Part shown: positions 1 to 24,998 of the stretch, one piece after another
How positions within the stretch are numbered: position 1 is the first letter of the stretch
How the letters are laid out: each line of letters opens with the position of its first letter
Virus record (IMG/VR): IMGVR_UViG_3300030329_005620
Coordinates: 1 to 24,998 of that record
Origin: a virus
Direction: 5' to 3' (one strand)
Length of the DNA stretch: 24,998 nt
Notes under the pieces: model-generated
What the model was told of the DNA's origin: nothing
Databases searched by the model: none
Seen by the model: the letters and a program-made list of their open reading frames with translations, nothing else
Program-made: the position numbers and the translations under genes

Positions 1-1950
1 ATGGCAAGAGAATCAACCATCAAACCAAGAAGAATAGGTGCTCAAGAATTAAGATTAGGTCGTGCAGAAGGCCTGGGAGAACTTGCACAATTATTCAAAC
101 AACAAACTAGTCAAAGAGCAAGAATGGCAACCCAAGGTGTATTAACAAGTGTTGTTGGTGCAGCAACAAGCGGTGCTCCAGGATTCATGCAAGCTAGTTT
201 ATATAATGCACTTACATCAAATCCATTCAGATCAATGGCAAGTGGTAGAGCAGGATCAACAGAACAACTACAAAGATCTTCTGGAACTGCTACTCCAATC
301 TGGGCAAAAAATTTAGAAAGACTCTATAGAGATCCTTTACCAATTACTGTTGTTAAAAATAAACTACAATCTCTTGAAGCTTCAAGAGAAGCAAAAGATA
401 TAACACCAATAGTAGTTGAAGATGATGAAGAAAAATCTGAAGATAAACAAAAGGGGTTTTTTGGAAAATTGCTTGATGGATTTAAAAGTTTATTTAATTT
501 TAAAGGTGGACTAGGTAATTTTTTAACAAAACTAGCTGGTGGTGCAGGTTTACTTGCGGCAGGTGGATTAAAATTTGCAAAAGGTATAGGATTAGCAGGA
601 TTACTGGCAACTGTGTTATTTAATAAAGAAATAATAACTCAATTGACAAAAGATTTTTCAAAAGAAGCTAAAGATCTGAAAATTAGTGAAATAGGATTAA
701 GACTTTCTTACTTTCTAACACAAGGAACAGAAGGTGGATTAAAAGAAGCTTTTGCGGGTGCGGGCAAATTTGGTGCTGCAGGAGCGGCCGCTGGTGCAAT
801 GATGGGTGGTGGTATATTTTCAATACCTGGTGCGATTATTGGTGGATTACTTGGTTCAGCAATCGGTGGAATACTAGGATTTATTGGTAGAGATCAAATG
901 ATAGATATGACCAAATTTGCTGAAACTTTCTGGAAAAAAAGTTGGAACGATGCAAGATTAGGATGGGAAACAAATGAACTCAATAAATTAAAATCATCAG
1001 AAGAAGCAGATAAAATATTACTTAAACAAGCTATTGAGGAAGGTGATTGGTTAGAAGCATCTAAAATTAAAACTAGACTTGCAGGAACTAGACAAGAGAT
1101 ACATGAGAAAGAAAAATTAATATCTGATATAAAAATAGAAATAGCAGAAAAAGAATTAAAGGAAATAAAAAATAGAGCGATGACTCTACAAAATAGAAAA
1201 AATGCTTTAAATATTGAATCAGGTCACACTAAAAAAATGGATCAAAAATTTGATACAATTAAAGATGAAATAAAATTCTTGGTCGATGGTGATGAAGAAC
1301 TAATGAAAAGAATATTTGCATTAGATCCCAAAGATTCAGATGGTTTTGCAAAAATAATAGATGAATTAGAGGAAAAATTAGATTCTGGCAGTTTAAGTAA
1401 GTTAATAGACAGTCCTTCATTTTTGGGCAGGTGGGGTTTACCATTAGATTCTGATTATGCTAATCTAGAAGGCAGAACCAAAGCGGAAACACTTATTGAA
1501 AGATTGGAGAAACTTCCTTTATGGTATATGATGCGAGCAAAAAGTGAAGATCTAACAAGACAAAAATATTTTACAGAAATGGGGCTCGCACTTGGTTCGC
1601 CTGAATTTCAACTCCAAGCTGAACAAATGACAGGAATGAAATATGGGCTTGGTGAAGATCGATTAAACGCATATACACTTGATCAGTGGATGAGAGAAGA
1701 TCCTAAAAATAAATCCGCACTTGAAGGATTATTATCTGAACAAATAAAAAATGAAAAGACTGCAAATTCCGCAAGGCTTGAGGAATTAAGTAGAATTGTT
1801 TCGGAAGCTTCTGGAAAACCAACTGTAATTGTTAATGACACAAAAACTGTTAATGCACAACAAGGACCAAGAATAGATAGAAGTCAAACATTTTTTATAG
1901 GGGGCCCACAAGTACAATATGGACCCCTTAATGAAAGAGGTAACTTTTAA
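1..1950 (+). CDS. Probable phage virion protein (649 aa), function unknown
   Basis: Only long plus-strand gene. The ATG is the first base of the window, so the true start could lie further upstream. The N-terminal 60 residues are basic and polar. Two Gly/Ala-rich hydrophobic zones follow, at about residues 170-207 and 250-294, the second a dense glycine-zipper run. Then comes a long Lys/Glu-rich, probably coiled-coil region (about 320-450). The C-terminus carries a polar stretch with VIVNDTKTVNAQQ. This architecture (soluble head, glycine-zipper segment, coiled coil, NxTxxN-type tail) is what I associate with large structural or internal proteins of marine T4-like phages, but I recognise no named family. 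Its stop overlaps the gp32 stop in a tail-to-tail arrangement. Virion role is inference. Confidence 0.75.
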   Translation: MARESTIKPRRIGAQELRLGRAEGLGELAQLFKQQTSQRARMATQGVLTSVVGAATSGAPGFMQASLYNALTSNPFRSMASGRAGSTEQLQRSSGTATPIWAKNLERLYRDPLPITVVKNKLQSLEASREAKDITPIVVEDDEEKSEDKQKGFFGKLLDGFKSLFNFKGGLGNFLTKLAGGAGLLAAGGLKFAKGIGLAGLLATVLFNKEIITQLTKDFSKEAKDLKISEIGLRLSYFLTQGTEGGLKEAFAGAGKFGAAGAAAGAMMGGGIFSIPGAIIGGLLGSAIGGILGFIGRDQMIDMTKFAETFWKKSWNDARLGWETNELNKLKSSEEADKILLKQAIEEGDWLEASKIKTRLAGTRQEIHEKEKLISDIKIEIAEKELKEIKNRAMTLQNRKNALNIESGHTKKMDQKFDTIKDEIKFLVDGDEELMKRIFALDPKDSDGFAKIIDELEEKLDSGSLSKLIDSPSFLGRWGLPLDSDYANLEGRTKAETLIERLEKLPLWYMMRAKSEDLTRQKYFTEMGLALGSPEFQLQAEQMTGMKYGLGEDRLNAYTLDQWMREDPKNKSALEGLLSEQIKNEKTANSARLEELSRIVSEASGKPTVIVNDTKTVNAQQGPRIDRSQTFFIGGPQVQYGPLNERGNF

Positions 1951-2861
1951 TTATCAGCTAACTTCTGAAAATATTCAAGAGATTCATCATCTTCATTTTC
2001 TGCTGTAGTTATCACAGGTTCTTCCTTTTTCATAGGCTGACCGCCCTCAAAAGGGGGCTTACTGACATCAACTGGTCCAACTTGACTCTTGGACTCCACT
2101 CGTACTTGTGGTTCAGAATCAACACCCAAAACCCTATCAAGTCTCTGTTTTAATTCTTGTTCTAACTTATATTTGGATTCTTCAGTAAATTCAGAAAGTG
2201 GATATTCTTTATTCCACATTGCCTCAAGTTGTTCATCATTACCATCCAACAAAGCGGATGCAGAATCAAACTCAGATTTATCAAAGTTATTAAATCCATC
2301 AACTTTTCTAATCTTTAGTCTGAAATTTGCTCCTTCCCAAAGATCAAAAGGATTAATTGGATTCTCATCTTCAAATTGAGGATTCATTAGATCATTAATC
2401 TTATCAAAGATTTTCTTACCATATTTAAAAAGTCTAATTTGACCTTCATTTTGTGGATTAGCAGGATCTTTAAGAACCATGATGTTTGAAAGGTAAACTA
2501 AACGCCTTTTCTGTTTGCGAGCGATTTCTTTATTCGCTTCAATACCAGAATTCCACAAAGTAGAATTGTATTCACAAACAGGACATTTTTTTCCAATAGT
2601 AGTTGGACATTCTTCAATATACCAACCACCAACTCCTTGAAAACCATGATTCCAAGTTTTTGCCCAAGGCATATCTTCATCAGGTGGAGCAGGAAGAAAT
2701 CTGATTACTGCATAACCATTACCAGACTTGTCTAGATCCGCTTTCCAGAAGCGAGTATCTTCTGCAAATCCTTTTGATGCATCAGATTGTTCTTGAAGTT
2801 TTTGATTGATTTTGTCAATTGATTTTTGACGTGAGTTTTTTAGATCAGAAAATGAATTCAT
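1947..2861 (-). CDS. 32: gp32 single-stranded DNA-binding protein
   Basis: T4 gp32 homologue that coats single-stranded DNA in replication, recombination and repair. The 304 residues match the family length. The N-terminal basic segment (about 1-25) would serve cooperativity. The core has a zinc site reading H72-x12-C85-x7-C93-x2-C96 (ECPTTIGKKCPVC), like the H64/C77/C87/C90 set of T4 with a slightly shorter loop. The C-terminal 60 residues are acidic and proline-rich, ending ENEDDESLEYFQKLADN, like the protein-interaction tail of T4 gp32. It lies just downstream of gp59, the T4 gene order, and has its own near-perfect sigma-70 promoter inside the end of gp59. The SD is aaggagat before ATG. 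Confidence 0.95.
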   Translation of the reverse strand: MNSFSDLKNSRQKSIDKINQKLQEQSDASKGFAEDTRFWKADLDKSGNGYAVIRFLPAPPDEDMPWAKTWNHGFQGVGGWYIEECPTTIGKKCPVCEYNSTLWNSGIEANKEIARKQKRRLVYLSNIMVLKDPANPQNEGQIRLFKYGKKIFDKINDLMNPQFEDENPINPFDLWEGANFRLKIRKVDGFNNFDKSEFDSASALLDGNDEQLEAMWNKEYPLSEFTEESKYKLEQELKQRLDRVLGVDSEPQVRVESKSQVGPVDVSKPPFEGGQPMKKEEPVITTAENEDDESLEYFQKLADN

Positions 2862-2920
2862 CGTATCTCCTTATATTTTATTGTTTAAATGTATTTCATC
2901 TGATTCACACTATACATACC

Positions 2921-2949
2921 ATTATACACTATTTATTACCCCATGTCAA
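2921..2949 (-). promoter_or_regulatory. Consensus sigma-70 promoter for gene 32
   Basis: On the minus strand TTGACA (2949-2944) is followed by exactly 17 bp and TATAAT (2926-2921), a perfect host-type promoter. The -35 lies inside the last codons of gp59, so gp32 can be made independently of the upstream operon. An AATAAATA box (2937-2930), one mismatch from the T4 late box, overlaps the spacer, so late transcription from the same place is possible. Confidence 0.85.
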
Positions 2950-3583
2950 GCCCGACTTTCATAATCTTTCTGAATTTTTCTAAATCATCAATTTTAAGAA
3001 AATATTGGTACTTAGACATTTTTAAATAAAAATCAGGCCAGATTATTCTGTCCATGATTCTTTTGTTCCACGTGTTAGTAAAACTTAAAATTTTATCCAT
3101 TATAATAACAGACTCTATACTAACATGCTTACCCAAAAGTTGTTCTAACAAAACAGGATGTTGTCCACTTTCTACAGTAAAAACTCTATTGAAACCTAAT
3201 TCCAATCCTAACTTTTTATTGTTGAAAGTATCAATTAAATCACGAAGATGTTCAACATCCTCTTTGAATCTATATGATAAAGACTCTATTTTTTTCTTCC
3301 AATCATTATGAATTTTTTTAGAATCTTCGCCATACATTTCACCAACCCACATTGAAGAATTGTAAACAAAATTAGCAACAAGAAACCCTTCAATTTCATC
3401 GTGCTTTTTTAAATCTTTTGCTAAACTCTCAAAAAAGAAAACATCATTTCTATTTTTATATGTGGTATATCTTGCCGAGACACCTCTGTTCTTAAAAGAA
3501 TAATTAAAGTAATTATATCTATCAGAATTGAAGTGTCTCTTTAATGCAAGGTAAGTTTTATATACGTCAAAACCTCTCAGCAT
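2936..3583 (-). CDS. 59: gp59 helicase loader
   Basis: 215 residues, against 217 in T4. The N-terminus (LRGFDVYKTYLALKRHF) matches the T4 gp59 style of start (GxxVYxTYxAIKxHF). The all-helical, aromatic- and lysine-rich composition also fits. In T4 the protein loads gp41 helicase onto gp32-coated forked DNA and gates leading-strand synthesis. It sits directly upstream of gp32, as in T4, and overlaps the 3' end of the preceding small gene by 17 bases. It ends just before the gp32 promoter spacer. Identification rests on the N-terminal motif, the length and synteny. Confidence 0.88.
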   Translation of the reverse strand: MLRGFDVYKTYLALKRHFNSDRYNYFNYSFKNRGVSARYTTYKNRNDVFFFESLAKDLKKHDEIEGFLVANFVYNSSMWVGEMYGEDSKKIHNDWKKKIESLSYRFKEDVEHLRDLIDTFNNKKLGLELGFNRVFTVESGQHPVLLEQLLGKHVSIESVIIMDKILSFTNTWNKRIMDRIIWPDFYLKMSKYQYFLKIDDLEKFRKIMKVGLDMG

Positions 3584-3812
3584 AATTATTTTTTGATAAA
3601 GTCAATCGCCTATCATTTTTATAATAAGACTTTTTGCTTTTCTTTTTAGTCTTTTGTTTTGGAGAATAATCACCAGGTACATTATCTACGGATTTTTTAG
3701 AGAATGGATTGACGTGCGATATAGGAATATCAGCACCTATATTTAACTTTTTGCCCCACTTTCTTTCATGATTTTCAAGCATTTCATACGTAATAGAGAT
3801 ACCTATGATCAC
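3567..3812 (-). CDS. Small basic protein upstream of gp59, start uncertain
   Basis: Unrecognised Lys/Ser-rich protein of up to 81 residues with a basic central run (KQKTKKKSKKSYYKNDRR) suggesting nucleic-acid binding. It is the first gene of the late-promoter gp59 operon. The longest reading starts at a GTG that lies inside the Shine-Dalgarno sequence itself, so it is unlikely. The first ATG (3782) is 28 bases from that SD. An ATA (3806) or ATC codon has better spacing but would be a rare start. The position (upstream of gp59) is where T4 keeps gp33, but the gp33-like sequence is at 6220-6471 instead, so I do not assign that name here. Confidence 0.6.
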   Translation of the reverse strand: MIIGISITYEMLENHERKWGKKLNIGADIPISHVNPFSKKSVDNVPGDYSPKQKTKKKSKKSYYKNDRRLTLSKNNYAERF

Positions 3813-3819
3813 CTCCTTT
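3807..3819 (-). promoter_or_regulatory. Extended Shine-Dalgarno, 13-nt complement of the 16S 3' end
   Basis: The minus strand reads AAAGGAGGTGATC. This is the full complement of the conserved bacterial 16S rRNA 3' tail GATCACCTCCTTT, far longer than the usual 4-6 base SD. It precedes the small gene before gp59. Confidence 0.7.
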
Positions 3820-3850
3820 CCGCGTTAGTTAAATACTTCCGCAGAGAAAA

Positions 3851-3865
3851 ACTTTTTAGAAAAGT
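3851..3865 (-). promoter_or_regulatory. Hairpin in the 5' leader of the gp59 operon
   Basis: ACTTTT (3851-3856) pairs with AAAAGT (3860-3865) around a TAG loop, between the late promoter and the extended SD. An outer inverted repeat, AAATACTTC (3831-3839) and GAAGTATTT (3875-3883), brackets it. The upstream arm overlaps the late-promoter box, so the outer pairing would exist only in DNA or in read-through RNA. The leader may modulate translation, which is inference. Confidence 0.5.
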
Positions 3866-3878
3866 CTCCCTACAGAAG

Positions 3879-3886
3879 TATTTATA
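3879..3886 (-). promoter_or_regulatory. T4-type late promoter TATAAATA for the gp59 operon
   Basis: Exact TATAAATA on the minus strand, with the predicted start about 3873, some 60 bases before the small gene upstream of gp59. T4-like phages recognise this box with the gp55 sigma factor and the gp33 coactivator. Confidence 0.8.
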
Positions 3887-3913
3887 TTATATTAACATGG
3901 AATACTTCATTTG

Positions 3914-4000
3914 TCAATAGTAATTTGGCCAATAAAGTAAAAATCCAATGAGTGTTAATACTACTGATGACGTGTAAAGTTCTTTTCTGATTCTATTCAT
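3914..4000 (-). CDS. 28-residue membrane microprotein
   Basis: Starts in an ATGA overlap with the stop of the preceding gene (3997-4317), which implies coupled translation. It begins MNRIRKELYTSS and continues into one hydrophobic helix (VVLTLIGFLLYW), ending PNYY. The positive N-terminus suggests Nin-Cout topology. No family is recognised. It is one of several such single-span peptides in this window, which strengthens the call. Confidence 0.6.
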   Translation of the reverse strand: MNRIRKELYTSSVVLTLIGFLLYWPNYY

Positions 4001-4317
4001 GCGAACCTCACATGCCCATTCATGAGTTTTCTCTCTCTTTGTTCAAGATCATAATGATCTCTAGCTTGTGAAAGATATTCCTCAATTGATTTATTTGTTA
4101 TATTTCCCATCGTAAATGATGAAAAATTCAAAGCATCAATAAGTCTCTTTAAAAGACTAGGTTTTAATTTTTCTTTTGCGTTTTTATATTCATGAAACGC
4201 TTGTTCAGCGTCAGACAGGTTTCTATACTCAGCTCTTAGCCAAGGAACAAGGGATGCATCATAATCTCTTACTTCGTTATAAAATATACGTTTACCATAG
4301 GAGTGTGGGTCTGTCAC
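3997..4317 (-). CDS. Hypothetical protein, 106 aa
   Basis: Starts at GTG (4317) with the SD AAGGA five bases upstream. Soluble, rich in charged residues and probably helical (KNAKEKLKPSLLKRLIDAL, then IEEYLSQARDHYDLEQRERKL). The fold looks like a small helical bundle with no catalytic motif. It lies just after amt, separated by a GC-rich hairpin, and its stop is fused to the start of a 28-residue membrane peptide. No family recognised. Confidence 0.7.
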   Translation of the reverse strand: MTDPHSYGKRIFYNEVRDYDASLVPWLRAEYRNLSDAEQAFHEYKNAKEKLKPSLLKRLIDALNFSSFTMGNITNKSIEEYLSQARDHYDLEQRERKLMNGHVRFA

Positions 4318-4345
4318 TCAATTCCTTTCTTTTTTGAGAGATTTA

Positions 4346-4376
4346 AGAGGCGACAACCCCCATCCGTGCCGCCTCT
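4346..4376. terminator. Rho-independent terminator-like hairpin after amt
   Basis: AGAGGCG (4346-4352) pairs with CGCCTCT (4370-4376) over a C-rich 17-base loop. On the plus strand a run of about eight T follows, and on the minus strand the hairpin directly follows the amt stop but with only a weak U tract. It may act in both directions. Confidence 0.55.
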
Positions 4377-4383
4377 ATTTTTT

Positions 4384-5610
4384 TTAAGCAGGAACCATTT
4401 CTGCTTTTGGTTTTGCATAACCCCTGACCATTTTAATTTCGTCTTGAGTTACAAATTCACCATGACCAATAGTATATGCGGCATGACCGAATTCAGCAAT
4501 GTCAATACCTTGTGTTTCTTCTTCAAGTGAAACTCGCAACCCTATTACCATTTTTATGATAAACCAAACTATCAAACTAGAAGCAAATACAAACCCCCCG
4601 ATAATTCCTATACCATAAAGTTGAGTAACTATGGATGCATCTTCTTTGAAGATTCCAACTGCAAGTGTTCCCCAAATTCCTGCAATAAGATGAACTGATA
4701 ACGCTCCAACTGGATCATCAATTTTCAGTTTATCAAACATTGGAATAGCGAGAACTGCTAAACTTGCACCGATGACTCCTATAATAAGTGACAAACCTAT
4801 TGATGGATAATCTGGACCTGCTGTAATTGAGACTAATCCAGCAAGTGCACCATTTAACACCAAAGTAAGATCTACTTTTTTGTATAGAAGTTGTGTTATA
4901 ATCATGGCAGTTACTGCACCTGCGGCGGCCGCCATATTTGTGTTTAATATTACACTAGCAATAGCATTAACATCATCTTTAGTTCCCATTGCTAGTTGAG
5001 ATCCACCATTGAATCCAAACCAACCAAACCAAAGAATAAATGTGCCCAATGTTGCTAATGGTAAATTAGATGGTGGAATAAGATTTACTTTTCCATCATC
5101 AGTATATTTACCGGTTCTTGCACCTAAAAGAATAACTCCCGCAAGCGCTGCCCATCCACCAACGGAATGAACAATTGTTGAACCAGCAAAATCAGAGAAT
5201 CCCATCTCAGATAGAAATCCTCCGCCCCACGTCCACGCACCTTGTAGTGGATAGATAACACTAGCAAGTACAAGGACAAAAAGCATGAACGACCAAAATT
5301 TCATTCGTTCTGCTATTGTTCCAGAAATGATGCTTGCTGCAGTTGCAACAAACACCACTTGGAAAAAGAAATCTGACATACCAGAATGATCTCCGTCCGA
5401 GATACTTCCGTACATCAATTGATAACCTATTGCAAAAAAGGCCAGGCAGGACAATGAATACAAACAAATATTCTTTGTCAGAATAGCAGTTGCATTTTTT
5501 GTTCTAACCATTCCTGCTTCTAACATTGAAAAGCCTGCCGCCATCAACATTACCAGCGCACCGCTGAAAAGAAGTAGAAAGGTATTCAAGATATATTGTG
5601 TTTCATTCAT
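4384..5610 (-). CDS. amt: Ammonium transporter (Amt/MEP/Rh family)
   Basis: Inner-membrane channel importing ammonium. The 408 residues and about 11 hydrophobic helices match bacterial AmtB. The family signature is present near residue 145 (DFAGSTIVHSVGG), including the first pore His, and the second pore His occurs in SVHLIAGIWGTLAVGIF. The C-terminal cytoplasmic tail (LEEETQGIDIAEFGHAAY) has the conserved pattern contacted by PII/GlnK proteins, so host nitrogen signalling could still gate it. The SD aaggag precedes the ATG. There is no obvious truncation and all key residues are intact, so it should be functional. It is an auxiliary metabolic gene most likely taken from a marine alphaproteobacterial host, for supplying nitrogen during infection. 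It neighbours a phosphate-transporter gene. Confidence 0.96.
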   Translation of the reverse strand: MNETQYILNTFLLLFSGALVMLMAAGFSMLEAGMVRTKNATAILTKNICLYSLSCLAFFAIGYQLMYGSISDGDHSGMSDFFFQVVFVATAASIISGTIAERMKFWSFMLFVLVLASVIYPLQGAWTWGGGFLSEMGFSDFAGSTIVHSVGGWAALAGVILLGARTGKYTDDGKVNLIPPSNLPLATLGTFILWFGWFGFNGGSQLAMGTKDDVNAIASVILNTNMAAAAGAVTAMIITQLLYKKVDLTLVLNGALAGLVSITAGPDYPSIGLSLIIGVIGASLAVLAIPMFDKLKIDDPVGALSVHLIAGIWGTLAVGIFKEDASIVTQLYGIGIIGGFVFASSLIVWFIIKMVIGLRVSLEEETQGIDIAEFGHAAYTIGHGEFVTQDEIKMVRGYAKPKAEMVPA

Positions 5611-5630
5611 AAAATTCTCCTTTCATTATG

Positions 5631-5658
5631 TATATATTATAATCACTTTTTACGTCAA
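5631..5658 (-). promoter_or_regulatory. Possible amt promoter
   Basis: TTGACG (5658-5653), 16 bp, then TATATA (5636-5631), 20 bases before the amt ATG. A better TATAAT hexamer overlaps (5641-5636) but has the wrong spacing to that -35. Confidence 0.45.
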
Positions 5659-5685
5659 TTTTTAATCAATTGATATTATTATTGA

Positions 5686-6123
5686 TTAAAATTTAGACAT
5701 AAATTTGGAGATTTGGTGAACAAATGGTAATAAAAGAACTGCCATAAACATATTGACGCCCGTATGTACTATAGCAATTTGTCTGGTAATTCCCGTTGGC
5801 ATACCATCTGAAACAAGAAGTCCAGCTAACCAAATAGTACCAGTAGTTCCTATATTTGCTCCTAGAACTGCTGCAATTGCCGCAGGAAGTGGAAGTGCAC
5901 CACCAGCAACTAAACCAATAATTGCAGTAGTAGATAATGATGAAGATTGCCACAATAGAGTCATAACAATACCACCAACAAACATATAGATAGGATTACC
6001 TAAAAACCATTGTAGATGGTCAATATTTCCCATGGCTTTCATGCCACCAGAGAACATTTTAAGACCAATATAAAAAATCACCAAACCAAGTAAGGTTTGG
6101 ATTACTGGATTATTCAATTCCAT
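5686..6123 (-). CDS. Na+/phosphate cotransporter family protein, single repeat
   Basis: PNaS (NptA/Na-Pi cotransporter) family. The two diagnostic elements are present: the QSSS motif in TLLWQSSSLSTTAIIGLV, and GANIGTTGT about 30 residues later. About four hydrophobic segments are visible. Full-length bacterial homologues contain two inverted copies of this unit and are at least twice as long. This 145-residue form has one copy and would have to dimerise, or be a derived half-transporter. I chose the ATG at 6123 because it has a spaced AAGAAGG SD and because the probable promoter would start RNA at about 6167. An ATG at 6168 would add 15 basic residues. It lies next to amt, suggesting paired N and P acquisition. 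Confidence 0.85.
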   Translation of the reverse strand: MELNNPVIQTLLGLVIFYIGLKMFSGGMKAMGNIDHLQWFLGNPIYMFVGGIVMTLLWQSSSLSTTAIIGLVAGGALPLPAAIAAVLGANIGTTGTIWLAGLLVSDGMPTGITRQIAIVHTGVNMFMAVLLLPFVHQISKFMSKF

Positions 6124-6173
6124 AGTCTGGACCTTCTTGATGAGTTTTGCTTTTTTACTTACTTTCATACAAC

Positions 6174-6202
6174 TATATATGAAAATTAATATTAGAAAAC
6201 AA
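6174..6202 (-). promoter_or_regulatory. Probable sigma-70 promoter of the Na/Pi gene
   Basis: TTGTTT (6202-6197), 17 bp, TATATA (6179-6174) on the minus strand. Confidence 0.5.
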
Positions 6203-6219
6203 TTAGAAGAATAATAATT

Positions 6220-6471
6220 TTATATTGGAAGTTTTGAAGTCTTTGGAAAGAAGTTTAAAGACTCAGCATCATTTCTCAAATTTTCTTTATTTTCAGCACT
6301 AATCAAACCTTTGACAGTTTCTGCTTCTAATCCATTTTGATCACAATAATGCAATATTGCATCAATATAATTCATTGATGATGTACTAACTAGTTGATTT
6401 ATTTCATTATTAAATTTATTTCTATCATTCAAATTGAGCATAGCTTTAGTTTTTTTGGTAGGTTTAGTCAT
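6220..6471 (-). CDS. 33: gp33-like late transcription coactivator
   Basis: 83 residues. The core (INQLVSTSSMNYIDAILHYCDQNGLEAETVKGLIS, then LRNDAESLNFFPK) aligns by eye with the T4 gp33 core, in which MxYxxAxxxxxEENxIxxxxxxxFI precedes an IxxxAxxxNLL pattern. T4 gp33 links the gp45 clamp to RNA polymerase through the beta flap, so that gp55 can initiate at TATAAATA boxes. Such boxes occur in this window at 3879, 9377, 13504 and 19597. The extreme C-terminus (KTSKLPI) lacks the acidic, hydrophobic clamp-binding end of T4, so clamp contact may differ. It has its own sigma-70 promoter. The assignment is from remembered family pattern and context. Confidence 0.72.
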   Translation of the reverse strand: MTKPTKKTKAMLNLNDRNKFNNEINQLVSTSSMNYIDAILHYCDQNGLEAETVKGLISAENKENLRNDAESLNFFPKTSKLPI

Positions 6472-6493
6472 TCAAAATTTCAGTTTAGGTTAT

Positions 6494-6522
6494 ATAATAA
6501 CAAATATATTATTAAATGTCAA
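6494..6522 (-). promoter_or_regulatory. Sigma-70 promoter of the gp33-like gene
   Basis: TTGACA (6522-6517), exactly 17 bp, TATTAT (6499-6494). It overlaps the stop codon of the upstream iscU-like gene. Confidence 0.75.
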
Positions 6523-6902
6523 GTATTATTTTGTTTATTTTTATAGTCACTTATTGCTGCTTTAATTGCGTCCTCTGCTAAAACAGAACAGTGTATTTTG
6601 ACGGGTGGTAAAGATAATTCTTCGACTATTTCTACATTAGAAAGTTCCATTGCTTCATCTATAGATTTGTCTTTAACCCATTCGGTTGCGAGAGAACTTG
6701 CTGCTATAGCACTCCCACAACCAAAAGTTTTGAATTTGGCATCAACTATTTTATCACCATCAACTTGAATTTGTAGTTTCATTACATCACCGCACTCAGG
6801 CGCTCCCACAAGACCAGTACCAATGTTATTATCAGTGGAATTAAAACTACCCACATTTCGGGGTTTTTCATAGTGATCTATTACCTTATCTGAATATGCC
6901 AT
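6519..6902 (-). CDS. iscU: IscU/NifU-type Fe-S cluster scaffold
   Basis: 127 residues, the length of bacterial IscU. All ligand residues are present: Cys in GAPECGDVM, Cys in FGCGSAIAASS, and His-Cys in KIHCS. The Asp after the first Cys (D39 equivalent) is kept. The chaperone-recognition motif LPPVK precedes the last ligand pair. The protein assembles [2Fe-2S] clusters from IscS sulfur and passes them on with the HscA/HscB chaperones, so it would plug into the host Isc system. It starts where the upstream membrane-protein gene ends and is followed by the gp33-like gene. It is a host-derived auxiliary gene that could sustain Fe-S enzymes during infection. Confidence 0.95.
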   Translation of the reverse strand: MAYSDKVIDHYEKPRNVGSFNSTDNNIGTGLVGAPECGDVMKLQIQVDGDKIVDAKFKTFGCGSAIAASSLATEWVKDKSIDEAMELSNVEIVEELSLPPVKIHCSVLAEDAIKAAISDYKNKQNNT

Positions 6903-7309
6903 TATTCTTCCTTATCTTTTCCGTTTTGTAATGCTTGTTTTGCATTTTCATTATGATCAGCCATTTCTTTGTCTTCAGAATCTTCCTTATCCTTAAACCA
7001 ATAATCAGTAGATTTGGCAAGAACACCAACATAAGCACCAACCATAATATTAACCAAATCTCGATGACCATCTTTGAGATCTGCGAAAAATAAAAGATAA
7101 ACAAGGAATATAAAAGTTATAGCGTTTGCTATTGATATGGAAAATCTAGCAAACCAGTTTAATAATTTTCTTCTTTCAATTCTTTCATATTTCAATGCTT
7201 CCATTGGACGGTGTTCCCATAATGCACGTTCTTCAAAATCAACCATCTCTTTAGGAGTATTTATTTTACCATCATCTTCTCTATCTTTATGTCTTTGAAA
7301 TAGTCCCAC
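6902..7309 (-). CDS. Membrane protein with two spans (possible holin-like), 135 aa
   Basis: An N-terminal charged domain (about 1-48) carries EERALWEHRPMEALKYERIERRKLLNW. One hydrophobic helix follows (ISIANAITFIFLVYLLFFA), then a second, weaker one (VNIMVGAYVGVLAKSTDYWF), and a strongly charged C-tail rich in Asp, Glu and Lys. Two spans with a charged tail resemble some phage holins or membrane spacers, but I see no diagnostic motif. It lies one base downstream of a secreted nuclease gene and abuts iscU. Function not assigned. Confidence 0.75.
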   Translation of the reverse strand: MGLFQRHKDREDDGKINTPKEMVDFEERALWEHRPMEALKYERIERRKLLNWFARFSISIANAITFIFLVYLLFFADLKDGHRDLVNIMVGAYVGVLAKSTDYWFKDKEDSEDKEMADHNENAKQALQNGKDKEE

Positions 7310-7310
7310 A

Positions 7311-8156
7311 CTATTCCGATCTAAGAGACTTTAGTAATGCTGAAGCAATACCAACTCTTGATTTATTCTTATCTAATTCAATAAATTTATTCAATAATTC
7401 TTCAAGTTTATCTGTATCAGCCAAAGTCCATCCACCAGCTTCACCAACTTGAGTTCCCCAAAGTGAAAGTACTACATCACAATTTTGCTTGTAAGTGTAT
7501 GGATCTTTACCTTTTTTACTATGATATTCATCTGTGTTCCAGACAAAAAAACATTCTCTATGATTCTTTGCAGTAAATACTTTTCCAAATGCAGAAGGAA
7601 CTTGCAATTTACTTTTACCAATCACTTTTGGTCTATCATTAAAATAAACCAAAGTTAACATTTCTAAATTACCATGTTTGACTGCCATTTCACGTTCCAA
7701 TTTTTCTAAAGATACAAACTTATAACGATTTGCACGTTTAGTTTGAGGAACAATGTTAGCCATACTGTAAGTTGCTTTCAATGTTTTTTTAGTATAATCA
7801 TGTGATGCGTCAGAAGCACCAAGATGACCACGATCATAACCAGTATTGTTATAATCGTCAGTTGATGTAGCAACTTTTTTATCTAATCTTTTATCTGTGA
7901 AGAAATGCGGACGTGGATCTATATTTAATAGATTTACAGTATCAGCAGTAACTTCAGTATAAACTGCGATTGGAGATTTTCTTTTGTAGTCATAACAGAT
8001 AGTAAAAGTATCTGTTAAAATTTTATCACAAACATCTTTTGTAAAATGTTTCTTTATGTCTTCAACTTTTGATAAACTAACATCACCATGAGTTATAGGT
8101 TGACCAAATACTGTTGTACTGATCATGAACAAAAACACAATTAAAAGTTTTCTCAT
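7311..8156 (-). CDS. Secreted DNA/RNA non-specific endonuclease (NUC family)
   Basis: Beta-beta-alpha-metal nuclease related to Serratia nuclease and NucA. The DRGH motif with the catalytic His is in GYDRGHLGASDAS, and the metal-binding Asn region follows in YSMANIVPQTKRANR. The first 19 residues are a clear signal peptide (basic start, MRKLLIVFLFMISTTVFG), so the enzyme should be exported to the periplasm or outside the cell. I start at ATG 8156, which has AAAGGA five bases upstream, rather than at the in-frame TTG at 8171. A periplasmic nuclease in a phage could degrade DNA at the cell surface to scavenge nucleotides or exclude other phages. Either role is inference. Confidence 0.9.
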   Translation of the reverse strand: MRKLLIVFLFMISTTVFGQPITHGDVSLSKVEDIKKHFTKDVCDKILTDTFTICYDYKRKSPIAVYTEVTADTVNLLNIDPRPHFFTDKRLDKKVATSTDDYNNTGYDRGHLGASDASHDYTKKTLKATYSMANIVPQTKRANRYKFVSLEKLEREMAVKHGNLEMLTLVYFNDRPKVIGKSKLQVPSAFGKVFTAKNHRECFFVWNTDEYHSKKGKDPYTYKQNCDVVLSLWGTQVGEAGGWTLADTDKLEELLNKFIELDKNKSRVGIASALLKSLRSE

Positions 8157-8179
8157 CTCATCCTTTCTCAAACTTTCAA

Positions 8180-8287
8180 TTATACGGGTGCTACTGAATC
8201 CTCATCACATCCGCATAGATTTTCTGGTGTACACGTACATGGATCACAAGTACAGTTTGCACAATCGCAACATTTTTCTGTTTCCAT
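8180..8287 (-). CDS. Metallothionein-like Cys-rich peptide, 35 aa
   Basis: A short ORF beginning METEKCCDCANCTCDPCTCT. Nine of 35 residues are Cys (positions 6, 7, 9, 12, 14, 17, 19, 25, 27), in CC, CxC, CxxC and CxCDPCxC spacings typical of thiolate metal-cluster peptides. The C-terminal third is acidic. AGGGGA lies four bases before the ATG. It sits between the FkbM methyltransferase and nuclease genes with small gaps, as expected of a real gene. It may bind Zn, Cu or Cd, or act as a metal store beside the IscU and redox genes. Metal binding is inferred from composition only. Confidence 0.7.
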   Translation of the reverse strand: METEKCCDCANCTCDPCTCTPENLCGCDEDSVAPV

Positions 8288-8294
8288 TTTTCCC

Positions 8295-9011
8295 CTATTT
8301 ATGTGAATTGTGGACGTATATGGCGTCCATTCTACCTTGCCAATGTTTTTTATAATTCATCACATTCATCTGTCTCTCAGAAACCCCACCATGAGCGGTT
8401 TCAACAATTATTACTGGTTTACATCTCTCAAGTGTTTCCTTTGCTCCTACTAGAGCTTGGTATTCAAATCCCTCTATATCTAACTGAATTAAATCACAAA
8501 TTTGTAAATTTAAACTATCTATCTTTGTTGTTTTTTCAGAACCACTTTCATTTAAATTAATTCTGTGTGCTCCATGATTCTGAAATTGACCATAATGTTG
8601 TCTGGATTTATCTAAAGTCCATCCCTTGTCTTCATGTTCACCCAAAGCTTTTTTAAAGAATGTAATTTTGTTATTTACATCATATTTTTTTATATTCTTT
8701 TCTGAAACATATCTGTTCATCAATGACGGTTCAAATGTATATATTGTATCAAAGTATTGTGTATATAATATTGGCCAAACACCCATTCCTGCTCCTGCTT
8801 GTACAAGAACACGTTTCATTTTAACAGGATCTAACCAATCGAGATGTTCATTTTTAAAATCTTCAATATTATCAAACAATCCTTCTTCACCAATTGGCCA
8901 TGTCATCTTTTCTATGTTAGCATAATTAATATCTCTAGTGTAAAGTTTTGATTCTATTCTATCAATAAAATCATCAGTATAACAATGAAAAGTATCACTA
9001 TATTGTGCCAT
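8295..9011 (-). CDS. FkbM-family SAM-dependent methyltransferase
   Basis: 238 residues. The SAM-binding loop is RVLVQAGAGMGVWPILY, the acidic strand end is YTFEPS, and the later family signature is LIQLDIEGFEYQALVGAKETLERCKPVIIVE. These are the standard motif I, motif II and DIEGxE elements of FkbM methyltransferases, which O-methylate sugars or small metabolites. In phages such genes often modify surface glycans or virion sugars, but the substrate is not visible here. It lies immediately downstream of the tmRNA and upstream of the Cys-rich peptide. The same 12-nt sequence occurs at each end of the gene (9027-9038 and 8306-8317). Confidence 0.9.
   Translation of the reverse strand: MAQYSDTFHCYTDDFIDRIESKLYTRDINYANIEKMTWPIGEEGLFDNIEDFKNEHLDWLDPVKMKRVLVQAGAGMGVWPILYTQYFDTIYTFEPSLMNRYVSEKNIKKYDVNNKITFFKKALGEHEDKGWTLDKSRQHYGQFQNHGAHRINLNESGSEKTTKIDSLNLQICDLIQLDIEGFEYQALVGAKETLERCKPVIIVETAHGGVSERQMNVMNYKKHWQGRMDAIYVHNSHK
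8306..8317. repeat. 12-nt direct repeat flanking the FkbM gene, copy 1
   Basis: AATTGTGGACGT, identical to 9027-9038. This copy lies inside a hairpin TGGACG-TATATGG-CGTCCA at the 3' end of the coding region. Confidence 0.6.
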
Positions 9012-9026
9012 AATATCCTTGATTTA

Positions 9027-9038
9027 AATTGTGGACGT
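9027..9038. repeat. 12-nt direct repeat flanking the FkbM gene, copy 2
   Basis: AATTGTGGACGT, identical to 8306-8317. This copy forms one arm of the terminal hairpin of the tmRNA coding piece. Confidence 0.6.
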
Positions 9039-9205
9039 TTCTGTTTCAAGGTACGCCCAAACCCATCAACTTATGCGGCCATGGCCATAGAAGCTGAAGT
9101 ATAATCGTTATTATTTGCGATTAAGTTTAATGCACATTCACGGTAGTCGCTCACCGGATACCTAATATCCAACTTCACAATCAATCGAGTACCTTTACAT
9201 CCCCA

Positions 9206-9298
9206 TCAAGAAACAAGAATAATTTCTAAGATGTAATAAAAACCAATTATAATTCCAAGAATCAACACCCACAACATGATAATTCCCATGTCATCCAT
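9206..9298 (-). CDS. 30-residue membrane microprotein inside the tmRNA intervening segment
   Basis: The ORF starts at ATG 9298 with AAGGAG (9309-9304) five bases upstream. The first A of that SD is the last base of the tmRNA CCA. It encodes MDDMGIIMLWVLILGIIIGF followed by YYILEIILVS and TGA (ends 9206), two bases before the tmRNA 5' half. It fills the excised segment almost exactly. The peptide is one long hydrophobic helix with an acidic N-terminus, like the other microproteins in this window. Translation would need the precursor, or a separate transcript, before processing. Confidence 0.6.
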   Translation of the reverse strand: MDDMGIIMLWVLILGIIIGFYYILEIILVS

Positions 9299-9359
9299 TC
9301 GTGCTCCTTGGTGGAGATGGCCGGAATCGAACCGGCGTCTTAATTGCTATCTGAATACA

Positions 9360-10019
9360 TCAGACAGTATCATAATTATTTATAACTTCTTTCAATCTCT
9401 CAATATTTTCATCAGGATAGGCAAAAAATACTTGGGGATCACTATTAATAACTGCTATTACAATTACTACTTGTGATATTTTAATTCCTGTTCTTTCTTC
9501 ATACATTTTAGCATAAGCAGTACCTTGTAGCTTATAACTCTCAATCCATTCTTCACGTTTGGGTTTTGATGATGTTTTCCAATCTATAATAGAAAGTTCA
9601 TCATCATACTCTGCTATACAATCACATTGTCCCGCTACTCCCAACTCTTTAGACCATAAAGAAACTTCAAGTCCATATATATTACCAATATGAATATCTA
9701 AAATAGATTGAACTGACTTAAACAATTCAATATTATCTGGAAAATGTCCGCTTAAATAATCTTGCTTATTTTGCAGATAGTCTTCGATAATCTTATGCGT
9801 TTTTGTTCCTCTTCGTGAAGCTTGTGTAGAGATTTTATTTGCTTCTGCTTCTCCAACCCTGTTTCTCCACTCCTGTATAGAAGCTTTGGACAAAGATGAA
9901 AGAACTGTAGTGATGCTTGGGAAATTTCCATCTGGTGTTTCGTATAATCTTTTTCCTGAAATGTTTTTTCTTGTTATATCACCAATTATTTCAAGAGATT
10001 CATGATTAAAAGTTTTCAA
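9360..10019 (-). CDS. RecB/Cas4-like PD-(D/E)XK exonuclease
   Basis: 219 residues. The nuclease signature is visible in order: GTKTHKIIEDYL (motif with conserved His), GVAGQCDCIAEYDDELSIIDWKTSS (the D...D-x-K core), and LQGTAYAKMYEERTG (QxxxY motif). These are the marks of the RecB nuclease/Cas4 superfamily, and stand-alone versions occur in T4-like marine phages. It probably trims or resects DNA in phage recombination or host-DNA degradation. The start overlaps the stop of the FmdB-type gene by 4 bases. Its stop codon lies within the first hairpin of the tmRNA precursor, and the tmRNA promoter is within its last codons. Confidence 0.88.
   Translation of the reverse strand: MKTFNHESLEIIGDITRKNISGKRLYETPDGNFPSITTVLSSLSKASIQEWRNRVGEAEANKISTQASRRGTKTHKIIEDYLQNKQDYLSGHFPDNIELFKSVQSILDIHIGNIYGLEVSLWSKELGVAGQCDCIAEYDDELSIIDWKTSSKPKREEWIESYKLQGTAYAKMYEERTGIKISQVVIVIAVINSDPQVFFAYPDENIERLKEVINNYDTV
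9377..9384 (-). promoter_or_regulatory. T4-type late promoter for the tmRNA
   Basis: Exact TATAAATA on the minus strand within the last codons of the RecB-like gene. The predicted start at about 9371 is within a few bases of the first hairpin of the tmRNA precursor. Confidence 0.75.
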
Positions 10020-10276
10020 AATGTATTAATGTCACCTAGTTTAGTACTACGGTGCTTCCTTTTAATTTCTTTTAAGTGATCTCTAAATGCGGGGTCTGGT
10101 TTTCTCAAACCCAATCTAATTGGATCTGCTACTCCTGGAAAAACTAATTTCATTTTTATTAATCCTTCTCCACATTTACCACAAATTTTTCCTACTGGTA
10201 AATTTCTATCTGCGATGAGATGAAATTCTTCAAATTCATTATCACAGGTATCACATTGATAATCATAATTTGGCAT
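10016..10276 (-). CDS. FmdB-type zinc ribbon protein
   Basis: 86 residues. It starts MPNYDYQCDTCDNEFEEF, the canonical FmdB/CxxC-CxxC putative regulatory domain with paired Cys (QCDTC and ICGKCG), followed by a charged tail. Family members are small zinc ribbons of uncertain role. It overlaps clpS by one base upstream and the nuclease by four downstream, so it is part of one operon. Confidence 0.85.
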   Translation of the reverse strand: MPNYDYQCDTCDNEFEEFHLIADRNLPVGKICGKCGEGLIKMKLVFPGVADPIRLGLRKPDPAFRDHLKEIKRKHRSTKLGDINTF

Positions 10277-10572
10277 TATGTCTCCCTTAAATTTACTTGT
10301 AAAGGATAGTCAAGTTCTTTAGCTTCCAACATAACTTCATATGCTTTTTGTTCCGCTACTTGAAATGGATAAACACCTGCTATACCTTCTCCTTTTGTAT
10401 GAACATTCATCATTATTTTTTCTGCTTCTGTTTTTGTTTTACTAAAATAATACATTAAAGCATAAGTAACGAATTCCATTGGAGTATAGTCATCATTTTT
10501 AAAAAGGACAAAATAATTCCTTGGTGGTTTTACTTTGTCCTTTACTCTTTTTTTATCTACTACTTGATTCAT
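10276..10572 (-). CDS. clpS: ClpS adaptor
   Basis: 98 residues. The ClpS core is clear: YFVLFKNDDYTPMEFV with the N-degron pocket NDD, then AEKIMMNVHTKGEGIAGVYP and VAEQKAYEVMLEAKELDYPL. In bacteria it binds the ClpA N-domain, delivers N-end-rule substrates and blocks ClpAP from degrading ssrA-tagged proteins. A phage copy would bias host Clp proteolysis. It shares this operon with a tmRNA, whose tag products are Clp substrates. The start overlaps the preceding gene by four bases. Confidence 0.94.
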   Translation of the reverse strand: MNQVVDKKRVKDKVKPPRNYFVLFKNDDYTPMEFVTYALMYYFSKTKTEAEKIMMNVHTKGEGIAGVYPFQVAEQKAYEVMLEAKELDYPLQVNLRET

Positions 10573-10967
10573 CGATCAAATGGCCTACCATCAAAGAATG
10601 TTCTTAAACTAGTGAATGGTTTGTAATTTTTGGTAACTTCATCTTTATTAGTCACCATCCACTCACCATTTATATATGTGTAGATAAATTCCACACCATT
10701 TTCTTCGCCATATTCAAGAAGATCAAAATAATCTGAAACAGTACTTTTTGATTCATCATAAACTTCAATATCATACTCACTTGGCCATAAAGACCTTGCT
10801 GCTCCTTTTGTTGTTAGTTTTTCAACTTTTCCATCTTCATCATAATAGTGATAAAGATTATATCCTGTATATTCAATATCTCCATTATATTCTGTTGTAC
10901 AGAAATTAAAACCATTTTCTGTTTCACTAGCAATGATAGTATTCATCATAATATTAACCTTGTCCAT
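10569..10967 (-). CDS. Hypothetical protein, 132 aa
   Basis: Acidic, Tyr-rich soluble protein (NGDIEYTGYNLYHYYDEDGK, then EFIYTYINGEWMVTNKD). The repeated aromatic beta-strand-like segments suggest an all-beta fold. The start overlaps the end of guaC by 14 bases. A second pair of Met codons at residues 7-8 is an alternative start. No family recognised. Confidence 0.75.
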   Translation of the reverse strand: MDKVNIMMNTIIASETENGFNFCTTEYNGDIEYTGYNLYHYYDEDGKVEKLTTKGAARSLWPSEYDIEVYDESKSTVSDYFDLLEYGEENGVEFIYTYINGEWMVTNKDEVTKNYKPFTSLRTFFDGRPFDR

Positions 10968-11946
10968 AAACGTTATTTAATTGACGATTAACTCTTACAA
11001 AAGTAGTACACTTTGGTAAGTCTTTTAAGGTTTTAGCACCCGCATAAGTACAAGCGCTTCTTAACCCCCCTAAAATTTCTTCTATGGTTTTTTTAACTGG
11101 TCCTTTGTAGCGAACATAAACAACTTTTCCTTCACTCGCTCTGTAGTCCTTTTTATCACCATAATATTCTTTTTGTGCTTCTTCTGAAGACATTCCATAA
11201 AATTTCATAACAGATGGTCCTTCTTCTAGATCTTCAGTATCACCCAAACATTCATCATGACCCGCCAACATACCACCGAGCATCACAAAGTCTGCACCAG
11301 CCCCAAAGCTCTTTGCTAAGTCTCCCGCTACGGTACAGCCTCCGTCTGTGATGATATGACCGCCTAGCCCGTGTGCCGCATCCGCACACTCTATAGTTGC
11401 GCTCAATTGTGGATACCCGACTCCTGTCATTTTTCTTGTTGTGCATACGCTTCCTGGTCCTATTCCGATTTTAACAATATCTGCACCCGCAAGAATAATC
11501 TGTTCTGTCGCCTCAGGGGTACATACGTTTCCTGCTATAATAATAGAATCATCAAACACATCACTATTTCTTAACATAGAAACATAATCACTAAATCTTT
11601 CTGTATAACCATTTGCTACATCCAAACAAATCCATTTAGAAGGTTTTAAATTTTTAATATCTTCATCTAAACCTATTGTTTGAATTAAATTATCCTTTTC
11701 TTCAAACGGCACAAATTTACATAATGCGGTCAACATGGCGTGCTTAGACAAAGCTGATCTCATATCATAAGTTCCTGTATGATCCATATTGGCAGCAATA
11801 ATTGGTATACCTTCCCAAGTATGACTAGAATATTTAAATTTAAATACTCTTGCTAACCACGCATATTTTCTTGAAACTAAAGTAGATCTTTTTGGTTTAA
11901 TTAAAACATCTGAAAAATCTAATTTAACATCTTCTTCTATTCTCAT
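10954..11946 (-). CDS. guaC: GMP reductase
   Basis: 330 residues. It begins MRIEEDVKLDFSDVLIKPKR, almost the same as E. coli GuaC. The catalytic Cys lies in the loop GPGSVCTTRKMTGVGYPQ. Phosphate-binding and IMPDH/GMPR features appear in IITDGGCTVAGDLAKSFGAG and FVMLGGMLAGHDE. No CBS domains are present, as expected for GMP reductase rather than IMPDH. It converts GMP to IMP with NADPH, recycling guanine nucleotides toward adenine ones, which suits an AT-rich genome. The SD AAAGGA precedes the ATG. It heads the guaC-clpS-nuclease operon behind a 240-bp leader. Confidence 0.94.
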   Translation of the reverse strand: MRIEEDVKLDFSDVLIKPKRSTLVSRKYAWLARVFKFKYSSHTWEGIPIIAANMDHTGTYDMRSALSKHAMLTALCKFVPFEEKDNLIQTIGLDEDIKNLKPSKWICLDVANGYTERFSDYVSMLRNSDVFDDSIIIAGNVCTPEATEQIILAGADIVKIGIGPGSVCTTRKMTGVGYPQLSATIECADAAHGLGGHIITDGGCTVAGDLAKSFGAGADFVMLGGMLAGHDECLGDTEDLEEGPSVMKFYGMSSEEAQKEYYGDKKDYRASEGKVVYVRYKGPVKKTIEEILGGLRSACTYAGAKTLKDLPKCTTFVRVNRQLNNVYGQG

Positions 11947-12186
11947 ATTTTCCTTTTGAGGTGCGGATGAGTGCTGAACACAGCAAAAAACAAAACGATT
12001 GACGCCTTATTGGATTACAATCTAATCAAAGTAGTAAAAAAGAAACAAACAGTCGATAAACTATTCTGGAAAGCGAAAAACAAAATTGTGTGCCAGAATG
12101 AGTCGTATCTATTTCCTTTTTAGATTTTGGCTTGTATAGCACATTTCGGTGTACTTCCTAGTCCAACTACTCAACCGCAGGACAAA
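11947..12186 (-). other. 240-bp intergenic leader upstream of guaC
   Basis: No minus-strand gene and no tRNA seen. On the minus strand it contains a hairpin TGCTG-TGTT-CAGCA about 25 bases before the guaC start, and a longer-range pairing GCCAAAAT with ATTCTGGC (one G-U) around 12090-12135. This could be a regulatory leader for guaC, but no known riboswitch motif was recognised. Confidence 0.35.
11971..12123 (+). CDS. Possible small plus-strand ORF, 50 aa
   Basis: GTG start with GAGG nine bases upstream. It encodes a Lys-rich peptide starting VLNTAKNKTIDALLDYNLIK and ending in SYLFPF. It runs against every neighbouring gene, and a 50-codon open frame can occur by chance in AT-rich DNA, so I give it low weight. 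It occupies much of the otherwise unexplained 11947-12186 gap. Confidence 0.25.
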   Translation: MLNTAKNKTIDALLDYNLIKVVKKKQTVDKLFWKAKNKIVCQNESYLFPF

Positions 12187-12753
12187 TCACAAGAGTCCTT
12201 CTTTTTCAAGAAGTTCAACCTGTTCATTGCCCAATGTAACAGTATTTTTAATATTTGCTTCCAACAATTTGTTATCAATATCTCTTAGACCCTTAGTATA
12301 TATTCTAAGATCTTTTTTGAAAATATCAATATCAATTTTACTTAAACATGAAGTGCGAATAAAATCATCGTCATATCTTGATTCTGATTCTTTTTTAGCA
12401 AGTTTTTCCAACCTACCTTTAAGTTCTGTAATTGATTTAGCAGGCATTTTTTCTGCTAAGTTTTTTAATGTCTTCTTGCCCATTTCAAGGTAAAACTTTT
12501 CAGTCAAAAGATCATTAATTCCCACTTTGGCATTTATCCTGCCTACATCAACTTTTATTTGATAGGCACACTCCCTCAACTCAGCAACAGAATCTACTTG
12601 ATTCAAATACTCCAAGTTTGCATTTTTTATTTCTTCTTCAGGATCTTGATATTCATTTATGTCAACATAAGATTCCATTCTACTTACAATAGAATTTACG
12701 TGTGAATGAATTTCATTAACAAGGTGGGATGCTTTTCTCAAATTAATTTTCAT
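12187..12753 (-). CDS. Hypothetical helical protein, 188 aa
   Basis: Starts MKINLRKASHLVNEIHSHVN behind AAAGGA. Almost entirely helical and charged, with heptad-like segments (YLEMGKKTLKNLAEKMPA, LKGRLEKLAKKES, IFKKDLRIYTKGLRDIDNKL) implying coiled coils. It has no catalytic motif and no recognised family. It is preceded on the same transcript by tRNA-Gly and a structured noncoding stretch driven by a strong promoter at 13046-13074. Confidence 0.75.
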   Translation of the reverse strand: MKINLRKASHLVNEIHSHVNSIVSRMESYVDINEYQDPEEEIKNANLEYLNQVDSVAELRECAYQIKVDVGRINAKVGINDLLTEKFYLEMGKKTLKNLAEKMPAKSITELKGRLEKLAKKESESRYDDDFIRTSCLSKIDIDIFKKDLRIYTKGLRDIDNKLLEANIKNTVTLGNEQVELLEKEGLL

Positions 12754-12784
12754 AATATCCTTTCATAATATTTCATCGTATGTT

Positions 12785-12858
12785 TGGAGCGGATAGAAGG
12801 AATTGCACCCTCATCTTAACTTTGGTAAAGTTATGTTCTACTTTTGAACTATATCCGC
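12785..12858 (-). tRNA. tRNA-Gly with anticodon ACC (unusual)
   Basis: Acceptor GCGGATA/TATCCGC, D-arm GTTC-AAAAGTA-GAAC, anticodon arm TAACT-TTACCAA-AGTTA, T-arm GAGGG-TGCAATT-CCTTC, U73 and encoded CCA. G1-C72, C2-G71 and U73 fit glycine identity. A34 in the anticodon is very rare for bacterial glycine tRNAs. The T loop lacks the usual TTC (it has TGC), so the gene may be diverged. Confidence 0.75.
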
Positions 12859-12861
12859 TTA

Positions 12862-13037
12862 TGTGCCGGAAATGAACAGCCATACTAGTACAACTTATAT
12901 CTTGTCCTTAATTGAACCTAAGTTGTGGGTTTTGAGCGGTGACTAACTCCGCCGCCAGCAGTGTTCTGGGAATAGTCAATTCCAATCTGTCTTACTAAGC
13001 AACTGTTCACTTCCATTGTTTTTTTATTTCAAGTCAG
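12862..13037 (-). ncRNA. Candidate structured RNA upstream of tRNA-Gly
   Basis: This stretch has no convincing gene but is covered by a strong promoter. On the minus strand, GTGAACAG (13010-13003) can close with CTGTTCAT (12879-12872), one pair being G-U. Inside are GGAAT-TGACT-ATTCC (12983-12969), GCGG...CCGC (about 12955-12936) and an 8-bp stem ACAACTTA/TAAGTTGT (12926-12919 with 12897-12890). The multibranched fold does not match tRNA or any RNA class I know. Confidence 0.5.
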
Positions 13038-13045
13038 TTAAATAT

Positions 13046-13074
13046 ATAGTACCATGAAAAATATCAATTGTCAA
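13046..13074 (-). promoter_or_regulatory. Sigma-70 promoter for the structured RNA/tRNA-Gly transcript
   Basis: TTGACA (13074-13069), exactly 17 bp, TACTAT (13051-13046), preceded by the A-rich tract AAAAAAAC shared with the early promoters of this phage. Confidence 0.75.
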
Positions 13075-13080
13075 GTTTTT

Positions 13081-13485
13081 TTAATTGTTATTTTCATCTA
13101 TATTTCTCCACTCACTAGCAATCTTTGCTTTATCATCTTCAAGGTCATTAAATGTTCCTACAGGAATTCTTTGGCCTTCTTTTTTTCCACTTCTAGATAA
13201 AAATACTCTGCGAATTAATTTTGTTATTGCATTTTTACATTCCCAACAAATCTCTTGTGGTTTCTCACCAACATTTTTAGGCAAAACCATTTCACATTCA
13301 GAATGTAAATAATTTAATTTTTCATCATCAAAGTAAAGATTTGGTTGAATACTTTGAACAGGATAGTCTTCATTAATACCATAATCATCTCTGTAAATCC
13401 ATTTGTCATAAGTTCCCTTACAACAATAACAAATACAATTAGTATTTTTATCATAACTATCTTTATCGTATCTAATTCTACCCAA
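13081..13485 (-). CDS. Cys-rich zinc-finger-like hypothetical protein, 134 aa
   Basis: The start is TTG (13485) with AAGGA five bases before it. Paired cysteines occur in NCICYCCKGTYD, a HSEC, and CWECKNAI, arranged like a split zinc finger with two or three CxxC-type half sites and a His. This resembles small HNH or zinc-binding phage proteins, but no HNH catalytic core is visible. It overlaps the endonuclease VII-like gene by eight bases and also has a late promoter. Confidence 0.7.
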   Translation of the reverse strand: MGRIRYDKDSYDKNTNCICYCCKGTYDKWIYRDDYGINEDYPVQSIQPNLYFDDEKLNYLHSECEMVLPKNVGEKPQEICWECKNAITKLIRRVFLSRSGKKEGQRIPVGTFNDLEDDKAKIASEWRNIDENNN

Positions 13486-13975
13486 TGATTTCCTTTTTTA
13501 AATTATTTATATTTAAGTATTCTATTGCTGAATATAATATATTAGTATCATCTTTAGCATGACCAATAATTGTATTACATGAAGCACATAATAAACCTCT
13601 TACTACGCTTGTTTGGTGACAATGATCAATATATATTTCTGATCTCCATTTTTTAACACTACCCTTAAATGTAGGATCTCTACCAACTGGAGCCCAATAT
13701 TTCTTCATCACCTTATTACATATTTTACATTTACCTTTTTGTGATGAATACATTTCATTCCATTGTTCTTCAGATATTCCATATTTTGTTTTTATTCGCC
13801 ACCATTTCATTTTATCTCTATTTTTTATAGTCCACTTTGCTCTTGATTTTTTTTGTGAAGGATGATTTCTACTATTTGTACAAGATCCGCCTTTGTATCT
13901 TAAAGTGGTTCCACATATTTTACATGGATTACCTTCAAAAGTTACTGTATCTTTTTTAAATTTTATTTCTTTCAT
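13478..13975 (-). CDS. Endonuclease VII-family HNH nuclease
   Basis: 165 residues from ATG 13975. A longer in-frame start would run into tRNA-Pro and is rejected. The C-terminal half has the endonuclease VII pattern: YGISEEQWNEMYSSQKGKC with CxxC (CKICN), then IYIDHCHQTSVVRGLLCASCNTIIGHAKDD, the DHCH catalytic and second zinc pair. The N-terminus carries another CKIC zinc pair. In T4, gp49 endonuclease VII resolves Holliday junctions. Shorter relatives like this are often mobile homing-type nucleases. It lies beside a three-tRNA cluster, a usual place for such elements. Resolvase versus homing role cannot be decided. Confidence 0.88.
   Translation of the reverse strand: MKEIKFKKDTVTFEGNPCKICGTTLRYKGGSCTNSRNHPSQKKSRAKWTIKNRDKMKWWRIKTKYGISEEQWNEMYSSQKGKCKICNKVMKKYWAPVGRDPTFKGSVKKWRSEIYIDHCHQTSVVRGLLCASCNTIIGHAKDDTNILYSAIEYLNINNLKKEIIG
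13504..13511 (-). promoter_or_regulatory. T4-type late promoter TATAAATA
   Basis: Exact box within the last codons of the endonuclease gene, 18 bases before the TTG start of the Cys-rich gene. Predicted start about 13498. Confidence 0.6.
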
Positions 13976-13989
13976 AATTATTTTTCTGG

Positions 13990-14063
13990 TCGGCGTGGCA
14001 GGATTTGAACCTGCAACCACATGGACCCAAACCATGCATTCTACCAGATTGAACTACACGCCG
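13990..14063 (-). tRNA. tRNA-Pro (UGG)
   Basis: Acceptor CGGCGTG/CACGCCG, D-arm beginning AGTTC, anticodon arm CATGG-TTTGGGT-CCATG giving UGG, T-arm with GGTTCAAATCC. A73; CCA is not encoded. First of three tightly packed tRNAs. Confidence 0.95.
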
Positions 14064-14066
14064 ATT

Positions 14067-14142
14067 TGGTGGAGCTGACAAGAATCGAACTTGCTACCTC
14101 TTCCGTGCAAGGGAAGCGCTCTCCCAGATGAGCTACAGCCCC
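14067..14142 (-). tRNA. tRNA-Ala (UGC)
   Basis: Acceptor GGGGCTG/CAGCTCC with the G3-U70 identity pair, anticodon arm CTTCC-CTTGCAC-GGAAG giving UGC, T-arm GTTCGATTC, encoded CCA. Confidence 0.95.
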
Positions 14143-14143
14143 A

Positions 14144-14218
14144 TGGCAGACGTAGTAGGATTCGAACCCACACTAACTGGTTTGGAATCAGTGGTGCTAC
14201 CGTTAACACTATACGCCT
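14144..14218 (-). tRNA. tRNA-Trp (CCA)
   Basis: Acceptor AGGCGTA/TACGTCT (one G-U), D-arm GTGT/GCAC, anticodon loop TTCCAAA giving CCA, G73 as expected for Trp, encoded CCA. The anticodon stem has one A-C mismatch at its loop end. The 5' end overlaps the stop codon of the upstream small gene by two bases. Confidence 0.9.
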
Positions 14219-14384
14219 ATACGTGAGGTTCAGTATGACCATGAAGATCTTCAATTTTCATATTGTCAGTATGACATTTATTATGTTGAATTTTCTTCTT
14301 TGGCCAGATCAAAGCATATGCCATTGTGGTCAGTGATATAACTGCAACAATGATCATAGCAATAAACATCATCATGAATATCAT
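14217..14384 (-). CDS. Small membrane protein, 55 aa
   Basis: The start at ATG 14384 forms an ATGA overlap with the stop of the preceding 41-residue gene, so the longer in-frame reading from 14450 is not used. One strongly hydrophobic span (MIFMMMFIAMIIVAVISLTT) is followed by a His/Lys-rich cytoplasmic-type tail (KKKIQHNKCHTDNMK, then HGHTEPHV). The His/Cys-rich end could bind metal. Not recognised. Confidence 0.65.
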   Translation of the reverse strand: MIFMMMFIAMIIVAVISLTTMAYALIWPKKKIQHNKCHTDNMKIEDLHGHTEPHV

Positions 14385-14506
14385 TTTTTTGGTCCATATA
14401 AAGATTGAGTTACACCAATTAAAAATATTACAGATACTATAATTCCGCAACCAAAAATGATTGCGGAGTTTGGATCATTAAAAAAATCAATCAGTCCCAT
14501 CTTCAT
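14381..14506 (-). CDS. Membrane microprotein, 41 aa
   Basis: ATG 14506 lies inside the end of the preceding 66-residue gene (20-base overlap), and its TGA forms the ATGA start of the next gene. The sequence is a short amphipathic start MKMGLIDFFNDPNS, a single hydrophobic helix (AIIFGCGIIVSVIFLIGV), and the tail TQSLYGPKK. Not recognised. Confidence 0.6.
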   Translation of the reverse strand: MKMGLIDFFNDPNSAIIFGCGIIVSVIFLIGVTQSLYGPKK

Positions 14507-14687
14507 CTTGTCCTGTTTCAATTACTCTGAATGCTCCCAAAATAGAAGGAACCCAAAGTCCAACATAGATACCATAAAGTTTAGCATCTGGACTGTCCAT
14601 AAAGAAAAACAAGTAAATTGACAACGCAAGAGATAGAACTGTTGCGAATAAAACATATTGATGAGATTTTTTCATCTTTCCTTTCAT
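14487..14687 (-). CDS. Two-span membrane protein, 66 aa
   Basis: Two hydrophobic helices (YVLFATVLSLALSIYLFFF and LYGIYVGLWVPSILGAF) separated by a short polar turn, with a charged C-tail ending GQDEDGTD. The start at 14687 is an ATGA overlap with the Prx stop. A second ATG four codons later has a better-spaced AAAGGA. Function unknown. Confidence 0.7.
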   Translation of the reverse strand: MKGKMKKSHQYVLFATVLSLALSIYLFFFMDSPDAKLYGIYVGLWVPSILGAFRVIETGQDEDGTD

Positions 14688-15169
14688 AATGAATTCAATA
14701 AATTTTCGGGTTTAGTAATGTCATAAGGATCATCATCTAAACCCATTTGATTAATACCATCTTCACGCCACAATTTTTCAACTTCCATATCATTAATCAC
14801 CATAGCGTAACGCCAACTACGATAACCAAAGTTTTGTGCCGGTTTCCAAACCAACATATTCATATCCCTTGTAAATTCACCACTACCATCAGGGATCATT
14901 TTAACATTTTCAATTTCGTGTTTCTCAGCCCATGCATTCATTACAAATGAATCATTTACTGACATACAATAGACTTCATCAATACCTTTTGCTTTGAAGT
15001 CATCATAAAGAGCATCCAGACCTGGAAGCTGTAGTTCGCTTCATATAGGTGTAAATGCACCAGGCAAAGAAACAACCAAAGATCTTTTACCAGCAAAATA
15101 CTGATGTGCTGTTTCTATGAACCAATCAGAACCTTTTCTGATTTTCCAATTAGTGTTAGGCACTTTCAT
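14684..15169 (-). CDS. Peroxiredoxin (Prx5 type) with in-frame UGA at the catalytic position; probable selenoprotein
   Basis: Read through the UGA at codon 43 (15043-15041), the frame gives 161 residues, the usual Prx5 length. The active-site motif reads LPGAFTPI-U-SELQLPG, where family members have PGAFTPTCS, so UGA replaces exactly the peroxidatic Cys. Downstream family marks are intact: VYCMSVNDSFVMNAW, DGSGEFTRDMNM and FGYRSWRYAMVINDMEV, with the active-site Arg. A SECIS-like hairpin follows the UGA. Other genes here stop at UGA (iscU, FkbM neighbours), so a code change is unlikely. A pseudogene from Cys to UGA mutation is the alternative, but the hairpin and the intact downstream frame argue for selenocysteine. 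The start overlaps the end of glutaredoxin, its likely reductant. Confidence 0.85.
15011..15030 (-). promoter_or_regulatory. Bacterial-type SECIS hairpin after the Prx UGA
   Basis: The minus strand reads AGCTTCC-AGGTCT-GGATGCT: stem AGC/GCT, one U-U mismatch, U-A and CC/GG, with apical loop AGGUCU. The loop begins 17 nt after the UGA. As I recall E. coli fdhF, its SECIS has the same AGGUCU loop at the same distance, with an unpaired U in the stem for SelB. Confidence 0.8.
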
Positions 15170-15416
15170 CATTCTCCTTTTCATAGTGTTTAACTAAGTC
15201 TTGATAATTACCAATGAATTCACCATCAATAATTATTTGTGGTACCTGAGTTGATTTAGTTTCCTTCATCAACTTACCAAAGAATTTCTTATCAGAATTA
15301 ATAACAGTATATTTAATACCCTTTTCATCAAGAAACTCTTTTGATTTATCACACCATTCACAATCAGGAACAGATTGGTGACGTATGATAACATTTCCAT
15401 TTAATTCTAAATTCAT
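15156..15416 (-). CDS. grx: Glutaredoxin
   Basis: 86 residues. The active site is dithiol CEWC in VPDCEWCDKSKEFLDEKGI. The cis-Pro loop is TQVPQIIIDGEFIGNY, with the conserved GxxIGxxxD-like glutathione site. The fold and length match bacterial Grx. It reduces disulfides with glutathione and would recycle the adjacent Prx5-type enzyme; in some bacteria Prx5 and Grx are one fused protein. AAGGA lies before the ATG, just after tRNA-Asn. The end overlaps the Prx start by 14 bases. Confidence 0.94.
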   Translation of the reverse strand: MNLELNGNVIIRHQSVPDCEWCDKSKEFLDEKGIKYTVINSDKKFFGKLMKETKSTQVPQIIIDGEFIGNYQDLVKHYEKENDESA

Positions 15417-15432
15417 TTAATTCCTTTCCAAG

Positions 15433-15507
15433 TGGCTCCTCGGGCTGGATTCGAACCAACGACAAGCAGATTAACAGTCTACCGTTCTACCACTGAACTA
15501 CCGAGGA
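15433..15507 (-). tRNA. tRNA-Asn (GUU)
   Basis: Acceptor TCCTCGG/CCGAGGA, anticodon arm GTAGA-CTGTTAA-TCTGC giving GUU, T-arm GGTTCGAATCC, G73 and encoded CCA. Confidence 0.95.
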
Positions 15508-15510
15508 ACA

Positions 15511-15586
15511 TGGAGCTGACGATAGGATTTGAACCTACGACCTGAAGTTTACAAAACTCCTGCTCTACCAACTGAGCTACGTCAGC
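15511..15586 (-). tRNA. tRNA-Thr (UGU)
   Basis: Acceptor GCTGACG/CGTCAGC, D-arm GCTCAGTTGGTAGAGC, anticodon arm GGAGT-TTTGTAA-ACTTC giving UGU, T-arm GGTTCAAATCC, encoded CCA. Confidence 0.95.
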
Positions 15587-15591
15587 TTGTT

Positions 15592-15677
15592 TGGTGGGCA
15601 GGGTTGGATTCGAACCAACTCATCCTAAAGAGCCAGATTTACAGTCTGGTGTGCCTCACCATCTGCACCGCCTACCC
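15592..15677 (-). tRNA. tRNA-Tyr (GUA)
   Basis: Acceptor GGGTAGG/CCTGCCC, anticodon arm CCAGA-CTGTAAA-TCTGG giving GUA, a long class II variable arm, T-arm GGTTCGAATCC, A73 and encoded CCA. The 5' end overlaps the stop of the upstream metallopeptidase gene by six bases. Confidence 0.95.
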
Positions 15678-16196
15678 ATTATTTGATATTGATTTTTGAA
15701 ATTCTTTAAAAAACAATTCAAACATAACCATTAAACCTTCTTCTCTACCAAACGCTTCTATTTCCCATTCAAAATCATAATAATCTAACCAATTCATGTC
15801 ATCATTAAAAGCAAAACCAGTTGGCTGACCTTTCCAAACCATTCCAACTTTTTGATATGAAAGTTCACCAAGTATATATTGTTTTGCATGCACGAGTTCA
15901 TGAGCTAATGTTCTCAAAAAATTATATTCATCATCTAACAACAAAGAATTGATATATATCTTGATTTTATTTTTATTTACTTTTGATGGTGGAAGTTCTT
16001 CAATACCAACTGGAAAAGTTGCACCATGCTCATTTTCTGCCATTCTTTTCAAATGTAAATCAATATCAACTGCTTTGTATGTTCTTCCACTTTTTACAAA
16101 ACGATTAATTACAAAATGGCACAATAAAGAACACTTCAATTTAAAGTCTTTAATGTGCGATAGTTTATTTCTACCTGTATAAATTCCAACTTGCAT
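15672..16196 (-). CDS. SprT-like zinc metallopeptidase (HExxH)
   Basis: 174 residues. The zinc motif HELVH sits in FLRTLAHELVHAKQYILGEL, and a likely third ligand Glu in FEWEIEAFGREEGL follows about 50 residues later. A positively charged N-terminal segment precedes it. The pattern resembles phage SprT-like or small minigluzincin peptidases, and the target is unknown. No strong SD; an A/T-rich leader precedes ATG 16196. The end overlaps tRNA-Tyr. Confidence 0.75.
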   Translation of the reverse strand: MQVGIYTGRNKLSHIKDFKLKCSLLCHFVINRFVKSGRTYKAVDIDLHLKRMAENEHGATFPVGIEELPPSKVNKNKIKIYINSLLLDDEYNFLRTLAHELVHAKQYILGELSYQKVGMVWKGQPTGFAFNDDMNWLDYYDFEWEIEAFGREEGLMVMFELFFKEFQKSISNNG

Positions 16197-16212
16197 ATTT
16201 TTATTTAGGAAG

Positions 16213-16255
16213 GGGTCGGAGATGCGAGAGAGATTGAGAGAAACATCCCCGACCC
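16213..16255 (-). terminator. Long GC-rich hairpin between early and middle regions
   Basis: On the minus strand GGGTCGG (16255-16249), a mismatch and GATG pair with CATC (16224-16221) and CCGACCC (16219-16213): 11 pairs with one mismatch over a 19-base pyrimidine-rich loop. It lies just after the 171-residue gene. The following U tract is weak, so it may be a factor-dependent terminator or an mRNA-stabilising hairpin. Confidence 0.55.
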
Positions 16256-16266
16256 GGGGAAAGTCT

Positions 16267-16782
16267 TTAATTCACTGCCGCATCAACAACATAATTTGTT
16301 GCCCACTCTCTCAACTCGGATGCATGCTCCGCATAGTTCCCTTCAATGCGATCTGCCGTTTCAAGTGCATCTCGCAAAACTGCATCAACTAATATATCAA
16401 AGTCTGACCAACTATTTGAAAAACCTCCATCTTCAGAAGTTCCCCAACCGCTCATGGAAGCGTATGTCCATTCATCAGTATCAACATCATAGATGTAAAC
16501 AAATTCCCAATCTGAATGAACCATATCATCTCTCATTTCATCAGAATTTGCCCAGACCCAAGGATCTTCAGAATTCGCTGAATTGGCTCTGGATTCTTCC
16601 AGGTCTGAACTCAGTGATGAATAATATCCACCATCAACGACGCGTCTTGCGTCTTCTGCTGAATTGAACTCATTGACCAAAAGAAGACCAACACCAGTAA
16701 GGTATCCATCATAATGAACATAGGCCGCTCTGATTTCTTCTGAACCAATTTCTCTTACACCAACAACTGATCTAGTTCCCAT
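16267..16782 (-). CDS. Conserved phage protein (MGTRSVVGV type), 171 aa
   Basis: The start MGTRSVVGVREIGSEE, with YVHYDGYLTGVGLLLVNEF soon after, is a pattern I associate with a small uncharacterised family common in phages (GTRS...HWDGY...VG). The rest is very acidic, rich in Ser, Asp and Trp, and ends in an alanine-rich helix. Early gene; no function assigned. Confidence 0.8.
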   Translation of the reverse strand: MGTRSVVGVREIGSEEIRAAYVHYDGYLTGVGLLLVNEFNSAEDARRVVDGGYYSSLSSDLEESRANSANSEDPWVWANSDEMRDDMVHSDWEFVYIYDVDTDEWTYASMSGWGTSEDGGFSNSWSDFDILVDAVLRDALETADRIEGNYAEHASELREWATNYVVDAAVN

Positions 16783-16826
16783 AGTATTCTCTCAATTAGG
16801 GTTATTTCTCATTCTCAACAGGTTAT

Positions 16827-16855
16827 AGTATACACGAAACTTGAGTCAATGTCAA
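16827..16855 (-). promoter_or_regulatory. Early sigma-70 promoter
   Basis: AAAAAAACTTGACA with -35 at 16855-16850, 17 bp, TATACT (16832-16827). The initial transcribed region, ending GTTGAGAATGAGAAAT, is related to the promoters at 22763 and 24055. It drives the 171-residue gene. Confidence 0.85.
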
Positions 16856-16861
16856 GTTTTT

Positions 16862-16936
16862 TTACAAAAAATCTGGAGCAATCAATCCTGCAAGCATGAT
16901 CACTTGGCTCCATAAAATCAAATCAATTCCAATCAT
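16862..16936 (-). CDS. Membrane microprotein, 24 aa
   Basis: ATG 16936 forms an ATGA overlap with the stop of the 86-residue gene before it. Hydrophobic throughout (MIGIDLILWSQVIMLAGLIA), ending PDFL, and stopping just before the next promoter. No family recognised. Confidence 0.5.
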   Translation of the reverse strand: MIGIDLILWSQVIMLAGLIAPDFL

Positions 16937-17193
16937 CGTGATTCTCTGTTCCAGCTGGACTCAACACCACGCATCTTGAGATGAATAGTGATGCCAAAAC
17001 CAGACTCATTAGCAAGAAGTACAGGTTGACCATGACCATCGTCAACCACGTTACAATCAGCAAGATCAATAAAGAGATCTTTGCGAGTGGTATGACGGAA
17101 AAAAGAATGTCTATCTTTGACAATCCAGTTCTCATCAAAACCACCACGGTAGACACCAACTTCAGTGCCCTTGTCAATAAAAAAACCTTTCAT
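16933..17193 (-). CDS. Hypothetical early protein, 86 aa
   Basis: MKGFFIDKGTEVGVYRGGFD, then beta-strand-rich segments (VLLANESGFGITIHLKMRGV). The frame overlaps the upstream gene by one base (TAATG), so translation is probably coupled. A competing frame over the same bases starts later and is less plausible. Unrecognised. Confidence 0.7.
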   Translation of the reverse strand: MKGFFIDKGTEVGVYRGGFDENWIVKDRHSFFRHTTRKDLFIDLADCNVVDDGHGQPVLLANESGFGITIHLKMRGVESSWNRESR

Positions 17194-17444
17194 TAGATAT
17201 CCTCTACAATTACAAAGTCGTGCAGATTCTCAGCTCCACCCGCAATAGTGAAGAGCCGACTGCAACGATCAGACAATGGACGATCCAAAACCAACTCAAT
17301 ACCACCGCCAAATGTCAGACGGGTGCTCAAGATCTTACGACGATCTGCAAACCCAAGTCTTCCGACTTTCACACAAAGAATCTTGCCCGCACTGTCAAGT
17401 GCTTCGTTCATCTTGTTTTTTATCCACATATCAACTGCTGTCAT
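17193..17444 (-). CDS. Hypothetical early protein, 83 aa
   Basis: MTAVDMWIKNKMNEALDSAG, then a basic segment (VGRLGFADRRKILSTRL) and a Gly/Leu-rich strand region. The leader AGAGAGATTTGAT before the ATG recurs before other early genes. First gene after the early promoter at 17484. Unrecognised. Confidence 0.7.
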   Translation of the reverse strand: MTAVDMWIKNKMNEALDSAGKILCVKVGRLGFADRRKILSTRLTFGGGIELVLDRPLSDRCSRLFTIAGGAENLHDFVIVEDI

Positions 17445-17468
17445 ATCAAATCTCTCTTAAAGGTTAAT

Positions 17469-17498
17469 CTCAACTACAGGTGTAGTATAACACAGGTC
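17469..17498 (-). repeat. 30-nt early-promoter repeat, copy 1
   Basis: Thirty bases covering the -10 and the initial transcribed region, identical to 22000-22029 and 24861-24890. It contains the palindrome CTACAGGTGTAG and a GTGT/ACAC dyad centred on the -10. Confidence 0.9.
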
Positions 17499-17513
17499 AT
17501 ATGCCAATGTCAA
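17484..17513 (-). promoter_or_regulatory. Early sigma-70 promoter with operator-like dyad
   Basis: TTGACA (17513-17508), 18 bp, TATACT (17489-17484), in the A-tract/TTGAC context shared by all early promoters here. Confidence 0.85.
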
Positions 17514-17754
17514 GTTTTTTGAGTATTTCAAAATCATTATCTGTAGGTTGATCAATCCAACGTCCATCATGAATCCATTTATTGTCACCAGATCCACCAG
17601 TGTTGAACGTCTTGTTTTTTGATCTCAAAGCGACGCCGTCTCTTGGGCCGTCAGTTGCGACCACTTCCCAGACATCACCATGCTGATCAATTCTGTTTTT
17701 ACCATGACGGGACGTTCCTTTAAGAAGTACCCAATCTCCAACTATTAAATTCAT
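17497..17754 (-). CDS. Hypothetical early protein, 85 aa
   Basis: I start at ATG 17754, which has AAAGGA five bases upstream; the in-frame start at 17790 would lie in the promoter region. MNLIVGDWVLLKGTSRHGKN begins an SH3/KOW-like small beta protein (GDVWEVVATDGPRDGVALRS). KOW-like identity is only a resemblance. Confidence 0.7.
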   Translation of the reverse strand: MNLIVGDWVLLKGTSRHGKNRIDQHGDVWEVVATDGPRDGVALRSKNKTFNTGGSGDNKWIHDGRWIDQPTDNDFEILKKLDIGI

Positions 17755-17780
17755 ATTTCCTTTCTCATTGTTACAGGACC

Positions 17781-17809
17781 AGGATAACACAATCAGGCAC
17801 AGAAGTCAA
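17781..17809 (-). promoter_or_regulatory. Early sigma-70 promoter
   Basis: TTGACT (17809-17804), 17 bp, TATCCT (17786-17781). It begins seven bases after the CCA of tRNA-Cys and drives the 85-residue gene. Confidence 0.8.
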
Positions 17810-17815
17810 GTTTTT

Positions 17816-17891
17816 TGGAGTTGCCGACAGGGATCGAACCTGCGTAGAACAGTTTTGCAGACTGTCGCCTAACCAACTCAGCCACGGCAAC
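17816..17891 (-). tRNA. tRNA-Cys (GCA)
   Basis: Acceptor GTTGCCG/CGGCAAC, anticodon arm ACAGT-CTGCAAA-ACTGT giving GCA, U73 typical of Cys, T-arm GGTTCGATCCC, encoded CCA. It stands alone between a hypothetical gene and an early promoter. Confidence 0.95.
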
Positions 17892-17892
17892 A

Positions 17893-18708
17893 TTAAATTG
17901 TATTTGGATTTTCTGAAACTCTCGGATCCATTGCATCATATTGAGGATAATTTTTTCTATCTCCCAAATTGTGCATGGGTGCTAACAAAACATATCCATG
18001 ATCTGTATTGAATTTGATTATTGAATGAGTATTTTTATAATTGCCAAAGTTGTCATAATATTCTTTATCTGAAACTGGTTTTCTTAATTTGTATGATTTA
18101 TTCCAATCACCGCCTTCATAATCATAATTAAGATACATTCTTAAATCATCACACAATATAATATCTTTTTTGTCAGATCTTTTATTCCAAATTTTTTCTA
18201 AATCATTTTTAATAAAATTTGGACCAGGAGCTGGTTCTGGTTGGTTATATGAATATGGAGTTTGAAAGGGACTCACATACTCTGATGTTTTATATCCATC
18301 TCTATATCTACCAGGCATAAAATTTAGATTAGATAATATTCTTTTATAATAATTGTATTTAATTTTCCATTCTGGATTTTTTCTTATTAAATCAAACTTT
18401 GGTCTTTTCCTATATTCTTCATATGCTCTTTCAGCATCAATTGAATTAATATCTCCACCTTCACCATCAAACTGTCCAGGAAAATCTGTTATAGAATCTA
18501 TCCAGAAAAAAACTGTTTCAGCGGACGATACAATTGGATCACTTAAAACTTCATCAACATCTTGTACTGAAAAATAATTTAAGTAAAATTTTCTGACATA
18601 ACTTTCAGAAAACGTATTATTGTCTGAAGGATGTTTTATCTCAACAAAAACATCCCCCGGCCAATCTTGTTTTATAATTTCTAAATTGAATCTAGTTAGC
18701 GTTCCCAT
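17893..18708 (-). CDS. Hypothetical protein, 271 aa
   Basis: Soluble, Tyr/Asp/Asn-rich protein (MGTLTRFNLEIIKQDWPGDV; later WIDSITDFPGQFDGEGGD and a C-terminal NYDYEGGDWNKSYKLRK). A helical middle (ERAYEEYRKRPKFDLIRK) is followed by a proline-rich linker. No motif points to an enzyme family. No clear SD. Its stop lies right beside tRNA-Cys. Confidence 0.75.
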   Translation of the reverse strand: MGTLTRFNLEIIKQDWPGDVFVEIKHPSDNNTFSESYVRKFYLNYFSVQDVDEVLSDPIVSSAETVFFWIDSITDFPGQFDGEGGDINSIDAERAYEEYRKRPKFDLIRKNPEWKIKYNYYKRILSNLNFMPGRYRDGYKTSEYVSPFQTPYSYNQPEPAPGPNFIKNDLEKIWNKRSDKKDIILCDDLRMYLNYDYEGGDWNKSYKLRKPVSDKEYYDNFGNYKNTHSIIKFNTDHGYVLLAPMHNLGDRKNYPQYDAMDPRVSENPNTI

Positions 18709-18727
18709 TAAAATATTTAGGAACGTC

Positions 18728-18934
18728 TTACCTCATTCTGTTTTTGGTATTTTGTATGGCAACTTCATGCCGTTCAATTTTCTTCTTACGGATCTTTTCA
18801 ATCTCGTCAGAAGTCTTGGTCAGTTCTTTGTCTTCCAAGATACGCTTGACCAAAGTCGCGTCTTGTTGATGAGAAGCAATTGCTGCTTCCATTCTTTTGA
18901 TTGCGCCTTCTTGACGCTCACGTTTATTTTTCAT
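18728..18934 (-). CDS. Coiled-coil protein, 68 aa
   Basis: The start at ATG 18934 is an ATGA overlap with the HNH stop and is preferred over an ATG three codons earlier. Almost all Lys, Glu, Arg and Ala, with heptads (RERQEGAIKRMEAAIASHQQ and KTSDEIEKIRKKKIERH). Basic C-terminus. Function unknown. Confidence 0.7.
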   Translation of the reverse strand: MKNKRERQEGAIKRMEAAIASHQQDATLVKRILEDKELTKTSDEIEKIRKKKIERHEVAIQNTKNRMR

Positions 18935-19578
18935 GGATTCCAATCATGAATTAAGGTTTTAAATTCATCTAATGAACAATCTAAAAAGTATTGTTCATCA
19001 TCAACGCCCTCAGGCAAATAAACTTTTGCAGATTTAGAATTGTTTTCTATTGCTGGTATTGGCCTAAGATTTTCTAAACACCAAGTCTTTTGAAACTGTT
19101 CACAAAAATCATATGGTTCAAGCATGTGAGGACCAAAAAATGCTCTTGGTATTTTATGATCAATCTGCCACTTACCTTCTCCACGTCCATTATTTTCCCA
19201 ATTCATCCATGGTTCAAATTGACTTTCCATGTGCTTTCTAAAATCTGCCCTATCCCAATCGACTCTTGAATAAACACCAGAAATATGATTATGTACTTTT
19301 TCCCAGGGCTGTCTTTCCAATCTTAGAGCAGTTGTCAGTGTACGTCTTTCTGAAGTATCATATTTATGATCTTTATCTGATCTTTGAACTCTCACACAAG
19401 GAATGCAATGATTAGGATGCTTATATCTACCTTTACCATCAGTAACCGCAGAAAAGTTTCCATACTCAGGAAGGATTCCACAATTTTTACATTCTCTTTC
19501 AGCTTCGCCCATACCAGGTAAAGTTTTTGTCTCAAAGAAAATTTGATCCCAAGGTTTTTTCTTTTTTTTAGATCCCAC
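18931..19578 (-). CDS. HNH endonuclease with N-terminal zinc ribbon
   Basis: 215 residues. A C4-type ribbon is visible (ECKNCGI then HCIPC). The DNA-binding middle holds ADFRKHMESQFEPWMNWENN. The HNH core is GKWQIDHKIPRAFF, then ENLRPIPAIENNSKSAK. This layout (FxxHxExQFxxxMxWxN...WxIDHxxP...NLRP) is typical of phage-borne, freestanding homing endonucleases. The start is GTG (19578) with no good SD. A T4-type late promoter lies just upstream, so it may be expressed late. Confidence 0.88.
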   Translation of the reverse strand: MGSKKKKKPWDQIFFETKTLPGMGEAERECKNCGILPEYGNFSAVTDGKGRYKHPNHCIPCVRVQRSDKDHKYDTSERRTLTTALRLERQPWEKVHNHISGVYSRVDWDRADFRKHMESQFEPWMNWENNGRGEGKWQIDHKIPRAFFGPHMLEPYDFCEQFQKTWCLENLRPIPAIENNSKSAKVYLPEGVDDEQYFLDCSLDEFKTLIHDWNP

Positions 19579-20125
19579 AATTTGTTTTAGATTGGGTATT
19601 TATAAAAGTATTCAATGTTCTTCTTCTGCCTGGTTTCTTCTGAACACCATGAATAACATTTCCACCAAATAGCATAATATTATTTTCATAATTATCAAAA
19701 TGTTTTCCATCAACAAATAAACCAGGAGCGTCTGAACAAGCTAATGAAAAAACTGTACCATCTACATGCTCATTCATTCCACCATCATAACCTAACCATT
19801 CTGAATCATAATTTATGATATGTGAATCTAAGTCATATGGATTAAATAAATAATTTTTTCTATTTGTATATTTCCAATCTAATTGATCTTCTATAATATA
19901 ATTCAAAGACAAATGATATTCATGTAATAACTTAGACAACACTTTATCTTCAACCATATCTTCTACACAATGTTCACCCTTATAAATTTTAAGATGATGA
20001 AAACTGTGATTAAAAGAATTATAATGATGTCTTATTAAATCTTTTTCAGTTTGTTCAAAATTTAAATGATCAAAAACTTTGTTAAAGGCATTTATAACTT
20101 CATCAGTTTTTTTGTACTCTTGCAT
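19568..20125 (-). CDS. 2OG-Fe(II) oxygenase-like protein
   Basis: 185 residues. The iron triad is visible as HxD in MNEHVDGTVFSLACSD and a distal His in FGGNVIHGVQKK, followed by the 2-oxoglutarate-binding Arg in PGRRRTLNTFI. The double-stranded beta-helix region spans the C-terminal half. Phage members of this superfamily are thought to hydroxylate proteins or nucleic acids; the substrate is unknown. The start overlaps the upstream small membrane gene by 23 bases. Confidence 0.8.
   Translation of the reverse strand: MQEYKKTDEVINAFNKVFDHLNFEQTEKDLIRHHYNSFNHSFHHLKIYKGEHCVEDMVEDKVLSKLLHEYHLSLNYIIEDQLDWKYTNRKNYLFNPYDLDSHIINYDSEWLGYDGGMNEHVDGTVFSLACSDAPGLFVDGKHFDNYENNIMLFGGNVIHGVQKKPGRRRTLNTFINTQSKTNCGI
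19597..19604 (-). promoter_or_regulatory. T4-type late promoter TATAAATA
   Basis: Exact box, 19 bases before the GTG start of the HNH gene, inside the end of the oxygenase gene. Predicted start about 19591. Confidence 0.6.
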
Positions 20126-20234
20126 CTAAGTATCCACAAAGAAATCCAACACTGATAGCATCAAGTAAAGGATTACCATTCATATAAAAATAAGAAAATG
20201 CTATATAAAAAGTTCCTAGTGCGTACCTAATCAA
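20103..20234 (-). CDS. Small membrane protein, 43 aa (TTG start)
   Basis: I place the start at TTG 20234, which overlaps the stop of the preceding microprotein (TTGA) and has AGGA nine bases upstream. The longer ATG at 20300 would run antiframe through that gene. Contains YALGTFYIAFSYFYMNGNP and LLDAISVGFLCGYLDARVQ, two marginal spans. Unrecognised. Confidence 0.5.
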   Translation of the reverse strand: MIRYALGTFYIAFSYFYMNGNPLLDAISVGFLCGYLDARVQKN

Positions 20235-20326
20235 AAAATAATTCCTATGAAAAACATTGCTCCCAAAAATATACAACCAAGGGCGAGAGTTTTTCCCCAT
20301 GAAAAATCATTCATATAATCATTCAT
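20231..20326 (-). CDS. Membrane microprotein, 31 aa
   Basis: The start forms an ATGA overlap with the stop of the 56-residue gene. Polar start MNDYMNDFSWGKT, then one hydrophobic helix (LALGCIFLGAMFFIGIIF). Its own stop overlaps the next start. Confidence 0.6.
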   Translation of the reverse strand: MNDYMNDFSWGKTLALGCIFLGAMFFIGIIF

Positions 20327-20493
20327 CGAAGCCCGCTCCAATTCCAAGTTTCACTGTCAAATAAATCTTGTTGACCTTCAATATACATTCTCTCAATTGC
20401 TTTGTCAACTTTATCTTCTTCTACAACCTTAAATGTAACTTCACCATCAGATGATTCTACAACTTCTAATTCTAAATTTTTTTCTTCTGCCAT
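20323..20493 (-). CDS. Small acidic protein, 56 aa
   Basis: Starts MAEEKNLELEVVESSDGEVT at ATG 20493, immediately after the stop of the 130-residue gene. The longer in-frame reading from 20598 would lie inside that gene. Strongly acidic beta-type N-half, and C-half YIEGQQDLFDSETWNW. Unrecognised. Confidence 0.65.
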   Translation of the reverse strand: MAEEKNLELEVVESSDGEVTFKVVEEDKVDKAIERMYIEGQQDLFDSETWNWSGLR

Positions 20494-20494
20494 A

Positions 20495-20887
20495 TTAATC
20501 CCATAAGCTAGTGTAATGTTTTGAAAAAAGATCAAGGCCTTCTTGTATCCTTTCCCATTCTTCATTGTCAAAATAGTCATCTTCCATGATTTTTCCAAAT
20601 GAATAAATCATTTTATCCAGGACTCCATTCCACTTATCAATAAGATAATTGGTTTCAATATCTTCATCGATAAAATCAAAATGTAATTGGCGATCCCAAT
20701 TGTGATGCGTGACCATACCATCTTCCCAAAGTTCAGGATAACCGTGTTTGGTTTCCTTTAAACGAATAAGAGCAGGATGGATGATACGAGCAAGTGTATA
20801 ATCCAAGCTCCAACAATCAAAATTGTCAATGTGGATAGTGTCAGCATCTTTGCTTCCAGTTGAGGGTTCAGCAATATTTATTTTCAT
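20495..20887 (-). CDS. Conserved phage hypothetical protein, 130 aa
   Basis: DCWSLDYTLARIIHPALIRL, then KHGYPELW, a DEDIETNY segment, and WNGVLDKMIYSFGKIMEDDY. The order (WSxDxTLAxII, LxxTKxGxP, WxxxLDxMIxSF) recalls an uncharacterised family common in tailed phages. ATGA start overlap with the preceding microprotein. Confidence 0.8.
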   Translation of the reverse strand: MKINIAEPSTGSKDADTIHIDNFDCWSLDYTLARIIHPALIRLKETKHGYPELWEDGMVTHHNWDRQLHFDFIDEDIETNYLIDKWNGVLDKMIYSFGKIMEDDYFDNEEWERIQEGLDLFSKHYTSLWD

Positions 20888-20958
20888 AGAGACATTCCAA
20901 TAAAAATAAAAGAAAAAACCAATGTGTATAGAACTACTGCTTCAAAAACATATATCAT
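20884..20958 (-). CDS. Membrane microprotein, 24 aa
   Basis: Fits the gap exactly: an ATGA overlap with the stop of the 94-residue gene at its start, and an ATGA overlap with the start of the 130-residue gene at its end. One hydrophobic helix (MIYVFEAVVLYTLVFSFIFI) with no charged segment. Two coupled junctions make it a likely gene despite its size. Confidence 0.65.
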   Translation of the reverse strand: MIYVFEAVVLYTLVFSFIFIGMSL

Positions 20959-21239
20959 TTTAAATCACTCTTTGGAATTACTTGATAGCCACCCTTGTTA
21001 TAGGCGACAGTTACGGTAAAATTGCTAGGCACCTTGACATCTTTTTCTTTATTAATAAGACCCCTGACATCATGCTTACGCATACGCTCTTCAAAGTTAT
21101 CTGGTATAGATTCAAGGGCGCTACGCCTACGATAAAATGAATCACTGAAACCTACAGAACCTTTCTTGCGACCCACAACAGGATCAATTGGTTCATCATC
21201 TTCAGCTGGTTCAAAGAAACAACCATTAGCTACTCTCAT
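20955..21239 (-). CDS. Hypothetical early protein, 94 aa
   Basis: MRVANGCFFEPAEDDEPIDP, then a basic segment (FYRRRSALESIPDNFEERMR) and a C-terminal VKVPSNFTVTVAYNKGGYQV. The start overlaps the preceding stop (TAATG). Unrecognised. Confidence 0.7.
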   Translation of the reverse strand: MRVANGCFFEPAEDDEPIDPVVGRKKGSVGFSDSFYRRRSALESIPDNFEERMRKHDVRGLINKEKDVKVPSNFTVTVAYNKGGYQVIPKSDLK

Positions 21240-21367
21240 TAGAACCTCACTTTTTTACGACAAAGTTTTTTGGAATTGCGCTTCTTATCATTACCTTTGC
21301 GCTTGGTAGAGAAGCGAGTCATACGCAAGACCGCATCAAATTTTTTAAGTTCACTAATAGTTTCCAT
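21239..21367 (-). CDS. Small very basic protein, 42 aa
   Basis: First gene of the early transcript at 21398, with AAAGGA before ATG 21367. METISELKKFDAVLRMTRFS, then an almost uninterrupted Lys/Arg tail (KRKGNDKKRNSKKLCRKK). Probably nucleic-acid binding, inferred from charge. Confidence 0.6.
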   Translation of the reverse strand: METISELKKFDAVLRMTRFSTKRKGNDKKRNSKKLCRKKVRF

Positions 21368-21397
21368 GATATTTCCTTTCTCAATCATTATATAAAC

Positions 21398-21426
21398 AGG
21401 ATATCACATCCATGCACCAATGTCAA
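21398..21426 (-). promoter_or_regulatory. Early sigma-70 promoter
   Basis: TTGACA (21426-21421), 17 bp, TATCCT (21403-21398), with the AAAAAAC upstream tract. Confidence 0.85.
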
Positions 21427-21431
21427 GTTTT

Positions 21432-21662
21432 TTAAAAGTCGATGTAACCGCCATTAACGTCAATGTAGGAAGATGCCTCAGCAATAGCGACATCATATTC
21501 AAGTGGAATAATGCCTTTATCAGCGAGGTACTCAGGGCCAGCATAAAGTACACAAGTATGACGACCAACAGCAGAACGAGAAATGACGTGTGCACCTTCG
21601 ACCTCACGGTCATATTTGGTATTGGTCATATCACATTCAGAAATCATTGCTTTAACGTACAT
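21432..21662 (-). CDS. Hypothetical early protein, 76 aa
   Basis: MYVKAMISECDMTNTKYDRE, with GRHTCVLYAGPEYLADKGI and a C-terminal SSYIDVNGGYIDF. Compact alpha/beta composition, no motif known. It follows an intrinsic terminator, so expression depends on read-through or an unseen promoter. Confidence 0.65.
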   Translation of the reverse strand: MYVKAMISECDMTNTKYDREVEGAHVISRSAVGRHTCVLYAGPEYLADKGIIPLEYDVAIAEASSYIDVNGGYIDF

Positions 21663-21684
21663 AATAGTTTTTGTATTAAAGGAA

Positions 21685-21736
21685 AAAATTGTCTCATTGG
21701 TATTTCATCTAGACCACTTTAGGGCCCCAATGAGAC
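21685..21736 (-). terminator. Intrinsic terminator
   Basis: On the minus strand GTCTCATTGG (21736-21727) pairs perfectly with CCAATGAGAC (21700-21691), and AATTTTTT follows at once. It ends the transcript carrying the 70-residue gene. Confidence 0.8.
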
Positions 21737-21750
21737 TTGTTCAGATTAAA

Positions 21751-21963
21751 TCAGGAGTATCTTTCCATGATTTCTTTCAGTTGTTCTTCTGACATTGAAG
21801 ACATCACTGATTCACATTTTCCGTTTTCTTTTTTCATTGACGAAGGAGTCATTTTTGACCATGACATTTTTGAGGAACCGAGACCTTTACGATCTGAAAA
21901 AGGTCGGATGAACTGGGGATCACATTTTTCATGATTAGTAGAACGTATGTTTGATCCAGCCAT
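21751..21963 (-). CDS. Hypothetical early protein, 70 aa
   Basis: GGAGA lies before ATG 21963. Ser/Met/Lys-rich (MAGSNIRSTNHEKCDPQFIR; SSKMSWSKMTPSSMKKENGK), with a C-terminal helix EEQLKEIMERYS. Low complexity suggests disorder. Unrecognised. Confidence 0.6.
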   Translation of the reverse strand: MAGSNIRSTNHEKCDPQFIRPFSDRKGLGSSKMSWSKMTPSSMKKENGKCESVMSSMSEEQLKEIMERYS

Positions 21964-21999
21964 ATTGCTATCTCCAAATTAGGTTATTTATTTATTTAT

Positions 22000-22029
22000 C
22001 TCAACTACAGGTGTAGTATAACACAGGTC
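22000..22029 (-). repeat. 30-nt early-promoter repeat, copy 2
   Basis: Identical to 17469-17498 and 24861-24890. Confidence 0.9.
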
Positions 22030-22044
22030 AGGGGTGAAAGTCAA
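22015..22044 (-). promoter_or_regulatory. Early sigma-70 promoter with operator-like dyad
   Basis: TTGACT (22044-22039), 18 bp, TATACT (22020-22015). Drives the 70-residue gene. A GATAAATA-like late box lies in its leader (about 21999-21992). Confidence 0.85.
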
Positions 22045-22047
22045 GTT

Positions 22048-22422
22048 TTATGACACCTTTTCTCGAATTTCCCGATACATTTTCTCATGTGGCCATTGAA
22101 GAAAATAATTTGAAATATTTTTCTTGATTTCACTGAGAACACGCTTTGATCCACCACTCTTATTCATCCGGAAAATTCCAGAATTGAGTGCTGACATGCC
22201 ACCAATTCCACCGCCGTCAGTTCCCCAAACGGAACCTGCTGAAGTCGAAGGCAACCAGTTGAGTATTTCATCATACTCCATGTCACAATCGACAAACGCA
22301 TCATTATCACCAGGAGCAAAATGCTTGGTGATCTTTAAAATTCCACCGTCAACGTCGACTCTCCAATTCCATGCCCTTGCGGTTTCCAACAGTTTGATTG
22401 CTCTCTCTTTTGCTTCACTCAT
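22048..22422 (-). CDS. Hypothetical early protein, 124 aa
   Basis: MSEAKERAIKLLETARAWNW, then a Gly/Ser-rich stretch (GSVWGTDGGGIGGMSALNSG) and a basic C-terminus (KRVLSEIKKNISNYFLQWP). The central Gly-rich loop after VWGTDGG looks like a binding loop, but no family is recognised. Confidence 0.72.
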   Translation of the reverse strand: MSEAKERAIKLLETARAWNWRVDVDGGILKITKHFAPGDNDAFVDCDMEYDEILNWLPSTSAGSVWGTDGGGIGGMSALNSGIFRMNKSGGSKRVLSEIKKNISNYFLQWPHEKMYREIREKVS

Positions 22423-22430
22423 ATTGCTCC

Positions 22431-22724
22431 TTATAGGGAAGTGTACATGCCAGTGTGAGATTCAAAGATCTCAACTAACATATCATTATAAACATCATTG
22501 AATTCTCTGACGGACTTTTCTTCGCCCATCTTGGTAACTTTTGAGAAACGGACATCATAAAGATCTGAATCATTCAGAGTAATCTTCAGATAATTTGAAT
22601 TTGAAGAATTACGTCCGATCCTCATTGACACACCATTTTCATATCCGACAAAGTTTTTCGCTCCGGTCATGACTCGGAACTTGTTTCCGCCTAACTGATT
22701 CAGAATTGTTGTTGCTACGCTCAT
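22431..22724 (-). CDS. Conserved phage hypothetical protein, 97 aa
   Basis: I start at ATG 22724 behind the leader TTAGAGATTGAT shared with other early genes; a longer frame reaches 22754. MTGAKNFVGYENGVSMRIGR, KITLNDSDLYDVRF and EIFESHTGMYTSL follow the pattern of a widespread uncharacterised phage family (GAKNFV...F+I.RN...ITLN..DLYD+.F...TG..T.L). Confidence 0.8.
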   Translation of the reverse strand: MSVATTILNQLGGNKFRVMTGAKNFVGYENGVSMRIGRNSSNSNYLKITLNDSDLYDVRFSKVTKMGEEKSVREFNDVYNDMLVEIFESHTGMYTSL

Positions 22725-22762
22725 ATCAATCTCTAAGTTATTTCTCATTCTCATTTACGTAT

Positions 22763-22791
22763 AGTATATCAGCTTCCAGCACCAAAGTCAA
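22763..22791 (-). promoter_or_regulatory. Early sigma-70 promoter
   Basis: TTGACT (22791-22786), 17 bp, TATACT (22768-22763). The downstream sequence ATACGTAAATGAGAATGAG is shared with the promoter at 24055. Confidence 0.85.
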
Positions 22792-22810
22792 GTTTTTTGG
22801 CAAACTTTTT

Positions 22811-23161
22811 TCAAGCGACCCAATGGGTTTGGTGAATGGACTCGCATCCATCATAGTCTGAAATATGCCAACCATGAACATCTACAACCTCATCAGGAAC
22901 ATCTACAATCCTAAGCGCTGCATGAGATCCAGATGCTTTGTCCATACCAAGATCTTCGACAACACTGATCAAGCGATGGTCCATACGATATGCTTCGTAG
23001 TTTTCATCTTTGATTCCGAAATCATCGTTGTCAACATATCCGTACTCTGAATCAATATCCAGGTCAAACCTATCATTCAACATTTGAACCGCTTCTTTTG
23101 ACAAACCAAAACCCCCGAATTGGGAATTTAAAACCACTTTGTATCCTTTTGATTTTTTCAT
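22811..23161 (-). CDS. Conserved phage hypothetical protein, 116 aa
   Basis: Starts at ATG 23161 with AAAGGA upstream; the in-frame extension to 23338 is structured leader RNA, not protein. MKKSKGYKVVLNSQFGGFGL, RMDHRLISVVEDLG and ALRIVDVPDEVVDVHGWHIS match an uncharacterised phage family ending in a DYDGxExxxQxHxxW-like segment. Confidence 0.82.
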   Translation of the reverse strand: MKKSKGYKVVLNSQFGGFGLSKEAVQMLNDRFDLDIDSEYGYVDNDDFGIKDENYEAYRMDHRLISVVEDLGMDKASGSHAALRIVDVPDEVVDVHGWHISDYDGCESIHQTHWVA

Positions 23162-23545
23162 ATCATTCCTTTCGATAAGATTGAGAAAAAAATATTTTGT
23201 TTTTTGTTTTTTGTTTTTGCTTTTTAAAATTTTTTCTCTGGGCGGTCGTGCTACTCCCTCACTCCCCACTGACGGAGGAGCTCCATTCATTTCATTTTTA
23301 TTAAGAGGGATTTTAAAGAGTGGCTTGTTCCCACTCACGCAAACTCCTGACTCACTTCGGTCGCCGTGACTACCAGCCGTACTGCCTCCGAACTCTGCCG
23401 TCTTTAAGTATGTCTCTTAGTCAAACATACCGACATCGGAACTCCACAGGTCACTAGCGGGAACGGTAGGAGTGTCACCCGTTCCTATTTTCGTTTGGTC
23501 ATTTAACTCATTTTCTCTCTCTATGAATTATTTAATCTCAACTAC
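23162..23545 (-). ncRNA. Long structured leader or noncoding RNA
   Basis: About 380 transcribed bases between the promoter at 23552 and the 116-residue gene, with higher G+C than the flanks. Perfect hairpins on the minus strand: GGAACGG/CCGTTCC (23485-23479 with 23466-23460), GTATGT/ACATAC (23430-23425 with 23413-23408), TTCGG/CCGAA (23392-23388 with 23360-23356), GAGTGG/CCACTC (23336-23331 with 23323-23318), then an A-rich single-stranded tail before the SD. No coding signal across the hairpins. Not a class I know. Confidence 0.6.
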
Positions 23546-23551
23546 AGGAGT

Positions 23552-23580
23552 AGTATATCATCGTTTGATGCCAAAGTCAA
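23552..23580 (-). promoter_or_regulatory. Early sigma-70 promoter
   Basis: TTGACT (23580-23575), 17 bp, TATACT (23557-23552), with CTACTCCTGTAGTTGAG downstream, a one-base variant of the 30-nt repeat palindrome. Confidence 0.85.
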
Positions 23581-23593
23581 GTTTTTTGCCATT

Positions 23594-24025
23594 TTATTTT
23601 CTTGAATCTGCGATACTGATATTTCCATCAAACTTATTACATCTCTTATATTCCACATCAAAACCACGTTCGATTCTTTCTCTGTTGCCCCACTTGTCAA
23701 TCACACACTCAAGGATCGCATTCGCGAGTTCCTCATTCCTTGCTCCCCTTGTGGTAGCGGTATGGTCAGTGAAATGAAAACCTTTTCCGTTGCGACCATA
23801 GTGAATATGATATTCATGATTTGAGAAAGTGACCAAACCTTTCTTCTCCAATGCGACAAGTGCATTGTATCCAGCTCGTCCACGCTTTCCACTCTCAGCG
23901 GTTGAAGCGAAGAAACTTCTCAGGTCAGACTTGTAATGATAATCTTTTGCGGTGTCGATGAAATAGAGTCTCTCGGTCTTTCCAAGTTTTTTCCAAGTTT
24001 TTGTGACCAGTGCTTTATCAATCAT
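23594..24025 (-). CDS. Hypothetical early protein, 143 aa, possible winged helix
   Basis: Starts at ATG 24025 behind AAAGGA. MIDKALVTKTWKKLGKTERL, then GRAGYNALVALEKKGLVTFS, which resembles the recognition helix and wing of a winged-helix domain, and a basic C-terminal third. A DNA-binding role is inferred only from that resemblance. Confidence 0.72.
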   Translation of the reverse strand: MIDKALVTKTWKKLGKTERLYFIDTAKDYHYKSDLRSFFASTAESGKRGRAGYNALVALEKKGLVTFSNHEYHIHYGRNGKGFHFTDHTATTRGARNEELANAILECVIDKWGNRERIERGFDVEYKRCNKFDGNISIADSRK

Positions 24026-24054
24026 TGTTTCCTTTCTCATTCTCATTTACGTAT

Positions 24055-24083
24055 AGTATATCAGAATCTCTCGAAGAAGTCAA
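24055..24083 (-). promoter_or_regulatory. Early sigma-70 promoter
   Basis: TTGACT (24083-24078), 17 bp, TATACT (24060-24055). Initial transcribed region as at 22763. Confidence 0.85.
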
Positions 24084-24097
24084 GTTTTTTGGCAAAG

Positions 24098-24204
24098 TTT
24101 TTTTGCTGGAAGGCCCTTGGGGTTTCCGGCCTGCCGTCCTTCACGCCCCTTCGCTATGCCACCACATAGCCAGACAGAATGTTAGCATCCCACCAGCAAA
24201 AAAA
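24098..24204 (-). ncRNA. Structured GC-rich element closed by a 12-bp inverted repeat
   Basis: TTTTTTTGCTGG (24098-24109) and CCAGCAAAAAAA (24193-24204) are perfect inverted repeats. The 83-base interior is GC-rich and contains GCTATG-TGGTGG-CATAGC on the minus strand and a GGCC/GGCC pair. It lies between the end of the 52-residue gene and the next promoter. Could be a 3' UTR-derived small RNA or a termination/processing element. Confidence 0.5.
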
Positions 24205-24205
24205 T

Positions 24206-24364
24206 CTAAATCAATGAACCTTCAGGAATAATGATTTGATCAATATCAAGTCCATTGTCAAGAAGTATTTCCACGAACCTGAACATATTCTCAAGATCAG
24301 GAAATCCGAGTTCTTCACTCTCATCTTCATCTAAGGGAATTGAGATAACGTATTTTGTGTCCAT
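24206..24364 (-). CDS. Small acidic early protein, 52 aa
   Basis: MDTKYVISIPLDEDESEELG, then FPDLENMFRFVEILL and a C-terminal DIDQIIIPEGSLI. The start overlaps the previous stop (TGATG). Highly acidic, unrecognised. Confidence 0.65.
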   Translation of the reverse strand: MDTKYVISIPLDEDESEELGFPDLENMFRFVEILLDNGLDIDQIIIPEGSLI

Positions 24365-24534
24365 CATATTGTATCGTCTGTTTGTGGGTGATCAGAAAAT
24401 TCTGCTCCATCAACGTTGATCACCCAAATGCCCATCTCGTGGTCATGATCAGGGTGAACAATACTGTAAGCACCTTCTGGCAGTTTTGATTTGATAAATT
24501 CTTCTAGTTCAGTTTCAAATTTTTCTAAAGTCAT
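24364..24534 (-). CDS. Small acidic early protein, 56 aa
   Basis: MTLEKFETELEEFIKSKLPE, then GAYSIVHPDHDHEMGIWVIN and a short tail. The start overlaps the upstream stop by one base (TAATG), and its own stop overlaps the next start. The His/Asp cluster PDHDHE might bind a metal. Unrecognised. Confidence 0.65.
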   Translation of the reverse strand: MTLEKFETELEEFIKSKLPEGAYSIVHPDHDHEMGIWVINVDGAEFSDHPQTDDTI

Positions 24535-24830
24535 TACGCCTCCAAATGTGCAAATCCGTCTTCCTGCGCTCCCTGCTCAGACCATCGAACCTCATGTCCA
24601 ATAGCGTCAGAGATTGCTCTTTCAAAAGCCGAGTCAGTGTAAATTGTCCAATCAGAATCATGACGGACATGAACATCGAAGAAATGATACTCATCAATGT
24701 CGTACTCACGAATGGTGATTGAATGAATTGAAATAATTTCGGAACCAGAATCTCTCCACAGGGAATCTCCAGCTGTCTCAATTGCGATTCTTGACTCAAT
24801 TGTTCTTGATGTTTCGTTTCTTACTGTCAT
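24534..24830 (-). CDS. Hypothetical early protein, 98 aa
   Basis: MTVRNETSRTIESRIAIETA, then IREYDIDEYHFFDVHVRHDS and ERAISDAIGHEVRWSEQGAQ. First gene after the promoter at 24876, with the leader AGAGAGATTGAT before the ATG. Alternating strands suggest a small alpha/beta fold. Unrecognised. Confidence 0.72.
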   Translation of the reverse strand: MTVRNETSRTIESRIAIETAGDSLWRDSGSEIISIHSITIREYDIDEYHFFDVHVRHDSDWTIYTDSAFERAISDAIGHEVRWSEQGAQEDGFAHLEA

Positions 24831-24860
24831 ATCAATCTCTCTTTAATAATTAATCATCAT

Positions 24861-24890
24861 CTCAACTACAGGTGTAGTATAACACAGGTC
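24861..24890 (-). repeat. 30-nt early-promoter repeat, copy 3
   Basis: Identical to 17469-17498 and 22000-22029. Confidence 0.9.
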
Positions 24891-24905
24891 CTGCCGCAAA
24901 GTCAA
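24876..24905 (-). promoter_or_regulatory. Early sigma-70 promoter with operator-like dyad
   Basis: TTGACT (24905-24900), 18 bp, TATACT (24881-24876), preceded by GCAAAAAAC. Drives the 98/56/52-residue operon. Confidence 0.85.
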
Positions 24906-24923
24906 GTTTTTTGCTCATTTTTT

Positions 24924-24998
24924 TCAAATTATTTTTTCGACAAGAGAGACTGACATCTGATATATCAGTCCATCACTATCCATGCCCACCAAATAATT
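24924..24998 (-). CDS. 3' end of a gene entering from the right edge
   Basis: The frame is open from the window edge to TGA at 24924 and encodes a C-terminal end NYLVGMDSDGLIYQMSVSL followed by VEKII. Too short to identify. Confidence 0.45.
   Translation of the reverse strand, partial: NYLVGMDSDGLIYQMSVSLVEKII

Follow-up and report, generated by a model that had tools for sequence, protein, structure and literature searches.

The window, by which we mean the whole stretch of DNA analysed, is a virus record of 24,998 bases from a marine phage that is identified as T4-like by its gp32-like single-stranded DNA-binding protein, which has matches to Kyanoviridae and other T4-like phages. On its minus strand, at positions 9371-9071, lies a circularly permuted (two-piece) tmRNA gene, which matches the Rfam model tmRNA_permuted over its full length (RF04321, 110.3 bits, E 4.9e-21; gathering cut-off 47 bits), also exceeds the cut-off of alpha_tmRNA (RF01849, 61.7 bits; gathering 50) and is called as a permuted tmRNA by ARAGORN ('tmRNA*', 8980-9401 (-), fixed flanks included). 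The acceptor half (9309-9371 (-)) comprises a leading hairpin, the T-arm and the acceptor strand CATCTCC-ACCA, with the last A of the CCA at 9309, and the coding half (9071-9204 (-)) extends from its acceptor strand, GGGGATG, through the tag frame; both were delimited by the RF04321 alignment, ARAGORN and the sequence itself. Together they form an acceptor stem of seven pairs (G1-C72, G2-C71, G3-U70, G4-C69, A5-U68, U6-A67, G7-C66), so that the alanine identity pair G3-U70 and an encoded CCA are both present. The tag frame (9118-9071 (-), stop included; ARAGORN and sequence), which opens with the resume codon GCA after CTTAATC, encodes ANNNDYTSASMAMAA with a small hydrophobic end. The original prediction had claimed a permuted tmRNA, carried by the phage and equipped with a tag of its own, the pairing of its two halves over seven bases including G3-U70, and the tag frame behind TTAATC-GCA; all of these hold in the sequence and under the Rfam covariance models and the permuted ARAGORN call that it had named as their check.

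Directly upstream of the tmRNA is a gene for a PD-(D/E)XK nuclease (9360-10019 (-); Pfam PF12705, 29.3 bits), whose end overlaps the RNA start and a promoter-like box, TATAAATA (9384-9377 (-)), that occurs four times on the minus strand of the window and never on the other. This box resembles the late promoters of T4, the consensus of which is named in the accessible text of PMC9004378, and stands at the predicted -10 position of such a promoter. The reading of it as a late-promoter element, already made in the original prediction, gains from its positional enrichment: of 199 distinct stretches upstream of viral permuted tmRNAs, 32 have TATAAAT between -70 and -25 relative to the acceptor half, as against 2/199 in a control interval of the same stretches (-290 to -245), the stretches being related to one another and hence not 199 independent events. 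Searches with the nuclease gave 267 relatives confirmed by tblastn, from which 80 loci were kept, and the same tmRNA was found in the loci of close relatives (L002, L003, L004 and L011); a direct DNA match to the window tmRNA was not found among phage records. Judged by its sequence, this is a genuine tmRNA of a known kind. Elsewhere on the minus strand the window carries metabolic genes (4384-6902 and 10954-11946) for an ammonium transporter, a Na/Pi-cotransporter-like protein, a NifU/IscU-like scaffold and an IMPDH/GMP reductase-like protein, as well as eight tRNA genes among small ORFs (12785-17891).

Between the CCA and the GGGG lies an intervening sequence of 104 nt (9205-9308 (-)) with a UGAU box at its end, which has to be taken out for the tmRNA to mature. 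An ORF for a protein of 30 residues with one hydrophobic stretch, MDDMGIIMLWVLILGIIIGFYYILEIILVS (9206-9298 (-)), fills this spacer: its ATG is at 9298, its UGA (9208-9206) ends one base ahead of the GGGG, and a Shine-Dalgarno sequence, AGGAG (9304-9308 (-)), begins with the first base after the CCA. While the tmRNA, the tag and the promoter-like box of the original prediction stand, it had overlooked the intervening segment as a protein-coding gene. ORFs at the same site in related phages encode 60 distinct proteins. To gauge their frequency we used a collection of 382 loci, assembled mostly by nuclease similarity, a T-arm pattern and two long-spacer patterns, in which ARAGORN called 256 permuted tmRNAs; their spacers comprise 193 distinct sequences, of which 143 measure 84-200 nt, the collection being enriched for long spacers. 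Defining a filling ORF as an ATG frame that starts at most 22 nt after the CCA and ends at most 15 nt before the spacer end, we found one in 40 of these 143 spacers, whereas dinucleotide shuffling (200 rounds) produced 5.0 on average and never more than 12, and the reverse complements gave none. A spacer-blind sample retrieved by tag pattern (93 stretches reduced to 53 distinct spacer/tag pairs, with 10 further tag matches that could not be delimited) had a filling frame of at least 20 aa in 32/53, those without one including spacers of 58 nt or 15-16 nt; in the T-arm-pattern sample alone, the figure was 5 of 56 distinct spacers. Since many viral spacers are thus without one, the spacer ORF is dispensable by this comparison.

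Among chromosomal (bacterial) permuted tmRNAs, a filling ORF of at least 15 aa was found in 0/57 (from 61 fetched loci), this control set consisting of 56 spacers that range from 5 to 116 nt, plus one ARAGORN miscall (L539). Two AT-rich small genomes had tmRNA spacers of 12-13 nt. A scan of a genome collection for long-spacer permuted tmRNAs gave 41 matches in scattered phyla, which we left out of the evidence. Several viral spacers depart from the window arrangement: those of L428 and L504 (366 and 229 nt) start with a hydrophilic frame of 50-odd aa (MSxFSDRLSILERLP...), L428 seemingly with more frames, and in L437, L446, L461, L486, L492 and L509 frames of the MIEKQKATIIN... type have no spacer stop and read on into the coding half. 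The 58-nt spacers related to the latter type resemble a 44-nt deletion of it.

The nested ORFs bear the marks of selection on protein. Among 99 distinct sequences of such ORFs we formed 34 disjoint pairs by DNA distance alone (2-16 differences); their 197 differences altered the amino acid in 90 codons and were silent in 91, as against 136.4 ± 6.0 changed codons expected under random substitution (minimum 118 in 1000 simulations). The +1 and +2 frames, with 144 and 163 changed codons, showed no depletion, so that purifying selection is confined to the ORF frame, and the differences were distributed over codon positions 1, 2 and 3 as 73, 15 and 109. An earlier test agrees (132 changed against 196.5 ± 6.8 expected), but its 45% protein-identity filter could favor conservation and it was superseded by the DNA-distance test; pooled dN/dS was 0.21-0.57 in eight groups of nested ORFs. 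Furthermore, a membrane-span-like stretch (17 residues with mean hydropathy of at least 1.6) is present in 53 of the 60 distinct spacer proteins, compared with 2/60 and 4/60 in the other frames. In a PHROGs profile search with 8 representative peptides of the 60, the window peptide had no match, the best E-values being 0.0048 for the 47-aa peptide of L136 and 0.032 for the family termed C below, both to families of unknown function. A tblastn search of phage records with two 30-aa peptides, family C and a 56-aa spacer peptide recovered nothing useful, a search in which the low-complexity filter may mask hydrophobic peptides.

These microproteins fall into unlike families that occupy one site, namely membrane families, a hydrophilic family of 53-56 aa and a charged one of 47 aa. 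Searches using the protein alone placed the window family within a tmRNA spacer, from the CCA to the coding half, at 13/13 loci, and its sister, the MEKK family, within such a spacer at 66/66 loci, of which 63 are clear and 3 lie at contig ends or have a changed acceptor. Family C is more varied in placement: among 30 loci, it is inside the spacer in 12 (L595-L599, L616-L620, L623 and L624), directly upstream of the acceptor half in at least nine (L601, L602, L603, L607, L608, L610, L611, L613 and L622) and followed by a tmRNA 307-859 nt downstream in three (L600, L605 and L606); five (L604, L612, L614, L615 and L621) have no tmRNA in the available flank, and L609 is cut off. A relative of family B lies immediately upstream of the tmRNA in L227. 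Family C, and judging by this one sequence probably family B, therefore exist outside the spacer as well. In L607 (about 2501-2790), inspection by eye found family C upstream of the tmRNA together with an unrelated hydrophobic frame of 23 aa in the spacer, and in L612 (after 2584) the family C frame stands just ahead of an IscU-like gene resembling that at 6519-6902 of the window.

The two ends of the 104-nt intervening sequence pair with each other and extend the acceptor stem, and this stem contains the ribosome-binding site, the start region and the last codons of the ORF; the window spacer piece has a folding z of -2.85. Across 67 spacers, 88.4% of cells are paired when the ten bases after the CCA are aligned in fixed register with the bases that precede the UGAU box, compared with 42-53% when the register is slid by 1-3 and 59.1 ± 1.7% when the 3' ends are swapped. 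In 16 divergent spacers the same register is 87.5% paired (swap control 55.2 ± 3.8%, maximum 70), and we conclude from these alignments that the stem covaries; within the MEKK family alone, stem variation is too small for the pairing test. The UGA stop lies one base ahead of the GGGG in 49/67 spacers, with the boundary set by ARAGORN or by pattern. Viral spacers without a filling ORF have a register pairing of 0.871 (n=134), with the UGAU end in 107/134, and bacterial spacers are paired too, if more weakly (0.723, n=42). The stem is therefore a feature of the tmRNA, likely an old part of its precursor, and the ORF likely took its ribosome-binding site from one strand of the stem, with the UGAU box supplying its stop. 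Because the ribosome-binding site is buried in the stem, translation may be weak.

Permuted tmRNAs of phages are in print, and the tmRNA of the window is therefore in itself ordinary. The accessible text of PMC9004378 describes two-piece tmRNAs in phages (53/133 distinct phage tmRNA structures) and includes the Methylophilales phage Melnitz and the Pelagibacter phages Mosig and HTVC008M (Kyanoviridae), T4-like and marine, with the permuted tmRNA likewise set between a nuclease gene and late-gene regulators; that text contains no description of a spacer ORF in two-piece tmRNA. All three records match RF04321, as does the window. Unlike the window, Mosig and HTVC008M have hairpin spacers of 44-49 nt without an ORF, and the 142-nt spacer of Melnitz holds an unannotated ORF (no CDS) that reads into the coding half and had no relative among the collected loci outside Melnitz. 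The HTVC008M permuted tmRNA (NC_020484, 145161-145370) is missing from the record annotation. The alphaproteobacterial two-piece tmRNA (RF01849) shares the gene order, the acceptor and T-arm, and an end-paired intervening sequence, but differs in the ORF-less spacers of its chromosomal representatives noted above; the distance of 75-125 bp between halves given for such genes in the accessible portion of PMC2704228 is longer than most of our chromosomal control sample. Genes in the removed part of a tmRNA have precedents in the sections of PMC11915505 available to us, which report one tRNA gene and one repeat inside intervening sequences of permuted tmRNAs, and homing endonuclease genes in group-I-intron tmRNAs. 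The occupants in those cases are a tRNA gene (once) or an intron endonuclease, whereas the window phages have recurrent membrane microproteins in the permuted spacer, and those sections do not mention a protein ORF there. A full-text literature search, returning titles and abstract openings and thus leaving room for a prior mention, gave no description of one either. What is new at this locus is accordingly the membrane microgene nested in the tmRNA spacer, the tmRNA being of a known kind.

On these comparisons of sequence, the window very probably carries a nested protein-coding gene within a real permuted tmRNA. Two further accounts, both compatible with it, bear on what ties the two genes together. 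One is that the removed segment is a niche for cargo, tolerating small selfish or accessory genes with no functional tie to ribosome rescue. The homing-endonuclease genes of tmRNA introns offer a parallel, unlike families occupy the same site, and family C may lie inside, beside or elsewhere, with L607 combining family C beside the tmRNA and another ORF inside. Yet the window and MEKK families were found exclusively inside spacers, and peptides with a single membrane span predominate among the occupants, a pattern that points to a role in common; we hold this account possible, though on balance doubtful. Slightly less likely still is a switch in the manner of a uORF, in which ribosomes translating the ORF would open up the stem and keep RNase P from cutting; free ribosomes would then delay maturation of the tmRNA, their scarcity would permit it, and the peptide itself may matter little. 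This would fit the stacking on the acceptor helix of a stem that holds the ribosome-binding site, the start region and the last codons, and the recurrent placement of the UGA one base before the GGGG. It sits poorly with the conservation of the amino-acid sequence and with the occurrence of family C away from any tmRNA seen, and the stem appears older than the ORF; the pairing, which we had considered as evidence of a regulatory switch, was downgraded once ORF-less spacers were seen to share it. That the locus is an ordinary phage permuted tmRNA, with a spacer ORF that arose by chance in an AT-rich stem-loop, is very improbable: hydrophobic frames do readily arise in AT-rich DNA, the spacer stem is general and many viral spacers have no ORF, but this is outweighed by the 40 filling ORFs against the 5 from shuffles, by purifying selection in a single frame, by membrane spans concentrated in that same frame and by the occurrence of family B and C homologues beyond the spacer, immediately upstream of a tmRNA.

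Under the preferred reading of a nested gene, a single late transcript would start near 9371 and carry both the tmRNA and the nested ORF. Before the precursor is cut, translation of the ORF by ribosomes would give a microprotein of the inner membrane; RNase P, which with tRNase Z is given as a likely processing enzyme of two-piece tmRNA in the accessible text of PMC3985003, would then cut before the GGGG, and trimming to the CCA would remove the ribosome-binding site, leaving the two-piece tmRNA in its mature form. From each precursor the microprotein would come first, or alone, and the rescue RNA after it, so that the best reading of the locus is of one transcript that may have two alternative outputs, a membrane microprotein or the matured tmRNA. 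It is conceivable, if rather unlikely, that ribosome loading on the nested ORF opens the extended acceptor stem, so that the microprotein is made while maturation waits, with RNase P and trimming otherwise eliminating the ribosome-binding site of the ORF and freeing the rescue RNA. As to the role of the microprotein, we rate as improbable our guess that it modulates, late in infection, a complex of the host inner membrane, such as an FtsH-type protease or the lysis or superinfection machinery.

The original prediction had proposed that the tag would mark products for a chosen protease or adaptor. A candidate partner in such proteolysis is the ClpS encoded within this gene run, two genes upstream (10276-10572 (-); Pfam PF02617, 92.8 bits). 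ClpS matches (E<=1e-6) are confined to the clades of the window and L005 (17 loci, whereas the nuclease has matches at 259), and the order ClpS-zinc ribbon-nuclease-tmRNA is preserved in those two clades alone. We therefore rejected ClpS as a general partner of the tmRNA; a partnership limited to these clades is possible.

The intervening sequence of the permuted tmRNA, so far regarded as waste, is recurrently protein-coding in phages, and annotation pipelines would miss a frame of 30 aa within an RNA gene. The locus appears to be a compact case of an RNA gene and a protein gene in one short transcript, in which removing the one would be the condition for the other. If the two-product precursor is true, the phage would couple the making of a membrane effector to how much ribosome rescue is needed, and the linked protein makes the question of what a phage-borne tmRNA is for a testable one.

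Follow-up and report, generated by a model that had tools for sequence, protein, structure and literature searches.

A conserved gene for a predicted membrane peptide in the intervening segment of phage permuted tmRNAs

Results

Structure of the locus

The window, the whole stretch of DNA analysed here, comprises 24,998 nucleotides of the IMG/VR virus record IMGVR_UViG_3300030329_005620. ARAGORN called a permuted tmRNA at 8980-9401 (-) with the tag ANNNDYTSASMAMAA, ended by a stop codon, and the Rfam model tmRNA_permuted (RF04321) matched 9371-9071 (-) at 110.3 bits (E 5e-21) against a curated cut-off of 47 bits; alpha_tmRNA (RF01849) scored 61.7 bits at the same locus. Membership of RF04321 is borne out by this score, by an acceptor stem of the form GGGGNTG/CANCTCC with G3-U70 and an encoded CCA, and by the tag reading frame in the coding piece. 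The RF04321 cut-off was also passed by all 14 of 14 viral records with coding intervening segments, which cover eight peptide groups. The features of the window locus are as follows, with the basis of each in brackets.

9377..9384 (-): T4-type late-promoter-like sequence TATAAATA, directly upstream of the tmRNA (motif, clade position)
9309..9371 (-): acceptor (3') piece of the permuted tmRNA, ending CTCCACCA (ARAGORN, Rfam, coordinate check)
9311-9309 (-): CCA of the acceptor piece (coordinate check)
9304..9309 (-): Shine-Dalgarno (SD) sequence AAGGAG, overlapping the terminal A of CCA (coordinate check)
9205..9308 (-): intervening segment (IVS), 104 nt, with predicted removal on maturation (Rfam, coordinate check)
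9302..9308 (-): 5' arm of the IVS terminal helix, AGGAGCA, including the SD core (predicted pairing)
9206..9298 (-): 30-codon open reading frame (ORF) for a single-transmembrane microprotein, group A (ORF translation, selection, shuffles)
9209..9215 (-): 3' arm of the IVS terminal helix, TGTTTCT, formed by the last ORF codons and partner of 9302-9308 (predicted pairing)
9030..9204 (-): coding (5') piece of the permuted tmRNA, beginning GGGGATG, with an approximate 3' limit (ARAGORN, Rfam)
9071..9118 (-): tag reading frame, ANNNDYTSASMAMAA and stop (ARAGORN, coordinate check)

An exonuclease gene lies upstream (9360-10019), its 3' end and stop codon falling within the acceptor piece (9360-9371).

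The initial annotation described a complete ORF in the IVS between the CCA end and the 5' half, preceded by a well-spaced AAGGAG whose first base is the terminal A of CCA, and the coordinates agree on each count. The ORF runs from 9298 to 9206 (-) and encodes MDDMGIIMLWVLILGIIIGFYYILEIILVS, 30 codons followed by a stop; its ATG (9298-9296, -) begins 10 nt past the CCA, the spacer between SD and ATG is 5 nt, and position 9309 is common to SD and CCA. Its TGA (9208-9206, -) adjoins the coding piece as had been described, but the 'two bases' said to separate it from GGGG are a single T (9205), GGGG following from 9204. The product had further been likened to other microproteins of this phage, and here one comparable gene was found but only one: a small hydrophobic ORF of 46 codons at 14381-14521 (-), which has a TTG start preceded by an SD-like sequence and adjoins a tRNA cluster.

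The IVS ORF is under selection as a protein-coding gene

In the window IVS alone, about 2% of dinucleotide shuffles yield an ORF at least as long, so that its length is only moderately unusual, which is what a chance ORF in a non-coding spacer would have in its favour. The single case being weak, the relatives must decide. Viral contigs were therefore scanned, blind to ORFs, for a tmRNA acceptor end followed by a gap (30 to 122) and GGGG, which yielded, from a sample of viral contigs, at least 258 unique IVSs whose downstream piece is also tmRNA-like. Among the matches listed, 182 IVSs were at least 60 nt long, loci from an SD-biased scan having been left out, and 32 of these 182 carried an ORF open from the vicinity of the CCA to that of GGGG and specifying a membrane helix; shuffling the same 182 gave a mean expectation of 0.9 and a maximum of 4 (200 shuffles).

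Selection was assessed in 15 pairs, each sequence being used once, from eight peptide groups (A-G and I). Pooled over these pairs, the ORF frame has pS 0.347 and pN 0.097 (pN/pS 0.28; Fisher 1.1e-19), and the other two frames of the same pairs give ratios of 0.85 and 1.80. Hence the comparison of synonymous with nonsynonymous change in related viral contigs, which the initial annotation had proposed, reveals purifying selection specific to the ORF frame. Group A, that of the window, is weak when taken alone (pN/pS 0.41), having five distinct sequences and uninformative close pairs; its small indels fall in the leader, upstream of the ATG. The predicted peptides are hydrophobic in 33 of 33 representatives when read in the real frame, compared with 9/33 and 1/33 in the others, and although U-rich codons favour hydrophobic residues, this frame control speaks against U-richness as the cause. 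An ORF arising purely as a by-product of RNA structure is ruled out by the frame-specific selection.

Ribosome-binding site and start are kept in relatives, most of which have an A/G-rich leader, although AAGGAG itself is not universal: the SD is weak or absent in groups D, E and part of B. Homologous IVSs that lack an ATG ORF all belong to group F and have an SD-preceded TTG start. Relatives with a broken ORF between intact tmRNA halves, the observation named in advance as refuting the gene, were sought and none was found.

In a tree of tmRNAs built without the IVS, the window falls in a clade of 32 viral tmRNAs (support 0.99), and all 32 contain a membrane microprotein gene (22/22 of those from the ORF-blind scans, among the matches listed). 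Outside this clade, 24 of 268 tmRNAs have one. Together, conservation in 32/32 clade members, frame-specific selection and the excess of open helix ORFs refute the chance ORF, to which we attach next to no probability; the ORF in the window IVS is almost certainly a genuine coding gene. The description of a membrane microprotein gene that fills the IVS is thus supported by comparison with relatives, and this discarded piece of the tmRNA is, on comparative grounds, a tiny conserved gene for a predicted membrane-spanning peptide in a marine phage and its relatives.

Peptide groups

Most IVS ORFs have 22-34 codons. They fall into the following groups, given by the beginnings of their peptides.

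Group A (window): MDDMG...
Group B: MDGQDILL...; MDAREI...
Group C: MEKKLMWLA...
Group D: MKYLLLL...
Group E: MTRREES...
Group F: MKTPDII...; MKPYE...
Group G: MFENWHW...
Group H: WDNYFPPLNLWNYS...
Groups I, J and M: further sequence groups of IVS ORFs

Groups A and B may be distantly related, to judge from their C-terminal motifs. For ten representative peptides, neither Pfam nor PHROGs gave a family with a meaningful E-value, and nothing significant was found when groups G and H were searched for as proteins in phage records. The ORFs of these two groups contain no stop within the IVS and extend 27 to 90 bases beyond it into the tmRNA, so that an mRNA cut at GGGG would be left without a stop codon, as a nonstop mRNA. 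The group H peptide (L211, L385, L214 and L018) is soluble and Trp-rich, with the motif WDxYFPPLNLWNYSxxWQW; it is encoded in the IVS, runs past GGGG and is strongly conserved (pN/pS 0.12). Two lone IVS ORFs, in L170 and L197, are of other kinds, a Cys-rich zinc-finger-like peptide and a soluble one, and both pass GGGG. A coding IVS (MEDDLVRFLVGFTVIVTVMLIVLL) is also present in L555, a contig of 357,559 bases and thus jumbo-phage-sized, whose T-arm reads GGGTGCAACTCCC.

Distribution in hosts and isolates

Comparison with the IVS lengths of host permuted tmRNAs, also proposed initially, found those of the sampled Alphaproteobacteria to be short and non-coding. Across 83 unique host IVSs the median length is 27 nt, in a sample deliberately enriched for the longest, so that the true median is probably lower, and none (0/83) has an ORF of at least 18 residues. 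These hosts were sampled separately because the scan of genome contigs is a weak alphaproteobacterial control, their T-arms reading GGGGGCGGTACCC and not GGTTCGA. That scan gave two bacterial matches, from Comamonas, without an ORF filling the IVS, and from Gluconobacter, with an IVS of 28 nt. For the class to which the Comamonas match belongs, Rfam hits were mostly weak and under the cut-off, and they did not serve as a control. Among viruses, a scan for IVSs of <30 bases with a CGATTG-type 5' piece found one tmRNA, outside the window clade.

Pelagibacter phage Mosig, an isolate, carries its permuted tmRNA at the equivalent locus, adjoining the exonuclease gene, but with a short IVS that is a hairpin and does not code; such tmRNAs in general can thus do without the peptide. 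The tmRNAs of the window and of L131, used as DNA queries, had no match among 50,697 phage records, and those of L004, L190, L057 and L396 retrieved from phage records short stretches resembling tRNA or tmRNA and, beyond these, just Mosig and Synechococcus phage BUCT-ZZ01.

The IVS as an exchangeable module

Loci L155 and L393 encode unrelated peptides, MEKIAAYLAIITLIALVIVYGILYFGFDFR and MSDRNLVLAFIILLGCCGFIWIADIVFR, between tmRNA halves that are 98% identical, and L185 and L043 are 96-98% identical outside an IVS that is coding in the former and non-coding in the latter. Between tmRNAs sharing 98-100% identity, non-coding IVSs likewise diverge strongly (L066/L383, L020/L225, L029/L054 and others); the IVS is thus hypervariable in these comparisons whether coding or not. 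On a quick tree the peptide groups require 21 changes against a minimum of 10, a figure that serves as a guide only, the unlabelled set having included coding rows. As far as these alignments go, phage permuted tmRNAs offer in the IVS a slot whose contents, tiny genes mostly for membrane peptides, can be exchanged. Some non-coding phage IVSs (L208, L222 and L199) contain sequence resembling a tRNA T-arm (for example GGGTTCGAATCCC), possibly a tRNA-derived cargo.

A short ORF that stops at the processing site and whose differing peptides are interchangeable might also act in cis, ribosome transit or stalling on the IVS setting tmRNA maturation and the peptide itself being inert. Amino-acid selection within groups and the near-uniform membrane-helix character argue for a protein product instead, and we regard such a cis-acting leader as distinctly unlikely.

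A promoter-like motif upstream of the tmRNA

The T4-type late promoter is given as 5'-TATAAAT-3' in PMC9004378. The sequence TATAAATA, CTAAATA or AATAAATA lies upstream of the acceptor piece, at a similar distance, in 26 of 26 members of the window clade. The motif occurs four times in the window against 2.8 expected, which is weak evidence by itself; the case for a promoter is hence one of positional conservation, not of rarity. Several loci outside the window clade have, by eye, a TATAAT-like -10 sequence instead.

The terminal helix of the IVS and access to the ribosome-binding site

The first seven bases of the IVS, with the SD core, pair with the seven that precede TGAT, which are the last codons of the ORF. 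Across families, IVS ends match their own partners at 6.3 of 7 positions on average, compared with 4.2 when partners are swapped between families (0/5000 permutations equal the observed value), and in the predicted fold the helix stacks on the acceptor stem. Accessibility of the region from SD to AUG, a mean over 24 IVSs from many families obtained by thermodynamic, not kinetic, folding of growing transcripts, is 0.57 to 0.50 before the 3' end of the IVS is present and 0.13 afterwards. In these models the terminal helix shuts the ribosome-binding site of coding IVSs, and we lean slightly towards the view that it limits expression. Non-coding IVSs have a terminal helix of the same kind, and the helix may exist mainly for processing, its effect on the SD being incidental.

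The same observation suits a simpler account, that a small gene merely occupies spare sequence and shares a transcript with the tmRNA, neither affecting the other: a helix found also in non-coding IVSs need not control translation, and phage genomes are dense, as the end of the exonuclease gene inside the acceptor piece illustrates. Such packing does not readily explain why unrelated peptides, nearly all of them membrane peptides, recur in one position where the closing helix contains the SD and the ORF stops at the cleavage site; moreover, termination only 1 nt short of GGGG must place the ribosome over the acceptor strand. We treat packing as a possibility to be taken seriously, short of a probable one.

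In hok/sok and other type I toxin systems, the mRNA encodes a small single-helix peptide and its SD is closed by pairing between the 5' leader and the 3' end. The IVS ORFs resemble these in size, in the single helix (except in the soluble group H), in the fold-back over the SD, predicted here in silico, and in the late-promoter motif, all of which would suit a type I toxin-like or lysis peptide whose mRNA is silenced by fold-back as in hok and released late. In hok, however, the fold-back arm lies outside the ORF, whereas here it consists of the last ORF codons and stacks on the tmRNA acceptor stem, and group H does not fit a membrane toxin; we think a toxin-like role unlikely.

Discussion

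Our preferred reading, which we consider probable as a whole, is that the IVS is a protein gene from which a 30-residue single-helix membrane peptide is made on the tmRNA precursor, in likely competition with maturation of the tmRNA. The putative T4-type late promoter directly upstream would drive the unit. As long as the polymerase is still on the IVS, ribosomes would find the SD and AUG open and could load, the peptide being made on the nascent, unprocessed transcript. The emerging 3' end of the IVS would then pair with the SD leader and stack on the acceptor stem (GGGG/CUCC), closing the SD, after which cleavage by RNase P at GGGG and 3' processing at the CCA would free the two-piece tmRNA and destroy the mRNA. 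Since closure of the SD and cleavage would take place on one RNA, translation and tmRNA maturation would compete on a single molecule. With the SD in the terminal helix and some ORFs running past the cleavage site, it is plausible that tmRNA maturation is coupled to the fate of the mRNA.

A stronger form of this competition is more tentative, and we put it forward as possible without favouring it. It supposes a switch with two outcomes, in which a ribosome on the IVS would obstruct both the acceptor stem and cleavage by RNase P, and the ribosome itself would be shut out once the acceptor stem and the IVS helix have folded; in groups G and H the cleaved nonstop mRNA would be rescued and tagged by the released tmRNA in a self-feeding loop, and the IVS would be a mobile cargo slot. 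That the peptide modulates the membrane late in infection, through a protease or the timing of lysis, is a guess, and probably a wrong one.

Small ORFs in the trimmed parts of stable RNA precursors have a precedent in Tpr, a small basic protein encoded in the precursor of the E. coli tyrT tRNA, 3' to the tRNA. Tpr is a single-gene case, however, and the window ORF lies between two halves of one RNA. Permuted tmRNA genes are already known in phages, those of Melnitz and Mosig being described in PMC9004378, and the permuted tmRNAs of marine phages (RF04321/RF01849) share the order of acceptor piece, IVS and tagged coding piece. Their known IVSs have been treated as spacers, such as the short hairpin of Mosig, whereas here the IVS is a protein gene. 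The portion of the tmRNA database paper available (PMC11915505) notes cargo in the IVS as well, a tRNA-Ala in one tmRNA and a repetitive element in another, but these are single cases and include no protein gene. It also records homing endonuclease genes in 36 of 883 group I introns of tmRNAs, which are likewise protein genes inside a removed part of the precursor. The present ORFs differ from these in having no intron, splicing or endonuclease, the expected removal being by processing of tRNA type: Rfam placed no intron in the window, and Pfam and PHROG found no endonuclease domain in the ten peptides. The initial annotation knew of no described protein gene in a tmRNA IVS, and none was found in the literature searched, most of it outside subscription journals.

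The IVS of two-piece tmRNAs has hitherto been treated as a discarded spacer. Should it prove to be a gene in many phages, ribosome rescue would be tied to a membrane peptide through a single transcript, and annotation pipelines would be missing phage genes of about 22-34 codons that lie inside annotated RNA. Such genes would also be a clean system in which to test whether translation competes with RNA maturation. How modules as short as the IVS travel is a question posed by their exchange between near-identical tmRNAs.

Follow-up and report, generated by a model that had tools for sequence, protein, structure and literature searches.

One of the questions raised by this locus is why a viral gene for a peroxiredoxin (Prx) should carry a stop codon at the very position where its family places the catalytic cysteine. 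Is the gene in decay, is the codon read as some ordinary amino acid, or is UGA translated as selenocysteine (Sec)? The gene lies on the minus strand of the window, by which is meant the whole 24,998-base virus record that was analysed, and the features discussed below are collected in Table 1. On sequence comparison it is very probably a phage peroxiredoxin in which UGA is read as selenocysteine by the host.

Table 1. Features of the peroxiredoxin locus, in window coordinates
Feature	Position	Strand	Basis
Sec-containing Prx5/PrxII peroxiredoxin gene (predicted), 161 residues with U43	14684..15169	-	sequence, Pfam, PHROG, 1NM3
UGA codon 43 (predicted selenocysteine), replacing the peroxidatic Cys	15041..15043	-	TGA/TGY comparison across homologues
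Bacterial-type SECIS hairpin (predicted), AGC-U-UCC AGGUCU GGA-U-GCU, with U.U mismatch, spanning +13..+32 as counted from the first base of the UGA	15011..15030	-	folding, relatives
Apical loop region AGGUCU, 17 nt past the UGA	15018..15023	-	fdhF comparison
Glutaredoxin gene, immediately upstream, overlapping the Prx start	15156..15416	-	ORFs, profile match
AAGGAG, probable ribosome-binding site within the glutaredoxin 3' end, before the Prx ATG	15174..15179	-	sequence

A peroxiredoxin gene with UGA at the catalytic codon

Read through its full length, the gene encodes a protein that runs from MKVPNTNW by way of LPGAFTPI-U43-SELQLPG to LLNSL and a stop. As a previous reading made from the sequence only had stated, the TGA at codon 43 is the sole break in a translation that is otherwise intact, and ORF calling with the standard code recovers nothing of the locus beyond a C-terminal fragment of 93 amino acids (14684-14965). 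The protein matches the Pfam Redoxin family PF08534 with 83.7 bits (cut-off 26.6; E 1.4e-23) and the PHROG 2281 family 'peroxyredoxin antioxidant' with an E value of 1e-64, and the nearest solved chain is HI0572 of Haemophilus influenzae (1NM3, E 5e-38). The assignment of codon 43 to the peroxidatic cysteine of Prx5 enzymes is borne out by alignment with this chain, where the codon falls on that cysteine of the Prx5-type domain, within the PGAFTPxC motif. Among 15 relatives the active site P36-GAF-T40-PI-U43, together with R117 and R120, is invariant or nearly so, with U in place of Cys. The presence of an intact Prx5/PrxII gene with UGA at its catalytic codon is confirmed.

The order of glutaredoxin (Grx) followed by Prx is common to the window, most close phage relatives and the marine bacterium SAR324, and a sister phage clade is without the upstream glutaredoxin. 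This neighbour is the probable reductant partner of the window Prx.

The window also encodes a T4-type gp32 single-strand DNA-binding protein and a helicase loader. In other contigs of the family (L007, L054, L113, L067 and L030) the Sec-Prx gene is adjoined by genes for a gp44-type clamp loader, a sliding clamp, PhoH, ThyX and an exonuclease, and these contigs are, by their gene content, phage; T4-type replication genes thus lie close to Sec-Prx. Elsewhere in the window there is a cluster of host-like genes, all on the minus strand (4384-5610, 5686-6168, 6519-6902, 10276-10572 and 10954-11946), with products comprising an ammonium transporter, a Na/Pi cotransporter-like protein, a NifU/IscU-like scaffold, a ClpS adaptor and an IMPDH/GMP reductase. 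A permuted tmRNA gene is found at 8980-9401 on the minus strand (RF04321, 110 bits), with the tag ANNNDYTSASMAMAA, and similar permuted tmRNAs occur in the Sec-phage contigs L050, L067, L070 and L071/L113. In L030, which belongs to a second Sec clade, positions 7264-10001 beside Sec-Prx encode substrate-binding proteins of the Bmp/PnrA type and of an NMT1/THI5-like kind along with an ABC ATPase, and the T4-like phage contig L113 has the alpha subunit of a Rieske-type ring-hydroxylating oxygenase at 10076-11167.

Distribution of the UGA and cysteine forms

A TGA at exactly codon 43, with no other stop, is present in at least 31 further viral contigs that are about 48-93% identical to the window. 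The first search for relatives gave 44 in viral contigs, where TGA was found in all of the close and several of the distant ones and TGT or TGC in the remainder. When sequences were scanned for the TGA version of the active-site motif, 30 viral contigs matched, and 30/30 encode a Prx of the window type; together with L015, which falls outside the motif, and the window itself this brings the viral TGA form to a total of about 32. Homologues with cysteine nevertheless form the majority of the family (about 100 viral loci with TGT or TGC in the present comparison), so that the search for UGA as opposed to UGC or UGU in viral homologues, proposed by the sequence-only reading, has yielded both. Among phage records, 96 hold such cysteine homologues, nearly all of them from named cyanophages or pelagiphages and each below 60% identity. 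Throughout the family TGA and TGY exchange at one codon, such that UGA is aligned with the catalytic cysteine.

The same motif with TGA also occurs in bacteria, where 26 of 36 matches are Prx relatives, chiefly from Reyranella-type alphaproteobacteria and often with a Cys paralogue adjacent. In Reyranella and its relatives (L075, L083, L084, L087, L089, L096, L099, L104 and L105) the Sec and Cys Prx5 paralogues stand about 0.5-0.6 kb apart, start to start.

The hairpin downstream of the UGA codon

Insertion of selenocysteine in bacteria calls for a SECIS element, and a hairpin with a small apical loop that contains a G does lie directly 3' of the UGA, which is the arrangement described for such elements (PMC1088965). 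AGGUCU occupies bases 18-23 past the window UGA; both its sequence and its distance from the UGA are exactly those in E. coli fdhF, as the sequence-only reading had put forward. When the full 61 nt are folded the z-score is -0.2, which is uninformative because such a stretch is too long for so short a hairpin. Over +12..+35 the window folds at -7.5 kcal/mol, and 0/400 synonymous shuffles, drawn on window-wide codon usage, were equally low. For the same interval the mean minimum free energy of the Sec forms is -7.5 kcal/mol against a synonymous null of -1.8, and that of the Cys forms -0.7 kcal/mol against -0.6. The difference between the two forms has a Mann-Whitney p of ~1e-12, a value obtained from related and hence non-independent sequences, and the shuffle p-values of single sequences are modest (median ~0.03).

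Complete pairing of the stem of the main clade (clade 1), CUUCCA/UGGAAG at +15..20/+25..30, is seen in 18/23 Sec forms and in 0/83 viral Cys forms. Three Sec forms with one mismatch are the window and the SAR324 pair, in which a U.U replaces one base pair and the stem is lengthened by G14-C31 and A13-U32. The constraint is also visible at the level of codons, with Leu48 written as CTT and Pro49 as CCA in 26/26 clade-1 Sec sequences (entropy 0), as against 2.13 and 1.15 bits for the same codons in 86 Cys homologues; at other positions of the clade-1 Sec genes where Leu, Pro, Val or Gly is invariant, the codons are mostly variable. In the second Sec group (L030 and L067/L070) a similar hairpin fold, with a bulged U, is formed by an altogether different sequence. 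Of what could be asked of the hairpin, then, its retention in Sec forms and absence from Cys forms held good, but classical covariation proved slight within the main clade since the stem there is nearly invariant. The case for the predicted SECIS stands on the frozen synonymous sites and on the contrast between Sec and Cys forms.

Decay, alternative decoding and regulated termination

A standard frame interrupted by one in-frame stop is what would be seen in a pseudogene, or following an error of sequencing or assembly, yet about 31 further contigs, drawn from many metagenomes and 48-93% identical, share the same TGA, which rules out the sequencing error that had been named as a way to overturn the selenoprotein reading. 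Decay would also leave its mark on the codons beyond the stop. The mean pN/pS of the window clade is 0.145 before the UGA and 0.140 after it (pS 0.5-0.6), with values of 0.27 upstream and 0.18 downstream in the sister clade; no further stops occur within 95 codons 3' of the UGA in 21 sequences, and no additional frame-breaking changes were seen in related phages. Similar purifying selection on both sides of the UGA, together with the lack of further stops, excludes a decaying gene, and the combined explanation of pseudogene or error is exceedingly improbable. A different view would have UGA act as a regulated terminator, with the functional protein being either the short product of 42 residues or a C-terminal part made after a restart, and Sec insertion an incidental event. 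Several relatives do have an ATG at codon 46, soon after the UGA, but this codon is missing from the window (Leu46) and from the sister clade, and conservation extends over the N-terminal region and the PGAFTP-x-U loop of the active site as a single fold, all of which makes such regulation highly unlikely.

Stop codons are recoded in some phages, and the window tRNA genes include tRNA-Trp(CCA) and tRNA-Cys(GCA), such that the UGA could in principle be read as Trp, Cys or Gly, whether by a near-cognate tRNA-Trp or under an alternative code that extends across the phage. Against this, TGA ends 5 of 20 long coding sequences in the window (TAA ends 11 and TAG 4), and a search of the window and 19 further contigs brought up no second gene with a credible UGA interruption, from which it follows that the phage uses the standard code. 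Candidates for interruption elsewhere were rejected as overlaps with tRNA or tmRNA, short noise or neighbouring genes that end in TGA, as was a PhoH read-through tail in L012/L015 that overlaps the Prx start. A residue lacking sulfur or selenium would, moreover, cost the enzyme its active site, and the hairpin is restricted to the TGA forms. Readthrough of this kind is accordingly given little credence.

Selenocysteine machinery and the likely host

Neither the window nor any of 31 loci scanned yielded a tRNA-Sec, so that insertion of selenocysteine would rely on the machinery of the host. Where might such a host be found? The SAR324 single-cell genome AG-404-P05 has, as in the window, a glutaredoxin gene followed by an overlapping Prx(Sec) gene; the Prx protein is 84% identical to that of the window and the DNA 80% identical over 725 bp. 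This pair lies on a contig that resembles a chromosome, beside an ABC-transporter operon, and the genome holds selB (377 bits) as well as a tRNA-Sec (anticodon TCA, 57.5 bits). Neither selA nor selD was detected in AG-404-P05, a probably incomplete genome, and within its order selA is above cut-off in 34/41 genomes and tRNA-Sec in 32/41. The earlier suggestion that the phage borrows host machinery fits with a carrier of the gene that has both selB and tRNA-Sec and with phages in which no tRNA-Sec was detected.

A Sec-decoding marine bacterium is the most probable host, and SAR324 is the best candidate. The permuted tmRNA of the window has no counterpart above cut-off in SAR324, and its gp32 no match among SAR324 genomes, so that gene exchange is the single line that carries the host link. 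A contig from a 'Legionellales' MAG (L081), which is 86.6% identical to a SAR324 contig over 4.5 kb, is probably mis-binned.

Possible origin and transfer of the gene pair

In trees the SAR324 pair is nested within the phage Sec sequences, and a Prx5 match is absent from 36/41 genomes of the order to which the SAR324 cell belongs; taken together these favour transfer from phage to host. In AU tests a tree in which the phage genes form a clade that excludes SAR324 was not rejected (p = 0.084), and neither was one that unites all Sec forms (p = 0.286), the alternative to an independent origin of the second Sec clade. The chances seem evenly balanced that Sec arose within the phage Prx lineage, through a change of Cys to Sec with a new SECIS and perhaps twice, in separate T4-like phages, and that the Grx-Prx(Sec) pair then passed to SAR324. 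If so, phages would be both makers and carriers of bacterial selenoproteins.

A proposed role during infection

The reading that we hold with high confidence is of a T4-like marine phage with an operon for Grx and a one-selenocysteine Prx5/PrxII, whose Sec would be inserted by a host for which SAR324 is the best candidate and which would act as a peroxidase during infection. Both proteins would be encoded in a single overlapping operon. Fundamental to the scheme is host SelB, which when loaded with Sec-tRNA(Sec) would bind the hairpin 3' of UGA-43 and place selenocysteine at the peroxidatic position. The selenol of U43 would then reduce H2O2 or alkyl hydroperoxides, with the oxidised enzyme recycled by glutathione and the adjoining glutaredoxin. 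In this way a fast peroxidase would be retained in the infected cell as host functions wane, and phage replication shielded from peroxide. From the sequence evidence we infer the insertion of Sec, the recycling by Grx, the protection in infection and the identity of the host.

The roughly 32 viral contigs represent a phage gene family with all of the sequence hallmarks of a bacterial selenoprotein, truncated by standard gene callers and overlooked by annotation pipelines. Some phages are thereby implied to depend on the selenium metabolism of their host, a dependence that would confine them to Sec-decoding hosts, and a phage Sec gene may thus act as a host predictor. In the phage SECIS, selection is visible at synonymous sites, and the family offers a test case for the exchange of Cys and Sec and for the movement of selenoproteins between lineages.

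Comparison with known systems

A search of the open literature (5.39 million papers) brought up no prior account of a phage selenoprotein, in keeping with the previous remark that few or none have been characterised, and phages go unmentioned in a 2026 review of prokaryotic selenoproteomes. One catalogue reports viral members to be few or absent outside the RNR II, plastocyanin and Cu-Zn SOD families (PMC9402790). Predicted tRNA-Sec genes, which hint at a tie between phages and selenocysteine, are described in Basilisk-like phages (PMC6145125) and in huge phages from wastewater (PMC10747093), where the accessible text of the two reports presents the tRNA gene without a selenoprotein, the reverse of the window phage, which has the predicted selenoprotein and in which tRNA-Sec was not found. 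The glutathione peroxidases of the poxviruses molluscum contagiosum and fowlpox are likewise viral antioxidant selenoproteins that use the Sec machinery of the host, but they have a eukaryotic SECIS and machinery and belong to a different enzyme family (PMC8310308).

Closer in family are the Prx proteins of cyanophages and pelagiphages (PHROG 2281), for instance in S-SSM4, HTVC008M and Phage C48C1, which also come from T4-like (Kyanoviridae) phages. Their identity to the window is below 60% and these three records annotate an uninterrupted CDS, and related viral contigs have TGT or TGC and, unlike the window, no SECIS hairpin. For cyanobacteria the Sec trait went undetected (PMC1794560), and the use of Sec or Cys in phage Prx may track Sec decoding by the host, with the Cys-form phages infecting cyanobacteria and Pelagibacter. 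H. influenzae HI0572 (1NM3) shares the Prx5/PrxII family, the PxxxTxx(C/U) motif and a Grx partner with the window, but is a fusion with a peroxidatic Cys rather than a pair of separate, overlapping, phage-borne genes with predicted Sec. Prx proteins with a TxxU motif are known from the Sargasso Sea and GOS catalogues, in which they were catalogued as bacterial (PMC1088965, PMC2398784, PMC9402790), and it is with the bacterial Sec-Prx enzymes, including those of the Reyranella type, that the phage protein would have in common a peroxidatic Sec and a downstream SECIS of the bacterial kind.

Follow-up and report, generated by a model that had tools for sequence, protein, structure and literature searches.

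A pseudoknotted RNA of ocean phages related to the orphan Ocean-VII hairpin and preceded by a start-X-stop minigene

Why would the early region of a phage genome spend some 380 transcribed bases on the space before one small gene? The question is raised by the minus strand of the IMG/VR virus record IMGVR_UViG_3300030329_005620 (24,998 nt, positions 1–24,998; hereafter the window), for which a sequence-only reading had proposed a long structured leader or non-coding RNA that might act as a regulatory RNA, a host-factor decoy or an early-acting small RNA. The structured stretch itself was confirmed, with a predicted promoter start at ~23545 and perfect stems of 7, 8 and 6 bp in addition to further helices. 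The G+C content is indeed higher than in the surroundings (0.49–0.53 at 23280–23459 versus 0.28–0.38 on both sides), and an A-rich spacer does precede the Shine-Dalgarno (SD) sequence AAAGGA. Beyond these features, we found a promoter-proximal AUG-N-stop minigene, a pseudoknot and a link to the Rfam family Ocean-VII. The elements of the locus are as follows:

23580–23552, minus strand: sigma-70-type promoter, TTGACT-17-TATACT plus the TG of an extended -10, from which transcription is predicted to begin at ~23545
23511–23503, minus strand: start-X-stop minigene ATG AGT TAA, 2 nt 5' of the core and ~35 nt into the transcript
23500–23317, minus strand: structured RNA core of 184 nt, beginning with the invariant GACC and ending with P6; matched by model R2, with 48 pairs tested for covariation
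23485–23479/23466–23460, minus strand: 5' hairpin H1, GGAACGG/CCGTTCC, 7 bp, the loop of which joins the pseudoknot
23473–23468 with 23348–23343, minus strand: pseudoknot PK between the H1 loop (ACTCCT) and AGGAGT, spanning 23473–23343
23459–23362, minus strand: central arm P0–P5, with pairing checked in each sequence and by pair counts
within 23459–23362, minus strand: P0 CGC/GCG, P1 GTGAC/GTCAC, P2 CTGT/GCAG, P3 TCCGA/TCGGA and P4 TGTC/GGCA
within 23459–23362, minus strand: P5 GTATGTTT/AGACATAC with the loop GACUAAG at 23422–23416
23430–23423/23415–23408, minus strand: perfect 8-bp stem
23336–23331/23323–23318, minus strand: P6 hairpin GAGTGG GAACAAG CCACTC, 6 bp, the portion known to Rfam as Ocean-VII
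23316–23239, minus strand: variable 3' region, CCCTC/GAGGG enclosing CTCC/GGGG, unlike all relatives and with no terminator found
~23239–23181, minus strand: A-rich spacer before the ribosome-binding site, followed by AAAGGA and the ATG at 23161
23161–22811, minus strand: gene for a 116-aa protein of PHROG 16527 (function unknown), apparently on the same transcript here

Single-sequence folding sets the whole stretch apart (z = -3.5, 0 of 100 shuffles equally good) and its inner 281 nt just moderately (z = -2.0), and the latter value is what speaks for a fold that arose by chance in G+C-rich intergenic sequence. Decisive for a real structured RNA was the comparative evidence, i.e. covariation and independent detection. 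Relatives were gathered from viral contigs with a pattern derived from the P6-type hairpin. The resulting 54 loci were mostly chance matches, as expected with 15 fixed bases, and included one set with long flanks like those of the window; only loci with conserved flanks were retained. Additional patterns from other conserved blocks returned the same set and a few further members, and a pattern comprising the internal loop only gave known members and chance matches but nothing else. Altogether, 19 distinct members were found, counting the window and the later find L212, and the 18 besides the window all originate from marine viral contigs. In records searched whole, including a contig of 134.5 kb, there was one copy per contig. 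Model scores left a clean gap between members (131–211 bits) and the next best sequence (19 bits). Model R2, which was built from 15 loci of the main group and from which the window and its closest relatives had been left out, detected the window over its full length with 115.5 bits (E 1.7e-26), and L062 and L025 were detected by this main-group model as well. L212, which was outside every model, scored 98.2 bits (E 4.5e-24); by inspection all its helices hold, with new pairs in P6 (GUCGGG/CCCGAC), P4 (AGAGG/CCUCU) and P5 (GUGAGUA/UGCUCAC).

Other sources yielded no further carriers. No match was obtained when three members were compared by blastn with 50,697 phages, and the first pattern was likewise without a match in 84,980 bacterial and archaeal genomes. 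The second pattern had 92 matches in the same genomes, and scoring 80 of these loci with the model revealed no RNA (best E 0.09). A model search of eight T4-like reference phages (HTVC008M, T4, Melnitz, SynMITS9220M01, AG-345-E15, KVP40, P-SSM2 and phiM12) detected no RNA either. Among phages that have a gene related to the neighbouring one of 107 aa, many of which are represented by contig fragments, the RNA was present only in two records that we already knew.

For the analysis of covariation, 18 members were aligned with MAFFT, helices were assigned by hand and pairs were counted on the MAFFT alignment. Compensatory changes were observed in nine helices (H1, P0–P5, P6 and PK), one of them pseudoknotted. 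Changes on both sides occurred in 29 of 48 pairs compared to 16.8 in shuffles, a count that does not represent independent events because the sequences are related, whereas the control with slid partners preserves this relatedness. Of the alignment cells tested, 94.4% were paired versus 81.5% after column shuffling and 40–48% when partners were slid by 1–3 columns; the covariation score was 0.413 compared to 0.182 in shuffled and 0.06–0.11 in slid alignments. Both-sided changes were found in 5 of 6 counted pairs of H1 and in 4 of 6 pairs of P6. P0 alternates between CGC/GCG and CCC/GGG, P1 between GUCAC/GUGAC, GUGAC/GUCAC and GUGCC/GGCAC, and P4 occurs as UGUC/GRCA, UGCG/CGCA, UACG/CGUA, CGUG/CACG or AGGG/CCCU. 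In PK, which RNAalifold recovers unaided, three pairs are altered on both sides, with ACUCCU/AGGAGU replaced by UCUCUG/CAGRGA in the main group. As the main group has this different PK sequence, a switch between SD and anti-SD within the pseudoknot was rejected. A group I intron core (suggested by GACUA/UAGUC) and RNase P did not fit by element order or Rfam. Many unpaired positions are invariant, namely GACC, UA, GAGU, the CUAAG and AACA loops and ACGGCYGRU. Covariation, on which the sequence-only reading had staked its structured, early-acting RNA, is strong and extends to all nine helices, and the small RNA is the better of its guesses. With covariation, out-of-sample detection and conserved anatomy all opposing a chance structure, the probability of the latter is negligible, and it is near certain that the stretch is a real, strongly folded non-coding RNA of a group of ocean phages.

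To our knowledge, host, context and function of Ocean-VII (RF03092), a 41-nt hairpin from sea-water DNA, have so far not been reported. The Rfam scan proposed by the sequence-only reading returned nothing at this locus at gathering thresholds, and at permissive thresholds solely a 19-base fragment of Ocean-VII (positions 19–37 only; 22.1 bits, E 3.4e-4), which is located in the last hairpin. The Rfam model covers 41 nt, of which 18 are unpaired and the remainder forms one hairpin, and its curated cut-off is 53.5 bits. P6 of the window (GAGUGG GAACAAG CCACUC, 23336–23318) has the 7-nt loop GAACAAG taken as criterion for Ocean-VII, and the likeness extends to the marine origin. Twelve of 14 member loci scanned matched the full 41-nt model with 55–69 bits, and most of the 15 main-group loci behind R2 pass the Rfam cut-off, while the forms in the window, L062 and L025 remain below it. 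Since 12 relatives match the full model, Ocean-VII represents the 3' end of the larger RNA, and the 3' strand of PK falls within its 18 unpaired 5' bases. Compared to the Rfam family, the full RNA has ~145 additional nt, eight more helices including the pseudoknot, a minigene at the 5' end and an exchangeable 3' domain. The score below threshold makes the RNA in the window a divergent homologue of the Ocean-VII-bearing RNAs and not a member by the Rfam criterion; judged by sequence, it is a full-length, divergent form of this orphan class. Ocean-VII is thereby assigned to marine T4-like phages as carriers, and gains a promoter, boundaries and a full pseudoknotted structure with predictions at the level of single residues.

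The unit of ~380 bases and its description as a leader were only partly retained. Structured RNA is present, but the conserved unit comprises 23511–23317 rather than all 380 nt, and the 3' part (23316–23239) is not kept in relatives. Control of the 116-aa gene (22811–23161) by a cis-acting leader, such as a riboswitch or attenuator, could draw on the arrangement in the window, where no terminator was found between the RNA and the gene and where SD and start codon directly follow the A-rich spacer. In contrast, at least nine members have intrinsic terminators ~55–195 nt past P6, and the genes downstream, mostly located beyond these terminators, are unrelated: the large subunit of a T4-type topoisomerase II in L008, tRNA-Lys in L062, and in L060 and its kin families of unknown function followed by lysozyme and glucosyltransferases. 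A constant class of downstream gene on the same transcript, as expected for a leader or riboswitch, was thus not observed across relatives, and phages that carry a homologue of the 116-aa gene gave no such RNA by blastn. We therefore regard a dedicated leader as unlikely. The separate terminators and unlike downstream genes of the relatives indicate that the RNA acts mainly in trans. As the window lacks a detectable terminator before the gene, the RNA apparently reads into the 116-aa gene here and may double as its leader with a role in cis, or be excised by processing. The RNA is located ~20 kb upstream of gp32 and on the same strand in the window as well as in the 134.5-kb contig, and the gp32 proteins are 54–57% identical.

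The same region bears on a coding function. The frame of the downstream gene is open for 59 additional codons up to a GTG at 23338, giving a frame of 175 codons, and translation of this extension had been named as evidence that would contradict an RNA. In none of the five phage homologues does the alignment begin before residue 66/67 of 175, a position inside the 116-aa gene, and the extension overlaps both P6, which covaries as RNA, and the A-rich spacer. It is hardly credible that this extension is translated, and with covariation present as well, neither of the two observations that the sequence-only reading had set out as refuting the RNA was made.

Downstream of P6, members of the main group contain a hairpin (AGAC...GTCG), of which there are at least three dissimilar versions whose distribution departs from the phylogeny of the core. 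L021 and L036 are 97% identical in the core and 94% in the next 110 nt, and just 53% in the 3' domain; L021 and L057 share 95% identity in the 3' domain and 85% in the core. These comparisons indicate that the 3' domain is swapped as a cassette between near-identical cores, which suggests continuing selection on specificity. In L043, L021, L048, L057 and L060, a tRNA-like arm (TAGCTCAGTAGTAGCG, TTCTAGATCCTCTAG) is contained within the terminator (GAGAGCCCC...GGGGCTTTTT), which resembles a decayed tRNA that was reused for termination. For the window, neither ARAGORN nor Rfam detected a tRNA-like domain in 23100–23620.

At the 5' end, the promoter of the window is one of several similar promoters in this early region; in relatives it mostly reads TTGACA-17-TATAAT (10–12 of 12 matches) and is located 33–55 nt upstream of the core. 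Between promoter and core, an ATG-NNN-stop within 25–35 nt before GACC is present in 14 of 16 members, compared to ~0.8 expected from shuffles, and in 15 of the 17 members checked when L212 is included (ATG GGT TAA, two bases 5' of GACC, with AGGTGAT upstream). Random 35-mers of the same loci contain an ATG-NNN-stop in 3.2% of cases, and open reading frames of other lengths show little or no excess before the core. Neither the second codon nor the stop codon is constant (AGT-TAA, TTT-TAA, ATC-TAG, AAA-TGA, GAT-TGA, ATC-TGA, TTC-TGA and GGT-TAA), and this variation across lineages favours translation over a fixed RNA motif. A point against it is that the Shine-Dalgarno match is weak in several members. 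A minigene follows only 5 of 55 other promoters in these loci, and in L062 and L048, where extra sequence separates promoter and minigene, the latter still adjoins the core, indicating that the minigene is linked to the RNA and not to promoters. The exceptions, L015 and L058, are close relatives with a replaced 5' region and without an exact AUG-N-stop; L058 has ATG ATT GTA TAA instead. In the clade of L015, L031, L041 and L058, where the usual minigene is absent, the ~250 nt on either side of the RNA contain a conserved G+C-rich stretch each, and these two flanking stretches show mutual complementarity (GGTCGGCCCGG... and ...CCGACGGGCCGG), perhaps forming a larger composite RNA. As a separate observation, TG nearly always precedes the GACC box (window 23502–23483, minus strand, and relatives), so that in many members another, very short open reading frame starts with NTG ACC (N being A, T or G); such a second mini-ORF is possible, and it is inseparable from the conservation of UGACC.

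With its start codon, single sense codon and stop codon, ATG AGT TAA (23511–23503) has the format of the bar minigenes of phage lambda (AUG-AUA-UAA), which are likewise phage-encoded and cause accumulation of peptidyl-tRNA (fMet-Ile-stop; PMC8012679). In contrast to bar, the minigene described here varies in codon 2 (AGT, TTT, ATC, AAA, GAT, TTC or GGT) and is followed at a near-constant distance by a conserved, pseudoknotted RNA. The relation to bar is a resemblance rather than homology. We know of no comparable structured core at lambda bar.

Promoter, structure, boundaries in relatives, conservation of the minigene and the modular 3' domain are all shown by the sequences, and the best explanation overall, to which we assign an even chance, is an early, mainly trans-acting phage non-coding RNA that engages host translation via its minigene. 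The host-type sigma-70 promoter would drive the RNA early in infection, and a host ribosome would initiate on AUG-AGU-UAA and reach the stop codon after a single elongation step. It would then remain parked, and the folded core, starting ~26–33 nt 3' of the AUG, would lie immediately in front of the channel through which mRNA enters. In this way the RNA could hold or divert ribosomes or initiator/peptidyl-tRNA; alternatively, the ribosome might serve as a docking platform for the RNA. Specificity would be conferred by the exchangeable 3' domain. We infer translation of the minigene, the encounter of the core with the entry side of the ribosome and action in trans on translation. That the early RNA engages host ribosomes through the minigene is a tentative step, and the more specific proposal that the minigene-loaded host ribosome places the pseudoknotted body at the entry channel, thereby perturbing or redirecting host translation with the 3' domain as specificity cassette, is possible but more doubtful still. 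If the ribosome link holds, phages would have a new route to act on host translation with an RNA, and the AUG-N-stop offers a testable entry point to the function of Ocean-VII.

The main rival to action on the ribosome is a stable trans-acting RNA in which the ribosome on the minigene merely shields the 5' end from RNases, while the core binds another host or phage factor. Candidate partners are RNA polymerase, an RNase or a defence protein, with the RNA as decoy or inhibitor. The same covariation-backed structure is compatible with such a role, the many invariant unpaired positions suggest a fold made for protein or tertiary contacts, and an exchangeable 3' domain is consistent with an arms race. 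However, a length-specific AUG-N-stop exceeds the needs of a general 5' protector, and we consider this alternative possible, albeit doubtful.

Engagement of translation by a phage RNA has a potential precedent in GOLLD, which reportedly binds ribosomes (cited in PMC12286853). GOLLD and ROOL are structured phage RNAs with complex folds and unknown function that are often located near tRNA islands (PMC12286853), and several member contigs also contain tRNA genes. Together with the pseudoknotted, highly conserved and phage-borne nature of the RNA, this might point to a catalytic or self-processing ribozyme or to an RNA-only complex of the GOLLD and ROOL type. Yet no Rfam ribozyme, GOLLD or ROOL matched, and both of the latter are several times larger and unrelated in sequence and structure, which renders this possibility very unlikely. 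Phage T4 likewise has small stable RNAs, C and D (termed species 1 and 2), which are annotated in the tRNA region of its genome (AF158101), but the whole T4 genome lacks a match to the model.

Three other parts of the window deserve mention. Its tmRNA is a separate gene (8980–9401, minus strand); this tmRNA and that of the 134-kb contig G009 (in L095) carry the tags ANNNDYTSASMAMAA and ANNNDYTPAYAYAIAA and are circularly permuted, of the two-piece type, as has been described for Melnitz and other marine myophages (PMC9004378). At 24098–24109 and 24193–24204, a perfect inverted repeat of 12 bases (TTTTTTTGCTGG/CCAGCAAAAAAA) surrounds ~80 G+C-rich bases between two small genes and possibly represents a two-way terminator or another RNA. 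Judged from their translations, 4384–5610 and 5686–6168 (both minus strand) encode an ammonium-transporter-like protein and a fragment resembling a Na/Pi cotransporter, carried here by a T4-like phage.
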